The notes beneath the pieces are model-generated. The model was given only the letters and a program-made list of their open reading frames with translations. It ran no database searches and was not told where the DNA came from. Shown piece by piece: positions 1-64,000 of a stretch of DNA of 64,000 nt. The stretch is from NCBI RefSeq assembly GCF_900100715.1, contig NZ_FNCA01000001.1, positions 1 to 64,000 on the forward strand. The letters run 5' to 3'. Both the position numbers and the translations under genes were made by a program. Numbering within the stretch: position 1 is the stretch's first letter; the number at the start of each line of letters is the position of its first letter. The stretch is from Methanolobus vulcani (GTDB lineage: Archaea; Halobacteriota; Methanosarcinia; Methanosarcinales; Methanosarcinaceae).

Positions 1-291
1 TTCCACAATATCTATCTGGTTTTCGCTTTTTAGATCCTCTAATTCCTGGCCAAATTTCTTAATCCATTTATATACTGAAACATGGCTTACTCCTAAAACT
101 CTTCCGATAGAACGAAAACCTAATCCCTCAAGATAAAGTTGTAATGCCTGCCTTTTAACAGAAGTGGAACTAGCAGTTGATTTTATCTCGACGGTATAAT
201 TATAGCCGCAATCATGGCATTTGTAGCGTTGACGTCCACCAACTTTTCCATTCTTCTTGTGATTGGAACTCTTACATTTTGGACAGTTCAT
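1..291 (-). CDS. IS1-like transposase, N-terminal part, cut by window edge
   Basis: The reading frame opens with ATG at 291 and runs off the left end of the window without a stop (97 codons). It begins with a zinc-ribbon: Cys3 and Cys6, then Cys25 and Cys28. A helix-turn-helix follows at about residues 45-80, containing RSIGRVLGVSHVSVYKWIKK. This is the arrangement of the InsA-like part of IS1-family transposases, which binds the insertion-sequence ends. Whether the catalytic part is intact, and whether it is a separate frame, cannot be seen. It faces away from trpC, and no inverted repeat of an element end was recognised between 291 and 467. Confidence 0.75.
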   Translation of the reverse strand, partial: MNCPKCKSSNHKKNGKVGGRQRYKCHDCGYNYTVEIKSTASSTSVKRQALQLYLEGLGFRSIGRVLGVSHVSVYKWIKKFGQELEDLKSENQIDIVE

Positions 292-466
292 ATTTAAGTA
301 TAAGAATTCAATATATATATAACTATGTTTAGATAACAAATCCAGTCTGAGATTTATCCTTTTCAAGAATTCTATTTTAGAATGTTTCACGTATAATAAA
401 CAGTAAAATAAAGACCGTGGGAAAACTAAGTACATAGTGAATACATATGTGAAGAAGACCGGCAGT

Positions 467-502
467 CTTATATAGATTTACATCCATGTACGTTTTTGTA
501 CA
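467..502 (+). promoter_or_regulatory. trp promoter with two TGTAC-type operator boxes
   Basis: A TATA box (CTTATATAG) lies at 467-475. About 25 bases downstream, where transcription should begin, sit TGTACG at 487-492 and TGTACA at 497-502, ten bases (one helical turn) apart and arranged as an inverted repeat ATGTACG..TTGTACAT. TGTACA is the TRP box bound by the repressor TrpY in Methanothermobacter. A similar repressor acting here by covering the start site is an inference. Confidence 0.55.
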
Positions 503-526
503 TTACAGAACATAAGTGGTTATTTG

Positions 527-1333
527 ATGCACGACGTAATAAATGACATAGTTAGCTCTACTGAGAAGAGAATTCAAATTATAAAATCAATGGTAGGATT
601 GGCCGCAGATGCAAAAGCAAATGTCAATAAAAGAGATATAATTACTGCTATCAATGAAAAAAAACTGAAAGGAAAAGTTGCAGTCATCGCAGAAGTTAAA
701 CCTGCATCCCCTGGTAAAAAGTTACGAGATATCAATCCAGAAAATGCAGCCATGATAGCAGCAGAAATGGAAAAGGCGGGAGCAGTTGCAATATCCGTAT
801 TAACAGAACCTGAGTTCTTTCATGGGTCAATAGACAATATCATATCAGTGAGAAATGAAATATCCCTTCCAGTTTTACGCAAGGATTTCATTATTGATGA
901 GATTCAATTCAACGAAATTGAAAGTGACCTTATATTACTTATAGCAGGTATTCTTGGAGAAAAGCTTGAAGAAATGGTGGACATGGCAATATCGAAAGGA
1001 TTTGAACCACTTGTTGAAGTTCACAATGAGAATGAACTTAAAAATGCACTTGAAACAAAAACAAGGATAATTGGAATAAATAACAGGAATCTGAACAATC
1101 TGGAGATAGATCTTGCTACAACGCTTCAACTTATACCGCTTGTTAAAGATTTTGATAGAATAAATGGACAGGACCACATCATAATCAGCGAAAGTGGAAT
1201 GCACACCATTGATGACGTAAAAATGGTCATTGAGGCAGGGGCTGATGCTGTACTTGTTGGTACATCCATTATAAAGAGCGGAGAAATATATGCAAAAACA
1301 AAAGAACTTGTTGATGCACTTACGATTAATTAA
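527..1333 (+). CDS. trpC: indole-3-glycerol-phosphate synthase
   Basis: TrpC closes the indole ring of indole-3-glycerol phosphate in tryptophan synthesis; it is a cytoplasmic TIM-barrel enzyme. The 268-residue length is normal. Family residues are visible: EVKPASP at 56-62 (Glu56, Lys58), LRKDF with Lys119, VEV with Glu164, INNRNL around Asn185 and SESG with Glu222. ATG at 527 is preferred; TTG at 524 is in frame directly before it, and GTGG at 516-519 could serve as ribosome-binding site. It is first in a trpC-trpB-trpA unit; trpB follows 16 bases after the stop. Genes trpE, trpG, trpD and trpF are not in the window. Confidence 0.95.
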
Positions 1334-1349
1334 GACATGGAGAATGATA

Positions 1350-2552
1350 ATGAAAAAATCAATGTATGGCAAATTTGGAGGGCAGTTCGTTCCTGAAGTA
1401 CTCATGCCAGCACTTACTGAGCTTGAAGAAGCCTATGGACGCTACAAGGATGATCCTGAGTTCCTGAAGGAACTCGACTATTATATGAAAGAGTTTGCAG
1501 GTAGAGAGACTCCACTTTATTTTGCCAGGAATCTCAGCAAGAAATATGGAATTAAAATCTACCTGAAACGTGAGGATCTCGTTCATGGTGGTGCCCACAA
1601 GCTGAACAATACCCTGGGACAGGCACTCTTGGCCAAGTATATGGGCAAGAAACGTCTTATTGCCGAAACTGGGGCAGGGCAGCATGGAACTGCAACTGCA
1701 ATGGCAGCTGCTAATATGGGATTTGAATCCGAGGTTTACATGGGTGCAAAGGATGTTATGCGCCAGCACATGAATGTTTACAGAATGGAGCTTATGGGAT
1801 CAAAGGTAAATGCTGTTGAATCCGGTTCAAAGACACTTAAGGATGCAATTAATGAAGCGCTTAGAGACTGGGTTACAAATGTTGAGCATACTCATTATCT
1901 AATAGGTTCAGTTGTTGGACCACACCCATATCCTATGATCGTGCGTGATTTCCAGAGTGTTATTGGAAAGGAGGTCAAAGAACAGATCATGGAGAAAGAA
2001 GGCAGATATCCTGATTCCATTGTTGCCTGTGCAGGTGGTGGTAGTAATGCCATGGGAATTTTCTATCCTTTCATTGAAGACAACGAAGTCAAACTCTTCC
2101 CGGTGGAAGCAGGTGGAAAAGAATTGAAGACCACTGAAAAGGAAGCACTACATTCTGCATCACTCTGTGTTGGAGAAGAAGGAATTCTTCAGGGCGCACA
2201 CACACTTATACTTCAGGACAAGTACGGGCAGATACTTGAATCCAGCTCTGTGTCAGCTGGGCTTGATTATTCAGGAGTCGGGCCTGAACTTGCATACCTT
2301 GCGGATATTGGCAGGATCAAACCATGTTGCGTCAATGATGATGAAGCACTGGAAGCTTTCTATGAGCTCAGCCGTCTTGAAGGAATTATCCCTGCACTGG
2401 AATCATCACATGCAGTTGCCTATGTTATGAAGATGGCAAAGACAGGAGAGCTTGGTGATCTTGTTGTTATCAACCTTTCAGGAAGAGGAGATAAGGACCT
2501 CGAAACGGTGTTCAAATTAAAGAAAGAAGAGGCAAAGGAGGCTTGCCAGTGA
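1350..2552 (+). CDS. trpB: tryptophan synthase beta subunit
   Basis: TrpB condenses indole with serine using pyridoxal phosphate, and works with TrpA as an alpha2beta2 complex. The protein is 400 residues, typical of TrpB1. The PLP lysine is Lys84 in GGAHKLNN, catalytic Glu106 lies in AETGAGQHG, and a phosphate-binding GGGSNAMG loop is at about 230. ATG at 1350 is chosen because GGAGA at 1339-1343 precedes it at good spacing; an upstream in-frame extension to 1290 would overlap trpC and has no family similarity. Its stop overlaps the trpA start, implying translational coupling. Confidence 0.96.
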
Positions 2553-3322
2553 GAATTGCAGATAAATTCACAGAACTTAAAGAAAAGAATGAAAAGGCTC
2601 TCATTGCCTATGTCTGTGCAGGCGATCCTTCAGCTGAAGCTACAAAAGAGATAGTTCATGCACTTGTAAAGGGTGGAGCAGATATTGTTGAACTGGGACT
2701 GCCATTTTCAGATCCAGTTGCAGATGGACCTACTATACAGGCCGCATCAACAAGGGCACTTGAAGCAGGAATGAACCCTGACGTTTATTTTGAAATGGCA
2801 GCATCCATAAAGGAAAATGTTCCCCTGGTCTGTATGACATACTATAATCTCATATACAAAAGAGGAAACGAGAAATTTGCCAGGGATTGTGCTGATGCAG
2901 GTATTACAGGAATCATCGTACCCGACCTTCCTGCAGAAGAAGCAGAGGAACTACATGTTGCTTGCAAGAAAAATAGCGTGGACCTGATATTCCTCATCAC
3001 ACCTGTGACAACAGGAAAAAGAATGGAAAAGAATCTGGAAAAAACATCAGGTTTTGTATATATTGTTTCAAGACTTGGAGTTACCGGGGAAAGGGTTGAT
3101 GTGGCAGAGTCAACAAAGAACATACTTGCACGCATCGATACAGAAGTTCCAAAGGCAGTTGGTTTTGGAATATCAAATGGACAGCAGGCTTTGGAAGTTA
3201 TTAAAGCAGGTGCTGATGCGGTAATTGTAGGTTCCGCTTTTGTCAGCATAATCGCTTCAGGCGAGGATGTAAACAGAAGAGTGGAGAAACTTGCATCAGA
3301 ATTAAAGATAAGCTGCAGATAA
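2549..3322 (+). CDS. trpA: tryptophan synthase alpha subunit
   Basis: TrpA cleaves indole-3-glycerol phosphate and channels indole to TrpB. It has 257 residues, somewhat shorter than the bacterial protein. Catalytic acids Glu49 ([10 protein letters not shown]) and Asp59 (VADGPT) are present, and phosphate-binding GFGIS and [11 protein letters not shown] segments lie near the C terminus. The start is GTG at 2549: it overlaps the trpB stop by four bases (GTGA), and GGAGG at 2537-2541 sits seven bases upstream. A TTG two codons earlier is less well spaced. The stop codon lies inside the terminator hairpin that ends the operon. Confidence 0.95.
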
Positions 3323-3340
3323 TTTATCTGCCAGCTTTTT
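3311..3340 (+). terminator. terminator of the trp operon
   Basis: AGCTG-CAGATA at 3311-3321 pairs with TATCTG-C-CAGCT at 3325-3335 (one bulged C, three-base loop), followed by TTTTT at 3336-3340. It includes the trpA stop codon. Confidence 0.7.
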
Positions 3341-3405
3341 GATTTTAAGGTTAAAATTAAATTTAAACCAAAAACAATTTTAAAAAATAATTTAGGAAAT
3401 GCATA

Positions 3406-4527
3406 TCACTCTGCAAATAGCTGATCCACGAACCATTGTGGATCGAATTTGCGAAGGTCGTCATATCCCTGTCCCATTCCAAGGAACAATATTGGTTTTC
3501 CTGTGATGTAAGCAATGGAGATTGCTGCACCGCCCTTGGAATCGGCATCTGTTTTTGTCAGAATTGAACCGCTGATCGGAACAGCATCATTGAACTGGGC
3601 TGCTCTTTCCACAGCATCGTTACCTGCAACTGCCTCATCCACAAAGATAATGAGATCTGGTGGAGCTACACGGCACACTTTTTTAAGCTGCTCCATGAGG
3701 TTGATATTGGTATGCATTCTTCCGGCTGTGTCAGATAACACCACATCCACGTCGTGTGCTTTCGCATGCTGCATTGCATCATAAATAACAGCTGCCGGAT
3801 CACCCTGTTCCTGATGTTTGATTATCTTTACGCCTATCTTATTTGCATGGATAGCAAGCTGATCAATTGCTCCTGCCCTGAATGTATCACCTGCAGCAAC
3901 TACAACTGACATTCCCTGATCCTTGAAACGTTTGGAAAGTTTGGCAATGGAAGTGGTCTTTCCAGTTCCGTTTATACCTATGAAAACAATATGTACCGGT
4001 TTTTCAGCATTCTTCACGAATTCATCAAGGTCAAATACATTGGCACTCATCACATCATAAATTGCATTTTTAAGAGCATCTTCAACAATGTTACCTGTAT
4101 TGCTACCAATGCGCCTTCTGGTGCCAACTAGCTGGCCCTTTACAGAGCTTACAATTGCTTCTGAGACTGAAAGTGCAATATCGCTTTCAAGAAGTGCCAT
4201 TTCCAGATCCCAGAGAGGTTCTTCAAGATCGTCTTCATCCAGAATGAACTCCCTTTCAAAAACAAGAGCTTTAGCTTTTTGTGCAAAACCAAATTTCTTA
4301 TTATTTTTGTTTTCCTCTTCTGGAACTGGTTTAGTTTCCTCAACAGGAAGTTCGGTCTTTGAATTTACTTCTTCCTCTGGAGAAGGAGAAACTTCAACAG
4401 GAGATTCCAATTCTTCCAAAGACTCTACTACTTCCTCTACAGGTTCGATAGCAACAGCTTTTTCGTCTATTTTGCTGCCAATCTTATCCTTGAATCCACT
4501 AAGTTTTGCCTTGAGTTTATTAAACAC
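3406..4527 (-). CDS. ftsY: signal recognition particle receptor FtsY
   Basis: FtsY is the membrane-associated GTPase that docks SRP-ribosome complexes at the translocon. A variable acidic N-terminal domain (about residues 25-75, rich in Glu and Pro) precedes the NG domain. GTPase motifs are visible: GINGTGKTT (about 187), DTFRAGAIDQL, DTAGRMHTN (about 266) and TKTD (about 325). Length is about 373 residues. GTG at 4527, giving VFNKLKAKL, is preferred over TTG at 4536 because it resembles the start of relatives. This is the last gene of the translation operon running leftward from rps19e and lies 51 bases after pfdA. It converges with the trp operon. Confidence 0.94.
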   Translation of the reverse strand: MFNKLKAKLSGFKDKIGSKIDEKAVAIEPVEEVVESLEELESPVEVSPSPEEEVNSKTELPVEETKPVPEEENKNNKKFGFAQKAKALVFEREFILDEDDLEEPLWDLEMALLESDIALSVSEAIVSSVKGQLVGTRRRIGSNTGNIVEDALKNAIYDVMSANVFDLDEFVKNAEKPVHIVFIGINGTGKTTSIAKLSKRFKDQGMSVVVAAGDTFRAGAIDQLAIHANKIGVKIIKHQEQGDPAAVIYDAMQHAKAHDVDVVLSDTAGRMHTNINLMEQLKKVCRVAPPDLIIFVDEAVAGNDAVERAAQFNDAVPISGSILTKTDADSKGGAAISIAYITGKPILFLGMGQGYDDLRKFDPQWFVDQLFAE

Positions 4528-4578
4528 GTGATACAACTCGCAAGTTTGTTAAAAATAGAAAAAAAATAGAAAAAAGGT

Positions 4579-5016
4579 TCACTGGGAACCTGGGTTTCCT
4601 TGAGACTCCTGGAGTCTTGTAAGGAATGATTCAATAGCCTGCATCTGCTGGCCTAACTGGGCAAGGGTATTGTTCATATTATCAAGAGCTGTTGTAAGCT
4701 TTTCCCTGCGACGCTGGAGAATTTCCTTTGCTTCGGTAAGAGGTCTTTCAACAGTCAACCCTGCACCGATATCAACCACTGCCTTGTCAGTGTGACTGAT
4801 ATTGGCATATACAAATGAACCGGAGCCTATCGGAAACATTATTTCAGAATCAGCTGAAACATTGTTAAGCTCTTCAATTGTGTTAATTGCTCTGTTACAA
4901 TCTTCCAATGATATCTGGACCATGCTCATCTGCTGCTGCACCATTTCCGCACGTTTCTGAAACTCACGGTGCTGGTTTGCAAGAACCCTTGGATCCTGTC
5001 CATTCATATCCGCCAT
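4579..5016 (-). CDS. pfdA: prefoldin alpha subunit
   Basis: Prefoldin is a hexameric cytoplasmic chaperone (two alpha, four beta) that carries unfolded proteins to the thermosome. The 145-residue sequence has two long coiled-coil helices (about 10-55 and 90-138) joined by a beta-hairpin region (about 60-88, with PIGSGSFVYANI), the family architecture. A Gln-rich C-terminal helix ends in a short polar tail. It starts three bases after the rpl18a stop, so the two are probably co-translated, in the order usual for archaea (eif6, rpl18a, pfdA, ftsY). Confidence 0.93.
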   Translation of the reverse strand: MADMNGQDPRVLANQHREFQKRAEMVQQQMSMVQISLEDCNRAINTIEELNNVSADSEIMFPIGSGSFVYANISHTDKAVVDIGAGLTVERPLTEAKEILQRRREKLTTALDNMNNTLAQLGQQMQAIESFLTRLQESQGNPGSQ

Positions 5017-5019
5017 GGA

Positions 5020-5196
5020 TCATGCCTCAGTTATACTTTCGATCTTTATAAAGTTCCTTTTAAGACCATGCTTGCTGCCAAAGAGTGAATACACTTTATC
5101 CTCTGCATTCTTCTCGTTCTGACTCTCAATGACCTTTGTGAACTTTTCCCATGCTATTCCGGCCTTGAATGTGCCTTTGACCTGAAATGTCTTCAT
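5020..5196 (-). CDS. rpl18a: large-subunit ribosomal protein eL20 (L18Ae/LX)
   Basis: A 58-residue basic protein beginning [13 protein letters not shown] and ending [10 protein letters not shown]. The LX family (archaeal homologue of the N-terminal part of eukaryotic L18a) is a small 50S protein found between aIF6 and prefoldin alpha, exactly as here. The start is ATG at 5196; the reverse complement just upstream carries AGGTGAT at suitable spacing. It falls between eif6 (18 bases away) and pfdA (three bases away). Confidence 0.92.
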
Positions 5197-5214
5197 TTAA
5201 ATCACCTAAAACCA

Positions 5215-5871
5215 TTATTCTAATAAGTCCAGGGCATCTTCTATTCTTCCCAGTTCATGACCTGTTGTCTGCGAACCTGCAACATAACCTTTGGAATTTG
5301 CGATCAGTCCGGAACCTACCATTTGTGTTCCATAGTTAGATGTTCCAATATCCACCGGAAGACCAAATAACTCCTCAAGCACTTCAAGTTCAGTACTTGT
5401 TGCCCGAGGATTTACAAGCAAACCTTTATTGGTTGCGACTCCGGCCATTCCTACGGTCTTAGCACCACCTATAGTGCCTCTTTTAACATCTACCTTAAGG
5501 GCTTTCTCTATAGCTTCCACCGACCTATCACTTAGTTCCGGATGCACAAGCGCTGCGGAATCATTCGCAAGCACCACATTACCCACTGCATTGAGCTTAC
5601 TTGGTAATTCAACTACAGGAACATCGATCAGGTCCATACCTCTTATATTGGAATCCATTGGAACAAGCACTGCATTGGAATTTCCCCGACAAAGTGAACC
5701 CACAATAGTACTTCCATTGATAAGGGTTTCCACTACATTTGCCTTCAAGAACTTGCATATCTTTTCACGGACAGGCTCTGGTGTACCTTGAGGTACAAGC
5801 ACTATATCTTCAGTGCATGTTGCAAAAGCCCCTATTATGGGGCTTTCCTGTATAGTTATAGTTCGTATCAT
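5215..5871 (-). CDS. eif6: translation initiation factor aIF6
   Basis: aIF6 binds the large ribosomal subunit and prevents premature joining with the small subunit. The protein is 218 residues, the archaeal size. It shows the pseudo-fivefold pentein repeats, seen as recurring short segments such as [18 protein letters not shown] near the start, [19 protein letters not shown], then [19 protein letters not shown] and [16 protein letters not shown]. It sits between rpl31e (36 bases upstream) and rpl18a (18 bases downstream), the conserved archaeal order. Confidence 0.95.
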
Positions 5872-5907
5872 TTATTATGTTAAACTAGGAATGATACCCG
5901 GGAGCAT

Positions 5908-6174
5908 TTATGCGAGTTCTGCCTGAACTTCGCCATCCTCGAACTTTGCAGCCCTTACACGGATGGAAAGTGGTGGCTTCTCACAGCCGTGTTCCCATAC
6001 TTTCTCATTGATGGTCTTGTCTAACTTGACCATATCAGGTTCTACCTTCATGTGCTTTGTGAGGTATTCTCTGATAACTATCATAGTCTTCTTGGACCTT
6101 TTCCAGCGTGGAATTGACTTAATCTCACGGAGAGGGATCGTATAGATCTGCTCTTTCACTATATCTTCTGCCAT
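5908..6174 (-). CDS. rpl31e: large-subunit ribosomal protein eL31
   Basis: An 88-residue protein with the eL31 signature: [20 protein letters not shown] followed by a segment ending [19 protein letters not shown]. eL31 lies near the peptide exit tunnel of the archaeal and eukaryotic 50S subunit. The start at 6174 (MAEDIVKEQ) is chosen because AGGTGA at 6180-6185 lies five bases upstream; a start three codons earlier would swallow that site. It begins 13 bases after the rpl39e stop. Confidence 0.95.
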
Positions 6175-6187
6175 TATCATCACCTAC

Positions 6188-6343
6188 TTATTTCACGTCG
6201 AGACTGCTTCTTCTCCAGTGTCTTCTCTTTGGATGGCTCACGACCTTACGATCGGTCTTAATGATAACCCAGGTAGGAACCCTGTGGTTCTGCCTGTGTG
6301 CTTTTGCCAACCTTGTCTTCTGTCCTTTAGTATTGTGGCTCAC
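6188..6343 (-). CDS. rpl39e: large-subunit ribosomal protein eL39
   Basis: A 51-residue, strongly basic protein containing [20 protein letters not shown] and ending RRSSLDVK, matching eL39, which lines the exit tunnel. Length is exactly that of the family. The start is GTG at 6343 (V/M-SHNTKGQ), preceded by AGGTGAGA at 6347-6354. About 100 untranslated bases (6344-6445) separate it from the PP-loop gene upstream, so a second promoter there is possible. Confidence 0.94.
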
Positions 6344-6445
6344 TTGTCTCACCTATGCTATGATTTGTATTAAAGTATCGATTGAATTTTGAACTTATAA
6401 CATAATTATTGTATAAATCTTTAATCATGTCGTTCGTTCGCTGTT

Positions 6446-7054
6446 TCATTCATTCATGCTCATCTTGCGTTCGATAACATGTGATTGTACATGAGTGGGG
6501 AATATTTCTTTGATCTTATCCGGACCATGATTCAGAACGATCATTTCCCTTAGTTCAGCCTCATAATCAGCTTTGAGTACATCCTCACTCAGACCTTCTT
6601 CGATGACCAGATGCTTTTTCACAAGTTCGTTCACCGCAGCACGCCCGTATCCTTTCAGAGGACACATATAATGAACACCAAACCGATCCTCAATGCTTCT
6701 TATCTGTGACATTTCAAGCATGGGGACACGGTCATCACGGCGAATCCCGTCAGCAATGAATGTGACATTCGGATCAGCCGCAAGATGCTCTATGACGTTT
6801 CTGTGAATGAAATTAATCGCGTTCTTGGGAAAGCCATCCTCCATAATCATATCGTATGCCTTTTCAAGAATTGAAACATCGGGATTGATGATCCTGTGCG
6901 GAAAACCAAGCCTCTCTGCAGTTTCAGCAGCAACTTCCCAAACAGGAAGCAGTGAAAAACTGCATGTTATAAGTTCAACCTCAAAGAAAGGCTCCAGCAG
7001 TATTGCGGACAGAGAACTATCCTTACCACCACTGAACATTACCGATACTTGCAT
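6446..7054 (-). CDS. PP-loop ATP pyrophosphatase-like protein (DUF7411-type)
   Basis: The N-terminal SGGKDSS motif (residues 8-14) is the ATP-binding PP-loop of N-type ATP pyrophosphatases, which adenylate a substrate (tRNA thiolation enzymes, asparagine and NAD synthetases). The 202-residue protein also has FIADGIRRDDRVP at about 104-116 and CPLKGYGR near 135. I recall a conserved archaeal family of this kind next to PDCD5 and ribosomal protein genes; its substrate is unknown to me. It begins nine bases after the PDCD5-like stop, so both are co-transcribed. tRNA or ribosome modification is an inference from the motif and context only. Confidence 0.75.
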   Translation of the reverse strand: MQVSVMFSGGKDSSLSAILLEPFFEVELITCSFSLLPVWEVAAETAERLGFPHRIINPDVSILEKAYDMIMEDGFPKNAINFIHRNVIEHLAADPNVTFIADGIRRDDRVPMLEMSQIRSIEDRFGVHYMCPLKGYGRAAVNELVKKHLVIEEGLSEDVLKADYEAELREMIVLNHGPDKIKEIFPTHVQSHVIERKMSMNE

Positions 7055-7063
7055 GAAGGGCGC

Positions 7064-7423
7064 TCACATACGCTTAATAGTTGTTTCCCTCTTTTTGGGT
7101 TGCATCTGGACCAGAAGCTGTTTGAGTTTCTCATCGTCGATCATGGTTTGAAGCCTGCCACTCTGTGCAAGCATAATCAACTGATTCTCAAGCTGCTCTA
7201 CAAGTTCCTTACGGGACATACGCAGATTTGTCAGCCTCTCACGTGCTTCCGGAGTCAGGATCTGACGCATCAGAGCCTGCTTCTTTGCTTCCATCTCAGC
7301 CTGCATCTGCTCCTGCTGCATTGCTGCCTGCATATCGCCGCTGCCCATCTGCTGTTGAGCTGCCTGTTGCTGCTGGATCTGTGCAAGTCTTTTTCTTCTT
7401 ATCTCTTCAAGGTCATCAGTCAT
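7064..7423 (-). CDS. DNA-binding protein of the PDCD5 family
   Basis: This 119-residue protein begins MTDDLEEIRRKRLAQIQ, has a Gln-rich coiled helix (about 18-48, QQQQAAQQQ), then the conserved core ILTPEARERLTNLRMSRKE and a C-terminal AQSGRLQTMIDDEKLKQLL. Archaeal PDCD5 homologues are small three-helix nucleic-acid-binding proteins encoded beside rps19e, as here. The start at 7423 is favoured by AGGTGA five bases upstream. The role in archaea is not settled; ribosome or DNA association is inference. Confidence 0.9.
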   Translation of the reverse strand: MTDDLEEIRRKRLAQIQQQQAAQQQMGSGDMQAAMQQEQMQAEMEAKKQALMRQILTPEARERLTNLRMSRKELVEQLENQLIMLAQSGRLQTMIDDEKLKQLLVQMQPKKRETTIKRM

Positions 7424-7491
7424 GAAACTCACCTTTGCTTATAAGATGTAAGCAGTGATTCCTTATAGGAGTTATCGAACTGGTGATGCAC

Positions 7492-7941
7492 TCAGTATTT
7501 AGCAAGACCTGGAATTGTTTCCAGAAGATCCTGTTTTACCTCGTATGCAACATTGTCGAGCATGGACTGTCCCTGTGGGGATACCACACGACCGCTCTTG
7601 AGAGCACGGACAAAACCTGCTTCTTCAAGCTGCTGAAGTGCAGTTCTTGCAATTGCACCGCTACCCTTTGCCTTTTTGCCAGGAGCAACGCCTCTGTCCT
7701 TCTTTCCTCCATAGACAGATCTCATTCTCTCAACACCGATAGGACCCTGGGTGTATACAGTTCTAAGTACTGCTGCACATCTTGTGTACCACCATTCTGT
7801 GTCTATTGGTGGAAGTTCCTTGTGCACACCTGTCTTTACATATGTCGCCCACTCAGGTGGATTAACTTTATCATTCTCTTTCAACTTTTCTGCTACCTTT
7901 GCTATAAACTCGGCTGCAGGAACGTCATATACAGTTGTCAT
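7492..7941 (-). CDS. rps19e: small-subunit ribosomal protein eS19
   Basis: A 149-residue protein with the eS19 core: [33 protein letters not shown], and [18 protein letters not shown] near the C terminus. eS19 is needed for 30S maturation. It is the first gene of a nine-gene leftward operon ending in ftsY, all with short gaps and most with clear Shine-Dalgarno sites. Its ATG at 7941 is followed immediately by [11 protein letters not shown] as in relatives. Confidence 0.95.
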
Positions 7942-8049
7942 TAATATTCTCCTGAATTATAATATCTGTTAAGATACCCACCTTCTGCAGGACTCAATTG
8001 CATCTGGTGATTAGTTCAGCTGGATTTGTGATGTTTAAACTATTGGGTA

Positions 8050-8058
8050 GTATATACG
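8050..8058 (-). promoter_or_regulatory. possible TATA box of the rps19e operon
   Basis: The minus strand reads CGTATATAC here, about 110 bases upstream of rps19e and just after the purA stop. A start site near 8025 would leave a leader of about 85 bases. The palindrome GTTTAAAC at 8033-8040 lies between. AT-rich matches like this are common, so this is tentative. Confidence 0.35.
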
Positions 8059-8084
8059 TGTTTCGGCAGTTTTACCCATCAGGA

Positions 8085-9356
8085 TTACTTTCTGAAGGTC
8101 TGCTCCCTTGCAGGACCAACTGAAACGTAATCGATCTTTACGCCCATCTTGTCCTCAAGATAACGCACATAATCCTGGGCAGTTTGTGGAAGATCACTGA
8201 ACTCCTTCACACCTGTAAGGTCATTGTCCCACCCGGGAAGATCCTCATAAATCGGTTTGCATCTTGCAAGTTCTGAAGTATCCTCTGGCGGATAATCAAT
8301 TTTCTTTCCATCCAGTTCATAAGCAACACAAACTCTTACAGGATCAAGATTGGATAGAACATCAAGTTTAGTAAGTGCTATAGATGTGTAACCATTAAGG
8401 TAGATAGCCTTTTTAAGTAAAGGAAGGTCGAACCAGCCACATCTTCTGGATCTGCCGGTAGTTGTACCAAACTCGCCGCCAACTTCCTGGATCTGCTTAC
8501 CTACATCATCTAAAAGCTCTGTTGGCAGCGGACCTTCGCCAACCCTTGTAATATATGCCTTCACAATGGCCAGTACTTCATCAACCCTTGTAGGACCAAC
8601 ACCAATATTAGCACATGCAGAACCTGCAATCGTACAGGAAGAAGTTACGAATTTCTGGGTTCCGTGAATTACATCAAGATGAGTTCCCTGTGCACCTTCG
8701 GCAAGGACATTCCGGCCTTCATCAAGTGCCCTGTTTACCTCATAAGAGACATCTGTTACATAAGAAGCAAAACGCTCACCAAGTTTCACATACTTGTCAA
8801 TGAGCTCCTTGTCCATAACTATAGAAGGATCACCACCAAGCTCTTTTATGGCTGCTTCCTTGGATGCTGCAAGATCATCAAGTCTTTTGAGGAACTTTTC
8901 CTTATTCACAAGGTCACCCATGCGAATCTCATCCCTGGCAACCTTATCGATATATGCAAAACCAATACCACGTTTTGTAGTACCTATCTTCTCAGTTCTC
9001 TGAGATTCTCTCAAATCATCAAGTTCAATGTGATATGGCATTATAATACTGGCTTTGGCGTCAACACCAACTCTTGTTGCATCTAACTTAATGCCACCCT
9101 CTGCCAGCATATCAAGCTCTTCTGCCAGCACTTCAGGGTTCACAACAGTACCCGGGCCTATCAGTACCCTTGAATCTAAAAGAAAACCAGATGGAATAAG
9201 GTGAAGTTTGTATACATCCTCACCTACTTTTACAGTGTGTCCAGCATTGTTCCCACCCTGGAAACGGACAACCAGATCATAATTACCTGATATAAGGTCA
9301 ACGATCTTGCCTTTACCTTCATCGCCAAATTGTGCACCAGTAATAATAGTAAACAT
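8085..9356 (-). CDS. purA: adenylosuccinate synthetase
   Basis: PurA uses GTP to join IMP and aspartate, the first step from IMP to AMP. It has 423 residues, normal for the family. The N-terminal GAQFGDEGKGKIVD loop carries the catalytic Asp and Lys, RFQGGNNAGHTV follows, then AEGAQGTHLD in the middle, GTTTGRSRRCGW (about 300) and LTKLDVLS, which binds the base. It is about 45 bases downstream of an uncharacterised Cys-rich gene on the same strand and may be co-transcribed. No good Shine-Dalgarno site precedes ATG 9356. Confidence 0.96.
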   Translation of the reverse strand: MFTIITGAQFGDEGKGKIVDLISGNYDLVVRFQGGNNAGHTVKVGEDVYKLHLIPSGFLLDSRVLIGPGTVVNPEVLAEELDMLAEGGIKLDATRVGVDAKASIIMPYHIELDDLRESQRTEKIGTTKRGIGFAYIDKVARDEIRMGDLVNKEKFLKRLDDLAASKEAAIKELGGDPSIVMDKELIDKYVKLGERFASYVTDVSYEVNRALDEGRNVLAEGAQGTHLDVIHGTQKFVTSSCTIAGSACANIGVGPTRVDEVLAIVKAYITRVGEGPLPTELLDDVGKQIQEVGGEFGTTTGRSRRCGWFDLPLLKKAIYLNGYTSIALTKLDVLSNLDPVRVCVAYELDGKKIDYPPEDTSELARCKPIYEDLPGWDNDLTGVKEFSDLPQTAQDYVRYLEDKMGVKIDYVSVGPAREQTFRK

Positions 9357-9401
9357 GGGTGCAGAATTACCCTGTTGGCTTAATAAAGTTTTGATTGGGC
9401 T

Positions 9402-9761
9402 TCAGATATCTTCCTCAAACGCAAGCATACGGCAGCCTTCATCACAGAATCCAGATGAATCCACTTTACGACAGCGTAATGCCTTTGTGACCCCCATATC
9501 TACAAGAGTGTCTATTAGTTTCTCTGCCACAGTAATACTTACATTGAACCCGGATTGAAGCATGTATATGGCATCCGGCCTTTTTGTAGAATAGAAACAT
9601 GCACGTGACCTTTTATCAGAATGACAGGTCTCATATGCTTCACATTTCATTACACGGGAACTGTTCTTGAAATGGATGGCAAGACCCTGCCAGGAATACA
9701 CATTATGCATACCTTTTATGCCATAGAGATTAGCTTTGGTTTTTTCTTTGTGTCGTAACAT
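9402..9761 (-). CDS. uncharacterised Cys-rich protein upstream of purA
   Basis: I do not recognise this 119-residue protein. It contains two cysteine groups: CEAYETC plus a Cys nine residues later (about residues 40-55), and CRKVDSSGFCDEGC (about 97-110), which could bind zinc or an iron-sulfur cluster. Between them lies an ordinary helical segment (SITVAEKLIDTLVDMG). It has no signal peptide or membrane segment. It ends 45 bases before purA on the same strand, suggesting co-transcription. ATG at 9761 gives the full frame; a shorter start at MHNVYSWQG, 17 codons later, is possible. Function is unknown. Confidence 0.6.
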   Translation of the reverse strand: MLRHKEKTKANLYGIKGMHNVYSWQGLAIHFKNSSRVMKCEAYETCHSDKRSRACFYSTKRPDAIYMLQSGFNVSITVAEKLIDTLVDMGVTKALRCRKVDSSGFCDEGCRMLAFEEDI

Positions 9762-9984
9762 AGTAATTAATGAATGACAAAAATATAATTACTTTTTGTT
9801 TAAAAGATGAACAATAATAATTCTGATAAATTTCCACTAAACAAATTGATCTGCATATCATATCGTAATTAAGCTTTTAAAGACACATTGAAGGGATATC
9901 ATCCTAAAAATACAAAGTGTTTACAACATAATTTCACAAGGTATTAATAGTATCATGCAGTTTTAATGGACGAGTGGAGATCAA

Positions 9985-10248
9985 ATGCTGACAAGCACAA
10001 TAATAACCACAACAACCAGTACGATATCTTCAGCAGCAAGTGCTGTGTCAATGACGACACCAGTAGGACTGCCCGAATACGGAGTGCTGGCCGTCGTTGC
10101 GCTGATCTTGTTGCTTTCGGCAAAAGAAATATTATCTGCTTCTGAGAAGTGGAACAACTCTCTGGATTGCTCATTAAATATGACAATCCTGCCGTTGTTG
10201 GTATCGTTTGTAGCAATAGTGATCTTCAAGATATCAGAAATCATCTGA
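9985..10248 (+). CDS. small two-helix membrane protein
   Basis: An 87-residue protein with a Thr/Ser-rich N terminus, then LPEYGVLAVVALILLLSAKE (about 29-48, membrane helix), a short loop with one Cys, and a second helix ending the protein (about 66-84). GTGGAG a few bases before ATG 9985 is a plausible ribosome-binding site, and a strong terminator overlaps its stop, which supports this strand over the overlapping minus-strand frame. I do not know the function. Its LPE-Y-GV stretch resembles LPE-L-GV in the surface protein encoded convergently at 10341-11330. Confidence 0.65.
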   Translation: MLTSTIITTTTSTISSAASAVSMTTPVGLPEYGVLAVVALILLLSAKEILSASEKWNNSLDCSLNMTILPLLVSFVAIVIFKISEII

Positions 10249-10263
10249 TATCTTTTTCTTTTT
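10230..10263 (+). terminator. terminator after the small membrane protein gene
   Basis: GATATCAGA (10230-10238) and TCTGATATC (10244-10252) form a perfect nine-base stem with a five-base loop, followed by TTTTTCTTTTTT. It sits at the gene's stop codon. Confidence 0.75.
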
Positions 10264-10340
10264 TGGCACGATCTTAATTGAAAGAAGAAACATAGTGTTA
10301 GGTTGACCTGTTTTCCGACCAATCCTAATAAGCTAAGACT

Positions 10341-11330
10341 TTATTTATATCTGTTCTTGCGGAATCCTATGAAAATCGCACCGAGACATAATACACCAAG
10401 AACAGCACCCATCACACCAAGTTCTGGAAGCTTGTTCTGTACATCGGATGATGATTTATTTTCTAATATATAACCATCCACTTCGCTTGAACTTGTGTCA
10501 CTTTCAGAGCTTGCAGAAGTCTCATCAGGAGTAGATGCCATTGTATTGACTTCGTCCCCAACACCAGAAGATGTTTTATCGTCACTATTACTAAGAGACT
10601 CAGCAGGAACTATTTGAAGAGTGCCCGTATTACTGCTACTTTTCACTGTTGAAGAAGAACTAGAAGAAGGCGAAGAACTGCTGGAACTATCACTATTACT
10701 CGAATCATCAGTAATTCCTAAAGATACCTGATGAATCTGTCCGCCTACATTGAGAGTGAACTCACCCTCCGGCATGTTTTCTGTTTTATATGCATATTGG
10801 AAATTACCATCAGAATCTGCATTAATAGAACCTTTTCCTCCAAATGTTAATGTGACCTCATCACTTGATGATGTGCCACTTAATCCTATATCATATGTGC
10901 CACTTGTTATTTTGCTAGTTCCAAAAGTAGCAATCCCATTATTTACTGTAACAGGAAGCGACGGCAATCCCTGACCCATAACATAAAGAGTTATATCTAG
11001 ACTATCAACACCTTCAGCTCTTAAACTAAATGATTCAGAGCCTTCAGGAATAGTAATTTTTCCAATTCTATACTCATAATTTCCATTTGAAACAGATTGG
11101 ATCTTTTCAAAGTCTATAGATACAGATATCTCTTCGTTAGGAGATGCTTTTCCAGATACAGTCACTATATCTCCAGGAGCTGGATTCTCTGGAGAGATTG
11201 CAATTTCAGTTACTTCTGCTAAAGCTGTTGCAGTCATCAACAATAAAGCAGTACCTAGAATCAGTAAGAAGAATGAACTTTTTTTAATGAAGCCTGTTGA
11301 ACTGTTAAACAGGCTTTTTTTATGAACCAT
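10341..11330 (-). CDS. secreted, membrane-anchored surface protein with Ser-rich stalk
   Basis: The 329-residue protein has an N-terminal signal sequence (hydrophobic about 18-38, ending ATALAEV), then two beta-rich regions; the first reads like a small adhesion module (NPAPGDIVTVSGKASPNE). A Ser/Thr/Asp-rich stalk follows (about 205-295, with a run of Ser), then LPELGVMGAVLGVLCLGAIF and a basic tail RKNRYK. This signal-stalk-helix-basic-tail design is that of archaeal S-layer-associated or sortase-processed proteins. The LPELG start of the anchor is reminiscent of PEF- or LPXTG-type signals, but is not a clear match. Ligand and function are unknown. Confidence 0.75.
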   Translation of the reverse strand: MVHKKSLFNSSTGFIKKSSFFLLILGTALLLMTATALAEVTEIAISPENPAPGDIVTVSGKASPNEEISVSIDFEKIQSVSNGNYEYRIGKITIPEGSESFSLRAEGVDSLDITLYVMGQGLPSLPVTVNNGIATFGTSKITSGTYDIGLSGTSSSDEVTLTFGGKGSINADSDGNFQYAYKTENMPEGEFTLNVGGQIHQVSLGITDDSSNSDSSSSSSPSSSSSSTVKSSSNTGTLQIVPAESLSNSDDKTSSGVGDEVNTMASTPDETSASSESDTSSSEVDGYILENKSSSDVQNKLPELGVMGAVLGVLCLGAIFIGFRKNRYK

Positions 11331-11517
11331 ATAAGATGCATCTCCGTAAATAATTATAAAGCATATTTAGCACATATGCTAATCTTAAAATTTCTTGTAG
11401 TATACTATTCAGCTATTTATTTAACAATTCCTGTAAATTTTTTTAAAAATATAGATATTATGTAATTATATTTTTAAAAAAGATGAACAAAGAAAAAGCT
11501 AAGATAAAATAAATTAA

Positions 11518-12360
11518 TCAAGCAAGTAGAGGAATTATGCCGAAAAGGAAGATGTTTACCAGACCGTGAGCAAGTGCAATAAAAGGTAAACTGTTCGTTT
11601 TCTGGAACAGATAACCAAAAACCAAACCTGCAAATACTGTGAAAAATATCTCATAAATAGTCCCGTAACCAGAGTGCATTACACCGAATAAAAGACTTGC
11701 AAGTAGCAAACCCCTGAATTCTCCAAAAGATTCTGAAAATCTGGTTTGAATCAATGACCTGAAAATCAGTTCTTCCATAAAGCCAACAAAGAAGATCATG
11801 ATAATTGAGAGCTTCAATAAGCTTCCAATTGAGAGATCTGGTATCAGATTGCCTGCATGAATTGTAAAATGTTCACCCTGTGCAATAAGAAAACCGACTA
11901 CAAATGCAAGCGGAATATATTTTCCCATATTTCTGAATTGGAAACCTAAAGTTTCTTTAGAGATATTTTGATGGCGTATCACCAGATATGTCGGCACTAT
12001 TAATGGAGCATATATGTAAACATAGAGATTAATCGTCATTTCAGAAAATACTGGCATTGACATGTTCAAGAGACGAAGAATAGGGAGTAAAGTCAATACC
12101 TGCAGACTCCTTGCCACATGTGTACCGTCAATCCATATGGATGAAACAGATAAAGCAATCAACGTAATAACATGTAATGTGATTCCTGCCTTGTAATTAC
12201 CGGAATAAAGAAGTAACTCCGCTAGTATTATCATTAACATTGCAACAGATATTATATATGTATCTGTCAAGCCCGGAACTACAGAATCATCAGTATCCCT
12301 ATTTGCTTTTTTGAAGCTGTTACGGAAGTTCCAGGAACCTTTCAGTTTTTCGTGCTTCAT
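11518..12360 (-). CDS. CPBP-family intramembrane metalloprotease
   Basis: A polytopic membrane protein of 280 residues with about seven or eight hydrophobic helices. The family motifs appear in order near the C terminus: EELIFRS (Glu-Glu and Arg), then MHSGYG and AHGLVN, which together form the metal site of CPBP (CAAX-protease/bacteriocin-processing) enzymes. Start ATG 12360 is preferred because the upstream stop overlaps it by one base (TAATG); an extension of nine codons would read back into the DUF1616 gene. Coupled translation with DUF1616 suggests joint function, perhaps maturation of surface proteins; substrate unknown. Confidence 0.85.
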   Translation of the reverse strand: MKHEKLKGSWNFRNSFKKANRDTDDSVVPGLTDTYIISVAMLMIILAELLLYSGNYKAGITLHVITLIALSVSSIWIDGTHVARSLQVLTLLPILRLLNMSMPVFSEMTINLYVYIYAPLIVPTYLVIRHQNISKETLGFQFRNMGKYIPLAFVVGFLIAQGEHFTIHAGNLIPDLSIGSLLKLSIIMIFFVGFMEELIFRSLIQTRFSESFGEFRGLLLASLLFGVMHSGYGTIYEIFFTVFAGLVFGYLFQKTNSLPFIALAHGLVNIFLFGIIPLLA

Positions 12361-13244
12361 TAAACAGCCTCCGTTACATTGATCCATAAATGCAGATCCC
12401 TGTAAGGTTCTGTCATATTATCGTCCCTGTAAAGCAGATACTGCAACTTCATATCCTCACCAGTAACAGCCGGTATGAATGACACAGGTTTTTCCCATGT
12501 GACATTGTGAGCAAGTGAAATATGATTCAAACCTGGAGGCGTTTCAATAGTTTCATTATTCAGTCGTATAACTATGGAATAATTCACCACTGAATATTCA
12601 TGATTCACTATTCCTATTATCACATCCACACTCTCACCAAGCTCAAGCTGGGTCTTGTAGTCATCTGCCATCCTCTCCGGACCCAGTATATAGAATTCAG
12701 TGAACTTCTCACCCTGTTTAGGAGTAACGACAACATATACAAGAGTCATTACAGATACAAGTATTGAAATTACGAGAATTATCGTAAGAATACGATCGAG
12801 TCTTGACTCTGGCTTCTCATTTATTTCTGCAATGACAGATTCGTACATTTCCCGGAAAGGAACAGAGAATGCATCTAAACCTAATGCTTCACGTCTGTAG
12901 ACTGCCACAATTGACATAAGTATTGTGAAATTGGTCAGGAATACCAGTATAGGTACAAGTCTTATACCCCATGGAGTATAGTTCAGACCAAGCCCGATTA
13001 ATGGAACAACTGCAATGCTAAGCCCAAAACTCAAGGCAATACGTTCTATGCCATCCAGATCATTTTTCCCCGGAAAGAGAGCAGCTATCAAAGCATAACC
13101 CGGAAGGAACAGAACCATTGGCAAGCCAAGCGCAGTACGTATAGGACTATCGCTCAAAAAAGGAGTAAGCACGAATATGTCTGTAAGGAGAACAAGTGCT
13201 ATGACCAGTTTGATGTCCGTAGGTGTATGTTTTTTATCGGGCAT
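12360..13244 (-). CDS. DUF1616 membrane protein
   Basis: The 294-residue protein has four N-terminal membrane helices (about 12-130, including LGLPMVLFLPGYALIAALFP), a cytoplasmic loop, one more helix (about 152-172, ILTIILVISILVSVMTLVYV) and a C-terminal exported beta domain of about 115 residues with several N-x-S/T sites. This matches DUF1616, found in methanogens and haloarchaea, sometimes near surface-glycan genes. Function is not known. It lies first in a two-gene unit with the CPBP protease and has a divergent FIST-domain gene upstream. Confidence 0.8.
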   Translation of the reverse strand: MPDKKHTPTDIKLVIALVLLTDIFVLTPFLSDSPIRTALGLPMVLFLPGYALIAALFPGKNDLDGIERIALSFGLSIAVVPLIGLGLNYTPWGIRLVPILVFLTNFTILMSIVAVYRREALGLDAFSVPFREMYESVIAEINEKPESRLDRILTIILVISILVSVMTLVYVVVTPKQGEKFTEFYILGPERMADDYKTQLELGESVDVIIGIVNHEYSVVNYSIVIRLNNETIETPPGLNHISLAHNVTWEKPVSFIPAVTGEDMKLQYLLYRDDNMTEPYRDLHLWINVTEAV

Positions 13245-13495
13245 GTCTTTTACTAGGTACAGTATATAGCATATTTAATACTTCTGAAAGGTTTACCATT
13301 CTGAATGAGACAATTTGCACTGTACTTAATAGAAATAAACTTGTTCATTACAAGACAATATATAAATATTATACTATACTAATACGTAAATGTTAACATG
13401 TTCAAATTTACTGCATTTATTGTGCACATTATACAATTTATAGCATAAATAAGAAAATAGTCTAATTCAAAACTACACCGAATTTACAAATAGTA

Positions 13496-14653
13496 ATGAT
13501 ATTTATGTACGTTCCATCATCTGAAATTGATAACATTGTTGATGCAGTTAAAAATCTTAATGTTAAAAACAATGAGGCTGTCCTCTTAATGATAGGAGAG
13601 AGAAATCACCCTGACATCGATATTCTTATAGCTGAACTGAACGAAATGAAAATTGATTTCTTTGGTGCTATCTTTCCCGGAATAATTCATAATACTGATA
13701 CATATGACACAGGGACAATAGTTCATGTGATTCCAATAATTTATAAACCAATACTCATTGAAGGAATAAAAGATCCACGAAAAAAGCTGGAACAAAGTAC
13801 AGCATCGTTCAATTTATTGTGCAAAAAAGGGGCAACTGCTTTTATCATAGTAGATGGGATGACAGCAAATATTGCCCCGCTTCTTACTTCCATGTACAAC
13901 CTTTTTGCAGACTCAATAGAATATCTTGGCTGTGGTGCTGGTTATATAGATATGCAGCAGAAGCCCTGCATCATTTCTCCCGAAGGGTTCTTTGAAGATG
14001 CTGCACTGATCACATTCTTTGATACAGAATGCGAAATAGGAGTTCATCATGGATGGAAACGAGACGTTGGGCCATTGGTTGTTACAAAAAGCTTCGGCAA
14101 TATCATAAAAGAGTTAAACTGGAGAAATGCTTTAGAGGTATTCGGAGAAGCGCTTCAGGTAAACTATCAAGTTGATATCAATACGGACAATGGATATAAT
14201 GTACTAAGTCACTATCCTTTTGGAATATATGTAGAAGACCATGAAGATCTAATAAGGGAAGTATTAAAAATCAATGACAATGGAGAACTGGTCTGTGCAG
14301 GGAACATTCCGGAAAATGTGGTGCTCAGTATACTGAAAGGAGATAAGGAAGAGCTATTCCATGCTGCTGAAATGGCTGTTGAGGACTGCCTGGGTGAAAA
14401 TAACATCGATGCTGAACATTGTTTTGTTATAGACTGCATAGGAAGAGCATCATATCTTCAGGATGATTTTAAAGAGGAACTGTCTACAATAAAGAGAAAA
14501 ATTGAAAGTAAAAGTGTAAATGTGGTGCCAGAAGGCGTTCTTTCCGCGGGGGAAATTGCCTCTATGAAAGGAGATGTGCTGGAATATTTTAACAAAACAA
14601 TTGTTATAGGAGTTCTTCATGGACCACGAGAAAAAGTATGCAGAAATATTTAA
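13496..14653 (+). CDS. FIST-domain sensory protein
   Basis: A 385-residue soluble protein matching FIST N- and C-terminal domains: an N-terminal half with VLLMIGERNHPDIDILIAEL and GAIFPGI, and a C-terminal half with YPFGIYVEDHEDLIREVL, then GNIPENVVLSILKGDKEEL and CFVIDCIGRASYLQDDF. FIST domains are thought to sense small molecules, and are often linked to histidine kinases or chemoreceptors. The gene overlaps the next kinase by 35 bases, so both are probably made together as sensor and transmitter. ATG 13496 lacks a clear Shine-Dalgarno site; an in-frame ATG is three codons later. Confidence 0.85.
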   Translation: MIFMYVPSSEIDNIVDAVKNLNVKNNEAVLLMIGERNHPDIDILIAELNEMKIDFFGAIFPGIIHNTDTYDTGTIVHVIPIIYKPILIEGIKDPRKKLEQSTASFNLLCKKGATAFIIVDGMTANIAPLLTSMYNLFADSIEYLGCGAGYIDMQQKPCIISPEGFFEDAALITFFDTECEIGVHHGWKRDVGPLVVTKSFGNIIKELNWRNALEVFGEALQVNYQVDINTDNGYNVLSHYPFGIYVEDHEDLIREVLKINDNGELVCAGNIPENVVLSILKGDKEELFHAAEMAVEDCLGENNIDAEHCFVIDCIGRASYLQDDFKEELSTIKRKIESKSVNVVPEGVLSAGEIASMKGDVLEYFNKTIVIGVLHGPREKVCRNI

Positions 14654-15893
14654 CCAGATATCCCTGCTATACGAACTTTCACTTTCAGTAGGCAACTCAC
14701 TGGACATTACTGAAAATTGTGATGTTTTTCTGAAGAAACTAATGTCCAGGAAAAAAGTGAATTTTGCGTCAGTATGGATCAAGGATGAATTCCTCGATTT
14801 TAAAGTCTCGGAGAGTGCAACTCTTGCCTATGCAAATCCTGAGTATTATATCAAATTGAAAAATGTGCCAGTACACCATCCTATATTCAGAGAGATCAAG
14901 TCCCAAACGCCATTCATTGTCAGTGCAACAGAGGAGAAATTCAGGGACATTGTCATTGAAGATAGTTTTAGTTCCGGAATGTGCATACTATTTCCACTTA
15001 AAGATTTTGGTGTTCTGAAGCTTTACTGGGTTAATGAACTTAAAGAACCTGCATACGTGGCAAACCAGCTGAGTAAGGTTGTATCAAAATTCGCATTCTC
15101 ACTTGAAGCCTGCCTTTTGCATAACAGGGCTCTCTGGGAAATGGAGGAAAAGAACAAAGAGTTTGAGGCAAGACTGAATGCAGAATCATCCAACCGCGCT
15201 AAAAGTGAGTTCCTTGCCAATATGAGCCATGAGCTGCGCACACCACTGAATTCCATAATCGGCTTCTCAGAAATGCTTACAGAAGGTAATTTCGGAAATC
15301 TAAATGAAAAACAGATCCGATATGCAAATAATATTTCCAACAGTGGAAAACATTTACTGACAATCATCAACGATATCCTTGATCTTTCAAAGATAGAAGC
15401 CGGAGAGATGGTATTGAACTATGGAGAAGTTTCTGATAAGAATCTCATCGATGAGATCATAACTATCCTTAAACCCATTGCATCAAAAAATCAACTCACA
15501 TTAGAGAGAATTAATATTGAAGATATAACCATACAGGCTGATCAAAGCAAACTAAAACAGATAATGATCAATCTTGTAGGAAATTCTCTTAAATTTACAC
15601 CTGCTGGCGGATATGTGCACCTGTCCACATACATGAAAAATAACAAGTTATACATCCAGGTAGAGGACACTGGCATTGGTATTTCTAAAGAGAATCAGAA
15701 AATACTCTTTGAACCATTCAAACAGCTTGATTCAACCCTGAGCCGCCAATATGATGGAACCGGCCTTGGTCTCTCACTTGTAAGAAAGCTGGTAGAAATG
15801 CACCATGGAAATGTCGTTGTAAAAAGTGAAGAAGGAAGAGGTAGTATTTTTACCATAATATTACCGACTGTACATACAGATAACCCTCGATAG
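14619..15893 (+). CDS. sensor histidine kinase, GAF-like input
   Basis: The 424-residue kinase has no membrane helix, so it is cytoplasmic. Residues about 15-160 look like a GAF-type domain (KKVNFASVWIKDEF, VPVHHPIFREI). A coiled helix leads to the HisKA domain with the phospho-acceptor His204 in NMSHELRTPLNS. An HATPase domain follows: NLVGNSLKFTPAGG, DTGIGISKEN, and GTGLGLSLV. The start lies inside the FIST gene (35-base overlap). No response regulator is in the window, so the output partner must be elsewhere. Confidence 0.9.
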   Translation: MDHEKKYAEIFNQISLLYELSLSVGNSLDITENCDVFLKKLMSRKKVNFASVWIKDEFLDFKVSESATLAYANPEYYIKLKNVPVHHPIFREIKSQTPFIVSATEEKFRDIVIEDSFSSGMCILFPLKDFGVLKLYWVNELKEPAYVANQLSKVVSKFAFSLEACLLHNRALWEMEEKNKEFEARLNAESSNRAKSEFLANMSHELRTPLNSIIGFSEMLTEGNFGNLNEKQIRYANNISNSGKHLLTIINDILDLSKIEAGEMVLNYGEVSDKNLIDEIITILKPIASKNQLTLERINIEDITIQADQSKLKQIMINLVGNSLKFTPAGGYVHLSTYMKNNKLYIQVEDTGIGISKENQKILFEPFKQLDSTLSRQYDGTGLGLSLVRKLVEMHHGNVVVKSEEGRGSIFTIILPTVHTDNPR

Positions 15894-15970
15894 CTATTTA
15901 TTTCATAATCCCAGATTGGAAGTGTAGTATCGTAAGTATTATCAAATAGATACTATGGGAGTGAAATAAA

Positions 15971-16144
15971 ATGCCAGCTGTTGTTGATAAGAATACATGT
16001 ACAGGATGCGAGCAGTGTGTTAATTCCTGCCCGGTAGAAGCAATCTCAATGAACGATGACGTTGCAGTTGTCGACCCAAACGAATGTGTCGATTGTGGTG
16101 ACTGCGTTGATGTCTGTCCAGTGGAAGCAATCACCTTAAAGTGA
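15971..16144 (+). CDS. 2[4Fe-4S] ferredoxin
   Basis: A 57-residue acidic protein with two cluster motifs, CTGCEQCVNSCP and CVDCGDCVDVCP, each completing the other's site as in clostridial-type ferredoxins. GGGAGTGA precedes ATG 15971. Such ferredoxins carry electrons for CO dehydrogenase, formylmethanofuran dehydrogenase and Rnf in Methanosarcinaceae. The gene stands alone with its own short leader and a T-rich tract after the stop. Confidence 0.93.
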   Translation: MPAVVDKNTCTGCEQCVNSCPVEAISMNDDVAVVDPNECVDCGDCVDVCPVEAITLK

Positions 16145-16160
16145 TGCTTTTTTCTTTTTT
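16145..16160 (+). terminator. T-rich termination tract after the ferredoxin gene
   Basis: GCTTTTTTCTTTTTTG immediately follows the stop codon. There is no strong hairpin, but U-tracts alone can terminate archaeal RNA polymerase. Confidence 0.5.
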
Positions 16161-16167
16161 GTTTGTT

Positions 16168-17349
16168 TTAACTGGTAAGTTTTTCCATACAAGCTGCAAG
16201 CTTCCTGATTCCCTCTTCAATATCATCTGGATCAGAATTGGAGTAATTCAGCCTTAAAGTATTAGAACCGGCTCCCTCAATGGTATAGAACGGATTGCCA
16301 GGTACAAAAGCAACATTTTCCTTTATAGCCAGATCAAATAGTTCCATAGAAGAAACACCTTCCGGCAATGTGACCCAGACGAACATACCGCCTTGCGGTT
16401 TAGTATAGCTTATACCTTCCGGAAAATAGCGGGACATCATGTCAACCATGTGGTCACGCCTTGACCCATACGCACTCTTGATCTTAGATATATGCCCGTC
16501 AACATCATTGTCCATAAGATACTGAGAGATTATCCTTTGTGAAAGATAATTAGAATGCAGGTCTGCCGCCTGTTTTACAACAAGAAGTCTTTCCATGATG
16601 TCTTTCTTTGCACATATCCATCCAAGTCGCATGCCCGGAGCAATTATCTTTGAGAAGGAACCCATAAGAATTGTATTTTCCAGATAACTCCTGATAGTTG
16701 GTACGTCCTCTCCTGCAAACCTCAGTTCACCGTAGGCATTGTCCTCAACACAAACAACTCCATGTTTATCGAGAATCCTGGCTGTTGCCACCCTTTTCTC
16801 TTTTGAATATGTAACACCGGAAGGATTCTGGAATGTTGGAACCGTGTAGAAAAGTTTTGCATCGCTTTCTTCCAGGGTTTTGTCAAGCATTTCAATGTCG
16901 ATACCATCATCAAGAAGAGGAACTTCCCTAAACTCCGGTTCGAATATTGAAAATGACTGGATAGCACCGAGATAACCCGGGCTTTCTATGACAACTCTGT
17001 CCCCTTTGTTCAGGAAGACCTTGCCTATAAGATCAAGACTCTGCTGTGAGCCGTTTGTGATCAGAATCTCAGAAGGATCGATCTTAAGTCCGCTCTTTTC
17101 AAGATACCTCTGCGCAATGAACTCACGTAAAGGGAAATAACCTTCAGTGGTACTATATTGCAGGACATTCGCAGCGTCCTCTGACATGACCTTCGCAGCC
17201 GCTGCTGCAAGTTCCTCTGCCGGGAATAGTGCAGGATTAGGCAGTCCACCGGCGAATGATATTATCTCCGGCTGCTGTGTGACTTTCAAGATCTCCCTGA
17301 TGAAGGACTTTTTGCTGTTCTCCATCCTGTCAGCGAACATGGTAACCAT
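16168..17349 (-). CDS. PLP-dependent aminotransferase (class I/II, 2-aminoadipate-type)
   Basis: A 393-residue fold-type-I aminotransferase. IISFAGGLPNPALFPAEEL near the N terminus, TNGSQQSLDLIGKVF, YTVPTFQNPSGVTYS and the PLP-lysine segment GSFSKIIAPGMRLGW (Lys about 233) are typical of the LysN/2-aminoadipate and aromatic aminotransferase group. It lacks the DNA-binding domain of MocR proteins. The exact amino donor cannot be told; aromatic or branched-chain amino acids, or 2-aminoadipate, are options. Start 17349 may be replaced by ATG 17340 (MFADRMENS). It converges with the ferredoxin gene. Confidence 0.88.
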   Translation of the reverse strand: MVTMFADRMENSKKSFIREILKVTQQPEIISFAGGLPNPALFPAEELAAAAAKVMSEDAANVLQYSTTEGYFPLREFIAQRYLEKSGLKIDPSEILITNGSQQSLDLIGKVFLNKGDRVVIESPGYLGAIQSFSIFEPEFREVPLLDDGIDIEMLDKTLEESDAKLFYTVPTFQNPSGVTYSKEKRVATARILDKHGVVCVEDNAYGELRFAGEDVPTIRSYLENTILMGSFSKIIAPGMRLGWICAKKDIMERLLVVKQAADLHSNYLSQRIISQYLMDNDVDGHISKIKSAYGSRRDHMVDMMSRYFPEGISYTKPQGGMFVWVTLPEGVSSMELFDLAIKENVAFVPGNPFYTIEGAGSNTLRLNYSNSDPDDIEEGIRKLAACMEKLTS

Positions 17350-17466
17350 GAAATGGGCTTCAAGTCATGATGCATATTAAATCTTTTCATTAGTATGCAG
17401 ACTAAGTGGCACCAGCAATTGCAACAAGGGTTAATGCTTGTTCCCGAATTCAGTGCAAGAATCTGC

Positions 17467-18513
17467 TTATAATATCATTCCTATAGCTGGCACCGTTGCC
17501 AGACAGCTATCATACATCACTATAGTATCTTCTATTGTTCTTTCATTTACATGTTCCCACTTATCAAATTCTGCAAGAAGACTTGCCTTTAGCAGGAACA
17601 TGTCCTTGACCTTTTCTAATTCGGAAACTGCCAGACAGGACAGTGAGATTAGATTGTCTCCCTGCTCCAGAGCCTTTCGATAGACAACACCTGCAAAATG
17701 ATCGGTAGAAGCAAGTCTGCTAAGATAAATTGAAAGGTCCCTGGCAGCTTCAGATGAAAGCGGTTTTACAGAGAAATTAGAATAGACTATATTATCGATA
17801 TTCTTAGTTTCCCCGGTTTCCTTCAATATCATTCTGCGCACGAAACCATCCTCCATCCTGAAAACCTGCCATTCCAATTCTTCGGTCAGGTATGTTGGCA
17901 GGTTCAGGAAATTCTCTGAAGACAGTTCCACTTCAAACTCTCCCCTTGCCTCATCACTCACAGACCACGGATAGAACAGCATCTTATCAACATGCTCCAA
18001 CAGTAAAGTATGAAGCTGATCAGGAGTCATGTAATCATGGATCTTTTCAGGCAGCGAAGCATACAGTGCCTTTGACTTTTCCAGCATCTGATCCATGAGA
18101 CCTTCCGGGAGTTCAGCAATTGCCTCTTTTCCAAGATCGGTCATATCATTCACGGCTTCATCTGAAAATCCCCTGCATGACATACTCGGATATAATTGCA
18201 CCCTCCAGCCGAAGAAGAACTTCACGGGGAATGTCCTGCACAGGAGGGATCTGATATCATAAATTCCACATCTTTTGTCATCTCTGAGCAGTATGCAGGA
18301 CCCACGGTCTTGTCGCTGCCTCATTGTGTAGATCCCGTTAAGACACGAATACTCATTTTTCCATTTCCTGAAGGCTTCACTGTTCTTTTCCAGTATTATC
18401 GAGAAATACTTTTCCCATTCTCTCACCTCCGCCGGGAATGAACAGCAAAATCCACATCCTTCCAGACAATTGAATCTAAGTCCCTTTAATGGCGAAAAAT
18501 CTATCTCGGTCAT
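17467..18513 (-). CDS. YkgJ-type cysteine-cluster protein
   Basis: The first 130 residues contain the YkgJ/UPF0153 pattern: FNCLEGCGFCCSFP (Cys16, 20, 23, 24), a Cys in YSCLNGIYT, CILL, DKRCGIYDIRSLLCRTFPV and MSCRGF. Such proteins are thought to bind zinc or an Fe-S centre. The rest (about 135-348) is helical and has no motif I know. It has no signal peptide. The gene stands between the aminotransferase and a long non-coding stretch; function is unknown. Confidence 0.8.
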   Translation of the reverse strand: MTEIDFSPLKGLRFNCLEGCGFCCSFPAEVREWEKYFSIILEKNSEAFRKWKNEYSCLNGIYTMRQRQDRGSCILLRDDKRCGIYDIRSLLCRTFPVKFFFGWRVQLYPSMSCRGFSDEAVNDMTDLGKEAIAELPEGLMDQMLEKSKALYASLPEKIHDYMTPDQLHTLLLEHVDKMLFYPWSVSDEARGEFEVELSSENFLNLPTYLTEELEWQVFRMEDGFVRRMILKETGETKNIDNIVYSNFSVKPLSSEAARDLSIYLSRLASTDHFAGVVYRKALEQGDNLISLSCLAVSELEKVKDMFLLKASLLAEFDKWEHVNERTIEDTIVMYDSCLATVPAIGMIL

Positions 18514-18976
18514 TTTTGCAACTCTCCCTGAAAACCATATTTAGATACAGGAGTTCATATCCGGTCTTGTGTCAGAAACTAAAAAAGATACAGAACACGT
18601 ATCCTTGCATTGAACTATTATTACCATTCAGTGACCTGAACCCATATTCAGACACACATATCATTTTGAAAATATAGTGATGATCACGTCATCTTTTACA
18701 ACTAGAACAGTTTTCTATTGCATATATCAAGGTTGTTTTAATATTAAAATCCTTTCAAAGCTTAATACCATGATTAAAGCTGAATAATACTTCAATATCT
18801 AATATAAATCCATAAATATGCATAAGTTACACCACAAATAAAGACAAGTGTAAAATCCACCCAGACCAGAGATGTCCTGAAATGCCTTTTGTAAGTGAAT
18901 GTAAGTGGAAAATGAAAAATAAAAAAATAGATAGTTTAATGTAATGAACTCTTTTATATATTAATAAACCAAATTA
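18514..18976. other. non-coding AT-rich stretch
   Basis: These 463 bases hold the promoters of the YkgJ-type gene (minus) and the polyprenol-kinase-like gene (plus; a TATA-like TTTATATATTAA lies around 18953-18964, close to the start codon). No RNA gene or convincing short protein was seen. Confidence 0.5.
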
Positions 18977-19567
18977 GTGCCAATGAGTGGTATTTCTTTT
19001 GCCAATGAACTACTTAGAAAAGGAGTGCATTTTACCTCGATACTCATTGTGCTCGTTTATGCATTCATGGGAAAACAGGCATGTCAGGCGCTTCTAATAA
19101 CATATCTTGTGCTGACATTGGGCATTGAGCACCTCAGACTTGACAGGGGATTTAAACTTCCTGTTTTGCACGTAGTTTTGCGCCAAAAAGAAAAAAGTGC
19201 CATTGGCTCATATGTCTATTTCACAATTGGAGCCCTGATAGTAGTATCAGTTTTCAGCAAAAACATAGCCTTTGCAGCTATCCTTATGACAACATTCGGG
19301 GACATGAGTGCCGCACTAATTGGAAAGAGATATGGCAGAAAAAGGATCAATAACGGTAAAAGTCTTGAAGGTTGCATAACTGAATTTATAGTAGACCTTA
19401 TAATAGCGGTCCTGTTACTTGAGAATCCTTTTATTTCACTTCTTATGGCATTTACTGCAACCTATGTTGAAACGACATTTGTGAAAATAGATGATAATCT
19501 GGCAATCCCTATATTCTCTGCTTCGGCTGCAGAACTCACATTACTTATACTGACAATGCTGCAATAG
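18977..19567 (+). CDS. polyprenol/dolichol kinase-like membrane protein
   Basis: The 196-residue protein has about six membrane helices and the motifs of the SEC59/diacylglycerol-kinase-like CTP transferase family: NELLRKGVHFTS at the start, FGDMSAALIGKRYGRKRI (about 112-130) and GKSLEGCITEF. These enzymes phosphorylate polyprenols or related lipids using CTP, and could serve glycan-carrier recycling or archaeal lipid synthesis. GTG at 18977 or ATG at 18983 could start it; the TATA-like box shortly before suggests a very short leader. Confidence 0.8.
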   Translation: MPMSGISFANELLRKGVHFTSILIVLVYAFMGKQACQALLITYLVLTLGIEHLRLDRGFKLPVLHVVLRQKEKSAIGSYVYFTIGALIVVSVFSKNIAFAAILMTTFGDMSAALIGKRYGRKRINNGKSLEGCITEFIVDLIIAVLLLENPFISLLMAFTATYVETTFVKIDDNLAIPIFSASAAELTLLILTMLQ

Positions 19568-19707
19568 TCAATATAAGTAGAAAACAAGAATAGACTGAAT
19601 GATATTTTGTGGAATAATTTCAAATTCCATAAAAATAACGTACAAAAGTTGCATTTTATCTTACTCATCAGAATCCTTTAATACTCATGAATCCAATCTA
19701 ATAGAGT

Positions 19708-19971
19708 ATGACCGAGAACAAGAAAGATGAAAATAAATTAACAGAGGACATGGAAGGAAAGAATTCCTCAAGGCTGTTACTTGAGAATACATTCTACAAG
19801 CCATTTAGTGCTGAAGCTCCTTCTACACCGGGTTTTAAAATTGAATTTACACAGCACAAATCTGCAGGCCTGCAGAGCGCATCTGATATGTGGATAGATA
19901 AGGACAGGCTCTTTGAAGGTGTCAGAGACCAGAAAGACATTGACAAACTCAGAAAAATGTCAGGTCTTTAA
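19708..19971 (+). CDS. small hydrophilic protein of unknown function
   Basis: An 87-residue, highly charged protein (MTENKKDENKL..., ending DIDKLRKMSGL) with no motif I recognise and no membrane segment. A TATA-like CTTTAATACTC about 25-30 bases before ATG 19708 suggests a leaderless or nearly leaderless transcript, and a T-rich tract follows the stop at about 19977-19990. Codon use resembles the neighbours, so it is probably a real gene. Confidence 0.6.
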   Translation: MTENKKDENKLTEDMEGKNSSRLLLENTFYKPFSAEAPSTPGFKIEFTQHKSAGLQSASDMWIDKDRLFEGVRDQKDIDKLRKMSGL

Positions 19972-20179
19972 ATATTCTTTTTTTGTTTTTACTCATTTTT
20001 CACAACAATCTACTTTAGTAGAAGAAAATTAATTTTACTGCTTCTTTCTCAACTTAGACCCTGAAAGTATATCAAGCCAACTTGATTTATAGGCAAGAAT
20101 ATTTTTTGACAAGGTATTTATACCACGCGATAATACGTAATTATACACTCAACTGAATTACTCTAAAGAGGTTAAAAAT

Positions 20180-20359
20180 ATGGCACCATGGGAATATGAT
20201 ATCAAAGCTGTTCGCTACGGTGAATGGGACAGCACAAAGGAAGACTTGAACAGGATCGGCATGGATGGATGGGAACTTATCCGATTCTCAGAAGATATCG
20301 ATGACAACGGAATGATAAAAGCGTTCTTTAAAAGACCTGTTGACTGCCTTGAAGTCTGA
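20180..20359 (+). CDS. small DUF4177-like protein
   Basis: A 59-residue protein: MAPWEYDIKAVRYGEWD, then EDLNRIGMDGWELIRFSEDI and MIKAFFKRPVD. The WEY...L-x-x-x-G-x-x-GWEL pattern is that of DUF4177-type small proteins. AAGAGGT at 20166-20172 precedes the ATG, a TATA-like TATTTATA lies near 20116, and a T-rich tract follows the stop. Function is unknown. Confidence 0.75.
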   Translation: MAPWEYDIKAVRYGEWDSTKEDLNRIGMDGWELIRFSEDIDDNGMIKAFFKRPVDCLEV

Positions 20360-20472
20360 TCTTTTTCTTTCTTTTATTACATCGGTCATATCATAAACTT
20401 AACTTGTTTTATTGATTCAATATTGGTATATGCTATAAAGGATATTTGATGCCCATTAGTAGGATTTAATTT

Positions 20473-22548
20473 TCAGATACCTGTTTTTTGTTCATAAACA
20501 GGAAGTATCACATGTACGGTTGTACCTACATCTTTAGTACTTTCCAGCCAGATATCACCACCATGACTGATAACGATCTTCTTGCTAATGAACAGACCAA
20601 TTCCGGTCCCACTGTACTTTCTGGTAGGAGAACCATCTACCTGATAGAAATCATCAAAGACAGATTCCAGTTGCTCATGAGGAATACCGATACCTGTATC
20701 TTCCACCGATATGTGAACCTTATCTCCTATCAGAGAAGCAGAAAGAATAATATTCCCACCTGACGTGGTGAATTTAATAGCATTATTAAGGAGGTTCCAG
20801 AAAACCTTGGCAAGATATTCCTCATCACCTTTTATCATTGGAAGTGACGAGTCTATATATAGTGACAATCTTATTCCTTTGGATTCAGCATCATGAGAGA
20901 CGTTGTTTGTAATTTCAGACAGCAATTTGCGAAGGTCCAGACTTACCAAACTACATTTGATACCACCCTTACGGGAGCTGGCAACATAAAGTAAGGAATC
21001 GATGAGCTTTTCAAGATCTTGTGAGCTATTTATTATTTTGGAAAGAGCATTTTTCTGCTCAGTACTAAGCTTACCCATATTCTCATAATACATCAATTCT
21101 GCAAATCCTTTTATGGAATTCATAGGAGTACGCAGCTCATGACTGATATTTGATATGAATTCATTCTTGAGCAGATCAAGCGATTTCAGTTCTTCGTTCT
21201 TTATGGAAAGTTCTTCAGCGAAGTTTTTGAGAGCAGTTTCCGTTTCTTTCCTTTCCGTAATATCCTTACCTGCAGCAAGCATTCCTGTAATCTCGCCAAA
21301 CTCATTCTTTATGGCCGATGCATGCCACATTACAAGTTTCAGATCTCCATTTTTAGTGAGAGTGGCCGATTCGCAATACCGGCTATCATCACTTTTGCTA
21401 CCTAACATTGAATCACAGATCTCTCTTATATGCTGGCGGTCATTTTTTGGAATAAGTGTTTCTAACCAATTTGAACCTAGTATATCCAATCTTGTGTAAC
21501 CCAGGAGTTCCTCCACTTTTTTATTCACAAGAGAAATATTGTCATCAACATCAAGTATGAAGAACATCACACCAGAATCATCAAGATATTTCTGTGTCAG
21601 TTCTTTTTCCATCCTGAGTTCACTTGTCTGCTGAGCTACAGATGTCTCAAGGTCCCTCTGTCTGTTAAGAACAAAATAACTCATGATTGTAAGTAAGAGT
21701 ACCGGAAGAATGGTTATTAGTTTAAAAAGAGTTACTTGCTCTGCAATAGATGCCTCCCAGCCTCCTGCAGGTATTCGCGCAAGTTCCCATTGTTTATTGT
21801 ATAAATAGATAGTCTGAAGTACGGGGTACTGCCTGAAAACATCAGGGTTTCCGATTATGGTCTGATTGTCGGTTCTCAATGCGATATTGGAACTGTTTAC
21901 ATTGATTCCAACATCCTGAAAAATATAAGGCATGTCTATGACCATTGTTGTAAGGGCAAAGAACTCTCCATCTACGTATGTGGCTTTTCTTGCCACCAAT
22001 CCAAAACCTCCCTGCCTAAGTTCATAGGGTCCACTTAGAATGACATCCCCTGAAACAATGGTCAGATTCACATCATTCCTTACATTTTCCCGACTGTCGT
22101 TGATAAGATCATGACCTATCATAGATCCGGCTTCTGACCCCGGATAGATATATGTCTGGACACCACCAGGCGCAACGGCAAAATTGCGAATTCCTCCAGA
22201 CGTGGAGTAAAATCCCCTTATATAATCAGAGAAATGTTTCTCTATACTATCGCAATTATTGTGTACTTGTGTAAAAGATGACAGACCTTTCAGAAGGGAG
22301 ATCCTTTCTTTAATGCTCATTGACAGGGAATCAGCCTGTAATATTAACGTTTTAGTCTCTTCCAATCTTAGTTCTGAATAAAGGTCCTGCTCATACCAAT
22401 GACAAACCTGGAACCATAAAATAATCAGAATGAGGAATATACCAATCGTTACGGCAATATTCATAAAATGGATTGAAAGATTTGTACTTTTTTCTGTATT
22501 TTGTCCATTCCCACGGCTAAGACTCTCACTTTTCCCCATGTTACCCAT
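20473..22548 (-). CDS. membrane sensor histidine kinase (CHASE-PAS-HisKA-HATPase)
   Basis: A 691-residue kinase. A membrane helix at about 28-48 and another at about 272-293 enclose an exported domain of some 220 residues resembling CHASE1 (GFYSTSGGIRNFAVAPGG, GPYELRQGGFGLVARK). A coiled region, a PAS domain (about 325-435, GVMFFILDVDDNISLVNKK) with a PAC-like tail, HisKA with His470 in ISHELRTPMNS, and an HATPase (NLLNNAIKFTTSGG, DTGIGIPHEQ, GTGIGLFIS) follow. It is divergent from the membrane protein and cap-domain gene at 22777-23577. No response regulator is nearby. The signal sensed is unknown. Confidence 0.92.
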   Translation of the reverse strand: MGNMGKSESLSRGNGQNTEKSTNLSIHFMNIAVTIGIFLILIILWFQVCHWYEQDLYSELRLEETKTLILQADSLSMSIKERISLLKGLSSFTQVHNNCDSIEKHFSDYIRGFYSTSGGIRNFAVAPGGVQTYIYPGSEAGSMIGHDLINDSRENVRNDVNLTIVSGDVILSGPYELRQGGFGLVARKATYVDGEFFALTTMVIDMPYIFQDVGINVNSSNIALRTDNQTIIGNPDVFRQYPVLQTIYLYNKQWELARIPAGGWEASIAEQVTLFKLITILPVLLLTIMSYFVLNRQRDLETSVAQQTSELRMEKELTQKYLDDSGVMFFILDVDDNISLVNKKVEELLGYTRLDILGSNWLETLIPKNDRQHIREICDSMLGSKSDDSRYCESATLTKNGDLKLVMWHASAIKNEFGEITGMLAAGKDITERKETETALKNFAEELSIKNEELKSLDLLKNEFISNISHELRTPMNSIKGFAELMYYENMGKLSTEQKNALSKIINSSQDLEKLIDSLLYVASSRKGGIKCSLVSLDLRKLLSEITNNVSHDAESKGIRLSLYIDSSLPMIKGDEEYLAKVFWNLLNNAIKFTTSGGNIILSASLIGDKVHISVEDTGIGIPHEQLESVFDDFYQVDGSPTRKYSGTGIGLFISKKIVISHGGDIWLESTKDVGTTVHVILPVYEQKTGI

Positions 22549-22776
22549 TTAAACTGAGCATACAAACTTCATAAACTTATTGGTTAGTAAACAATATTAT
22601 TATATAAAACATAAACATATTGTTTGCTATTCTATTAAGAACTGTCAATATGCATTACAATACGACATATACGAAATATTTAAATACAATTAGGACGGTA
22701 AACAGATTCTGTTCATAGAGCAAATATAAATAGAAGCTCTCTGGATAGTATCAACAAAAACAGGTAGATAGATACA

Positions 22777-23199
22777 ATGGCAGAAACTGTTGCAAATTTG
22801 AACACAATACACGTCCCGGAGGGTTACAGCCTCAAGAGGATACAGTTCTATTTCTGGTTAGGACTGTTTTCAGCTGTATTCCTGAGATTAATAATAATTG
22901 CAGATTATTACAACGGGATATTGTCAAAAGCTCTGTTCTACCTGGGAGTACTGGGATATCTCGTGTTCTTCGCACACAGGTATCATGTTGCAACACGCAG
23001 GGTCGAAGTTTTGAGAAACCTTGAGTTGCTCAGTAAGATAGAGAGTAGGACTCCTTTGAGTGAAGAGGATTACCACGGATTGCAATATATTATGTGGAGC
23101 CTTTCCGTGTCAAAGGAACGTATGAATTACCTGGTAATATTTGCCTTCTCGGTAATAGCAATAGTATTATCACTGGCACTTGACCTGGGTATTGTTTGA
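22777..23199 (+). CDS. membrane protein of unknown function
   Basis: A 140-residue protein with three hydrophobic helices (about 24-42, 51-68, 117-137) and a charged cytoplasmic loop (RYHVATRRVEVLRNLELLSKI). AGGTAG precedes ATG 22777. The promoter region is shared with a divergent histidine kinase. It lies 69 bases before a corrinoid cap-domain gene and might be co-transcribed with it. I recognise no family. Confidence 0.65.
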   Translation: MAETVANLNTIHVPEGYSLKRIQFYFWLGLFSAVFLRLIIIADYYNGILSKALFYLGVLGYLVFFAHRYHVATRRVEVLRNLELLSKIESRTPLSEEDYHGLQYIMWSLSVSKERMNYLVIFAFSVIAIVLSLALDLGIV

Positions 23200-23268
23200 A
23201 GAACAAAAATAAAGAATCAGAAAAATGACCTAATAAAACGAAAAACACCAAAGAAACAGGTGATATAT

Positions 23269-23577
23269 ATGAACCCAACAAAGGAAGAGATCTTTGACAA
23301 GGCAAAGCATGCTGTAATGGATCTCGATGAAATTGCCGTCGAAAAGATAGCCTACGAAGCCCTGGAAGCAGGAGTTAGTCCGGTAGAACTGATAGAACTC
23401 GGATTTGTGGAAGGCATGAAAGCCGTAGGAGACCTTTTTGAGGAAGGCAAGTCACAGCTTGCAGAAATATTTGAAGCATCACACGTAGTAGAGTCAGGTA
23501 TCAATATACTCAGACCTGCGATCATGGGTTCCAAAAATGATGTATGCCTCTTCGGCAACCTGGTTGTCGGAATGTGA
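23269..23577 (+). CDS. stand-alone corrinoid-protein cap domain (B12-binding domain missing)
   Basis: The 102-residue protein matches the N-terminal helical cap domain (B12-binding-2) of methyltransferase corrinoid proteins such as MtbC, MtmC and MttC: EEIFDKAKHAVMDLDE, YEALEAGVSPVELIELGF, GMKAVGDLFEEGK, AEIFEASHVV. Those proteins then continue with a Rossmann domain starting VIGTVEGD-x-HDIGK, whose His binds cobalt. Here the protein stops at GNLVVGM, just where that domain would begin, and a terminator follows at once, so it cannot be rescued by frameshift. AGGTGAT precedes ATG 23269 with ideal spacing. It may be a remnant or a regulator. Confidence 0.75.
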   Translation: MNPTKEEIFDKAKHAVMDLDEIAVEKIAYEALEAGVSPVELIELGFVEGMKAVGDLFEEGKSQLAEIFEASHVVESGINILRPAIMGSKNDVCLFGNLVVGM

Positions 23578-23591
23578 GCGCATTTCACACC

Positions 23592-23625
23592 AATTGTTTT
23601 GTTCCTGACAAAACAATTCCTCCTT
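23592..23625 (+). terminator. terminator after the cap-domain gene
   Basis: AATTGTTTTG (23592-23601) and CAAAACAATT (23609-23618) form a perfect ten-base stem with a seven-base loop, followed by a C/T-rich tract. Confidence 0.65.
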
Positions 23626-23843
23626 CTTTTTCTCCTCCATTTTTTACTATTATTGATCAAATAACAGGCCATCTGTTATGTGAAAAAATTTAATATGACT
23701 TTTTGAAGCAGGCAAAGTTATTTATTCCAATGCGGGTTTTTATACCCTAGTCTGATAGTCCTGCAAAAATATATTAAGAAAATTTAACAGATGCAGCGAC
23801 TTACGTTGGATAGGACTGTTCCCTGATACAATATTGAATGATC

Positions 23844-23863
23844 CCGGCATCAAGGCCGGTTTT
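23844..23863 (+). promoter_or_regulatory. hairpin with T-run in the aconitase leader
   Basis: CCGGC (23844-23848) pairs with GCCGG (23855-23859), followed by TTTT. It lies 50 bases before the aconitase start codon. It could be a weak attenuator or the end of a short upstream transcript. Confidence 0.4.
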
Positions 23864-23913
23864 AACTTTGCATATAATTGCTTAACTAGAATTACATTTG
23901 AATAGGTGACATT

Positions 23914-26694
23914 ATGAAATGTGCTGATCTTAAAGATCCTTTTGGATCCAGACAAACTATTAATATTGATGATAAAGAGGTAACATTCTATAGCTTAAAA
24001 AAGCTTGAAGAGGCAGGCATTGCCAATATTTCAAAGTTACCTTACTCGATCAGAGTACTGCTTGAAGCTGTTCTTAGAAACGTTGACGGAAAAGTGATCA
24101 CAGAAGATGATGTCAAGAATCTTGCAAGCTGGAGTCCTGAAGGGGTACTTGCAGTCGATATTCCTTTCATTCCTTCAAGAGTAATAATGCAGGACTTCAC
24201 TGGTGTACCTGCAGTAGTAGACATCGCAGCCATCAGAACTGCCATGAAGAGACTTGGAGGAGATCCGTCTGCCATTAACCCTGTCATCCCTGCAGACCTT
24301 GTTATCGACCACTCCATACAGGTAGACTATTATGGTACATCATATGCACGTAACTGCAATGAGAAATATGAGTTCCACCGCAACACAGAAAGATACGAGC
24401 TGCTCCACTGGGCACAGAACGCTTTTGATAACCTGAAAGTCGTTCCACCTGCAAGCGGTATTATCCACCAGGTCAACCTTGAGTATCTTGCATCTGTCGT
24501 TCACATGAAAGAAAAATGTGGCGAACTTGTTGCATATCCTGATACCATTGTCGGAACAGATTCCCACACCACCATGATCAACGGACTTGGTGTACTTGGA
24601 TGGGGAGTTGGCGGTATCGAGGCTGAAGCTGTAATGCTCGGACAGCCATATTACATGCCAATACCTGAAGTTGTCGGATTCAAACTTACAGGAGAGCTTA
24701 AGGAAGGTGTTTCATCAACTGACCTTGTACTCACAGTAGTACAGATGCTCAGGGAACACGGTGTTGTCGGAAAGTTCGTGGAATTCTACGGACCAGGATA
24801 CAAAGCACTTGAACTAACTGAAAGGGCCGTACTTGCTAACATGGCTCCTGAATACGGTGCAACAATGGGATTCTGCCCTGTAGATGAAGTTACACTTGAA
24901 TACATGACCATGACAGGCAGAACTGCAGACCAGGTTGACCTTGTCAGGAAATACTGTAAACAGCAGGGACTTTTCCTTGAGAATGACGCACCTGAACCAG
25001 AATTCACTTCAACACTGGAACTTGACATCAGCACAGTAGAACCATCCCTTGCAGGACCAAAAAGACCACAGGACCGCATACCAGTTCCTGAAATGTCAAG
25101 GGCATTCCATCAGACAATGAAAGAAGTGTTCGCTGCAAAAAGCGGAAAAGTAGCATGTGAAACTGACCCTGATTATGGACGCTGGCTCAGCGAAGGTGGC
25201 TACAGTGTTTCTGAAATAACACATCCACATCACACAGGCATTACAAAGATTAAATGTGCAGATGACGTTGTTGCTGTAACACACGGCTCAGTTGTCATTG
25301 CATCCATTACATCATGTACTAACACATCCAGCCCGGCACTTATGATCGGTGCAGGACTGCTTGCCAAGAAAGCTGTTGAAAAGGGACTTAAGGTCAAGCC
25401 ATTTGTTAAGACAAGCCTTGCACCAGGTTCCCGTGTAGTTACTGACTACCTTGAGGAAGCAGGTCTTATGCCATACCTCGATGCACTGGGATTCCACCTT
25501 GTAGGCTATGGATGTCTCACATGTATCGGTAACAGCGGCCCCTTAAGAGAAGCCGTCTCAAATGAGATAGAGAACAAAGACCTCACCGTTGCAGCAGTTC
25601 TCAGTGGTAACAGGAACTTTGAAGGCAGAATAAACTCCCAGGTCAAAGCGAACTATCTTGCATCTCCGATGCTTGTTGTAGCATATGCACTTGCAGGAAC
25701 AGTTGACATTGACCTCGCAAAAGAACCAATTGCCTGTGATCCAAACGGACAGCCTGTTTATCTGAAGGACATCTGGCCTGGTAAGGAAGAGCTCAATGAA
25801 TGCATCCGTGGTGCAGTCACACCTGAGATGTTCAAGGCACAATACTCCAACGTTTACCAGGGAACAGAACTCTGGAGAAACCTTGATGCACCTGAAGGTC
25901 TGCTTTATGACTGGAATGCGGACTCCACCTACATACAGGAACCACCATTCTTCAAGGATTTCCCACTTGAAGTGGACGGCCTCGCTGATATCAAAGGAGC
26001 AAAAGCACTTGCACTCCTTGGAGACAGTATTACCACCGACCACATATCACCAGCAGGTTCAATCCCTTCAAGCTATCCTGCAGGAGAATATCTTATCGCA
26101 AAAGGAGTAGATGAGAAGAACTTCAACTCATACGGTTCAAGGCGTGGGAACCATGAAGTAATGATGAGAGGAACATTTGGAAATGTACGCCTCAAGAACA
26201 AACTTGTAGGTAAAGAGGGTTCATGGACAATTTACCTCCCTGAAAATAAGGAAATGCCTATTTATGATGCTGCAATGAAATACATGGATCAGAAGATACC
26301 ACTGGTAATTGTAGCAGGAAAGGAATACGGTACCGGAAGTTCACGTGACTGGGCAGCAAAGGGAACCCAGCTTCTTGGAATTAAAGCTGTTATCGCAGAA
26401 TCATTTGAAAGGATACACCGCAGCAACCTTGTAGGTATGGGCGTATTACCACTCCAGTTCAAGAGTGGAGGATCTGCTGAAACGCTTGGACTTACAGGAA
26501 ACGAGACATACGACATAATCGGAATTGAAGGGCTCAAACCATTCGGAGAACTTACTGTTACAGCAAAGTCCGACGATGGTGAAGAAAAGACCTTCAACGT
26601 GGATGTCCGTCTTAACTCAGAAATTGAGATCGAATACTATATGAATGGAGGAATTCTGCATAAGTTCCTCAGAGACAGAGTAAAGGGTGAATGA
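23914..26694 (+). CDS. acnA: aconitate hydratase (AcnA type)
   Basis: Aconitase isomerises citrate to isocitrate in the partial oxidative TCA branch leading to 2-oxoglutarate. At 926 residues it is a single-chain AcnA/IRP-type enzyme. Cluster ligands are Cys at about 467 (SITSCTNTSSP) and the pair in GYGCLTCIGNSGP (about 532 and 535). DSHTTMINGLGVLGWGVGG and, in the swivel domain, GDSITTDHISPAGSI and KEYGTGSSRDWAAKG are present. AGGTGACATT precedes ATG 23914. The citrate synthase gene follows 175 bases later. Confidence 0.96.
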   Translation: MKCADLKDPFGSRQTINIDDKEVTFYSLKKLEEAGIANISKLPYSIRVLLEAVLRNVDGKVITEDDVKNLASWSPEGVLAVDIPFIPSRVIMQDFTGVPAVVDIAAIRTAMKRLGGDPSAINPVIPADLVIDHSIQVDYYGTSYARNCNEKYEFHRNTERYELLHWAQNAFDNLKVVPPASGIIHQVNLEYLASVVHMKEKCGELVAYPDTIVGTDSHTTMINGLGVLGWGVGGIEAEAVMLGQPYYMPIPEVVGFKLTGELKEGVSSTDLVLTVVQMLREHGVVGKFVEFYGPGYKALELTERAVLANMAPEYGATMGFCPVDEVTLEYMTMTGRTADQVDLVRKYCKQQGLFLENDAPEPEFTSTLELDISTVEPSLAGPKRPQDRIPVPEMSRAFHQTMKEVFAAKSGKVACETDPDYGRWLSEGGYSVSEITHPHHTGITKIKCADDVVAVTHGSVVIASITSCTNTSSPALMIGAGLLAKKAVEKGLKVKPFVKTSLAPGSRVVTDYLEEAGLMPYLDALGFHLVGYGCLTCIGNSGPLREAVSNEIENKDLTVAAVLSGNRNFEGRINSQVKANYLASPMLVVAYALAGTVDIDLAKEPIACDPNGQPVYLKDIWPGKEELNECIRGAVTPEMFKAQYSNVYQGTELWRNLDAPEGLLYDWNADSTYIQEPPFFKDFPLEVDGLADIKGAKALALLGDSITTDHISPAGSIPSSYPAGEYLIAKGVDEKNFNSYGSRRGNHEVMMRGTFGNVRLKNKLVGKEGSWTIYLPENKEMPIYDAAMKYMDQKIPLVIVAGKEYGTGSSRDWAAKGTQLLGIKAVIAESFERIHRSNLVGMGVLPLQFKSGGSAETLGLTGNETYDIIGIEGLKPFGELTVTAKSDDGEEKTFNVDVRLNSEIEIEYYMNGGILHKFLRDRVKGE

Positions 26695-26869
26695 AAATTC
26701 ACTCCCCACACTCGTTTTGAAATTTTTGCTTGATTAAACTAACTATAATTATAATTCATACTAAATTCAAGCAAACTTTAATATATGGACAATTGAAAGG
26801 TATTATTAATATTCTATCATTGGACATATTCTATCAAAACGTACATTTGATCCATCGGGGGATTTTTGA

Positions 26870-27967
26870 ATGGAAGAGATGAAAAAAGGCCTTGAAGGCG
26901 TAGTAGCTTTGGATACCAAAATATCCTATATAGATGGTATCCAGGGAATCCTGAAGTATAGGGGCATTAAAATAGAGGATCTGGCTGATCTCTCTTATGA
27001 TGCTGTTTCCTACCTTCTCATCAATGGAAAGATTCCCGATGAAGCAGAGTTGTCCGAATATTCCCGGATGCTTACAGAGAATCGTCAGATAAATGGGAAG
27101 CTAATTGAAGTGCTCAAGGAGTTTGACTTTGGTGTTGAAGCCCTCGATGGTCTTCGAACTGCAGTATCCTGTACAGCACACTTTGATATAGAGAACAATC
27201 ATCATACACCTGATGCAAACAAGAATAAATCCATAAACCTTGTTGCTAAGTTCCCAACCATCGTTGCAGCTCTTCACAGGGCAAGTTTTGGTTATGAAAC
27301 CATCGAGCCCATGGATAATCTGTCCCATGGAGCTAACTTCCTTTACATGTTAAGTGGAAGGATACCTACTGAACTGGAAGCTGAAGCAATGGAAAAGGAC
27401 CTCATACTCAGTGCAGAGCATGAGCTTAATCCTTCTACTTTCTCATTAAGAATAGCCGCATCAACACTCTCAGACATGTATTCAGCAGTCATATGCGGTC
27501 TTTGCACACTCAAAGGACCACTACATGGCGGAGCCAGAAAAGGTGTGATGGATATGCTTGATGAGATTGGCAACATCGAGAATGCGAGGGGTTATGCCCT
27601 TGGAAAACTTGAACGCAAGGAAAAGATCATGGGATTTGGTCATCGTGTATACAAGACACTTGATCCAAGAGCAAGGATATACAAGGATGTTGCCAGAAAA
27701 CTTGCAGAAGAAAATGGTGACACATACTGGTTTGATCTTGCCGAAGAGATCGAGCATATTCTCTACCACGAATTCATAGAGATAAGAGGAAAGCCAATTT
27801 ATCCAAATGTTGATTTCTATTCCGCAGTTGTGTACAAATATCTTGATATTCCTGCCGAACTTGCAACTTCTATCTTTGCAATGGGAAGGGTTTCAGGCTG
27901 GATCGCGCACTGCATGGAACAATACTCAGACAACAGAGTTATCAGGCCAAGGGCGCACACTGTGTGA
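26870..27967 (+). CDS. gltA: citrate synthase
   Basis: The 365-residue enzyme makes citrate from oxaloacetate and acetyl-CoA. The catalytic His-His-Asp residues are visible in PLHGGARKG (His about 219), FGHRVYKTLDPRA (His about 258) and NVDFYSAVVYK (Asp about 314). The length is that of short archaeal and Gram-positive citrate synthases; a 2-methylcitrate synthase cannot be excluded on sequence alone, but the aconitase neighbour supports citrate. GGGGGAT precedes ATG 26870. A TATA-like TTTAATATATGG near 26776 gives it its own promoter. Its last 26 bases overlap the convergent SRPBCC gene. Confidence 0.92.
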   Translation: MEEMKKGLEGVVALDTKISYIDGIQGILKYRGIKIEDLADLSYDAVSYLLINGKIPDEAELSEYSRMLTENRQINGKLIEVLKEFDFGVEALDGLRTAVSCTAHFDIENNHHTPDANKNKSINLVAKFPTIVAALHRASFGYETIEPMDNLSHGANFLYMLSGRIPTELEAEAMEKDLILSAEHELNPSTFSLRIAASTLSDMYSAVICGLCTLKGPLHGGARKGVMDMLDEIGNIENARGYALGKLERKEKIMGFGHRVYKTLDPRARIYKDVARKLAEENGDTYWFDLAEEIEHILYHEFIEIRGKPIYPNVDFYSAVVYKYLDIPAELATSIFAMGRVSGWIAHCMEQYSDNRVIRPRAHTV

Positions 27968-28412
27968 ACCCCTGCCTGTGTCTCTTTTCACATTCGTTTT
28001 TAAGACTTGTATTCATTTTTTCAAAACCCGCACGAGTCTTCTCACCTACAATATATAGGATCAGAGGAGCAAGTATACCTTTGAACCTTTCACACTGAAT
28101 AAGTCTTGTACGACCGTTTTCAAGCTCTTCAAGCCTGAAAGCATGTTCCCCGTCAAATATCCCTTTGACCCAGAGATTACCAATCCACCTGAATTCATTG
28201 CCAGATTCCAGTTTTGTAATAACAGGAGTCATGTCAATTCCTTTTGTCCCGGGTGGACGAAGATGAACATCAAGTTTAGAACCAAGCTCAAGTTTACCTT
28301 TTATTTTTGTGATAAAAGGATTCCATGTTTCAAATTTGTCAAAATCTGTCAGGAGGTCCCAGACCTCATTTATAGGAGTTTCAATTACAATATCAGTACA
28401 TATCTTATGCAT
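27942..28412 (-). CDS. SRPBCC-family lipid/ligand-binding protein
   Basis: About 156 residues from ATG 28412 (MHKICTDIVIETPINEVWD). The START/polyketide-cyclase fold is recognisable: I-x-TPINEVWDLLTDFDKFETWNPFI, GSKLDVHLRPPG, FRWIGNLWVKGIFDGEHAFRLEEL, and a C-terminal helix with GFEKMNTSLK. These proteins bind hydrophobic ligands in a pocket; the ligand is unknown. GGAGGT lies 11 bases upstream of ATG 28412; the frame could extend ten codons further. Its 3' end overlaps citrate synthase tail to tail. Confidence 0.82.
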   Translation of the reverse strand: MHKICTDIVIETPINEVWDLLTDFDKFETWNPFITKIKGKLELGSKLDVHLRPPGTKGIDMTPVITKLESGNEFRWIGNLWVKGIFDGEHAFRLEELENGRTRLIQCERFKGILAPLILYIVGEKTRAGFEKMNTSLKNECEKRHRQGFTQCAPLA

Positions 28413-28762
28413 TGTGAGGATAACCTCCGGAAAAAAGGACAAAATAAGACAAAAATAATAGATTGTTCACACTAATTACCTGCATAACTTTTCAACTGTT
28501 TTAGCGCTAATGAAATATATATTTTTAGATGATATGAAAATGCAATACATAAATTACAATATCACCTACATACTGAAAAGAAGCAAATACGAAATATATT
28601 CATGAACATGTATAGTCGCCTATGTGCGCTAATAGCTTACATGATTTAAAAGTCTTGCTATATTTAACGGATCTAAATGCAAAACAATGTTGACACTGAA
28701 TCTCAAGTTTTTTATACAAAATGCTGTATTCAATAAATGATAATGATTGGAAGGTAATTAAC
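28413..28762. other. non-coding stretch with divergent promoters
   Basis: These 350 bases separate the SRPBCC gene and the small membrane gene. They are AT-rich with several TATA-like sequences; a TTTTTTATACAAAATG at about 28709-28724 suits the downstream plus-strand gene. No RNA or additional protein was supported. Confidence 0.45.
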
Positions 28763-28969
28763 ATGAGTGAAACACAGAAACATGGTGTTCCGGCACTATT
28801 GTCATTCTTCATCCCAGGGCTTGGACAGCTGATCAAAGGAGAAATATTCAAGGCGATCGGTATATGGGTCGTAGTAGGGATCTGCTTTTTATTACAATTT
28901 ATCCTCATAGGCTATGTCATTGGATTTATTGTATGGGTCTGGCAGATATACGATGCCTATAACAATTGA
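28763..28969 (+). CDS. small TM2-like membrane protein
   Basis: A 68-residue protein from ATG 28763: MSETQKHGVPALLSFFIPGL, then GQLIKGEIFKAIGIWVVVGI and a second hydrophobic stretch ending VWQIYDAYNN. Two or three helices with a G-x-GQ-x-x-x-G-x-x turn resemble TM2-domain proteins. AAGGTAAT precedes the start, which is why the in-frame ATG 14 codons upstream was rejected. Function is unknown. Confidence 0.75.
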   Translation: MSETQKHGVPALLSFFIPGLGQLIKGEIFKAIGIWVVVGICFLLQFILIGYVIGFIVWVWQIYDAYNN

Positions 28970-29150
28970 TCAAAATAAATAAATACTATTTTCTTTTTTA
29001 TTTAACTTTTTTAAGCCTTTGCAGTACTTCATAGTTTATCTGGCCATGAATAGTTTTATTTATAAAAAATATAATATACTGTTTTATTAATATATAATAT
29101 ACTACGATTGTTGATCAATTTCATCTCATACATAGAATATCAGATCAATA

Positions 29151-32099
29151 GTGAGCTATAAGCTCTATTTATTTACAAAGAGGGAGAGATACTTGAATTG
29201 CAAAGATCTTACTTTAAAAATAATTGCATTAGCACTCATATTAATACTTACATCAACTTTGAGTGCTGCAACCACATTAACAGCATCTAACAATACAGCA
29301 ACATATTATGAAAATGATGATATGCACATCGATCCGGGAATGAGTATTAGCAGTGTATCGACTTTTACATCGGCCAGAGTTTATATAGGTGATGGTTATG
29401 TTGGTGGACAGGACTATCTGAGATACTCTACAACAAATGGAATTTCAGGATCATTCAGTACATCAACCGGTGTCCTCACACTTTCTGGAAGCGGGGATGC
29501 AGCTGCATATCAGGCAGCCTTCAGAAATGTAAGGTATGAGAATACCAATCAAAACCCGAACACAGCAGACAGGAATATCACTTTTGTTCTGGGTGGGGAG
29601 TCATTGTATTTTTCAGATACAGGACACTATTACCAATATGTATCTTATACTTCAACATGGGAACAAGCAAGAGCAAATGCAGCAACAAAAGATCTTGATG
29701 GCATGAAGGGATATCTGGCAACTATCACCTCAGAGGAAGAAAACAATTTCCTGATGCAAAAAATACAGGCAGATGCATGGATAGGTGCCAACGATTCTGC
29801 AGTTGAAGGAGACTGGCGCTGGGTCACAGGTCCGGAGGGAACTGAAAGCGGAGGAGCAGGACGGTTATTCTATCAGGGAGATGGCTATACCGGTTCGGCA
29901 GTATCTGGTGAGTACAATAAGTGGAATGGACCTGCATGGGGTTCCGGTCACGAGCCAAACGATTCAGGAGGAAATGAAGATGCTGCTCAAATGTATTCTT
30001 CCAACAATGGAACCTGGAATGACCTTCCTACTACAGGTACTACTCTGTCCGGATATCTGCTTGAATTCGGAGGAATGACAGGGGATTCTACACCACAGCT
30101 CAGTGCTACCATTACTGTGAACGTGAATTCCGTAAATGATGCACCGACAACACCGGGTGCTTTTACATCTCCAACAAGCGGACAGATCAAAGCCGGAGGA
30201 AGTGCCCTGACAGTAGGCTGGGGTTCTTCCAGCGATGTAGAGGGAGACAGTGTGAAATACGACCTATGGTTCTTCAACGGAAGCTGGGTACATATAGGAA
30301 ACCTGCTGAACACCAACAGTATGGCTTTCAATCTGCCAGAAGATAATACCAACAATGCAATGTTCAGGGTATATGCAAATGACACAAAGGACAACTCTTC
30401 AGCAAGAGATGTTACCTTTACAATAGACTCTGCAGACCCTACTTACAATTGGATACAGAAAGTAGTCAATGCAAATACAGGTGAAAATATAACTGTGATA
30501 ATCAATCTTACGGATATTTCAGGTATCGATATACACAATATCACCGTAAATGGTGTAGAACATGAGATGAACCTGAACTCAGGTAACTATTTCTGGAATA
30601 TTTCAGTTCCGTCAAGTAACTCTGATTCCGTTACAAGTTCAATGACATATAACTGTACATTCAGTGATGGTCTGGGTAATACCAACAGCACTGAAAATGT
30701 CCTGCTCAATGTAAGTATCCTTCCATACGCAAATTTCAGCGCAAATGCAACAAGAGGAACTGTACCCCTTGTTGTGAACTTTACTGACAGTTCATTATAT
30801 TCTGTCATTTATCACTGGGACTTTGGAGATGGAAATACTTCTACCGAACAAAATCCTATGCACACATTTGGCATGGGTAACTTCACAGTGAATCTCACTG
30901 TAACCAATCCCAATGGTACATCTACCAAACTTCTAAACATTAGAGCAGCTTATGAGCCGGAATACTCTTATGAACCGACAGATACTGAACAGTTGTCCGT
31001 ATATGGTGAAGAATTAAATTTCAGCATTGAAAGCACACTTGTATCCAGTTTTTCATGGTACATGAACGGTACCCTCATCAATGGTTCCGGTGTCACACTG
31101 TATTCAAACAATAATGATTCAAGTATGACATCATACTGTCTCATCAATACAAGCCAGTATATTAACCAGAGCGATTTCTTCATGGAAAACTACAATGTAT
31201 CAGTAGCTGTGAGCAATGAAAGCATAGGTAGGACAGATACTTACTCATGGAACTGGATGGTGACAAATTCATCCACTACGAATAATTCAGAGGATATCGC
31301 TTTTGTGGTAGAGAAAAGTCCGTCTGTGAATACCACAGGTAATGTCTCATATGTCCAGTTCAATACTACAGATGACTCCAGAACAGATAATGAAGGCCTG
31401 GCCGGAAGTATTACAGAAGTAGCTTTCAACACTACCGCCAATGCGACCGGGGTCATACTAAAGATAGAGGTTCTTGACAAGTCGGCCTACAATGAGTCTG
31501 AAACTGGTCTTTCTGTTGATTCTGTGTATCAGTATCTTGATATAAGTGTTAACAACAGGACCCTTGCAAACAGCATGAGCTTCAATAGAAGTATAGAATT
31601 CAGGGTATTAGACGAACTCAACGGAGGAGCTTTAATTATAAGTTCAGTCAGTTTGATGCACAAGAACTCTTCTACCTGGGAAACCTATGTTCCAGAGCTC
31701 CTTAGAAACGATGGAAATTACTCATACTTTATCGTACGTAACGTATCCGGATTCTCACCCTTTGCAATAAATGCTAACTATAATTATGCCAGTTCTTCTG
31801 CAGCAAGTTCAGATGGCCTGCCTTATTACTGGAAGCAATTGCTTAAGGAAATGAGAGAACAGAATGTTGCAGAACAAACTGATGAGCTGATCGGAACGGT
31901 AAGTGAACAGGTAAATGCCGGAGCATCTGGGAGTTCAGCAGGAAATGAGGAAATGATCGTTACACAGGAGGCTGGAAACACCACTACTATAGAAAAGAAC
32001 AGTTCTAATGGCAGTATTGGTACCGGAATAATAGTTCCAATACTGATATTGATCATCATTATTGTAGGACTGGTCTTTGCAAGGCAGGCGAAAAAATAG
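29151..32099 (+). CDS. surface adhesin with cadherin-like, C-type lectin, PKD and PGF-pre-PGF domains
   Basis: The 982-residue secreted protein has a signal sequence (about 22-42, TLKIIALALILILTSTLSAA). A cadherin-like module follows (about 45-145, GYVGGQDYL). A C-type lectin-like domain spans about 150-305, with ATWEQ-like TSTWEQARANA, DAWIGAND, WRWVTGPEG, HEPNDSG and TWNDLP. Next are Fn3/Ig-like segments, a PKD domain (about 523-590, YHWDFGDGN) and a PGF-pre-PGF-like domain (about 714-870). It ends in a membrane helix with basic tail (FARQAKK). The start is GTG 29151, with no clear Shine-Dalgarno site. It probably binds glycans at the cell surface. Confidence 0.85.
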   Translation: MSYKLYLFTKRERYLNCKDLTLKIIALALILILTSTLSAATTLTASNNTATYYENDDMHIDPGMSISSVSTFTSARVYIGDGYVGGQDYLRYSTTNGISGSFSTSTGVLTLSGSGDAAAYQAAFRNVRYENTNQNPNTADRNITFVLGGESLYFSDTGHYYQYVSYTSTWEQARANAATKDLDGMKGYLATITSEEENNFLMQKIQADAWIGANDSAVEGDWRWVTGPEGTESGGAGRLFYQGDGYTGSAVSGEYNKWNGPAWGSGHEPNDSGGNEDAAQMYSSNNGTWNDLPTTGTTLSGYLLEFGGMTGDSTPQLSATITVNVNSVNDAPTTPGAFTSPTSGQIKAGGSALTVGWGSSSDVEGDSVKYDLWFFNGSWVHIGNLLNTNSMAFNLPEDNTNNAMFRVYANDTKDNSSARDVTFTIDSADPTYNWIQKVVNANTGENITVIINLTDISGIDIHNITVNGVEHEMNLNSGNYFWNISVPSSNSDSVTSSMTYNCTFSDGLGNTNSTENVLLNVSILPYANFSANATRGTVPLVVNFTDSSLYSVIYHWDFGDGNTSTEQNPMHTFGMGNFTVNLTVTNPNGTSTKLLNIRAAYEPEYSYEPTDTEQLSVYGEELNFSIESTLVSSFSWYMNGTLINGSGVTLYSNNNDSSMTSYCLINTSQYINQSDFFMENYNVSVAVSNESIGRTDTYSWNWMVTNSSTTNNSEDIAFVVEKSPSVNTTGNVSYVQFNTTDDSRTDNEGLAGSITEVAFNTTANATGVILKIEVLDKSAYNESETGLSVDSVYQYLDISVNNRTLANSMSFNRSIEFRVLDELNGGALIISSVSLMHKNSSTWETYVPELLRNDGNYSYFIVRNVSGFSPFAINANYNYASSSAASSDGLPYYWKQLLKEMREQNVAEQTDELIGTVSEQVNAGASGSSAGNEEMIVTQEAGNTTTIEKNSSNGSIGTGIIVPILILIIIIVGLVFARQAKK

Positions 32100-32125
32100 T
32101 TTGCTGAGAATTGAAATAAGCAATT

Positions 32126-32165
32126 AAGGTTCTGAAACATCAGAACCTTTCTCTTCCTCTTTTAA
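32126..32165 (+). terminator. terminator between the adhesin and fwdD genes
   Basis: AAGGTTCTGA (32126-32135) and TCAGAACCTT (32140-32149) form a perfect ten-base stem with a four-base loop, followed by TCTCTTCCTCTTTT. On the other strand it may also serve the convergent fwdD transcript. Confidence 0.75.
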
Positions 32166-32175
32166 AAATTCGGAA

Positions 32176-32583
32176 TCAGAATATCTCACTGATTCCGGTA
32201 ACCTTTCCCCCCTTGGCACCCTGAACCGTAACCTCAAAATTCTTGAACTTTGGAACTCCGGTGCCTCCGGTCTCATCCGGCACAAGAGAATTGGACCATG
32301 GACTGTTGACCATGTAAGCAATGCCTGCATGGGAATCTTCATAATCTGACTTCATAGCTTTAACAACAACTCTTCCAGAGCTATTCTTAACAATTACAGT
32401 ATCCCCATCTTTTATTGCAAGTTTAGCAATGTCCTTTGGATCCAGTTTTATGACGGCTGAAGACTTCTCATATTCCTCCCCGAAACGGGAGGTTTCCTGT
32501 GCAGTGTTCTGGAACACATCTCTGTATGTAACAACCTTGAGTTTTATCTCAGGTGATGCTAAAAATTGTCCGAATCCCATCAT
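32176..32583 (-). CDS. fwdD: formylmethanofuran dehydrogenase subunit D
   Basis: A 135-residue protein of the molybdopterin-dinucleotide-binding domain type: FGEEYEKSSAVIKLDP, DGDTVIVKNSSGRVVVKA, GIAYMVNSPWSNSLVPDETGG. In formylmethanofuran dehydrogenase this subunit holds part of the metal-pterin cofactor beside FwdB. It overlaps fwdB by four bases (ATGA); a second ATG at 32580 has better spacing to the GGAGG within fwdB. Mo and W forms cannot be told apart here. Confidence 0.9.
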   Translation of the reverse strand: MMGFGQFLASPEIKLKVVTYRDVFQNTAQETSRFGEEYEKSSAVIKLDPKDIAKLAIKDGDTVIVKNSSGRVVVKAMKSDYEDSHAGIAYMVNSPWSNSLVPDETGGTGVPKFKNFEVTVQGAKGGKVTGISEIF

Positions 32584-33830
32584 ATCGCCTCCGTGATTTT
32601 CCTGAGAATCTCAGCATCCGGGAGGTTTTCAGTATCAAGTATCTTTTTAAGTTCGACTTCAACCCCATCCATTCGAACAGCAGTTCCACCGGACTCAACG
32701 CCCCCCAGAGCACATGGGATCGTTACCTTTGCCTTTGAAGATGTAAGGTTCCTGCATGGATCGATAGTGATCAATGGAATCTCTGCAAGATAGCGTGAAA
32801 CTGATAATGGAAGACTTGAAAGTGGATCGGAACCTATGACAAGTGCAGCATCAACGGTTTTGTTCCTGAGAGCTTCCACAACGGAAAAATCTGGCCCGTG
32901 TTCTGCATCAGCGGTTTCTGAATTAAATTTAACACGATTGATATATCCTGCCTCTTCGTAAAGATTATGGTTAAAGCCTCTCATATTATACTGGCCAACC
33001 ATTGGCATGAGATTGAAATCTGAAACTTCGTTGAGCTTGTCCATCAATCTGAATAATGGTTCCAGATCTTCCAGAGAATATATGAGTCCGAGTCCGACAC
33101 AGATGACACCGAACTTGGCCTTTTTCAGCACATTCGCAAGTTCAAGTATTCTTTTTGCATCAAATCCGAATGATGTCTTTGGAACCTTACTGGATAGTGC
33201 ACTTAACAGTGCATCCATGAACTCTGCATCTCCACCCATTGGTATCTGGTAGAAACGATTATCACCACAGATCACGGCCGTCTCAGATTTTCTTACATCA
33301 ACACAAATAGCGGTTCTGTCCTCTTCCCATCCCCTCTGGCGTTCCTTGCCTCTTGGGAAATATGAATATCGTGAAAGGTGACGTGGATGCGAATTTGAAG
33401 GGTCAGCACCCCAGAATATGATTACATCAGCTTTGTGTCTAATATCATCGAGCGTACATGTTTTGAGCTTGTCCTGAAGTATCGCCTCTATAACCGGACC
33501 CTGACAGAAAGATGAAGTATCATCCAGATATGCACCAACTTTCTTTGCAAGACCGATGGACAGTTTCTGAGCTTCTGAACTTGAGTTTCCATGACCGAAT
33601 ATCAAAGGATTCTCTGCCTCCCGGAGAATCTCAGCGGCTTTTGCAATGGCAAAATCGATATCGGCATTTTCACTGTCCACAGTACATTCCAGAGGATCAC
33701 TGCAGCCTTTCATACGAGCAACACCTTTACGGCATGCTGCGTGAACTGTTTTTATTTTGCTGTTTTCGGTTTCAACTTCTATGTCATCGCAGAGAAGTGC
33801 ACAGCCCGTACAAACATAATATTCACTCAA
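32580..33830 (-). CDS. fwdB: formylmethanofuran dehydrogenase subunit B
   Basis: FwdB is the catalytic molybdopterin subunit that reduces CO2 to formate before its transfer to methanofuran (or the reverse in methylotrophic growth). At 416 residues it has Cys7, Cys10, Cys14 and a further Cys (33 or 43) for a [4Fe-4S] cluster (VCTGCALLC). The Mo/W ligand is Cys109 in SSFCQGP, a cysteine rather than selenocysteine. FWGADPSNSHPRHLSRYSYF and IGSDPLSSLP are cofactor-binding segments. It is preceded by fwdG (36-base gap) and followed by fwdD. Genes for subunits A and C are not in the window. Confidence 0.94.
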   Translation of the reverse strand: MSEYYVCTGCALLCDDIEVETENSKIKTVHAACRKGVARMKGCSDPLECTVDSENADIDFAIAKAAEILREAENPLIFGHGNSSSEAQKLSIGLAKKVGAYLDDTSSFCQGPVIEAILQDKLKTCTLDDIRHKADVIIFWGADPSNSHPRHLSRYSYFPRGKERQRGWEEDRTAICVDVRKSETAVICGDNRFYQIPMGGDAEFMDALLSALSSKVPKTSFGFDAKRILELANVLKKAKFGVICVGLGLIYSLEDLEPLFRLMDKLNEVSDFNLMPMVGQYNMRGFNHNLYEEAGYINRVKFNSETADAEHGPDFSVVEALRNKTVDAALVIGSDPLSSLPLSVSRYLAEIPLITIDPCRNLTSSKAKVTIPCALGGVESGGTAVRMDGVEVELKKILDTENLPDAEILRKITEAI

Positions 33831-33866
33831 ATCATCACCACATTTAAAAATAAGAAGAATAAGAGT

Positions 33867-34328
33867 TCATACGAACTCAATTGCCTTGGTTGGACATGTG
33901 TCTATGCAGGCAACACAGAGGATCCTGTTCTCGCCAAAACGGCGACATTCCTGAACATTGCGGGCTTTAACAACACCATCTTCAACCTTAAAGATAACTT
34001 TGTCAGATGTCGGTGCTTTTCCACTACCGGCTCCCAGCGGGTCGTTGGCAACATTTACAGGACATGCAACAACACAGTTTCCGCATCCTATACATTTGTC
34101 TTCATGGACGATAAGACCTGTATCAGTTACACCGCTTACAGGAGCAATCATCTCTGAGAGCTTCTCGTAACCTGCTTTATACTTAGCATCATTAACAAGA
34201 GGAGGACAATCATCCACACTGACCTTGCGTGCCAGCAGATCAACGGCAAATGCCATGCATGTACTTTTTCCACACTCCTTACAATTTGTTTTTGGAAGCA
34301 ACTGGTATATTTCCATTACATTTGCCAT
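33867..34328 (-). CDS. fwdG: iron-sulfur protein of the Fwd complex (FwdG-like), with N-terminal 4Fe-4S domain
   Basis: The 153-residue protein starts with a 4Fe-4S (Fes) domain as in acetyl-CoA decarbonylase subunits (LLPKTNCKECGKSTCMAFA, Cys about 16, 19, 24 and a later Cys in DDCPPL). A ferredoxin-like part follows, with CIGCGNCVVACP and CVACIDTCP plus CRRF. It would pass electrons to FwdB. ATG 34328 follows AAGGTTGAT; MEIYQLLP four codons later is another possibility. Gene order with fwdB and fwdD supports a FwdG-type role, but the Fes domain is not in every FwdG. Confidence 0.8.
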   Translation of the reverse strand: MANVMEIYQLLPKTNCKECGKSTCMAFAVDLLARKVSVDDCPPLVNDAKYKAGYEKLSEMIAPVSGVTDTGLIVHEDKCIGCGNCVVACPVNVANDPLGAGSGKAPTSDKVIFKVEDGVVKARNVQECRRFGENRILCVACIDTCPTKAIEFV

Positions 34329-34405
34329 TATTATCAACCTTCGTAATACTAATTTGAATAACCGATCTGATTTTGTTTTGCTTTATTTGTTTTTTTACAG
34401 GAAAC

Positions 34406-34684
34406 TCAGACTTTGAAGAACAATGAACAGTGACAGTTTCCATCGTTCTGTATCTCATCCTCATGGTAAACACATGGACAGATGATCTTACGGTCCTCTT
34501 TCTCATCACCGGTTCTCAGCCTGCATGGACAATACTGCTTCCCATGTTCATGTTTATTTTTGGAAAGACCTTCAATAACCATCATAAGCATTTCTTCGTC
34601 AGGATTGAGAATGAAACCCTTTTTCTTTGCATATTTTGCTGCCCATTCGTGGGTCTTTTCCATTATTGGTGCAAGATCTGTCAT
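34406..34684 (-). CDS. ferredoxin:thioredoxin reductase, catalytic subunit-like
   Basis: The 92-residue protein carries the FTR-beta signature CPC...CPC...CHC (CPCRLRTGDE, IICPCVYHED, GNCHC), which holds a [4Fe-4S] cluster beside an active-site disulfide. FTR takes electrons from ferredoxin and reduces thioredoxin or related proteins, so it links redox state to enzyme activity. GGAG lies seven bases before ATG 34684. It is the first gene of an FTR-fwdG-fwdB-fwdD series; the gap to fwdG is 77 bases. No variable (alpha) subunit gene is nearby, as usual in archaea. Confidence 0.9.
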   Translation of the reverse strand: MTDLAPIMEKTHEWAAKYAKKKGFILNPDEEMLMMVIEGLSKNKHEHGKQYCPCRLRTGDEKEDRKIICPCVYHEDEIQNDGNCHCSLFFKV

Positions 34685-34802
34685 AGATAATCTCCGATAG
34701 AGTAAATTATAGTATGCTTGATATATTCAGGATATCATTATTTAACGCCTTCGACTAAATACAACCTTTAGTTGTTTGAATTAAATTATACCATTGAACT
34801 AC

Positions 34803-34830
34803 TTTTTTATAAATGAAATTATAAATATAA
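34803..34830. promoter_or_regulatory. divergent promoters for the FTR-fwd genes and a candidate RNA
   Basis: On the plus strand TTATAAATATAA (34819-34830) is a TATA box whose start site would fall near 34851. On the minus strand TTTATAAAAA (34812-34803) would start the FTR transcript near 34780, leaving a leader of about 95 bases. Confidence 0.45.
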
Positions 34831-34850
34831 TGTCAGATAGACTTTATTTT

Positions 34851-35083
34851 GCACAGTGGGGGAAGAGAATAAATCTAACTGTGCCTCCTATGGCCTGGCA
34901 AAGTTCTCCAATCAACCACCTTCCATGAACATTGTCAGGCTATCCAATAATAGGACTGTTTTACCTGTTAGAAGAAACTGATCCTAACCTCTTAAATTAG
35001 AACAGAGAACTGAAAATAGTAGTTCTATAAAAGTAAAAAAGAAAAGAATACCGGGAAATCATAAATTGCCCGGTTTACATCAT
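34851..35083 (+). ncRNA. candidate structured RNA opposite the FTR-fwd operon
   Basis: No protein frame on either strand explains this 230-base stretch. Starting exactly where the plus-strand TATA box predicts, GCACAGT (34851-34857) pairs with ACTGTGC (34878-34884). Farther on, TAGGAC-GTTT pairs with AAAC-GATCCTA (about 34951-34986, one mismatch), AGAACT pairs with AGTTCT near 35005-35025, and ACCGGG/CCCGGT at 35050-35074 is followed by T-rich sequence. The 3' end is uncertain. The last hairpin may belong only to the cupin terminator on the other strand. Confidence 0.35.
35030..35074 (-). terminator. terminator of the cupin gene
   Basis: On the minus strand ACCGGG (35074-35069) pairs with CCCGGT (35055-35050), followed by TTCTTTTCTTTTTT. 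It starts at the cupin stop codon. Confidence 0.7.
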
Positions 35084-35413
35084 TTTTGTCTGTTCGGTCT
35101 GGCGTGGTACCTTTACCACAAGAAAACGGAACAAACTGTCGCTTTCGTTCATGAGCCTGTGCGGGATCTTTGCAGGACTGTCCACCAGCATATCCTTTGT
35201 GATGGTCTGCTGTTCATCACCGATCTCTACTATTCCCTCACCTTCAAGCACATAGAAAAACACATCAACAGGTGTTGAATGCTTTTTAAGAGCTTCACCT
35301 GGTTTAAGTTGCATGTGCATAACCTGGGCATGTTCGGTATCATAGAGCTTGTGAACTGTGACTCCGTGTGGATTGTCCTTCTTTTCTGAATTGTTGTAGC
35401 TTGTAATTTTCAT
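35075..35413 (-). CDS. cupin-domain protein
   Basis: A 112-residue single-cupin protein. The metal-binding cupin motifs are KPGEALKKHSTPVDVFFYVLE-like (His at about 45, then YVLEGEGIVEIG) and the second motif near SPAKIPHRLMNES. It has no signal peptide. It lies 72 bases after hcp on the same strand, and cupins next to Hcp occur in other anaerobes, so a role in oxygen or nitrogen-oxide stress is plausible but not shown. A terminator follows directly. Confidence 0.85.
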   Translation of the reverse strand: MKITSYNNSEKKDNPHGVTVHKLYDTEHAQVMHMQLKPGEALKKHSTPVDVFFYVLEGEGIVEIGDEQQTITKDMLVDSPAKIPHRLMNESDSLFRFLVVKVPRQTEQTKMM

Positions 35414-35484
35414 AAATACACTTCCTTAACTAAAATAGAAATAAAAGGTTTTAATATAAACGTGCCTGAGACTCTATTAAAGAT

Positions 35485-37170
35485 TTAAATGAGGGTCTTC
35501 AGATCCTCATCTACAGTGGTATTTGGCATAATGTTGAAGTTCTCAACCAGCACGTTCAGGACATTTGGTGAGACAAATGCCGGGAGTTTCGGGCCAAGCA
35601 TGATGTTCTTGACACCAAGGCTCAGCAGTGCAAGCAGGACAAGACATGCTTTCTGCTCATACCATGCGATATTGTATGCAACCGGCAGGTCGTTGATATC
35701 CTCAACACCAAAAGCCTCTGCAAGTGCCTGTGCAATGACTACCAATGAGTAACTATCATTACATTGACCTGCATCAATAACTCTAGGAATTCCGCCTATA
35801 TCTCCAAGGTCAAGCTTGTTGTAACGGTACTTTGCACATCCTGCTGTGAGAATTACAGTGTCTTTTGGCAATGCTTCTGCAAAATCTGTGTAGTAGCTTC
35901 TCTCCTTGTGCCTTCCGTCACATCCTGCCATTACAACGAACTTCTTGATCTGTCCGCCTTTGACAGCTTCAATTATCTTGTCAGCAACAGAGAGTGCGGA
36001 TACATGAGCAAAACCGCCCATGATAGTACCTTCCTCAAGCTGCTGCGGTGCACCGCATGACTTTGCCTGCTCAATGATGGCTGAGAAATCCTTTCCTCCA
36101 TCCTCACCGGCACTTATGTGTGTTACACCGTCAAAACCTACAATTCCGGTTGTGTAGATCCTGTTAATGTAGGAGTCCTTAGGAGGAATGATACAGTTGG
36201 TTGTCATGAGTATAGGACCGTTGAAATTTTCGAACTCTTCCTTTTGCTTCCACCATGAACCTCCGTAGTTACCAACAAAATTGTCGTATTTCTTAAAAGC
36301 TGGGTAAGAGTTTGCAGGAAGCATCTCACCGTGAGTATAAACATCAACACCTGTTCCATTTGTCTGCTCAAGGAGTTGTTCAAGGTCACGCAGATCGTGA
36401 CCACTGATGAGAATACCTGGATTGGTACCTACACCAATGTTGACTGCAGTTGGCTCAGGGTTGCCGTAGGTTGTAGTGTTTGCCTTGTCAAGCAGAGCAA
36501 GCGTTGTAACACCTACAGAACCACATTCAAGTACCAGTGGAACCAGTTCGTCAACACCCATCTCATCGTCCATTGTAGCAAGAAGTGCCTTTTCAATAAA
36601 CTCCATTACACTATCATCTTTATATCCAAGGACATTTGCATGATGAGCATAAGCAGCCATACCTTTTAGGCCATATATTAAAAGTTCTCTGAGGGAGCGG
36701 ATATCCTCGTTCTCTGTGGCGAGAATTCCAGTGTTGATATTGGCCAGTGTTGCCGGCGTGACCTTTGCCATAACAGGCAGTTCCTCACCAGCATTTGGAG
36801 CAGCACCTAAGAGTTTCTCCTTGATCCATCTCGGGAAGGATGAAACGGATTTTTCATTGATAACATTTGCATCCATAAGCTTCTGCTTGATGCCATCCTT
36901 AATTTCAAAGCCTTCGTTGATAATTCTTTCAATATCGGTTTTACTGAAATTGGTGTTTGTAATAGTTGCAAACAATCCGTCAAGAATGAACTCATCGGTC
37001 TTTGCATCGTTGAGGTTGTTTGCTCTTGCCTTTGAATCATAGAAGGCAACACTCTTCAGGAGATAGATTAGATCATCCTGAAGATCAGCAACCTCTCCTT
37101 TTTTTCCACATACACCGTTCTTTGTACAGCCGGTACCATTCATAGTTTCTTCACATTGATAACAGAACAT
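35485..37170 (-). CDS. hcp: hybrid-cluster protein (hydroxylamine reductase)
   Basis: Hcp carries a [4Fe-2S-2O] hybrid cluster and reduces nitric oxide or hydroxylamine in anaerobes. The protein is 561 residues from ATG 37170, which follows GGTGA. The N-terminal CYQCEE...GC...GVCGKKGEV (Cys3, Cys6, and two more by about 21) binds the cubane cluster. [39 protein letters not shown] and [17 protein letters not shown] hold the hybrid-cluster ligands. Palindromes cover its promoter. The cupin gene follows downstream. Confidence 0.95.
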
Positions 37171-37196
37171 TTTATTCACCATGCTTCCTAGATTTA

Positions 37197-37275
37197 GTAT
37201 CTTTTGGATACCAGTATATTGTAGATACTTGCATATAAGGAGGACAGTTTCCAGTTGGATACTGCATATAAAATA
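37197..37275 (-). promoter_or_regulatory. hcp promoter with three palindromes
   Basis: A minus-strand TATA box (TTTATATGC) lies at about 37264-37273. Downstream of it are a 20-base near-palindrome at 37245-37264 (CAGTTTCCA/TGGATACTG, one mismatch), AGTAT/ATACT at 37213-37229, and GTATC/GATAC at 37197-37211. The first overlaps the expected start site, as expected for a repressor operator. The regulator is not identified. Confidence 0.5.
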
Positions 37276-37491
37276 TTCTCATTACTTAAACGAGGCAAAA
37301 TCTGCAATATAGAAACACACATTTCCATGACCAGTTGATGTCACTTCCCATTCCCATACATTTACCCAAACAAAAATAGATTTTGAGCTTTATAAATTTA
37401 CCTTAAGTAGAAATAGTATAATAGAAGAATAAAAAGAAATTGAATAAACAAAAACAAAAAAAAGAAGTATAAATTGTCAAAAAAGAATACC

Positions 37492-38196
37492 TTACCGTAT
37501 TCTTTCAAACAGTGGCAGTTCGTCAGGATGATAACCTTCCCTCAGGAAATAGTTCTTGAACTTTCCACTGGTCTCAACTTCAAGACACTCTATGTCTTCA
37601 AGTGTTTTTATATGGGAAGTCACCGCACCTTTGGATAGACCGAGTTTCTCACAAAGTTCCATATTAGTTATTCCCGGATGATCATAGATCATGCGGCAGA
37701 CCTTTTTACAGGTAGCACCAGGCAGATGAGGTTCAATACGTTTGTGATTCTTATTCCACAAAGCACTCTCGTTCCTGAACAGGCTCACATAGTTCCCGTT
37801 CCTGAACATAAGGATCTTGCCCGCATCCTTAAGATTGATCACATGATATCGCACAGTCCCACGCTTGATACCAAGGTCGCTTTCTATCATATTGACCGTG
37901 CTGCCAGGATTTTTTTTAATGAAATTAAGTATTCTCTGACGATTCTCATTATTGGGGTCTTTTTTAGCCCATGCTGTGAGTAAAGCTACGATTTTCCAGC
38001 CCAGGCCCATGATAATAAATCCCAATGCTACTATTTTTAGCTTAAATGAAAGGTCCCAGAAAGATATAATTTCCTGTGAGCCATAAGAGACAGAAGATTC
38101 AGATGTAACATTATGAAAAACAACAGAGTTATCGTTACCATAACAATAAGGTACAAAAAAAAGTAAAATGATAAATAGTAAAAATATTTTATTCAT
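37492..38196 (-). CDS. membrane-anchored transcription regulator with two winged-helix domains
   Basis: The 234-residue protein has a hydrophobic N terminus that looks like a signal sequence (1-20), a short exported segment (to about 45), a membrane helix (about 52-72, IVALGFIIMGLGWKIVALLT), and then two winged helix-turn-helix domains: RILNFIKKNPGSTVNMIESD and, further on, MIYDHPGITNMELCEKLGLS. Such one-component regulators with an exported tip are common in Methanosarcinaceae. The gene starts 19 bases after the stop of the secreted-protein gene, so the two may form a signal-and-regulator pair. Target genes are unknown; hcp and its palindromic promoter are next door. Confidence 0.8.
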   Translation of the reverse strand: MNKIFLLFIILLFFVPYCYGNDNSVVFHNVTSESSVSYGSQEIISFWDLSFKLKIVALGFIIMGLGWKIVALLTAWAKKDPNNENRQRILNFIKKNPGSTVNMIESDLGIKRGTVRYHVINLKDAGKILMFRNGNYVSLFRNESALWNKNHKRIEPHLPGATCKKVCRMIYDHPGITNMELCEKLGLSKGAVTSHIKTLEDIECLEVETSGKFKNYFLREGYHPDELPLFERIR

Positions 38197-38215
38197 ACAT
38201 TAATACTATTGAATA

Positions 38216-38632
38216 TCATATAGAATAATCTTCTGTTCCGGCCACTGAATAGCCATAAACTGCAAGACTCCAAGTTCCTTGTTGAAGACCGTTAGAATTG
38301 TATATAGTCACTAAAGTTCTACCATTTATACGACCATCAGCAGAATCATAATACACACCTACAAGATTATCATTTGGATCATAAACATAAAGTTTTAGTG
38401 AATCACTTCTATCTCCCCAATTTAAATCGATTGTCATTGAATTTGTAGATGTATATAAGGGATAACCATGCCAATTAGTTTGACCCTGAGTAATTGTGTA
38501 TCCTACAGACAATATTCCAATGTCACCATTAGAACCTGATGAGACTGCGTCGATTGCTGTTTCAGATGATTTTGCTCCTGCGACGGAAACGCAGAGCAAA
38601 AATACGAGAAATGCTATTGCTATTCTTTTCAT
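38216..38632 (-). CDS. secreted protein with beta-sandwich (PPC-like) domain
   Basis: The 138-residue protein begins at ATG 38632 (MKRIAIAFLVFLLCVSVAGA), a clear signal peptide, because GGAG lies seven bases upstream. The mature part has MTIDLNWGDRSDSLKLYVYD and YDSADGRINGRTLVTIYN, then GTWSLAVYGY, which resembles the PPC or pre-peptidase C-terminal fold that binds and folds on surfaces. It sits 19 bases before a membrane-anchored winged-helix regulator, so the two may be co-expressed. It is preceded by a promoter carrying a 15-base element also found in front of a candidate RNA. Confidence 0.8.
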   Translation of the reverse strand: MKRIAIAFLVFLLCVSVAGAKSSETAIDAVSSGSNGDIGILSVGYTITQGQTNWHGYPLYTSTNSMTIDLNWGDRSDSLKLYVYDPNDNLVGVYYDSADGRINGRTLVTIYNSNGLQQGTWSLAVYGYSVAGTEDYSI

Positions 38633-38684
38633 GTTTGTACTCCTACTAGCTTTCACTAGTTATTCAAAAAGATGAAAAAAACTA

Positions 38685-38715
38685 GTATATAACTTTTCTA
38701 GCCATCGTTTAAACT
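38685..38715 (-). promoter_or_regulatory. promoter of the secreted-protein gene with element copy 1
   Basis: Minus strand: AGTTTAAACGATGGC (38715-38701), eight bases, then the TATA box TTATATAC (38692-38685). The predicted start site is near 38663, leaving a leader of about 30 bases. The 15-base element is repeated exactly at 38892-38906. Confidence 0.6.
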
Positions 38716-38854
38716 AAAAAAAAGTGATGCTAAGAAGGAATTTTATTGTGGAGTTGGCCCTTGTTTCAAGTGGAATGAGGGAGTGAGAGGACATAAAAAT
38801 GTCCTCCGCACATCCCTCAATTTCCGTGCAGGTTTGTGCTGGTTGGGTACAAAC
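38716..38854 (-). ncRNA. candidate structured RNA of about 139 nt
   Basis: No protein frame fits. Reading the minus strand from the start site predicted by TATA-like sequence at 38882-38873, the RNA opens with GUUUGU/ACAAAC (38854-38849 with 38837-38832). A long hairpin follows: GGAA/TTCC (822-825 with 772-775 in the 38,000s), TCCCTC/GAGGGA (813-818 with 777-782), an asymmetric internal loop, and TGTCCTC/GAGGACA (800-806 with 787-793) with a six-base loop. A small CTTG/CAAG hairpin is at 38760-38770. It ends in eight Ts (38723-38716). Function unknown; H/ACA-type pocket not established. Confidence 0.5.
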
Positions 38855-38872
38855 AATTCAAAGAAATCAGAA

Positions 38873-38906
38873 TTATAATAAAACCATTATGGCCATCGTT
38901 TAAACT
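38873..38906 (-). promoter_or_regulatory. promoter of the candidate RNA with element copy 2
   Basis: Minus strand: AGTTTAAACGATGGC (38906-38892), about ten bases, then the AT-rich TTATTATAAT (38881-38872). This repeats the arrangement at 38685-38715. The palindromic core is GTTTAAAC. Confidence 0.5.
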
Positions 38907-39235
38907 GAAATCCAAGCAACTTGAATGAAAGATGGCAATATTCATTTTAATTATGAGTAAAGTGTTAAAAATTGTAAAGAAATGCTCCCTTTAATCCATC
39001 ATGTTCTAATCCGGATACTAGCCCGTCTTTGCCGAATTATGAATTTGTCGCTACTATCCTGCAATCATAATATTGGATCAAGGTCATTCAGCAAACCGTA
39101 CATTTCTTTCTTAGTTATTCTAAGTATCTGTTTTTCTTAATTTAAGTTCAAAAAGTATAAGGTTGTGAGCTATTCATAATTAACTTAGGAAACAATTTCT
39201 GAATAAAGTATTTAAAAATAGGAGCGGGGGTTTAG
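38907..39235. other. non-coding stretch before the beta-helix gene
   Basis: It contains the promoter of the plus-strand gene (TATA-like GTATTTAAAAATA at about 39208-39220, then GGAGCGGGGG before the ATG). On the minus strand 39065-39136 reads as a 23-residue fragment EKQILRITKKEMYGLLNDLD... with a stop, without start codon context, possibly a decayed gene end. Confidence 0.4.
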
Positions 39236-40807
39236 ATGACACTTACCAGAGTTAATATGATCAGGATTGCAGTATCTTTCTTTTGCCTTATGTTCTTACT
39301 TATCGGAGGAACTACTGCATCTTCGTTCATTTTTGTGAACAACAGTACTGGCCCGGTGGCCGATTATACATCTATACAGCAAGCCATAGATAATGCCAGT
39401 AATGAAGATGTGATAATACTTCATCCTGGCATTTATCATGAGAATATTGATGTAGACAAACAAATAAGTATCAGATCAGTAGGAAATCAGAATGATACGA
39501 TTATAATAGCCAAAAATCAAACAGATAATGTATTTTATGTTAATTCCGACAACGTTTCTATTGAAGGCCTGACCATAGAGGGAGCTACAAGCGCCATCTG
39601 GGAAAACAGAATTGCCGGTATATTTTTAGATTCATCGGATAACTGCAACATCACAAACAATAGATTAACCGGAAACTATGAAGGCGTGATCCTTCATGAA
39701 TCTAATAATAATATTATCAAAACAAATAAGATATTCAAGAATATAAACGGTAATGGAATATCTCTTCATAACTCCGACCTGAATACACTGAATTCTAATA
39801 TTATCAACTCGAACTGGTGGTCAGGTATTTACCTGAGTTCCTCGGATTTCAATGAGATCAGTGGCAACCAGATTAAATCTAATCTGGAAGGAATCAACCT
39901 TTACAGATCAAAGAATAACAAATTGAACAACAATATTGCCAATTCAAATGGTCTTTATGGAATTGTCCTTGATACCGATTCGAACAACAATGAATTGAAC
40001 ATGAATACAGCAAACCTGAATAAGAATTCCGGAATATATTTAAAATATTCAAGTTCAAACACTATGGCAGACAATGTTGCAGATTCCAATTACTACCAGG
40101 GAATACTAATGAAGTTTTCATCCGGAAATAAAATAATTAATAATTCTGCATCAGAGAACATGCCTGAATCATCATCTGATGAAGATTCAGTTTCAACTTT
40201 CGGGATATATCTCACTAATTGTGATGAAAATGAAATTATCGGGAACCTGCTATACCTAAACAAGGACGTAGGAATAGGTATTCAGGAGTCTTCACAGAAT
40301 TACATAAACGGGAACATACTTCTCAGTACTTCAACAGGCTTATCTGTATCTTATTCAAATGGAAATTTAATTTACGATAATTATTTCCATAATCCTGTCA
40401 ATGTCGATTTCACCGGCTTGAACTTTGGTAACCAGTGGAATACCAGTCTTAAAGAGGAAGTTAACATTCTGAATGGTGACTTCAGAGGTGGTAATTTCTG
40501 GTCTGATCCGTATTGTAAAGGATATAGTCAGCTTTGTGAAGACCTGGACCTGAACGGAATATGTGATCTCCCCTACCAGATAAACGATGAAAATACAGAC
40601 TTTTTGCCTCTCTACGATCCCACTACTTCATGGAAAGGTGATTATGACTATGATGAAGATGTAGATTTTGATGACTTTGTTGAATTTGCAGCCTGCTATA
40701 ATTCTATGATAGGTCAAAACAATTATCAACGTATATTTGATTTTGAAGGTGATTGTGACGTTGATTTTGATGACTTTGTTGAATTTGCAGGCAATTATCA
40801 GAAATAA
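39236..40807 (+). CDS. secreted NosD-like beta-helix protein with dockerin-like tail
   Basis: The 523-residue protein has a signal peptide (about 5-30) followed by a right-handed parallel beta-helix: repeated N-x-I/L-x-x-N units such as NCNITNNRLTGNYEGVILHE and NSDLNTLNSNIINSNWWSGI, the NosD/CASH pattern found in carbohydrate-binding or -cleaving surface proteins. At the C terminus are two EF-hand-like repeats, YDEDVDFDDFVEFA and DCDVDFDDFVEFA, which resemble dockerin or calcium-binding repeats. The gene has its own TATA box and a G-rich Shine-Dalgarno site. It is probably exported and Ca-binding; ligand unknown. Confidence 0.85.
   Translation: MTLTRVNMIRIAVSFFCLMFLLIGGTTASSFIFVNNSTGPVADYTSIQQAIDNASNEDVIILHPGIYHENIDVDKQISIRSVGNQNDTIIIAKNQTDNVFYVNSDNVSIEGLTIEGATSAIWENRIAGIFLDSSDNCNITNNRLTGNYEGVILHESNNNIIKTNKIFKNINGNGISLHNSDLNTLNSNIINSNWWSGIYLSSSDFNEISGNQIKSNLEGINLYRSKNNKLNNNIANSNGLYGIVLDTDSNNNELNMNTANLNKNSGIYLKYSSSNTMADNVADSNYYQGILMKFSSGNKIINNSASENMPESSSDEDSVSTFGIYLTNCDENEIIGNLLYLNKDVGIGIQESSQNYINGNILLSTSTGLSVSYSNGNLIYDNYFHNPVNVDFTGLNFGNQWNTSLKEEVNILNGDFRGGNFWSDPYCKGYSQLCEDLDLNGICDLPYQINDENTDFLPLYDPTTSWKGDYDYDEDVDFDDFVEFAACYNSMIGQNNYQRIFDFEGDCDVDFDDFVEFAGNYQK
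40664..40790 (+). repeat. 28-base direct repeat encoding the dockerin-like motifs
   Basis: The same 28 bases, starting GATTTTGATGACTTTG and ending GAATTTGCAG, occur at 40664-40691 and 40763-40790, 99 bases apart, in the same reading frame. This nucleotide identity points to a recent duplication or gene conversion. Confidence 0.9.
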
Positions 40808-41162
40808 GAGAACTACAGAAGCAACGGAATTGGTAATCTTACCGAAAATTAAAGACAAAAATAGTAAACGGAAAGCAAAATGATCTTTGCTCTCCTATTA
40901 TAACATTTTTTAGATTACACAGTTGTATTGATACTTAACTCATCCGGATTTTGAGATAGCTGGTTAAGAATTTCTTCTATGACAACTTTTTGTCCTGAAA
41001 AAACTACAATACCTCCTGAATATGGACTTGGGTTATATGGTCAAAGCCACTTTCAGTTTATAGACTTAAAATATCAATTTCTAATGTTATTGCTATAGTG
41101 AATATCATGCAAAACTATATCTTTATCCAGACCATCATTTCCTGCTATAGGGAGCCAACAAT
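40808..41162. other. non-coding stretch before hdrA
   Basis: These 355 bases hold the hdrA promoter region and a protein-like fragment on the minus strand (see 40915-41040). No further gene was seen. Confidence 0.5.
40915..41040 (-). pseudogene. possible 3' remnant of a protein gene
   Basis: A minus-strand frame of 41 residues, containing PYSGGIVVFSGQKVVIEEIL and ending NPDELSINTTV then a stop, looks like the C terminus of a folded protein, but there is no ATG, GTG or TTG start inside it and a TGA lies directly upstream. It may be a decayed gene end or chance. Confidence 0.3.
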
Positions 41163-43517
41163 ATGCGAATCGGAGTTTATATCTGCCATTGCGGACTGAA
41201 TATCGCACATACAATCAACGTAGAGTCACTCAGAGATAAGGTCAGTGAATTAAAAGACGTTGCTCTGGTCAAGGACATACAGTTCATGTGTTCCGATTCG
41301 GGACAGGATTCCATAGTTCAGGATATAACCGACCTTGATCTTAATCACATACTTGTTGCAGCCTGTTCTCCTCATCTGCATGAGCAGACCTTCAAAAGAG
41401 TGCTTGAAAAAGCAGGCCTCAATCCTTTCATGCTGGAAATGGTCAATATCCGCGAGCAATGTTCCTGGGTTCACATGGACAATCCGCAGATGGCAACCCA
41501 GAAGGCTTTCGATCTTATCAGAATGGGAATCGCCAGACTCAAACTACTGGACCCATTACAGCTCAAAAAAATCCCCGCAAAAAAAGATGTAATGGTAATT
41601 GGAGGAGGTGTAGCTGGAATTGAAGCCGCTCTCACACTGGCAAACTCCGGTCATCATGTAATAATGGTCGAAAAAGAACCCACCATCGGCGGAAAGATGG
41701 CACTTCTCAATGAAGTATTCCCGACCAATGACTGTTCTATCTGTGTACTTGCTCCCAAGATGACGGATGTGAATCAGCATCCGAACATCGACCTTATAAC
41801 ACTTGCAGAAGTAACCGAAGTAAGCGGCCCTGTAGGTAATTTTAACGTAACAGTAACCAGACAGCCAAGGTATATTGACGAAGACAAATGCAAAGGCTGC
41901 GTGGATGAATGCGGACGTGTATGTCCCGTAGAAGTTCCAAACCGATTCGATTCCGGACTGGGAAAAACTAAAGCCATCAACATGCCAATTCCACAGGCAG
42001 TTCCTCAGGTAGTCTATATTGATAATGAATACTGCGTGGGTTGCGGACTCTGCAAACTGGCATGTCCTGCTGATGCTATTGACTATCACCAGAAAGAAGA
42101 GAAAATAGAACTCACCGTTGGAGCAATCATACTTTCAACTGGCTACAGTCATTTCGATGCAAGCAGGAAACCAGAATATGGTTATGGAACCTATCCAGAT
42201 GTAATCACAAATATGGAAATGGAACGCCTGCTTAACGCTGCTGGCCCCACAAAAGGCAGAGTTCTTTCACCTTCAACACTCAAGGTTCCTGAAAAAGTAT
42301 CATTCATCCAGTGTGTTGGTTCAAGGGATGAACAGGTTGGAAATCCATACTGTTCAAGGGTATGCTGCATGTCCAGTATGAAGAATGCACAGTTGCTCAA
42401 GGAAAGATACCCTGATGTTGATATTACAATTCATTACATTGATGTCCGTGCATCCGGTGAGATGTACGAGGAATACTACATCCGCAGCCAGGAAATGGGA
42501 ATCAATTTCACTCGTGGAAAGGTTGGAGAGATTCTTCAGGATACGGATGGAAAACTGAAACTGCGTTACGAGGACACTTTAAGCAGCGAACTGTACGAAG
42601 AACCCACAGACCTTGTTGTCCTTGCAACTGGTATGGAAAACGTCAAAGATGCTGACACGATTTCCAGAGTTCTAAACCTTACAAGACGTACAGACCGTTT
42701 CTTCTCCATCGCCCACCCGAAGATGAGACCTGTAGATTCCCATGTAAAAGGAATATACATAGCAGGATGTGCATCCGGTCCTAAAGAAATACAGGTATCC
42801 ATTGCCCAGGGAAGTGGAGCAGCAGCCAAGGCAATGCAGTTGCTTTCAAAGGGAGAGCTTGAGATGGACCCGCTCAGTGCCCATGTGAATCCTGATAAGT
42901 GCATTGGATGTGGAATCTGTGCTGACACCTGCAAATTCAATAAGATAACAATGATCGACCGCAAAGCTGTGGTTGACGAACTTTCATGCATGGGATGCGG
43001 TGCTTGTAGTGCATCATGTCCTGCTGATGCCATATGGATGAGAAACAGCACAGATGCCCAGATAATAGCCCAGATACATGCTGCAACCGAAGTTAAATCC
43101 GAATCGCCACTTATCGTTGCTTTTCTCTGCAACTGGTGCAGCTACACATGTGCTGACCTTGCAGGAACTTCCAGGATACAGTATCCGACAAATATCCGTG
43201 TTATCCGCGTCATGTGTGCAGGGCGTGTTGACCCATCCTTTGTGCTTGAAGCACTGGAACATGGTGCAGACGGAGTGCTAGTAGCTGGTTGTCGTCTCGG
43301 AGAGTGTCACTACACTTTTGCGAACTATAATGCAAAACAAAGGATGGAAGCTTTAAAAGAAGTCCTTGCAGATGTCGGAATTGACCCCGGACGTCTCAGT
43401 GTTGAATGGATATCGGCATCAGAAGGTGAAAGGTTCGCAAATTCCATCGAAGGCTTTGTTGATTACCTGAAGAAGATCGGCCCAATAGGTTCCGAACTCA
43501 GGGAGGGTGAACAATGA
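41163..43517 (+). CDS. hdrA: heterodisulfide reductase subunit A fused to MvhD (HdrA2 type)
   Basis: HdrA is the flavin subunit where electron bifurcation takes place. The 784-residue protein begins with the HdrA N-terminal domain (RIGVYICHCGLNIA), a FAD-binding region from about 135 (VMVIGGGVAGIEAAL), two inserted ferredoxin motifs (CKGCVDECGRVCP, CVGCGLCKLACP, about 243-303) and two more later (CIGCGICADTC, CMGCGACSASCP, about 580-620). Residues about 655-784 are an MvhD domain (FLCNWCSYTCADLAG, CRLGECHY) with a [2Fe-2S] site, as in M. acetivorans HdrA2. It overlaps the polyferredoxin gene by four bases. HdrB and HdrC are not encoded nearby. Confidence 0.93.
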   Translation: MRIGVYICHCGLNIAHTINVESLRDKVSELKDVALVKDIQFMCSDSGQDSIVQDITDLDLNHILVAACSPHLHEQTFKRVLEKAGLNPFMLEMVNIREQCSWVHMDNPQMATQKAFDLIRMGIARLKLLDPLQLKKIPAKKDVMVIGGGVAGIEAALTLANSGHHVIMVEKEPTIGGKMALLNEVFPTNDCSICVLAPKMTDVNQHPNIDLITLAEVTEVSGPVGNFNVTVTRQPRYIDEDKCKGCVDECGRVCPVEVPNRFDSGLGKTKAINMPIPQAVPQVVYIDNEYCVGCGLCKLACPADAIDYHQKEEKIELTVGAIILSTGYSHFDASRKPEYGYGTYPDVITNMEMERLLNAAGPTKGRVLSPSTLKVPEKVSFIQCVGSRDEQVGNPYCSRVCCMSSMKNAQLLKERYPDVDITIHYIDVRASGEMYEEYYIRSQEMGINFTRGKVGEILQDTDGKLKLRYEDTLSSELYEEPTDLVVLATGMENVKDADTISRVLNLTRRTDRFFSIAHPKMRPVDSHVKGIYIAGCASGPKEIQVSIAQGSGAAAKAMQLLSKGELEMDPLSAHVNPDKCIGCGICADTCKFNKITMIDRKAVVDELSCMGCGACSASCPADAIWMRNSTDAQIIAQIHAATEVKSESPLIVAFLCNWCSYTCADLAGTSRIQYPTNIRVIRVMCAGRVDPSFVLEALEHGADGVLVAGCRLGECHYTFANYNAKQRMEALKEVLADVGIDPGRLSVEWISASEGERFANSIEGFVDYLKKIGPIGSELREGEQ

Positions 43518-44818
43518 GCGAGGAATGCAGGGAGAATTCACTCTGTGTCGAGAAAGACATGGATATGGATGGCTCACACTTCATCTACCGTCAGATAAGC
43601 AGCAAATCCATAAAGTTCCTTGATTTTGATTACAAACGATGCGTTGGGTGTGGAATCTGTGTGGATATCTGTCCGACCAAAGCTCTGGAACTCGGTCCAA
43701 TGCAGGAAATATCCACTGGACTGGATGCTCCACCTGTGATGATGGACCTTGAGAAATGCACATTCTGTTCAATGTGTACTAATTTCTGTCCGGTTCATGC
43801 TTTCAAAATGACCGAAGAAGGAGAGCTTCCTGAGAAAGAAGAGTTCCCGACATTCGATTCATATGTCAGGATGAATGAGAAATGCCTGCCATGTGCACTC
43901 TGCAAAGCTGCATGTCCTGAAGAAGCTATTGAGGTAGAATTCACATTCCCGAAGAAAGAGGAGATTGCACCATTTAAGGAAGATGCAGAAGGCGAGATCG
44001 AGATCGATACTGAGAAATGCAATTTCTGCGGACTCTGCGCTGAATTCTGTGAAGCATTCCTGCTTGTTGAAAAGGAGAAAACTCCAACTGACCCGCAGCC
44101 ATTTGATATGCTACTGGTTGACGAGGATAAATGTGATTACTGTGTGCTCTGTCAGGACCTCTGTCCTGAGGATGCCATCAAAGTCAAAGGTGAGAAACGA
44201 GGCGAAGCCCCTGAGATTGAAGGGAAGGTTACAGTAGATGACGAAAAATGCACACGCTGTACATGGTGTCAGGTTGTCTGCCCTTATGATGCAGTGGATA
44301 TCAAAAAGCAATTTGAGGGCGAACTAAATCTAATTGATGTCAACGTTGACAAATGTGACCCGCAGGGCTGTCACGGATGTTTTAATGTCTGTCCTTCACA
44401 TCTCTGGTACGTACCGGAAGAGGGTGCAAAGATCGCAGCAAAGTCTGACTACTGTACTTATTGTGGTGCCTGTGTCAATGCATGTCCCAAGGATGTCATG
44501 ACAGTTTCCAGGATAAAGGTGAATCATACACCTGTACCGGATTCCCCGTGGGCAGAACAGTGGAAGGATGCGATAGATTCCATGGTTACCGGAAAGAGAA
44601 ATTATCCTGATGTTTCCAGAACTCTTGAAGTCGAACCTGAAGCTCACAAAGAGCATGTTGAAGTTGAACTTCCACAAGTTGATGGCTCATTGCTCAAGCT
44701 TGCAAAAGAGCGTATAGAAAAAGCAAAACCATTGCTTGATAATGTAAAACTTAGAATGATGATTGAAAAGGAGGATCCTGAAAAGCTCAGTGATGAAATT
44801 AAAAAGAGGTTAAACTGA
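43514..44818 (+). CDS. polyferredoxin with eight [4Fe-4S] motifs
   Basis: The 434-residue protein contains eight C-x2-C-x2-C-x3-C type motifs: CVGCGICVDICP, CTFCSMCTNFCP, CLPCALCKAACP, CNFCGLCAEFCE, CDYCVLCQDLCP, CTRCTWCQVVCP, a variant CDPQGCHGCFNVCP and CTYCGACVNACP. It is very acidic between motifs. Such wires carry electrons between redox enzymes. Its overlap with hdrA (ATGA) means coupled translation and probably a complex with HdrA-MvhD. A helical C-terminal tail (about 365-434) has no clusters. The electron donor is not visible; in M. acetivorans F420H2 serves the HdrA2 complex. Confidence 0.9.
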   Translation: MSEECRENSLCVEKDMDMDGSHFIYRQISSKSIKFLDFDYKRCVGCGICVDICPTKALELGPMQEISTGLDAPPVMMDLEKCTFCSMCTNFCPVHAFKMTEEGELPEKEEFPTFDSYVRMNEKCLPCALCKAACPEEAIEVEFTFPKKEEIAPFKEDAEGEIEIDTEKCNFCGLCAEFCEAFLLVEKEKTPTDPQPFDMLLVDEDKCDYCVLCQDLCPEDAIKVKGEKRGEAPEIEGKVTVDDEKCTRCTWCQVVCPYDAVDIKKQFEGELNLIDVNVDKCDPQGCHGCFNVCPSHLWYVPEEGAKIAAKSDYCTYCGACVNACPKDVMTVSRIKVNHTPVPDSPWAEQWKDAIDSMVTGKRNYPDVSRTLEVEPEAHKEHVEVELPQVDGSLLKLAKERIEKAKPLLDNVKLRMMIEKEDPEKLSDEIKKRLN

Positions 44819-44894
44819 ACTTTTCATGGATTATTTTGTCAAAACATTAAATGAAAAATTATAAAATGTATCAAGTCTAAAAAGATTTTAGATT

Positions 44895-45353
44895 ATGGAC
44901 ATAGAAAAAAGCACTCGTGATTTTTCAATAAAAAGACTAATAGAAAATGATTACACTACAGGCTTTTTTACTTATGCGATTTTCATAGTATGGATAATGT
45001 ACTTCATTTTCTTGATGCTTGACTTATCTTTTTTAGATGCTTCTAGTTTTAAGATTATTCCAATTCTGACAACAGGAATAGGAATACCGTTTTTGATGTG
45101 GAGAATCTATTTTTTTAGAAAAATGTACAAGTGTGGAGTTGAAACTACAGGTACAATTGTCTTTGCTGCTTATCTTGGCCGTGGTGACCGAGTAATATAT
45201 GAATATTCATTTCAAAATGAAAAATATAAGACTGGAAATGGATTAGCACCTGTGTTTTTATCAGAGAACGGTTACAAAGTCGGTGATGAAATAATACTTC
45301 TGGTTAATCCAAAGAAACCTAAAAAAGCTGTGATTAAAGACATTTATTTCTGA
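44895..45353 (+). CDS. DUF3592-like membrane protein
   Basis: A 152-residue protein with two membrane helices (about 22-42 and 50-68) and a C-terminal beta domain of about 75 residues (VETTGTIVFAAYLG, YEYSFQNEKYKTGN, VGDEIILLVNPKKPKKA), which matches the layout of DUF3592. Function unknown. It is AT-rich and lies 76 bases after the polyferredoxin gene. Confidence 0.7.
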   Translation: MDIEKSTRDFSIKRLIENDYTTGFFTYAIFIVWIMYFIFLMLDLSFLDASSFKIIPILTTGIGIPFLMWRIYFFRKMYKCGVETTGTIVFAAYLGRGDRVIYEYSFQNEKYKTGNGLAPVFLSENGYKVGDEIILLVNPKKPKKAVIKDIYF

Positions 45354-45608
45354 TTTTTGAATAAATTACCTTGTTATAATGAAATTCTAATCAGGCAGTT
45401 GAAAGAAAAGATATTAATGAACATCCCATCCATATTTTCAAATTGATACCTACCCGTTTTCATGAATTATTAATATGACTGAGCGTATCTTTCTGCAGAT
45501 GTAGCCTTTTTAAGAGAGAATTCAGGATTTGCAACAATAACTTTATACATCCTGAGGCTGTTTGATGTGTAAACCGACGTATGCGAAACTAACTTGGTGA
45601 GATCATCC

Positions 45609-47510
45609 ATGAGTGACAAATTCGATTACAGAGAACTTGGCCTGAAATGCGGGCTTGAAATCCACCAGCAACTTGATTCAAAATGCAAGTTGTTCTGCAA
45701 CTGCCCTACACAGATTAGAAATATAGAAGAATCAAACCATGAGTTCTTCCGCTATCTCCGCCCAACAGCCAGTGAAATGGGAGAAACTGACAGGGCTGCC
45801 CTTGAACAGTCCAAGCTCAGACGTAAGTATATCTATAAGGCATACGACACGACCTGTCTTGTAGAGAATGATGATGAGCCTCCAACAGAAGTTAACAAGG
45901 AAGCTCTTGAGATCGCTCTTAGTATCACTAAACTGCTGAACATGGTTCCTGTGGATCAGGTCCATATGATGCGTAAGATCGTGGTTGACGGTTCCAACAC
46001 ATCCGGTTTCCAGAGAACAGCTTTCCTTGCAAAGGACGGTTACCTTGACACTTCAGTAGGACCTGTTGGTGTCGGTGTGCTCTGTCTTGAAGAAGAGGCA
46101 TGCCAGAAGATCGAAGATCAGGGAGATTCTATAATATACTCTCTTGACCGTCTTGGTATCCCACTTGTTGAGATCGGAACCGACCCTGATATAATCTCAC
46201 CACAGCATGCAAAGGAAACTGCACAGCAGATCGGTATGCTGCTGCGTTCCACTGGAAAGGTCAAGCGTGGACTTGGAACCATACGTCAGGATGTTAATAT
46301 TTCAATCGCAAAAGGTGCACGTGTAGAACTGAAAGGTGTTCAGGCACTCGATATGATAGAGACCATTGTTGAGCGTGAAGTGGAACGTCAGGTCAATCTT
46401 ATTGCGATGAGAGACGAATTGCTTGAGCGCAATGCATCCGTATGTGACACTATTTTTGATGTAACAGATATTTTTAAGGAAACAAAATCCAAGGTCATCA
46501 AGAAGACCATCAAGAAAGGCAAGGTCTATGCTGTCCTGCTTCGTGGGTTTGATGGTTTTGTTGGAAGGGAAGTACAGCCTGGAAGACGTCTTGGTACTGA
46601 ATTCTCAGACCGTGCAAAGACATCAGGTGTTGGAGGGATATTTCACACAGACGAACTTCCTGCTTACGGTGTTTCCGAAGAGGAAGTCCAGGCAATGCGT
46701 GCAGAGCTTGGTGCTGAGGAGAACGATGCCGTTGTAATGGTCGCTGACCGCGAAGAACGTGCAAGAGGAGCTATGGAAAGTGTAATAATCCGTGCAAAGG
46801 AAGCCCTTGAAGGTGTTCCTGAGGAAACACGCAGGGCACTTCCGGATGGAAATAACTCTTACCTCAGACCACTTCCGGGAGCAGCAAGGATGTATCCTGA
46901 AACCGATGTTCCACAGGTGAATATCTCAAAGGAGTACTTTGAATCCGTTGAAATGCCAGAACTGCTCACAGAGCGTGCAAAGCGTTTTGAATCTGAGTTC
47001 GGACTTCACAGGGAACTTGCAGAGAAGATCGCTTATTCCACATACCTGCCACTCTTTGAAGAGATCATGGAAATCCTGGGTGACAATGAGAGTGTCAATG
47101 CGACACTTGTTGTAAGAACCCTTACCGGAACACTGCCTGAACTGAAGCGTGACGGTGTTGAGGTCGATAATCTTGAAGACAAACACTTCATTGATGTCTG
47201 TACTCTTATCGCAGAAGGTGGAGCAGCAAAAGAAGCGATCGATCAATTGCTCCGTGCACTTGCATGTGAGCCTGAACTCTGTGCAAAGGATGCGGCTGAG
47301 AAATTAGGACTTGGCAGTATTGATCTGTCTGATGTAGAAGGTATGGTTGAAGCAATAATCAAGGAACGTCAGGGTTTCGTGAAGGAAAAAGGCATGGCAG
47401 CAGTTGGTCCTCTTATGGGAGTTGTCATGGCTGAGGTCAGGGGGAAAGTCGACGGAAAGACCCTTAGTGAGATTCTAAAACAAAAGGTTAATGAATATAT
47501 AAGTACATAA
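45609..47510 (+). CDS. gatE: glutamyl-tRNA(Gln) amidotransferase subunit E
   Basis: GatE works with GatD to turn Glu-tRNA(Gln) into Gln-tRNA(Gln), the archaeal route. The protein is 633 residues. The GatB-like N-terminal part starts [20 protein letters not shown]; a GAD (AspRS-like) insertion occupies about 280-400 ([20 protein letters not shown]); a helical and YqeY-like tail ends [16 protein letters not shown] 45609 is preferred because GGTGA lies just before it; ATG-like codon at 45594 has no such site. A TATA-like CTTTATACATCC is near 45541. gatD is not adjacent. Confidence 0.95.
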
Positions 47511-47520
47511 TATATTTTTG

Positions 47521-48609
47521 ATGTGGCCACTTTTTACTATTCAGTCAAGAGAATTAACAGGCAGGAAGATCATAAGTAGAAATTTATTCCTGCTCTCTTT
47601 TTTGATATTAATTATTTCTCATGTATCGGCAGCTCCTATTATTGAGAATGATGTAAAACTTACAAATACAACAAATGCCAACCATCCTTCATGGAGTCCG
47701 GACGGCAAGAAGATTGTTTATGCTGCCAACCAGGCGATCTGGATAATGAACAGTGACGGTTCCGGACAGAAGAAACTTTATGACGGCATGGCATGGGAAG
47801 GCGAACCTGTCTTTAATGAAGATGGTTCAAAGATCTATTTTGCAGCCGAAAGCAAAAAGGCATTTTCCGCACGCTACATCAGTATTCATGTTATGAACAG
47901 TGATGGCAGTGATGGTGTAAAACTAACTGAAAACTCCGATTGCCGTAACCCTGCTGTAAGTCCAGATGGAAACAGGCTGGTATATTCTTCCAGAGAATCC
48001 GGAAATTACGATATATGGATCATGTCACCTGACGGGACGGAAAATAAAAGACTTACTGATTCAGAAGGAGATGAAAATTCTCCTGCATGGAGCCCGGACG
48101 GGAGCACAATTGTTTATTCTTCAATGGGGGATATTTTTACCATCGGCATTAATGCTGTAAGACCTGTACAACTTACAAGTGATACATATAATAATATAGA
48201 ACCATCCTACAGCCCTGATGGAAATTCTATTGTTTACACTTCCAATGTTGGTGGAGATTATGACCTCTGGATATTAAGTGCCGATGGCAGTTCACAAATG
48301 AAACTCACCAATTACCCTTCAGATGAGAAAGCACCTGTGTGGAGTCCGGATGGAACTAAGATCGCCTATACATCCAACAAGGACGGAGACTTCAATATCT
48401 GGGTAATGACCGTTAAGGATAGTAGTATCGAACCTGACAAAGTTGAAGAGGTTCCGGTTGTTAATGAAAAGGTCATAAATAATGAATATGTCCTCAAACT
48501 GCGGGACTATGCAGCAAACAAGCCCAGAGAGTTCATAGGTATAGTTCTTTTGGGATCATTCCTGTTTGTGGTTCTAATTGTGGGTACATTCCTGAGAAGA
48601 ATCTCATGA
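47521..48609 (+). CDS. membrane-anchored TolB-like beta-propeller protein
   Basis: A 362-residue exported protein. After a signal or anchor helix (about 22-38) come six or so WD40-like PD40 repeats with the typical S-P-D-G core (PSWSPDGKKIVYA, PAVSPDGNRLVYS, PAWSPDGSTIVYS, PSYSPDGNSIVYT, PVWSPDGTKIAYT). It ends with a membrane helix (about 340-358) and RRIS. It starts 10 bases after gatE, with TTG 47518 or ATG 47521. It is probably a surface protein that binds a partner; its link to gatE seems accidental. Confidence 0.85.
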   Translation: MWPLFTIQSRELTGRKIISRNLFLLSFLILIISHVSAAPIIENDVKLTNTTNANHPSWSPDGKKIVYAANQAIWIMNSDGSGQKKLYDGMAWEGEPVFNEDGSKIYFAAESKKAFSARYISIHVMNSDGSDGVKLTENSDCRNPAVSPDGNRLVYSSRESGNYDIWIMSPDGTENKRLTDSEGDENSPAWSPDGSTIVYSSMGDIFTIGINAVRPVQLTSDTYNNIEPSYSPDGNSIVYTSNVGGDYDLWILSADGSSQMKLTNYPSDEKAPVWSPDGTKIAYTSNKDGDFNIWVMTVKDSSIEPDKVEEVPVVNEKVINNEYVLKLRDYAANKPREFIGIVLLGSFLFVVLIVGTFLRRIS

Positions 48610-48702
48610 TCATTAACAATCTACCTTTACTCTCTCTAAAAACTAAAGATGCCATCGCAACGCTTATAGCCTATTCCTTACATGTATTCGCAGGTTCAAA
48701 AG

Positions 48703-49800
48703 ATGAATGCAGTATTAGGATTAGAAGATGGGACAATTATAAAAGGCACCGGCTTCGGTGCTGAAGGTATCGTTTCCGGCGAACTTGTTTTCACAACTCA
48801 ATATACTGGCTATGAGGAGGCTCTTACAGACCCTTCATATAAAGGCCAGATCCTTATGTTTACTTATCCTCTCATCGGTAATTACGGTGTCAGTGGCAAC
48901 TGTATGGAGTCCGATGCTGTTAAGGCTGAAGGTCTTGTGGTCAGGGAGGCGTGTCCCAAGCCATCTCACCACTTAGGAAAGAAGACTATCTATCAGCTTA
49001 TGGAGGAAGAAGGCAAGCCCGGTATCGCAGGCGTGGACACACGTATGCTTACTATTAAAACACGTGAACATGGAACTATGCGTGCAGCCCTCATCAATGG
49101 CAGTGATGACGGTGAGGAGGCAGTAAGAATTGCCCGTGCACAAAAAAGCATTTCTGATATTGATTTTATTTCACAGGTAACCTGTCCGCAGCCTTTCAAA
49201 CTTGAAAGCCCAGGCAGGGATCCTAACAACCCAATAAATGTGGTGCTTGTGGACTGTGGTCGCAAGCTCAGTATTGAAAGGAGTCTGCTGGCAAGGGGTA
49301 TGGATGTAACTGTAGTACCAGGAAACTCATCTATCTCAACCATAGAGTCCTATGACCCTGACCTCCTGTTCATATCAAACGGACCGGGAGACCCATTGCA
49401 GGCACAGGATGCAATTTCTGCAGTAAAGCACTTCACGGGTGAACTGCCAATTGTAGGAATTTGCCTTGGTCATCAGATCATGTCCCTGGCTCTTGGAGCA
49501 GAGACATACAAACTGAAGTTCGGACACAGGGGAGCAAACCAGCCAGTAAAGGACCTTGAGACAGGAATTGTGCACATCACTTCCCAGAACCATGGTTTTG
49601 CAGTTGATGGTGATTCCTTTGAAGAGGCTGAAGTAGCTGTTACACAGTATAATACCAATGATAAAACAGTGGAAGGTATAGCACACAAATACCTGGACAT
49701 GTTCAGTGTGCAGTATCACCCTGATGCACATCCAGGTCCTATGGATTCTGAAAAGCTGTTTTTTGATAAGGTTCTCAAACTTGCAGGAGGAAAAAAATAA
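48703..49800 (+). CDS. carA: carbamoyl-phosphate synthase small subunit
   Basis: CarA is the glutaminase that feeds ammonia to CarB. The 365-residue protein has the N-terminal domain starting [20 protein letters not shown] and a class-I amidotransferase domain with catalytic Cys in [14 protein letters not shown], and later the HDHP-like [15 protein letters not shown] 48703 is preferred; a TATA-like CTTATAGCC at about 48662-48671 would place the transcription start downstream of an earlier ATG at 48682. The stop overlaps carB by one base (TAATG). Confidence 0.95.
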
Positions 49801-52800
49801 TGCCAAAACGTGACGACATTAAGAAAATACTCCTGATAGGTTCAGGACCAATTATGATCGGACAGGCAGCAGAGTTCGACTTCTCAGGAAGCCAGGCATG
49901 CAAGTCCCTTAAGGAAGAGGGACTGGAAGTTGTGCTTGTGAACTCAAACCCTGCAACTATCATGACCGACCCTGAAATGGCAGATGCAGTTTACATCGAG
50001 CCTCTTGAAGTAAAAGCTGTTGAAAGGATCATTGCCAAGGAAAGACCGGACGGCCTCATTGCAGGTATCGGAGGTCAGACAGGTCTTAACATTACCAGCG
50101 AACTTGCTGAAGCAGGAATCCTTGAGAAATATAATGTCAAGCTTCTTGGAACGAACCTTGAAGCGATCAAGAACACCGAGGACCGTGAACTGTTCAAGCA
50201 GACAATGGAGAGCATTGGTGAGAAAGTCCCACGCAGCAAGGCAATTTCTACACTTAAGGAAGCAGAAGAGCTTATTGACGAGCTCGGTTTACCACTTATC
50301 ATCCGTCCGGCATACACTCTTGGTGGTGCTGGTGGCGGAATTGCACACACAAAGGAAGAGCTGCTTGAGATCACAGAAAGGGGACTTCGCCGCAGTCGTA
50401 TCAGCCAGGTCCTTATTGAGGAAAGCGTACTGGGCTGGAAGGAATTCGAGTACGAGGTCATGCGTGATGCAAATGATACCTGTATAGTAATATGTAACAT
50501 GGAAAACCTTGACCCAATGGGTGTTCACACAGGTGAGTCCATTGTAGTTACACCATCACAGACCCTTAACGATGAAGAGCACCAGATGCTCAGGACCGCA
50601 GCTATCAAGATCATCAGGACATTTGGGATTGAAGGTGGATGTAACATCCAGTTCGCTGCAAAGGACGGCGACTACCGTATTGTCGAAGTAAACCCACGTG
50701 TTTCACGTTCATCAGCCCTTGCTTCCAAGGCAACCGGTTATCCAATTGCCAAGGTTACAGCAAAGATAGCTATCGGAATGGCATTGGATGAGATCCTCAA
50801 TGATGTAACAAAGAAGACACCGGCATCATTCGAACCTACCATTGACTACATCGTTACCAAGATCCCAAGGTGGCCATTTGACAAGTTCGTCAATGCTGAC
50901 AAGACACTTACAACCGCCATGAAGAGTACCGGTGAGGTAATGGCAATTGGCCGTACCATTGAAGAGTCACTTCTAAAGGCTGTACGTTCACTCGATATCA
51001 AAATGAATTTCGGTACAGATGAATGGTCAGAGAACGAAATCAGAATGCTGCTCAAGACTCCTACAAGTGAGCGTCTCTTTGTAATGTACCATGCCCTCTG
51101 CAATGGTTTTTCAATAGAAGAGGTATCAAGCCTTACAGGCATTGACATTTTCTTCATCAAGAAACTCAAGAATATCATTGATATGGAAGATGTAGTAAGG
51201 GAAGAAGGATTCTCTGGAAAGATATCCGATGACCTGCTTCTTGATGCAAAACGCACAGGACTTACCGACGCACGCATTGCAGAACTTACAGGAAAGACCC
51301 GTGAAGAGATCAATGACCAGAGGCGTGCAGCAGGTGTCGTTTCTACATACAAGATGGTAGACACATGTGCAGCAGAGTTCGCTGCAGAAACCCCATATTA
51401 TTACTCATGTTACGAGCAGATGTGTGAAGCTGACCCATCCGACCGCAAGAAGATACTCATCCTTGGTTCCGGTCCGATACGTATCGGACAGGGAATTGAG
51501 TTTGACTACTGTACTGTACACGCAGTAGCTGCAATTCGCGAGGCTGGAATAGAAGCTCACATTATCAACAACAACCCTGAAACTGTGTCTACTGACTACG
51601 ATACATCTGACAAGCTCTTCTTCGAACCTCTCACACTTGAAGATGTGATGAATGTCATAGAGAAGGAGAATCCTGATGCAGTGCTCGTACAGTTCGGAGG
51701 ACAGACCTCAGTTAACCTTGCACTCCCACTTGAAAGGGAACTCAAGAGGCGCAATGATCTTAAGACCGTGATCCTTGGAACATCACCTGAAGATATTGAT
51801 GTTGCAGAGGACCGTGAGAAGTTCAACCTCAGGATGAGCAAGCTTGGAATCAATCAGCCTGAGGCAGGTTATGCAACCTCACAGGACCAGGCTATTGAGA
51901 TTGCAACAAGAATTGGTTATCCGGTACTTGTACGTCCTTCATACGTTCTCGGCGGACGTGCAATGGAAATTGTCTACGACCAGACCGACCTTGAGAGATA
52001 CATGCGTGAAGCTGTAAAGGTTTCACCGGAACATCCGATTCTTATTGACGATTTCCTTGAGGGTGCGGTTGAGATCGATGTTGATGCGGTTTGTGACGGT
52101 AAGGACGTCCTTATAGGTGCTATCATGGAACACATCGAAGAAGCAGGTGTTCACTCTGGTGACTCAGCATGTGTTATCCCACCACAGTCGCTCTCAGAGG
52201 AAGTGCTTGAAACCGTACGTGATTATACCCGCAAGATCGCCCTTGCACTCAATGTAAAAGGTCTTGTGAACATCCAGATGGCACAGAAAGGCGACAAGAT
52301 TTATGTCCTTGAAGCAAACCCACGTTCAAGCAGGACAATTCCATTCGTATCCAAGGCTGTCGGACTTCCACTGGCAAAGATCGCAGCCCGTGTGATAATG
52401 GGTGAGACACTTGAAGAGCAGGGATATTCAACATGCGATGAGCCAAAGGTCAAGCATGTCTCAGTTAAGGAAGTTCTTCTGCCTTTCGACAAGCTTCCCG
52501 GAGCAGATCCACTTCTTGGTCCGGAGATGAAGAGTACCGGAGAGGTAATGGGTGTTGACTCCGATTACGGAAGAGCGTTCTTCAAGGCACAGCTTAGTGC
52601 TGACAACCTTTTACCGCTTACTGGAAAGGTCTTTTTATCCGTGAAGGATGAAGACAGGGACCAGCTTCTTGATGTTGCACAGAAACTTGTTAGTGCAGGC
52701 ATTGAGCTTCTTGGTACAAAAGGTACGGCTGATTTCCTTTCAGAGCATGGAATTGAAATGGGAATCGTCAAGAAAGTACACGACGGCAGCCCGAATGTTA

Positions 52801-53024
52801 TTGACATGATGCGCAGATACGAGGTTGCACTGGTCATTAACACACCTGAAGACAAGCTCTCACGCGAGGACGGTTCAAGGATACGCCGCGCTGCAGTTGA
52901 CTTCAAGGTACCTTACATCACCACCATCCAGGCGGCAATTGCAGCAGCTAACGCCATAGTTGCAATGAAGCAGGGTGAGGGCGAGGTTAAATCGATAAAT
53001 GAATATCACAGGGAGATGGCTTAA
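49800..53024 (+). CDS. carB: carbamoyl-phosphate synthase large subunit
   Basis: At 1074 residues this is a full single-chain CarB, not split as in some archaea. Two homologous halves each hold a pre-ATP-grasp domain ([40 protein letters not shown]) and an ATP-grasp domain ([23 protein letters not shown]). An MGS-like allosteric domain forms the C terminus (about 930-1070). It makes carbamoyl phosphate for pyrimidines and arginine; argG follows downstream. Confidence 0.97.
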
Positions 53025-53064
53025 ATCTCTAAATTTCTTTAGTAATTTTTCAGGATCAGATACT

Positions 53065-54246
53065 ATGACAAAGAAAGTAGTACTTGCTTATTCAGGCGGG
53101 CTTGACACTTCAGTGTGCATCCCGCTGCTCAAAGAAGAATACGGCTACGATGAGGTAATCACAGTTGCCGTTGATGTGGGACAGCCTGAAGCTGATGTCA
53201 AACAGGCTACAGAGAAGGCACAGAAGATCAGTAACAAGCACTTCACACTTGATGTACGTGAGGAGTTTGTCAACGATTATATATTCCCTCTTATCAAAGC
53301 CAATGGTGACTATGAAGGATACGTAATGGGCACATCCATTGCACGTCCGCTTATCGCCAAAAAGGTCGTTGAGATCGCAGAGCAGGAAGGTGCTGTTGCA
53401 CTTGCACACGGTTGTACCGGAAAGGGTAACGACCAGCTTCGTTTTGAAGCAGTTTTCCGCCTGACCGACATGGATGTCATTGCACCAATGAGGGACATGA
53501 ACCTCACCCGTGACTGGGAGATCGAGTATGCTAAGAAACACGGTATACCAGTAGGCGTTACAACCGCAAAGCCATGGAGTGTTGATGAGAACATCTGGAG
53601 CCGCAGTATTGAAGGTGGCAAACTTGAAGACCCGGGATTTATCCCACCAGAGGAGATCTACCAGTGGACCGTTTCCCCTGAAGCAGCTCCTGAAGGACAG
53701 ACACTTGTGATCGGCTTTGAGAACGGTGTTCCTGTTTCACTTGATGGGGAGAAGATGAACGGTGTTGACCTTATCATCAAGCTTAATGAGATCGCAGGTT
53801 CCCACGGAGTCGGCAGAACAGATATGATAGAGGACCGTGTTCTCGGACTTAAGGCACGTGAGAACTACGAGCACCCTGCAGCCACTGTACTGCTCGCAGC
53901 CCATAAGGACCTTGAGAAGCTTGTGCTCACAAGGGCAGAACTGAAGTTCAAGAAAAATGTGGACGAGCAGTGGTCAGAACTTGCCTACTACGGCCTTGTG
54001 GATGAGCCGCTCTACGCAGACCTTAATGCTTTCATTGATAAGACACAGCAACGTGTTAGCGGTACTGTGACCGTGAAACTCCACAAGGGCAGTGTGATCA
54101 TTCTTGCACGTACATCCCCGTATGCACTCTACTCAGAAGACCTTGTGTCCTTTGATAGTGCAACCATCGACCAGAAGGATGCCGAGGGCTTTGCAAAGTA
54201 TCATGGCTTCCAGGCAAGGATGTACAGGAAAGTTATTGAAAAGTAA
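53065..54246 (+). CDS. argG: argininosuccinate synthase
   Basis: ArgG joins citrulline and aspartate with ATP. The 393-residue protein starts [19 protein letters not shown], with the ATP-binding PP-loop-like [20 protein letters not shown], then [14 protein letters not shown] and [15 protein letters not shown] are family segments. ATG 53065 is chosen; an in-frame ATG at 52999 lies inside carB and adds residues unlike the family. With carAB just upstream (41-base gap from carB), this forms an arginine-pyrimidine unit, likely one transcript. Confidence 0.96.
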
Positions 54247-54251
54247 TGTCG

Positions 54252-54267
54252 TGTGCCTGATGGCACA
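54252..54267 (+). terminator. weak hairpin after argG
   Basis: TGTGCC (54252-54257) and GGCACA (54262-54267) form a six-base stem with a four-base loop six bases after the stop, with T-rich sequence farther downstream. Termination function is uncertain. Confidence 0.45.
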
Positions 54268-54397
54268 TGATTAACCTATTCTTATTTAATCATATTTTCT
54301 CAATATTATTTTCATTTCCATTACTCTATTATACAATGAAAACTGTTTATCTTTCGGCAAATTGAAAAAATACAATTGAAAGCTAGACGGTATATCT

Positions 54398-55714
54398 ATG
54401 GATTTATCTAAAAAGCATATAATTTATGCTGTTGTTGCTATTATTGTTATTCTTTTAATATTTATTTTATTCCAGCCAATATCGAGTATAGATGCGGACT
54501 TTAAAGGGGAGGCTCAGGAATTTATTCTGGAAGGTAATTTTCATGAAATTGTTTCAGAAGCTGAAGTTGCAAAGTGCAACTTCGATTATACCCGCATTGA
54601 TGGTGCTAATAGCATAATCCTTACATATGAAAATGGAACTCATCAAACAATTACTGAATTTGATTACATTAATTTGTATTTAAACGAAAATGTAAATCCA
54701 CGGATAAATAATGTAATAATTAATTTATATAATTTTAATGAATCAAAAATAAGGTTCAAAAACGCTGAAGATGTTGATTTATCAATATCTGGTAACTCTG
54801 ACTTTTGGTCAAATAGTATCATAGTAAAGCCAGTAAATGGAATTAGCGATGTAATTTTTTATAATCGAGAAGTAAAATCTTTATTAATAGATGATACTGA
54901 AATTACAAATTTTAGTGCGGTAATTTTTAATAGCAAAAGCAATATGGTGCTGAAAATTGGTGGAAGACAAACCACGGTTGAATTATTAGGTGTTTCAGAT
55001 TATGAAATAAAAGGAGATATAGCAAGCATCCTCCTTCACCGAACTGAAGGGCTTTTAAGGATAGGTAATCGACCTTATGTTGTTTACGCACCCGATACGT
55101 TTGATGTATATTTTATTCCGAAAGCAAGTTTAATCTTAAAAAATTCAGACATTGAATTTGAAGGTGTAACTTATTCATCTTCGTTAAACAATGAGAATTT
55201 ATTAACTCCTGAAGTAATTTATTGGTTGAATCATAAACCTGAAAATGCAAGTGTTCTATTATCTTTTTTCTTAGTTGCTATTACATATTATTATGCAGTC
55301 CAGACTAGAAAAATGGTAAAACATTCTCAGTCTTCACTTGAACAAACTCAATATTCAATAATGCAAACTGAAAAAAGAGATTTACTCAAGTCTTTAGAGA
55401 AAAAACTTGAATTGTTTTATTGTCCTTTGCAAAATAGACTGAGAAAGATTAAAGATGATGTTGAATCTCAAAAAAAGAATGGAAAATACAGTGTTCCAAT
55501 TACTGATAATTTTTTTAGTGATTTAATTCCTTTCCAATACATGGCATCAGATAATCTAAATAAATTTTTAAATGAGTTCGGCTACAACACAAAACAAACA
55601 AAAGATATCAATTCAAATAATGAAGTTTACCTAATAAAGCTATTAAACCAAACAGAAATCGACATAACTGAAATAAAGAAACAAATATCGTCTATTTTAT
55701 ACTCTTCAAAATAG
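54398..55714 (+). CDS. AT-rich membrane protein of unknown function
   Basis: The 438-residue protein has a membrane helix near the N terminus (about 7-27) and another at about 290-310 (ASVLLSFFLVAITYYYAVQT). The long middle part (about 30-285) is exported and beta-rich. The C-terminal 120 residues form a cytoplasmic helical tail (KRDLLKSLEKKLELFYCPLQ). The base composition is much richer in A and T than argG or the next ATPase, suggesting acquisition. I do not recognise a family. Confidence 0.6.
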   Translation: MDLSKKHIIYAVVAIIVILLIFILFQPISSIDADFKGEAQEFILEGNFHEIVSEAEVAKCNFDYTRIDGANSIILTYENGTHQTITEFDYINLYLNENVNPRINNVIINLYNFNESKIRFKNAEDVDLSISGNSDFWSNSIIVKPVNGISDVIFYNREVKSLLIDDTEITNFSAVIFNSKSNMVLKIGGRQTTVELLGVSDYEIKGDIASILLHRTEGLLRIGNRPYVVYAPDTFDVYFIPKASLILKNSDIEFEGVTYSSSLNNENLLTPEVIYWLNHKPENASVLLSFFLVAITYYYAVQTRKMVKHSQSSLEQTQYSIMQTEKRDLLKSLEKKLELFYCPLQNRLRKIKDDVESQKKNGKYSVPITDNFFSDLIPFQYMASDNLNKFLNEFGYNTKQTKDINSNNEVYLIKLLNQTEIDITEIKKQISSILYSSK

Positions 55715-55745
55715 AATTAATTTTTTGTGCTGTCAATTCAATGAT

Positions 55746-55779
55746 TATAAATATAATGATTACAAAAATAACCATTATG
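55746..55779 (+). promoter_or_regulatory. TATA box implying a leaderless start for the ATPase gene
   Basis: TATAAATATAA (55746-55756) lies about 25 bases before ATG 55777, so transcription should start at the start codon itself. Two upstream in-frame ATGs at 55741 and 55756 lie before or within the TATA box and are therefore unlikely. Confidence 0.5.
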
Positions 55780-57159
55780 GAATTCTACAACCGGGAGAAG
55801 GAACTCGCCCTGATGTCCCTCCTCGACAAAAGCAAGCCATCTTTTCTTGTGATAACCGGCAAAAGACGGGTCGGGAAGACCGAACTGATCAAACAGTTCA
55901 GCAGGGACAGGAAGGCACTTTACTTATTTGTGGACAGTAACAAGAGCATTGACATACTTATGGATGAGTTTGACAGGATGCTCAGGGAAGAGCTTGACCT
56001 GCCGGATTACATAAATGTTAAGAAACCTGAGAGTTTCCTCAGGTTCATCACATCCTATGACAGAGATATAGTGATAGCCATCGATGAATTTCAGAGATTC
56101 CTTAAGATATATCCTTCCTTCATTACCCAGCTCCAGCGATACTGGGACATGAAAGCTGACAACTGCAGGGTCTTTCTCATCGTATCGGGTTCTTCCATCG
56201 GCATGATAAGAAAGATATTCATTGAGGCGCAGGCTCCGCTCTTCAAACGTGCAGACAACATACTGACCCTGCGACCTTTCACGGTTCGCGAGACCTTTGA
56301 TATGCTTGAAGGCATGGGTATCACGGACATACAGGAAAAAATGAATTTGTATTTCCTTTTCGGAGGAACAATCTACTATTACTGCCTGTTCGAAAAATAC
56401 CAGTGTACAGGTTTCCTTGATGCACTTGAAAAACTCGTTTTCAGCGAATTTGCACCATTAAAAGATGAGATCAGGGACATCCTCATCGAAGAATTCGGCA
56501 AAGAACATTCCACCTACTATGAGATTATATCAGCAATCTCGCAGGGAAAATGTTCCAAAAGTGAAATATCGGAGATGACACACGTATCTTCAAACTCCCT
56601 GTCACCATATTTCTATGACCTTGCAGACCTGCTTGGAATAGTTGAATACAGGATACCTGTTACGGACAGTCCTAAAAAGAGTAAGAGAGGAAGATATTTC
56701 CTCAAGGATAATTTCTTCAGGTTCTACGGCCGCTTTATCTATCCTGCATTGAGCCAGTACATGGGCGGTAAATATGACCCAATAATGGAAAATGTTCTAC
56801 AGGAATGGCAGAGCTACACCGGGAAACTGTTCGAGGATATTATCAGGGAGTTACTAACAGAAGAAATAGTATCGGAGTATCCTGAAATTGGAAGCTGGTG
56901 GAACCGGAGGGGAGACGAGATAGATATCCTGGCTATAAACCACGGAAAGAAAAAAGTTCTTGCAGTGGAGATAAAGAACAGAGAACTTACCATAAATGAT
57001 GTAAGAAACATTATCAACTCTACCAGAGAGAAAATCAAACTGATAAGAGGGATTTCCGGGACGGACATCAAGATAGGGATAGCTGCCCGGAAAATAGAAG
57101 GTCGTGGGTCACTTGAAAAAGAAGGCATCCTTGTATGGGAAATTGGGGATTTCCTATAG
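55777..57159 (+). CDS. archaeal AAA-type ATPase with DUF234 nuclease-like tail
   Basis: The 460-residue protein starts MEFYNREKELALM, has a Walker A GKRRVGKTELI (about 28), Walker B-like VIAIDEFQRF (about 98), a helical winged-helix part (about 245-290, KCSKSEISEMTHVSSNSLS), and a C-terminal DUF234 domain with a PD-(D/E)xK-like pattern: GRYF..., EIGSWWNRRGDEIDILAIN and VLAVEIKN. This family is frequent in archaea and sometimes linked to mobile or defence regions; its role is unsettled. It follows an AT-rich unknown gene but has its own promoter. Confidence 0.85.
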   Translation: MEFYNREKELALMSLLDKSKPSFLVITGKRRVGKTELIKQFSRDRKALYLFVDSNKSIDILMDEFDRMLREELDLPDYINVKKPESFLRFITSYDRDIVIAIDEFQRFLKIYPSFITQLQRYWDMKADNCRVFLIVSGSSIGMIRKIFIEAQAPLFKRADNILTLRPFTVRETFDMLEGMGITDIQEKMNLYFLFGGTIYYYCLFEKYQCTGFLDALEKLVFSEFAPLKDEIRDILIEEFGKEHSTYYEIISAISQGKCSKSEISEMTHVSSNSLSPYFYDLADLLGIVEYRIPVTDSPKKSKRGRYFLKDNFFRFYGRFIYPALSQYMGGKYDPIMENVLQEWQSYTGKLFEDIIRELLTEEIVSEYPEIGSWWNRRGDEIDILAINHGKKKVLAVEIKNRELTINDVRNIINSTREKIKLIRGISGTDIKIGIAARKIEGRGSLEKEGILVWEIGDFL

Positions 57160-57397
57160 GATTATATTTTTTAACCAATGCATGACCTAAATGCTTTCAT
57201 CAACAAGAAACATAAACTAGTTGCAGATATTGTGTGCCGGGAAAACGGCAATTGACTATTTTTTTTGGTTTTTATTTTCCAATCCCGGATAATTTAAAAA
57301 AGAGAAGGATGCGGTTTTCGACAATACTTCTTCACAGAATCCGTTCATCGTTCACCGCATCGAACGTTCCATCATAACCTCAATATCTTTTTTCCTA

Positions 57398-58390
57398 TCA
57401 GAGCCAGCCAAAGAATCTCTGGAAGAAAGTAGCGCCTTTAACTTCCACCGGAGCCTGCAGGACGTCAGAATACTTGGTGTCACCTTCAGGGTTTTCGTAC
57501 CTCAGTATGGTATCGACCCCATACTCTTTGACAACAGCCTGGCTATCGGCCTTGATCTTGATCTTTGCAACAGCGGTTTCACCGGGCTTAAGTGTTGAAA
57601 GGTAAGCCATATCATCGGTCGTACTTAAAGGATCAGAAGGATTGGCTATCAATTTTACATTTCTTGCCTCTTCTTCACCGGTATTCTTCACTGTGATCTC
57701 GATAATGCCCTCTCCTCCCGGATAGAGGCTGCCGTTAGTATTTACGACCTCAAAATCAGCCTGCTTTTTTACTATAATCTGCAGGGTCTGGTTCTGGACC
57801 ATGGTTCCGTACCAGTGATTCACATCATATGTCAGATCAGTGGCGTTTGAATCTTCCACCTGCACATTTTTCTGGTAATCGTAGGAAAGGTCCAGGTAAA
57901 GATCATATACTCCCGCCTTTGCTTTTTTATCGATCTTGATATCGAATTGTACTGGGGTCAGTGAATTCTGTCCGCTCTTTATGGAACCTACCTGCTGGCT
58001 GACGGACTTGACCTCAATGGGACTACCCGGGTCTGCAGAAAGTGAAGCTACTACTGATGTGGCATCTACAACACCGCTTTCAAGTTTCATTTCAGTCTGG
58101 GCAGCAAAGATCTCATCCCTTCCAGAAGGAGTCCTGTCACTCTTAAATCCCAATAACTTGCCTTTGTTCACAAGATCGAGATTCAGGGTGACCGTCTGAC
58201 CTCTGTCAAATTCGTTGCTGCCGATAATGTTAGCACTGAGATGAGGGCTACCATACACGTTATAGAAATTCATTCCGATATCAAAGCTCTGGGAGAAATT
58301 GTAATTATCAGGAGTATCATAGGCTCCTGCAAGGCCTGAAACCATTACGACCAATAGAATAGAAGATATTATCACATTCTTTATTTTCAT
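57398..58390 (-). CDS. secreted COG1361-type protein of an ABC exporter operon
   Basis: The 330-residue protein starts at ATG 58390 (MKIKNVIISSILLVVMVSGL), a signal peptide, with GGAGGG upstream. A beta-sandwich and a NEW3/CARDB-like domain (about 220-310, PGGEGIIEITVKNTGEEEARN) follow, ending in FFQRFFGWL. COG1361 proteins often accompany ABC-2 exporters in methanogens. It starts directly after the permease gene (one-base gap) and is the last of four genes; its role may be as an extracellular accessory. Confidence 0.8.
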   Translation of the reverse strand: MKIKNVIISSILLVVMVSGLAGAYDTPDNYNFSQSFDIGMNFYNVYGSPHLSANIIGSNEFDRGQTVTLNLDLVNKGKLLGFKSDRTPSGRDEIFAAQTEMKLESGVVDATSVVASLSADPGSPIEVKSVSQQVGSIKSGQNSLTPVQFDIKIDKKAKAGVYDLYLDLSYDYQKNVQVEDSNATDLTYDVNHWYGTMVQNQTLQIIVKKQADFEVVNTNGSLYPGGEGIIEITVKNTGEEEARNVKLIANPSDPLSTTDDMAYLSTLKPGETAVAKIKIKADSQAVVKEYGVDTILRYENPEGDTKYSDVLQAPVEVKGATFFQRFFGWL

Positions 58391-58391
58391 A

Positions 58392-59498
58392 TTATGCTTC
58401 CCTCCTGAATAGGTGAACACCTGCACCAAAAGTTATGAGTGCAAAGAAAGATAGGATTATCAGATCTGTAGAAATAGCGCTTAGTCCCTGACCTTTTATC
58501 ATGATGGTTCTCATGGCTTCGTTTGCATAGGTCAGTGGCAAACAATAAGCTATGTAACGCATCCAGTTGGGGACCGAGCTTAACGGGAAAAATACCCCTG
58601 TGACAAACATGGAAGGCAGAGTGACCAGCAGGTTAAGCTGGAAGAAGGATTCCATATCATCCACTCTCGTGGACATGACTATACCCATTCCCACACCACC
58701 CAGGGTGAAGATCACAAGTACTAATGCCACAAGCAGCCAGCTTCCGTTCATGTGGAATCCTACAAGGAAATAGGCTGCAAGGATTAGAATAACAGCTCTT
58801 GCGATCTGTAATATCAGCTGGTACAGGGTCTTTCCGAGGATGACCGATCTCCTGCTGACCGGGGTCATCAGTATACGGACGATGGTACCGTCCTCTTTTT
58901 CACCTGCAATGGCCGAACCGGTGGTGGCCACAGAACCCATGAAGATGGTCAGGGCAATGACAGCCGGTGTAAGGAAGTCCAGATATTCAAGATTACCGTA
59001 AATATTGGGTACATCCAGAGATGCGGGGCCGGATCTTGACATAAGCTGGATCATGAAATTGATGATGATCCCACTTGTGGTGGTATCTGAAGAGTCGGTT
59101 AGAAGAGTAAGTATAACATCTTCATTTTTCGCAAGCCGGTCACTATAGTCATGCGGTATTAGCAGGACGGCCTTGTACATTCCGGCATCTATTTTACTTT
59201 CAGCCTCTGCCCGTGCCATATCCTTTGTATAGGTCACTTTGAACATGGGACTGCCGTCGTAAGTGGAAGTATACGTTCCAATCTCCTGTACAAGGGAACT
59301 TGAAGCCATACCGGTGTCATCATTGACTATGAGGATGGGAGCGTTCTTTACTGTGCCACCCATTCCATATCCAAAGAAGATGATCATTATTATAGGGAAA
59401 AGGAAAAGGGGGACCATAAGTGCTTTTTTTCTGGAGAGCTGCCTGAACTCTTTCACAGTTATGATCCATGCGTGTCTGATCTCACTCATTATTGTCAT
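58392..59498 (-). CDS. ABC-2 type exporter permease
   Basis: The 368-residue protein has one N-terminal helix (about 27-46), a large exported domain (about 50-175, NDDTGMASSSLVQEIG), and five helices to the C terminus with FLTPAVIALTIFMGSVATTG and GEKEDGTIVRILMTPVSRR, the DrrB/YhgE-like ABC-2 pattern. It exports drugs, lipids or peptides; the substrate is unknown. It sits directly after the ATPase gene, so co-translation is expected. Starts at 59498 or 59489 are possible. Confidence 0.88.
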   Translation of the reverse strand: MTIMSEIRHAWIITVKEFRQLSRKKALMVPLFLFPIIMIIFFGYGMGGTVKNAPILIVNDDTGMASSSLVQEIGTYTSTYDGSPMFKVTYTKDMARAEAESKIDAGMYKAVLLIPHDYSDRLAKNEDVILTLLTDSSDTTTSGIIINFMIQLMSRSGPASLDVPNIYGNLEYLDFLTPAVIALTIFMGSVATTGSAIAGEKEDGTIVRILMTPVSRRSVILGKTLYQLILQIARAVILILAAYFLVGFHMNGSWLLVALVLVIFTLGGVGMGIVMSTRVDDMESFFQLNLLVTLPSMFVTGVFFPLSSVPNWMRYIAYCLPLTYANEAMRTIMIKGQGLSAISTDLIILSFFALITFGAGVHLFRREA

Positions 59499-60257
59499 TT
59501 AATCGCGAACCTCCTCTCCGGTCAGATTTATGAACGTTTCCTCAAGGTTTGAACTTCCTGTCTTTTCCTTTAATGATTCGGGACTGTCAAGAGCCACCAT
59601 TTTGCCCAGATTCATTACGGCTACCCTGTCACACAGGTTATCCGCCTCTTCCATGTAGTGCGTGGTGAAGACCAGGGTCTTTCCTTCCCCGTTGAACTTT
59701 TTGGCAAGTTTCCATATAGATTGCCTGGTCTGCGGGTCAAGACCGGTGGAAGGTTCATCCCAGAATATAATCTGTGGCTCGTGAAGTACGGCACAGATAA
59801 CCGAAAGACGCTGTTTCATCCCTCCTGAGAACCCTCCTGTGAAACGGTCGGCGTGACTTGAAAGTCCTACTAGTTTCAGATAGTACTCTATTTTCTCGTT
59901 CATGACATCTTTTGGTACGTCATAGAGTCTGCCCATGAGTTCCAGGTTCTCCCTTGCGGTGAGATCCGGATAGAGACTGAGCTTCTGGGGGACTATTCCT
60001 ATGAGAGGACGGATCTTATCATCCTGTTTGTAAACATCAAAGCCCGCAACTTTTATACTGCCGCCACTTGGCTTTACTAATGTTGTGAGCATGGAGAATG
60101 TGGTGGACTTTCCGGCTCCGTTGGGACCTATCATTCCAAATATCTCTCCCTCCATTACATCGAAACTGACATCATCCACTGCTGTTATCGTCCTTCCTCT
60201 GGAATGAAAGACCTTAACAAGATTCTTTACCTCAATGATTGGTTCCAAATTGCTCAC
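59499..60257 (-). CDS. ABC exporter ATP-binding protein
   Basis: The 252-residue protein has Walker A GPNGAGKSTT (about 42), Q-loop, signature FSGGMKQRLSV (about 143), Walker B IIFWDEPSTGLDP and H-loop TTHYMEEADNLCDR, the DrrA/NatA type. It powers the permease encoded next. Its start overlaps the TetR gene by four bases (ATGA). The C-terminal extension (SLKEKTGSSNLEETFINLTG) is typical of this subfamily. Confidence 0.93.
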   Translation of the reverse strand: MSNLEPIIEVKNLVKVFHSRGRTITAVDDVSFDVMEGEIFGMIGPNGAGKSTTFSMLTTLVKPSGGSIKVAGFDVYKQDDKIRPLIGIVPQKLSLYPDLTARENLELMGRLYDVPKDVMNEKIEYYLKLVGLSSHADRFTGGFSGGMKQRLSVICAVLHEPQIIFWDEPSTGLDPQTRQSIWKLAKKFNGEGKTLVFTTHYMEEADNLCDRVAVMNLGKMVALDSPESLKEKTGSSNLEETFINLTGEEVRD

Positions 60258-60865
60258 CCGACTTTGTTATCCATGGTCTTTAAAATGCCATGTGTAAATA
60301 TATCTGTAAATCTTTCAACCTCTTCGTCAATGTCGCCCATAAATGAGTCATCAACTACTCCCTTCAGTAAGGATGTATGTACGAAATAACTTAAAAATGC
60401 TAGCGCTGCAGAACGAGGATTGATATTGCGCAGTTTTCCGTTTTGTATCTGGAGCTGGAAATATTCACTTAGGCGTGAGATATACATCTGAAATACGGAT
60501 GTCAGGATCTCAGCAACCTCTGGTCTACGTCTCCCTTCCTCAAAAAGCATGAACATGAACATGCGATGTTTACCATCTTGCTTCTTGCTCCTCAGATCCC
60601 TTGAGATCCTCCTCCCCAAGTCACAGAGGTCGGTCTCAATATCCGTGTCATTATCTATGCGGAACAGAACATCCAGTTCCGATATCTCAGCCCTGTTCCT
60701 GATAAGGACCTCTTTTAAGAGATTCTCTTTTGACTGGAATTTTCTAAAAATAGTAACTTCGGCAACATTTGCCTCTTCAGCGATCCTGCGTGTGGTCGCA
60801 CCTGTGAATCCTTCACTCCCAAACACCTTTAGGGCTGCGTCCAGAATCTTATCCTCTGTATTCAT
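60254..60865 (-). CDS. TetR/AcrR-family repressor
   Basis: The 203-residue protein has an N-terminal TetR helix-turn-helix: AALKVFGSEGFTGATTRRIA, EEANVAEVTIFRKFQSKENL. The rest (about 60-203) is a ligand-binding helical domain. It is first in an operon with an ABC exporter, a common drug-response layout: the ligand that releases the repressor may be what is exported. A palindrome lies just before its start and between TATA box and start site, so self-repression is likely. The transcript is probably leaderless or nearly so. Confidence 0.92.
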   Translation of the reverse strand: MNTEDKILDAALKVFGSEGFTGATTRRIAEEANVAEVTIFRKFQSKENLLKEVLIRNRAEISELDVLFRIDNDTDIETDLCDLGRRISRDLRSKKQDGKHRMFMFMLFEEGRRRPEVAEILTSVFQMYISRLSEYFQLQIQNGKLRNINPRSAALAFLSYFVHTSLLKGVVDDSFMGDIDEEVERFTDIFTHGILKTMDNKVG

Positions 60866-60870
60866 CCTTA

Positions 60871-60899
60871 TGTAAGTGCATACTTACACCTATATAATG
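60871..60899 (-). promoter_or_regulatory. TetR operator and promoter
   Basis: TGTAAGT-GCAT-ACTTACA (60871-60888) is a perfect seven-base inverted repeat. On the minus strand the TATA box ATTATATAGG (60899-60890) lies just before it and ATG 60865 just after. A bound repressor would block transcription start. Confidence 0.65.
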
Positions 60900-61251
60900 A
60901 TTTGGAAATAATATATATTTAAAAAGAAAATAACGCCCAGGAAATTTATGTTAAAATGACCTGATATAACTTAACTGGTAATCACTTCGTAGAACAGAAT
61001 CCATTTTCTTCGTTGATTATGACAAAATAAGAGATAAGGTTATGTAAAAATTCCATGATTCTTCCCTGCGGGTTCATCTGCTTGCTGCCGGGGCGATCAG
61101 TCTCAATGAGATTGAAGCTGAGAACTGTTAAGAATAGATTTGTGGTTTTAAGATAATCACGGAACTACTTGTTCCTATTCTTTTTTTGAAGTCACGCAAT
61201 ACGCTGCCTGCTACGAATGACCGTACCAATAACAAATTATAATCCGTGCTT
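60900..61251. other. non-coding stretch with a plus-strand terminator
   Basis: Mostly AT-rich, with TATA-like ATATATATTTAAAA at 60911-60924. One GC-richer patch (about 61070-61125) reads on the plus strand as VHLLAAGAISLNEIEAENC then a stop, as if a gene remnant. The stretch ends with a terminator at 61161-61187. No complete gene was found. Confidence 0.45.
61161..61187 (+). terminator. terminator without an obvious gene
   Basis: GGAAC (61161-61165), TACTT, GTTCC (61171-61175) and TATTC then seven Ts (61181-61187). It indicates transcription from the left on the plus strand. Confidence 0.55.
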
Positions 61252-61476
61252 CTATTCTCCAAACCATTCTTCCCGGGATATGTTTGCCTGCTTTAGTATC
61301 CTTTGAAACAAAGCAGTACTAATCCTGTCTTTGTGAGGATTAGGGATTGTTAGTACTATGTCTTCTTTTGTCATGAAGGAATGTTTGCCACCTGAAAATG
61401 GACCTTCAAATCCTAATTCACGTAATCTTTTTACAAGATTCCTGTGTGTTACAGGAGTAAGTTTATGCAACTGCAA
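61252..61476 (-). CDS. hicA: HicA toxin
   Basis: A 74-residue protein of the HicA mRNA-interferase family with a dsRBD-like fold: RNLVKRLRELGFEGPFSGGK, catalytic His32 in GGKHSFM, and TIPNPHKDRISTALFQRILK. HicA cleaves mRNAs and is neutralised by HicB. The gene overlaps hicB by 14 bases. In this pair the antitoxin comes first. The catalytic His is present, so the toxin is probably active. Confidence 0.92.
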   Translation of the reverse strand: MQLHKLTPVTHRNLVKRLRELGFEGPFSGGKHSFMTKEDIVLTIPNPHKDRISTALFQRILKQANISREEWFGE

Positions 61477-61714
61477 CTTCCCCAGAGTCTTTGATTATAT
61501 GATTGCCTATAGGCGGTAATGTCAATCCTTTCCTGAGCCTGAAAACTATCCACTCATCAATGGTCTCTTCCAGATTTTTTCTGCATTCTTCAAGAGTGTT
61601 CCCTGTGGCCCACACACCATTGAGTTCAGGCACCTCACCATAGTAAGGTTCATCGTCCTCAATGAGCTCATATCTGGCTTTTTCAAGAGCTGCATGAATA
61701 TATTCAATAAGCAT
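61463..61714 (-). CDS. hicB: HicB antitoxin
   Basis: An 83-residue HicB: YELIEDDEPYYGEVPELNGV, then WATGNTLEECRKNLEETIDE and WIVFRLRKGLTLPPI, the partial RNase-H-like fold that covers HicA. No separate DNA-binding tail is visible in these 83 residues. AGGTG lies six bases before ATG 61714. It is the first gene of a bicistronic toxin-antitoxin unit and shares its upstream region with a disrupted PIN-domain gene on the other strand. Confidence 0.9.
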   Translation of the reverse strand: MLIEYIHAALEKARYELIEDDEPYYGEVPELNGVWATGNTLEECRKNLEETIDEWIVFRLRKGLTLPPIGNHIIKDSGEVAVA

Positions 61715-61802
61715 CGTTCACACCTGTATATCTTCAATCTGGAATATGCTCTCAGTGTATAAATCATCATGGGTTTATCGGCTCTGTAGAACTCCTGTTT
61801 GT

Positions 61803-61862
61803 GTGATTGATACAGCTTTCGTCCTATTTAAGGTCTACAAAACCAATTGCAATCTAAAATAA
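61803..61862 (+). pseudogene. 5' fragment of a PIN-domain (VapC-like) gene
   Basis: From GTG 61803 the frame reads VIDTAFVLFKVYKTN then soon a stop. VIDT-x-F/V-L is the typical opening of a PIN ribonuclease domain, with its first catalytic Asp. The rest of a PIN domain appears at 63560-63886 on the same strand, beyond the IS200/IS605 element, so the gene appears split. Some codons between the two parts are missing or altered. Confidence 0.5.
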
Positions 61863-61916
61863 AAGCAACCATCCGCCGAAGGAGGCACGTTCCGATGCTG
61901 CTATATAGGCAGTGAA

Positions 61917-63065
61917 CTACCACCCTATGAATAGGGTGGCTTCCTGCTTCATTATCGAATCCAATGATTCAATTCCACAGGCTTGAACTGTAGTTCCTAC
62001 AGCACGATTGAGAATATTGATAGCAGCATTATGATCACGGTCAAGAACTAATCCACAATGAGGACATTTATGTACCCTCACCGCTAATGTTTTTTCTACT
62101 TTATTACCACAATTGCTACAAAGTTGCGACGTATTACATGGGTTTACCAATTCTACAAACTTACCAGCTTCTTCCGCTTTGTATTTTGTAATCTGAATCA
62201 GATTACTCCATGATGCATCATGTATTGATTTTGATAGTCTTGAATTTTTTACCATATTCTTTACATTCAGGTCTTCAAAGGCTATGAAATCGTAAACATT
62301 AATGAGTTCCCTGCTTAATTTATGGTTAAAATCATTTCTTTGATTGCGTATTTTTCGATGTAATCTGTTTACCTTATCACACTGTTTCTTCCAGTTATTA
62401 GAAAACTTCTTTTTTCTGCTAAGATTACGTTGTTGTCTTTTTAATTCATTCTCTTTCTTGCGATAATATTTAGGGGAATTTATTTGAGTACCATCACTTA
62501 ACGTAACCAGAGAATTGAGTCCTACATCAATTCCTACAAAAGTAACAGGTTCTACAGATATTGTATTATTTTCAATGACTACAGAGAATGTAACATACCA
62601 TTGTTTCCCATCTCTGCGAATAGTACAGGTCTTGATTTTGCCTTCTATTTCTCTATGTTGAACTATCTTTATTTCTCCAATTTTAGATAACTTCAACTTT
62701 TTTCCAGATATACTAAAACCAGATTGAGGATAAGTAAAACTATTATATCTATTCTTACCTTTGAAACGAGGATAACCTGCTTTTACATCTCCATTTTTGC
62801 ATCGTCTAAAGAAACTATCAAAGGATTTGCCTAATCTCCTGATTACATCCTGTTTTACCTGAGAATGTACTTCCGTATCAAATTCAAGATACTGGACCTG
62901 ATACAATTGTTCCATAGTTGACAAACCTTGATTGCATCTTTCGTATGCGTTTCTACGGTCTGCAAGAAATTCGTTATAGATATGTCTACAAACATCAAGC
63001 GTCCTGTTCAAAGTCACTTCCTGTTGTTTTGTAGGATATAATCTAAACTTATATGATTTTTGCAT
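61917..63065 (-). CDS. tnpB: TnpB, RNA-guided endonuclease of IS200/IS605
   Basis: The 382-residue protein has the RuvC-like active site: Asp180 (VGIDVGLNSLVTL), Glu264 (AFEDLNVKN) and Asp344 (LDRDHNAAINI). A zinc finger lies between (Cys316, Cys319, Cys334, Cys337). TnpB proteins studied in other IS605-family elements are Cas12 ancestors that use a short RNA from the element's right end (omega-RNA) to cut the empty target site, which keeps the element from loss. Here the stop codon is inside the right-end palindrome, consistent with omega-RNA overlapping the 3' end of tnpB. It is divergent from tnpA (53-base gap). Confidence 0.94.
   Translation of the reverse strand: MQKSYKFRLYPTKQQEVTLNRTLDVCRHIYNEFLADRRNAYERCNQGLSTMEQLYQVQYLEFDTEVHSQVKQDVIRRLGKSFDSFFRRCKNGDVKAGYPRFKGKNRYNSFTYPQSGFSISGKKLKLSKIGEIKIVQHREIEGKIKTCTIRRDGKQWYVTFSVVIENNTISVEPVTFVGIDVGLNSLVTLSDGTQINSPKYYRKKENELKRQQRNLSRKKKFSNNWKKQCDKVNRLHRKIRNQRNDFNHKLSRELINVYDFIAFEDLNVKNMVKNSRLSKSIHDASWSNLIQITKYKAEEAGKFVELVNPCNTSQLCSNCGNKVEKTLAVRVHKCPHCGLVLDRDHNAAINILNRAVGTTVQACGIESLDSIMKQEATLFIGW
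61920..61939. repeat. palindrome at the tnpB end of the element
   Basis: A perfect nine-base inverted repeat, CCACCCTAT and ATAGGGTGG, with loop GA. It overlaps the tnpB stop and is probably part of the right end and omega-RNA. Confidence 0.85.
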
Positions 63066-63118
63066 TAGATACCTATAGGCTCGTAATGTTTAACTATCTT
63101 TCGCATCTATAGAAAAAT

Positions 63119-63535
63119 ATGACTTATTCAAGCTCTGCTGTATATGAGATCAATTATCATATTGTATGGTGTACTAAATATCGGAAACAGGTTATGAATG
63201 ATGAGTTAAAGGAGTTTCTTGATGACCAGATAAGAACAATAGCGGATTCTAAGGAATGGGAAATACTTGAACTTGAAGTCATGCCTGAACATATCCATCT
63301 TTTCATATCTGCACCACCGTTCATAGCACCTACGGATATTGTTAAGATTATGAAAGGTGTTACTACAAAAAGAATATTCCAGAAGTTCCCTGAATTACGA
63401 AAAAAAGAATTTTTGGGTAATCATCTTTGGTCGCCAAGCTATTATGTTGGTACTCATGGTCAAGTATCTGCTGAAACGATTAAGAAATACATAGACGGTA
63501 GTTCCAATAGGGGACGTAATTCATCCACCGGATGA
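63119..63535 (+). CDS. tnpA: TnpA, Y1 single-strand transposase of IS200/IS605
   Basis: The 138-residue protein has the HUH motif His58-x-His60 (MPEHIHLFISAP) and a C-terminal helix with Tyr124 (ETIKKYIDG), the likely nucleophile. Y1 transposases cut and rejoin single-stranded DNA at the element ends during replication. The start is YEINYHIVWCTKYRK, as in the family. Its stop falls inside the left-end palindrome. Divergent from tnpB, the arrangement known from IS605. Confidence 0.95.
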   Translation: MTYSSSAVYEINYHIVWCTKYRKQVMNDELKEFLDDQIRTIADSKEWEILELEVMPEHIHLFISAPPFIAPTDIVKIMKGVTTKRIFQKFPELRKKEFLGNHLWSPSYYVGTHGQVSAETIKKYIDGSSNRGRNSSTG

Positions 63536-63544
63536 ATCCGGTGG
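63525..63544. repeat. palindrome at the tnpA end of the element
   Basis: A perfect nine-base inverted repeat, CCACCGGAT and ATCCGGTGG, with loop GA, overlapping the tnpA stop; left-end counterpart of 61920-61939. Confidence 0.85.
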
Positions 63545-63559
63545 TCTTCTTACTCCAAA

Positions 63560-63886
63560 GTGATAAAGCAGGAACATGTAGCAATCGAGCCATATACAGT
63601 ATTTGTAGAGGTTACAGCTGCCATCCGAAGAAGAACAGGTTCAAAAGAACTTGCTACAAGAGTAAAAAATGACCTTATTGCGCTTGGAAGCTTTCGTTTT
63701 GTTGATCTAGATACAGTCAGTTCATCTTCTGCTGCAGAAATTGCCGCTGATATCGGAGTCAGAGGAAAGGATGCAATTGTTATTCAGGTTGCAAAAGAAT
63801 TTGGAATTCCACTTGTCACTCTTGACGTAGAGATCATTGAAAAGGCAAGGGGAATTGTTGAGATGGCTGACCTTGATGTTCTTTAA
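63560..63886 (+). pseudogene. 3' part of a PIN-domain (VapC-like) toxin gene
   Basis: From GTG 63560 the 108-residue frame reads EHVAIEPYTVFVEVTAAIRR, then AEIAADIGVRGKDAIVIQVA and FGIPLVTLDVEIIEKARG. These are the second to fourth acidic motifs of a PIN domain (Glu in VEV, Asp in GKDAIV, Asp in TLDVE). The beginning with the first Asp is missing, and the IS200/IS605 element ends just upstream; a matching opening lies at 61803. It may still be translated from GTG, but probably without nuclease activity. No antitoxin partner is clearly adjacent. Confidence 0.65.
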
Positions 63887-63892
63887 GATAGT

Positions 63893-63919
63893 GTTAAAAT
63901 AGGTCATTTTGGTTTTAAC
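63893..63919 (+). terminator. hairpin after the PIN-domain fragment
   Basis: GTTAAAA (63893-63899) and TTTTAAC (63913-63919) form a seven-base stem with a 13-base loop a few bases after the stop codon. There is no T-run, so termination is uncertain. Confidence 0.4.
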
Positions 63920-64000
63920 AATCATGTAATAGGTTGTTCTATTTTCTAGCAGAAATTATGGAATGTGCTGCCCGTGGCGTGTGTTAGCGGTCATCTCTGA

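Follow-up and report, generated by a model that had tools for sequence, protein, structure and literature searches.

A predicted Methanolobus small RNA gene that shares a promoter motif with the adjacent surface-protein and regulator operon

The 64,000-nt stretch of the Methanolobus vulcani genome analyzed here (the window) very probably contains a real, previously uncatalogued small noncoding RNA gene of Methanolobus, which is called sRNA-A below and whose transcription is predicted from sequence. That it is an independent structured RNA gene is held with high confidence. Shared control of sRNA-A and the operon downstream of it, which encodes a surface protein and a regulator, is well supported at the sequence level. 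Targeting and repression of that operon by sRNA-A is a supported lead, not a result. The features concerned are the following.

38884-38907 (-): upstream regulatory motif of the sRNA promoter, CAGTTTAAACGATGGCCATAATGG; near-invariant in 11 genomes
38876-38883 (-): TATA box of the sRNA promoter, TTTTATTA; conserved in position and sequence
38716-38859 (-): predicted sRNA-A gene; start predicted at 38854-38859; covariance-model match of 163.6 bits; fold z = -4.6
38832-38854 (-): hairpin 1, GUUUGU-ACCCAACCAGC-ACAAAC; conserved; 5' arm is the proposed pairing domain, complementary to the operon ribosome-binding site (RBS)
38772-38825 (-): long nested hairpin of 54 nt with an asymmetric internal loop; conserved, with three pairs changed on both sides
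38760-38770 (-): small triloop hairpin, CTTG-AAA-CAAG; not conserved (variable alignment columns)
38737-38754 (-): linker, ACTCCACAATAAAATTCC; mostly unpaired and conserved in the alignment and in the homologue folds
38716-38723 (-): predicted T8 terminator of sRNA-A; T-run present in 11/11 genomes
38684-38716 (-): operon promoter, motif TAGTTTAAACGATGGC before TATA box TTATATAC; same motif and same spacing as in the sRNA promoter
38630-38643 (-): operon RBS and start, GGAGTACAAACATG; proposed sRNA-A target
38216-38632 (-): gene for a 138-aa secreted or surface protein; no Pfam family
37492-38196 (-): gene for a 234-aa membrane-anchored regulator with two winged-HTH domains (HTH_24, 2.7e-16; HTH_HVO_0163_N, 1.3e-12)

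Position, conservation, and structure of sRNA-A

The original prediction described a 139-nt RNA at 38716-38854 on the minus strand, starting at about 38854 behind a TATA-like box and ending in eight Ts. The sequence, the coordinates, and the box are borne out, with TTTTATTA predicting a start near 38854-38859. The proposed start and length were close, but the conserved unit begins with GAATTG at 38859, giving an RNA of about 139-144 nt; the minus strand of 38716-38859 reads GAATTGTTTGTACCCAACCAGCACAAACC...ACTTTTTTTT. Upstream, CAGTTTAAACGATGGCCATAATGG and TTTTATTA form a BRE/TATA-like arrangement of the archaeal promoter type, and the TATA box ends 17-22 nt from the candidate starts at 38859-38854. 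The distance between promoter and start in Methanolobus psychrophilus is about 19-22 nt (PMC5378194). A sigma-70 and terminator scan of the region was set aside as inapplicable because the host is an archaeon. Because the plus strand of the region also folds well (z = -3.6), the strand assignment relies on the promoter and the T-run instead of the fold.

Searching by DNA sequence located the unit in 11 genomes, all of one genus. In the covariance-model search for homologues that had been called for, these same 11 of the 27 Methanolobus genomes each gave a single strong match, whereas model R1 had no match at E <= 0.1 in any of the 85 other genomes of the family (Methanosarcinaceae outside Methanolobus). 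Carriers in an exact-pattern scan include the cultured species M. bombayensis and M. profundi along with a Methanolobus metagenome-assembled genome (MAG), the remaining matches being scattered single 17-base matches in unrelated bacteria. In every carrier (11/11), the single copy lies directly upstream of the surface-protein/regulator operon, which confirms the location first proposed. The unit is intergenic, and its TATA/BRE block, RNA body, and T-run are conserved together in the 11 genomes. This agrees with the earlier view of a stand-alone unit with its own promoter and with the T-run as its terminator; the operon likewise has a promoter of its own.

Pairwise identity averages 91% in the promoter and 93% over the RNA's first 47 nt, compared with 38% in the 40 nt preceding the promoter; the average for the entire RNA is 74%. 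The alignment thus indicates that the promoter and the 5' domain are under selection, since identity there is 91 to 93% versus 38% just upstream. A coding function was ruled out: indels of 1 to 2 nt and stop codons break all frames, which makes sRNA-A noncoding. No Rfam 15 family, whether riboswitch, guide RNA, SRP, RNase P, tmRNA, or other, was matched at either the gathering threshold or permissive ones, as anticipated by the failure to recognize a known family in the original prediction. The best subthreshold match was to mir-365, with 25.3 bits versus a cut-off of 62.

The 139-nt RNA folds with -38.8 kcal/mol, versus -24.2 kcal/mol (standard deviation, 3.2) for shuffled sequences, none of which (0/200) was as good; homologues folded singly gave z values of -1.2 to -5.2 versus shuffles. 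All three predicted hairpins are present in the window, but only hairpin 1 and the 54-nt hairpin are conserved, and both are retained in the RNAalifold consensus. The 3' part comprises, in order, the nonconserved triloop hairpin, the linker, and the T-run. Under the consensus structure, 96.8% of cells are paired, compared with 43 to 69% after sliding of one side, and in three pairs both partners have changed. This modest covariation is consistent with a conserved secondary structure. Hairpin 1 is almost invariant across homologues and so says little about covariation.

Proposed action on the operon RBS

According to the best explanation, whose prospects fall just short of even, sRNA-A is controlled together with the operon, pairs with the operon RBS, and lowers translation. 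An upstream site common to both, most likely bound by the operon's membrane-anchored winged-helix regulator or a paralogue, would provide the joint control. Conserved signals predict transcription from near 38854-38859 to the T8, yielding an RNA in which a weak 5' hairpin with a C-rich loop precedes a long hairpin and a linker that is unpaired. By covering GGAGUACAAACAUG, the stretch of the surface-protein/regulator mRNA that holds the RBS and start codon, the 5' domain UGUUUGUAC would lower translation and act as negative feedback on the regulator's own operon. Additional mRNAs may also be targets.

Within the 5' domain, UGUUUGUAC is perfectly complementary to GUACAAACA, which lies in the operon's RBS/start region; with a one-base bulge, the CC that follows UGUUUGUAC could also pair with GG. 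The 14-mer at the RBS occurs once in the window's genome with one mismatch allowed. The 9-nt pairing is found in 10 of the 11 genomes, which, being related, are not independent cases, with duplex energies of -16.8 to -19.7 kcal/mol. Shuffled targets pair as well in 1 to 6% of trials in nine of these ten genomes; in the tenth, G015, the figure is 24%, and the best duplex is not simply the RBS site. In 7/11 genomes, the RBS outranks all other sites within about 780 nt of operon mRNA as a partner for the 5' domain. Homologous surface-protein genes without an adjacent sRNA-A all lack that RBS (8/8), a comparison that includes same-genome paralogues and the G014 homologue, which has a motif promoter. 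In genome G023, the sRNA and the RBS have changed at different positions and the pairing is lost, and no compensatory changes between the 5' domain and the RBS were seen among the 11 genomes. The operon ranks 27th of 116 gene starts by raw duplex energy and is tied for second of about 118 by longest perfect match, and the RBS pairing must compete with hairpin 1. On balance, the case tips somewhat against the operon RBS being fully right as the specific target.

A serious competing explanation, to which about a third of our confidence goes, is that sRNA-A is an independent sRNA that acts on other, distant mRNAs or via a protein, through the linker ACUCCACAAUAAAAUUCC and the C-rich loop, and that the RBS match is coincidental. 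The conservation and mostly unpaired state of the linker fit such a role, as does the lack of a consistent site for it in the operon mRNA. A conserved element located after mtaB also contains the linker sequence AACTCCACAATAAAATTC in the same sense, a recurrence to be expected if the sequence is a shared motif for antisense pairing or protein binding, and G023 keeps sRNA-A without the RBS pairing. However, pattern searches and selected loci yielded no trans target, and conservation within the RNA is highest in the 5' domain, the part complementary to the adjacent RBS; homologous genes without sRNA-A do not have that RBS.

The motif shared with the downstream operon

Motif CAGTTTAAACGATGGCC precedes the TATA boxes of both sRNA-A and the operon. 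The sequence GTTTAAACGATGGC occurs exactly twice in the window, as perfect 15-bp direct repeats 191 bp apart that flank sRNA-A, one before the sRNA TATA box and one at equal spacing before the operon TATA box. This motif common to both units, like the sister unit found in other species (below), goes beyond the original prediction. Elsewhere in the window's genome, the motif is found at C5:17974, C5:16456, C18:97563, and C9:102730, and a regulator paralogue lies no more than about 2 kb away from three of these four sites. The motif is also present in relatives, and its sites, in this genome as in theirs, lie mostly before secreted-protein genes. The simplest reading of this arrangement is that the regulator family binds the motif, and such binding is predicted here.

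The position of the operon promoter directly after the T8 bears on a second, improbable alternative, in which the region is the first part of an alternative, long 5' leader belonging to the operon, transcribed from a second upstream promoter and acting in cis, with the T8 as a conditional terminator (attenuator). The common strand and the abutment of T8 and operon promoter would suit a leader, and M. psychrophilus often has two start sites with long 5' untranslated regions (UTRs) (PMC5378194). However, the operon's own promoter is conserved in 11/11 genomes, the T-run is retained with no evident alternative antiterminator pairing, and conservation peaks at the 5' end rather than around the terminator. 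It is very improbable that there is no transcript and that the direct repeats bound an operator region or a small DNA element, either mobile or duplicated: the repeats are perfect and the plus strand folds well too, but the spacing to the TATA box that follows is equal for both copies of GTTTAAACGATGGC, and each of the 11 genomes has one strong copy at one syntenic place, with no dispersed copies. Neither an element end nor a mobile repeat, named at the outset as grounds for refutation, was found, and a target-site duplication was rejected because the same spacing before two TATA boxes explains the repeats as promoter elements.

Two further observations concern the surroundings of sRNA-A. A short hairpin, ACTAGT-GAAA-GCTAGT (38644-38659, minus strand), lies directly before the operon's Shine-Dalgarno sequence; its version in G015 (L011) is TGCTAATT..AATTAGCA, in which the stem is kept with different bases. 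The divergent neighbor at 39236-40807 (plus strand) encodes a secreted NosD/right-handed beta-helix protein and is followed by an HdrA-like gene at 41163.

Related units and known archaeal sRNAs

A second, sRNA-like unit behind the same promoter, sRNA-B, is found 250 to 460 nt upstream in five genomes. It is about 85 nt long and contains GTTTTACCTTCCTG; an invariant unpaired 5' end, GTTTTACCTTCC, is followed by two hairpins and a T5. Diverged forms in three more genomes bring the total to eight (loci L109, L110, L111, L112, L113, L217, L118, and L306); the form in G019, a genome without sRNA-A, adjoins an hdrA-like gene. The window's own genome lacks sRNA-B. Of seven genomes, only one shows more similarity between the bodies of sRNA-A and sRNA-B than all of the shuffles do, so that the bodies are not clearly homologous although promoter and layout agree. 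As a target pattern, the sRNA-B seed gave match numbers close to those of a control pattern.

The same promoter motif is found ahead of secreted-protein genes with a conserved, structured 5' leader of about 170 nt, GUCACAU..GGGGUCCAA..CUUGAACCCC..GCCCUAAGGCAAGG, at these loci:

L105:5795-5962 (-)
L305:1266-1440 (+)
L107:3945-4112 and 10963-11135 (+)
L114:2517-2689 (+)
L115:1755-1925 (-)

Loci L105, L107, L114, and L115 had no match in Rfam. Alignment A2 of the leaders contains 45 predicted pairs, four of them with double changes, and the leader is a candidate cis-regulatory RNA. Genome G014, although without sRNA-A, also has two motif promoters separated by about 250 nt (L117:2846-3125, minus strand); the sequence between them can form hairpins and may be an unrelated RNA that occupies the equivalent position.

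The conserved element just after mtaB (methanol methyltransferase) is present in 22 of 27 Methanolobus genomes (L284; G000:C12:27178-27292) and has no match in Rfam. In this element, the stems GGCTTTACAG/CTGTAAAGCC and GCCAT/ATGGC enclose a loop rich in pyrimidines, CTACCTCCAACTCCACAACC, and the sRNA-A linker sequence is repeated in the sense strand of mtaB. Its match was rejected as a linker target, being a same-sense copy of the linker. The element is possibly a second sRNA or a 3'-UTR element.

By analogy, sRNA-A would work like sRNA162, sRNA154, and sRNA41 of Methanosarcina mazei. sRNA162 is likewise an intergenic methanogen sRNA with its own promoter and terminator. As is proposed for sRNA-A, it masks an RBS in a bicistronic mRNA that is encoded nearby; the RBS is that of a transcription-factor gene, and the masking is done by an unpaired stretch of sRNA162. 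It also has a second copy, sRNA171 (PMC3510493), much as eight Methanolobus genomes hold a sister-like unit. However, sRNA162 is longer (191 nt), overlaps the 5' UTR of MM2442 in antisense, and targets the ArsR-family gene MM2441 as second cistron, whereas sRNA-A is encoded ahead of its proposed target and in the same sense. The two families appear to be separate, judging from the model search of the 85 family genomes. sRNA154 and sRNA41 are structured intergenic sRNAs whose anti-RBS sequences repress translation, similar to the action proposed here, but they are linked to nitrogen status, and no promoter shared with an adjacent surface-protein/regulator operon is described for them (PMC5867862). 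No sequence relation of sRNA-A to either one was found.

Within the genus, PMC5378194 describes nine conserved intergenic sRNAs of M. psychrophilus that are induced by cold (8°C) and share a "cold box" motif upstream of their promoters. The likeness concerns the genus and the placing of a shared motif upstream of the promoters; the sRNA-A motif also precedes protein genes.

It is possible, though on the doubtful side, that these units form one circuit, in which a membrane-anchored winged-helix regulator, through one operator, controls surface and secreted-protein genes, some with a structured leader, together with one or both of the tandem sRNAs A and B, which would mask RBSs including that of the regulator's own operon. 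As far as we know, such a mixed protein-RNA circuit would be new for archaea. Hundreds of archaeal sRNAs are known from transcriptome sequencing, with targets unknown for all but a few (PMC5867862). For sRNA-A, comparative genomics gives candidates for both the controlling factor, through the shared motif, and the target, through a short and mutable RBS pairing, so that an archaeal regulator-sRNA feedback loop becomes directly testable in cultured Methanolobus species.
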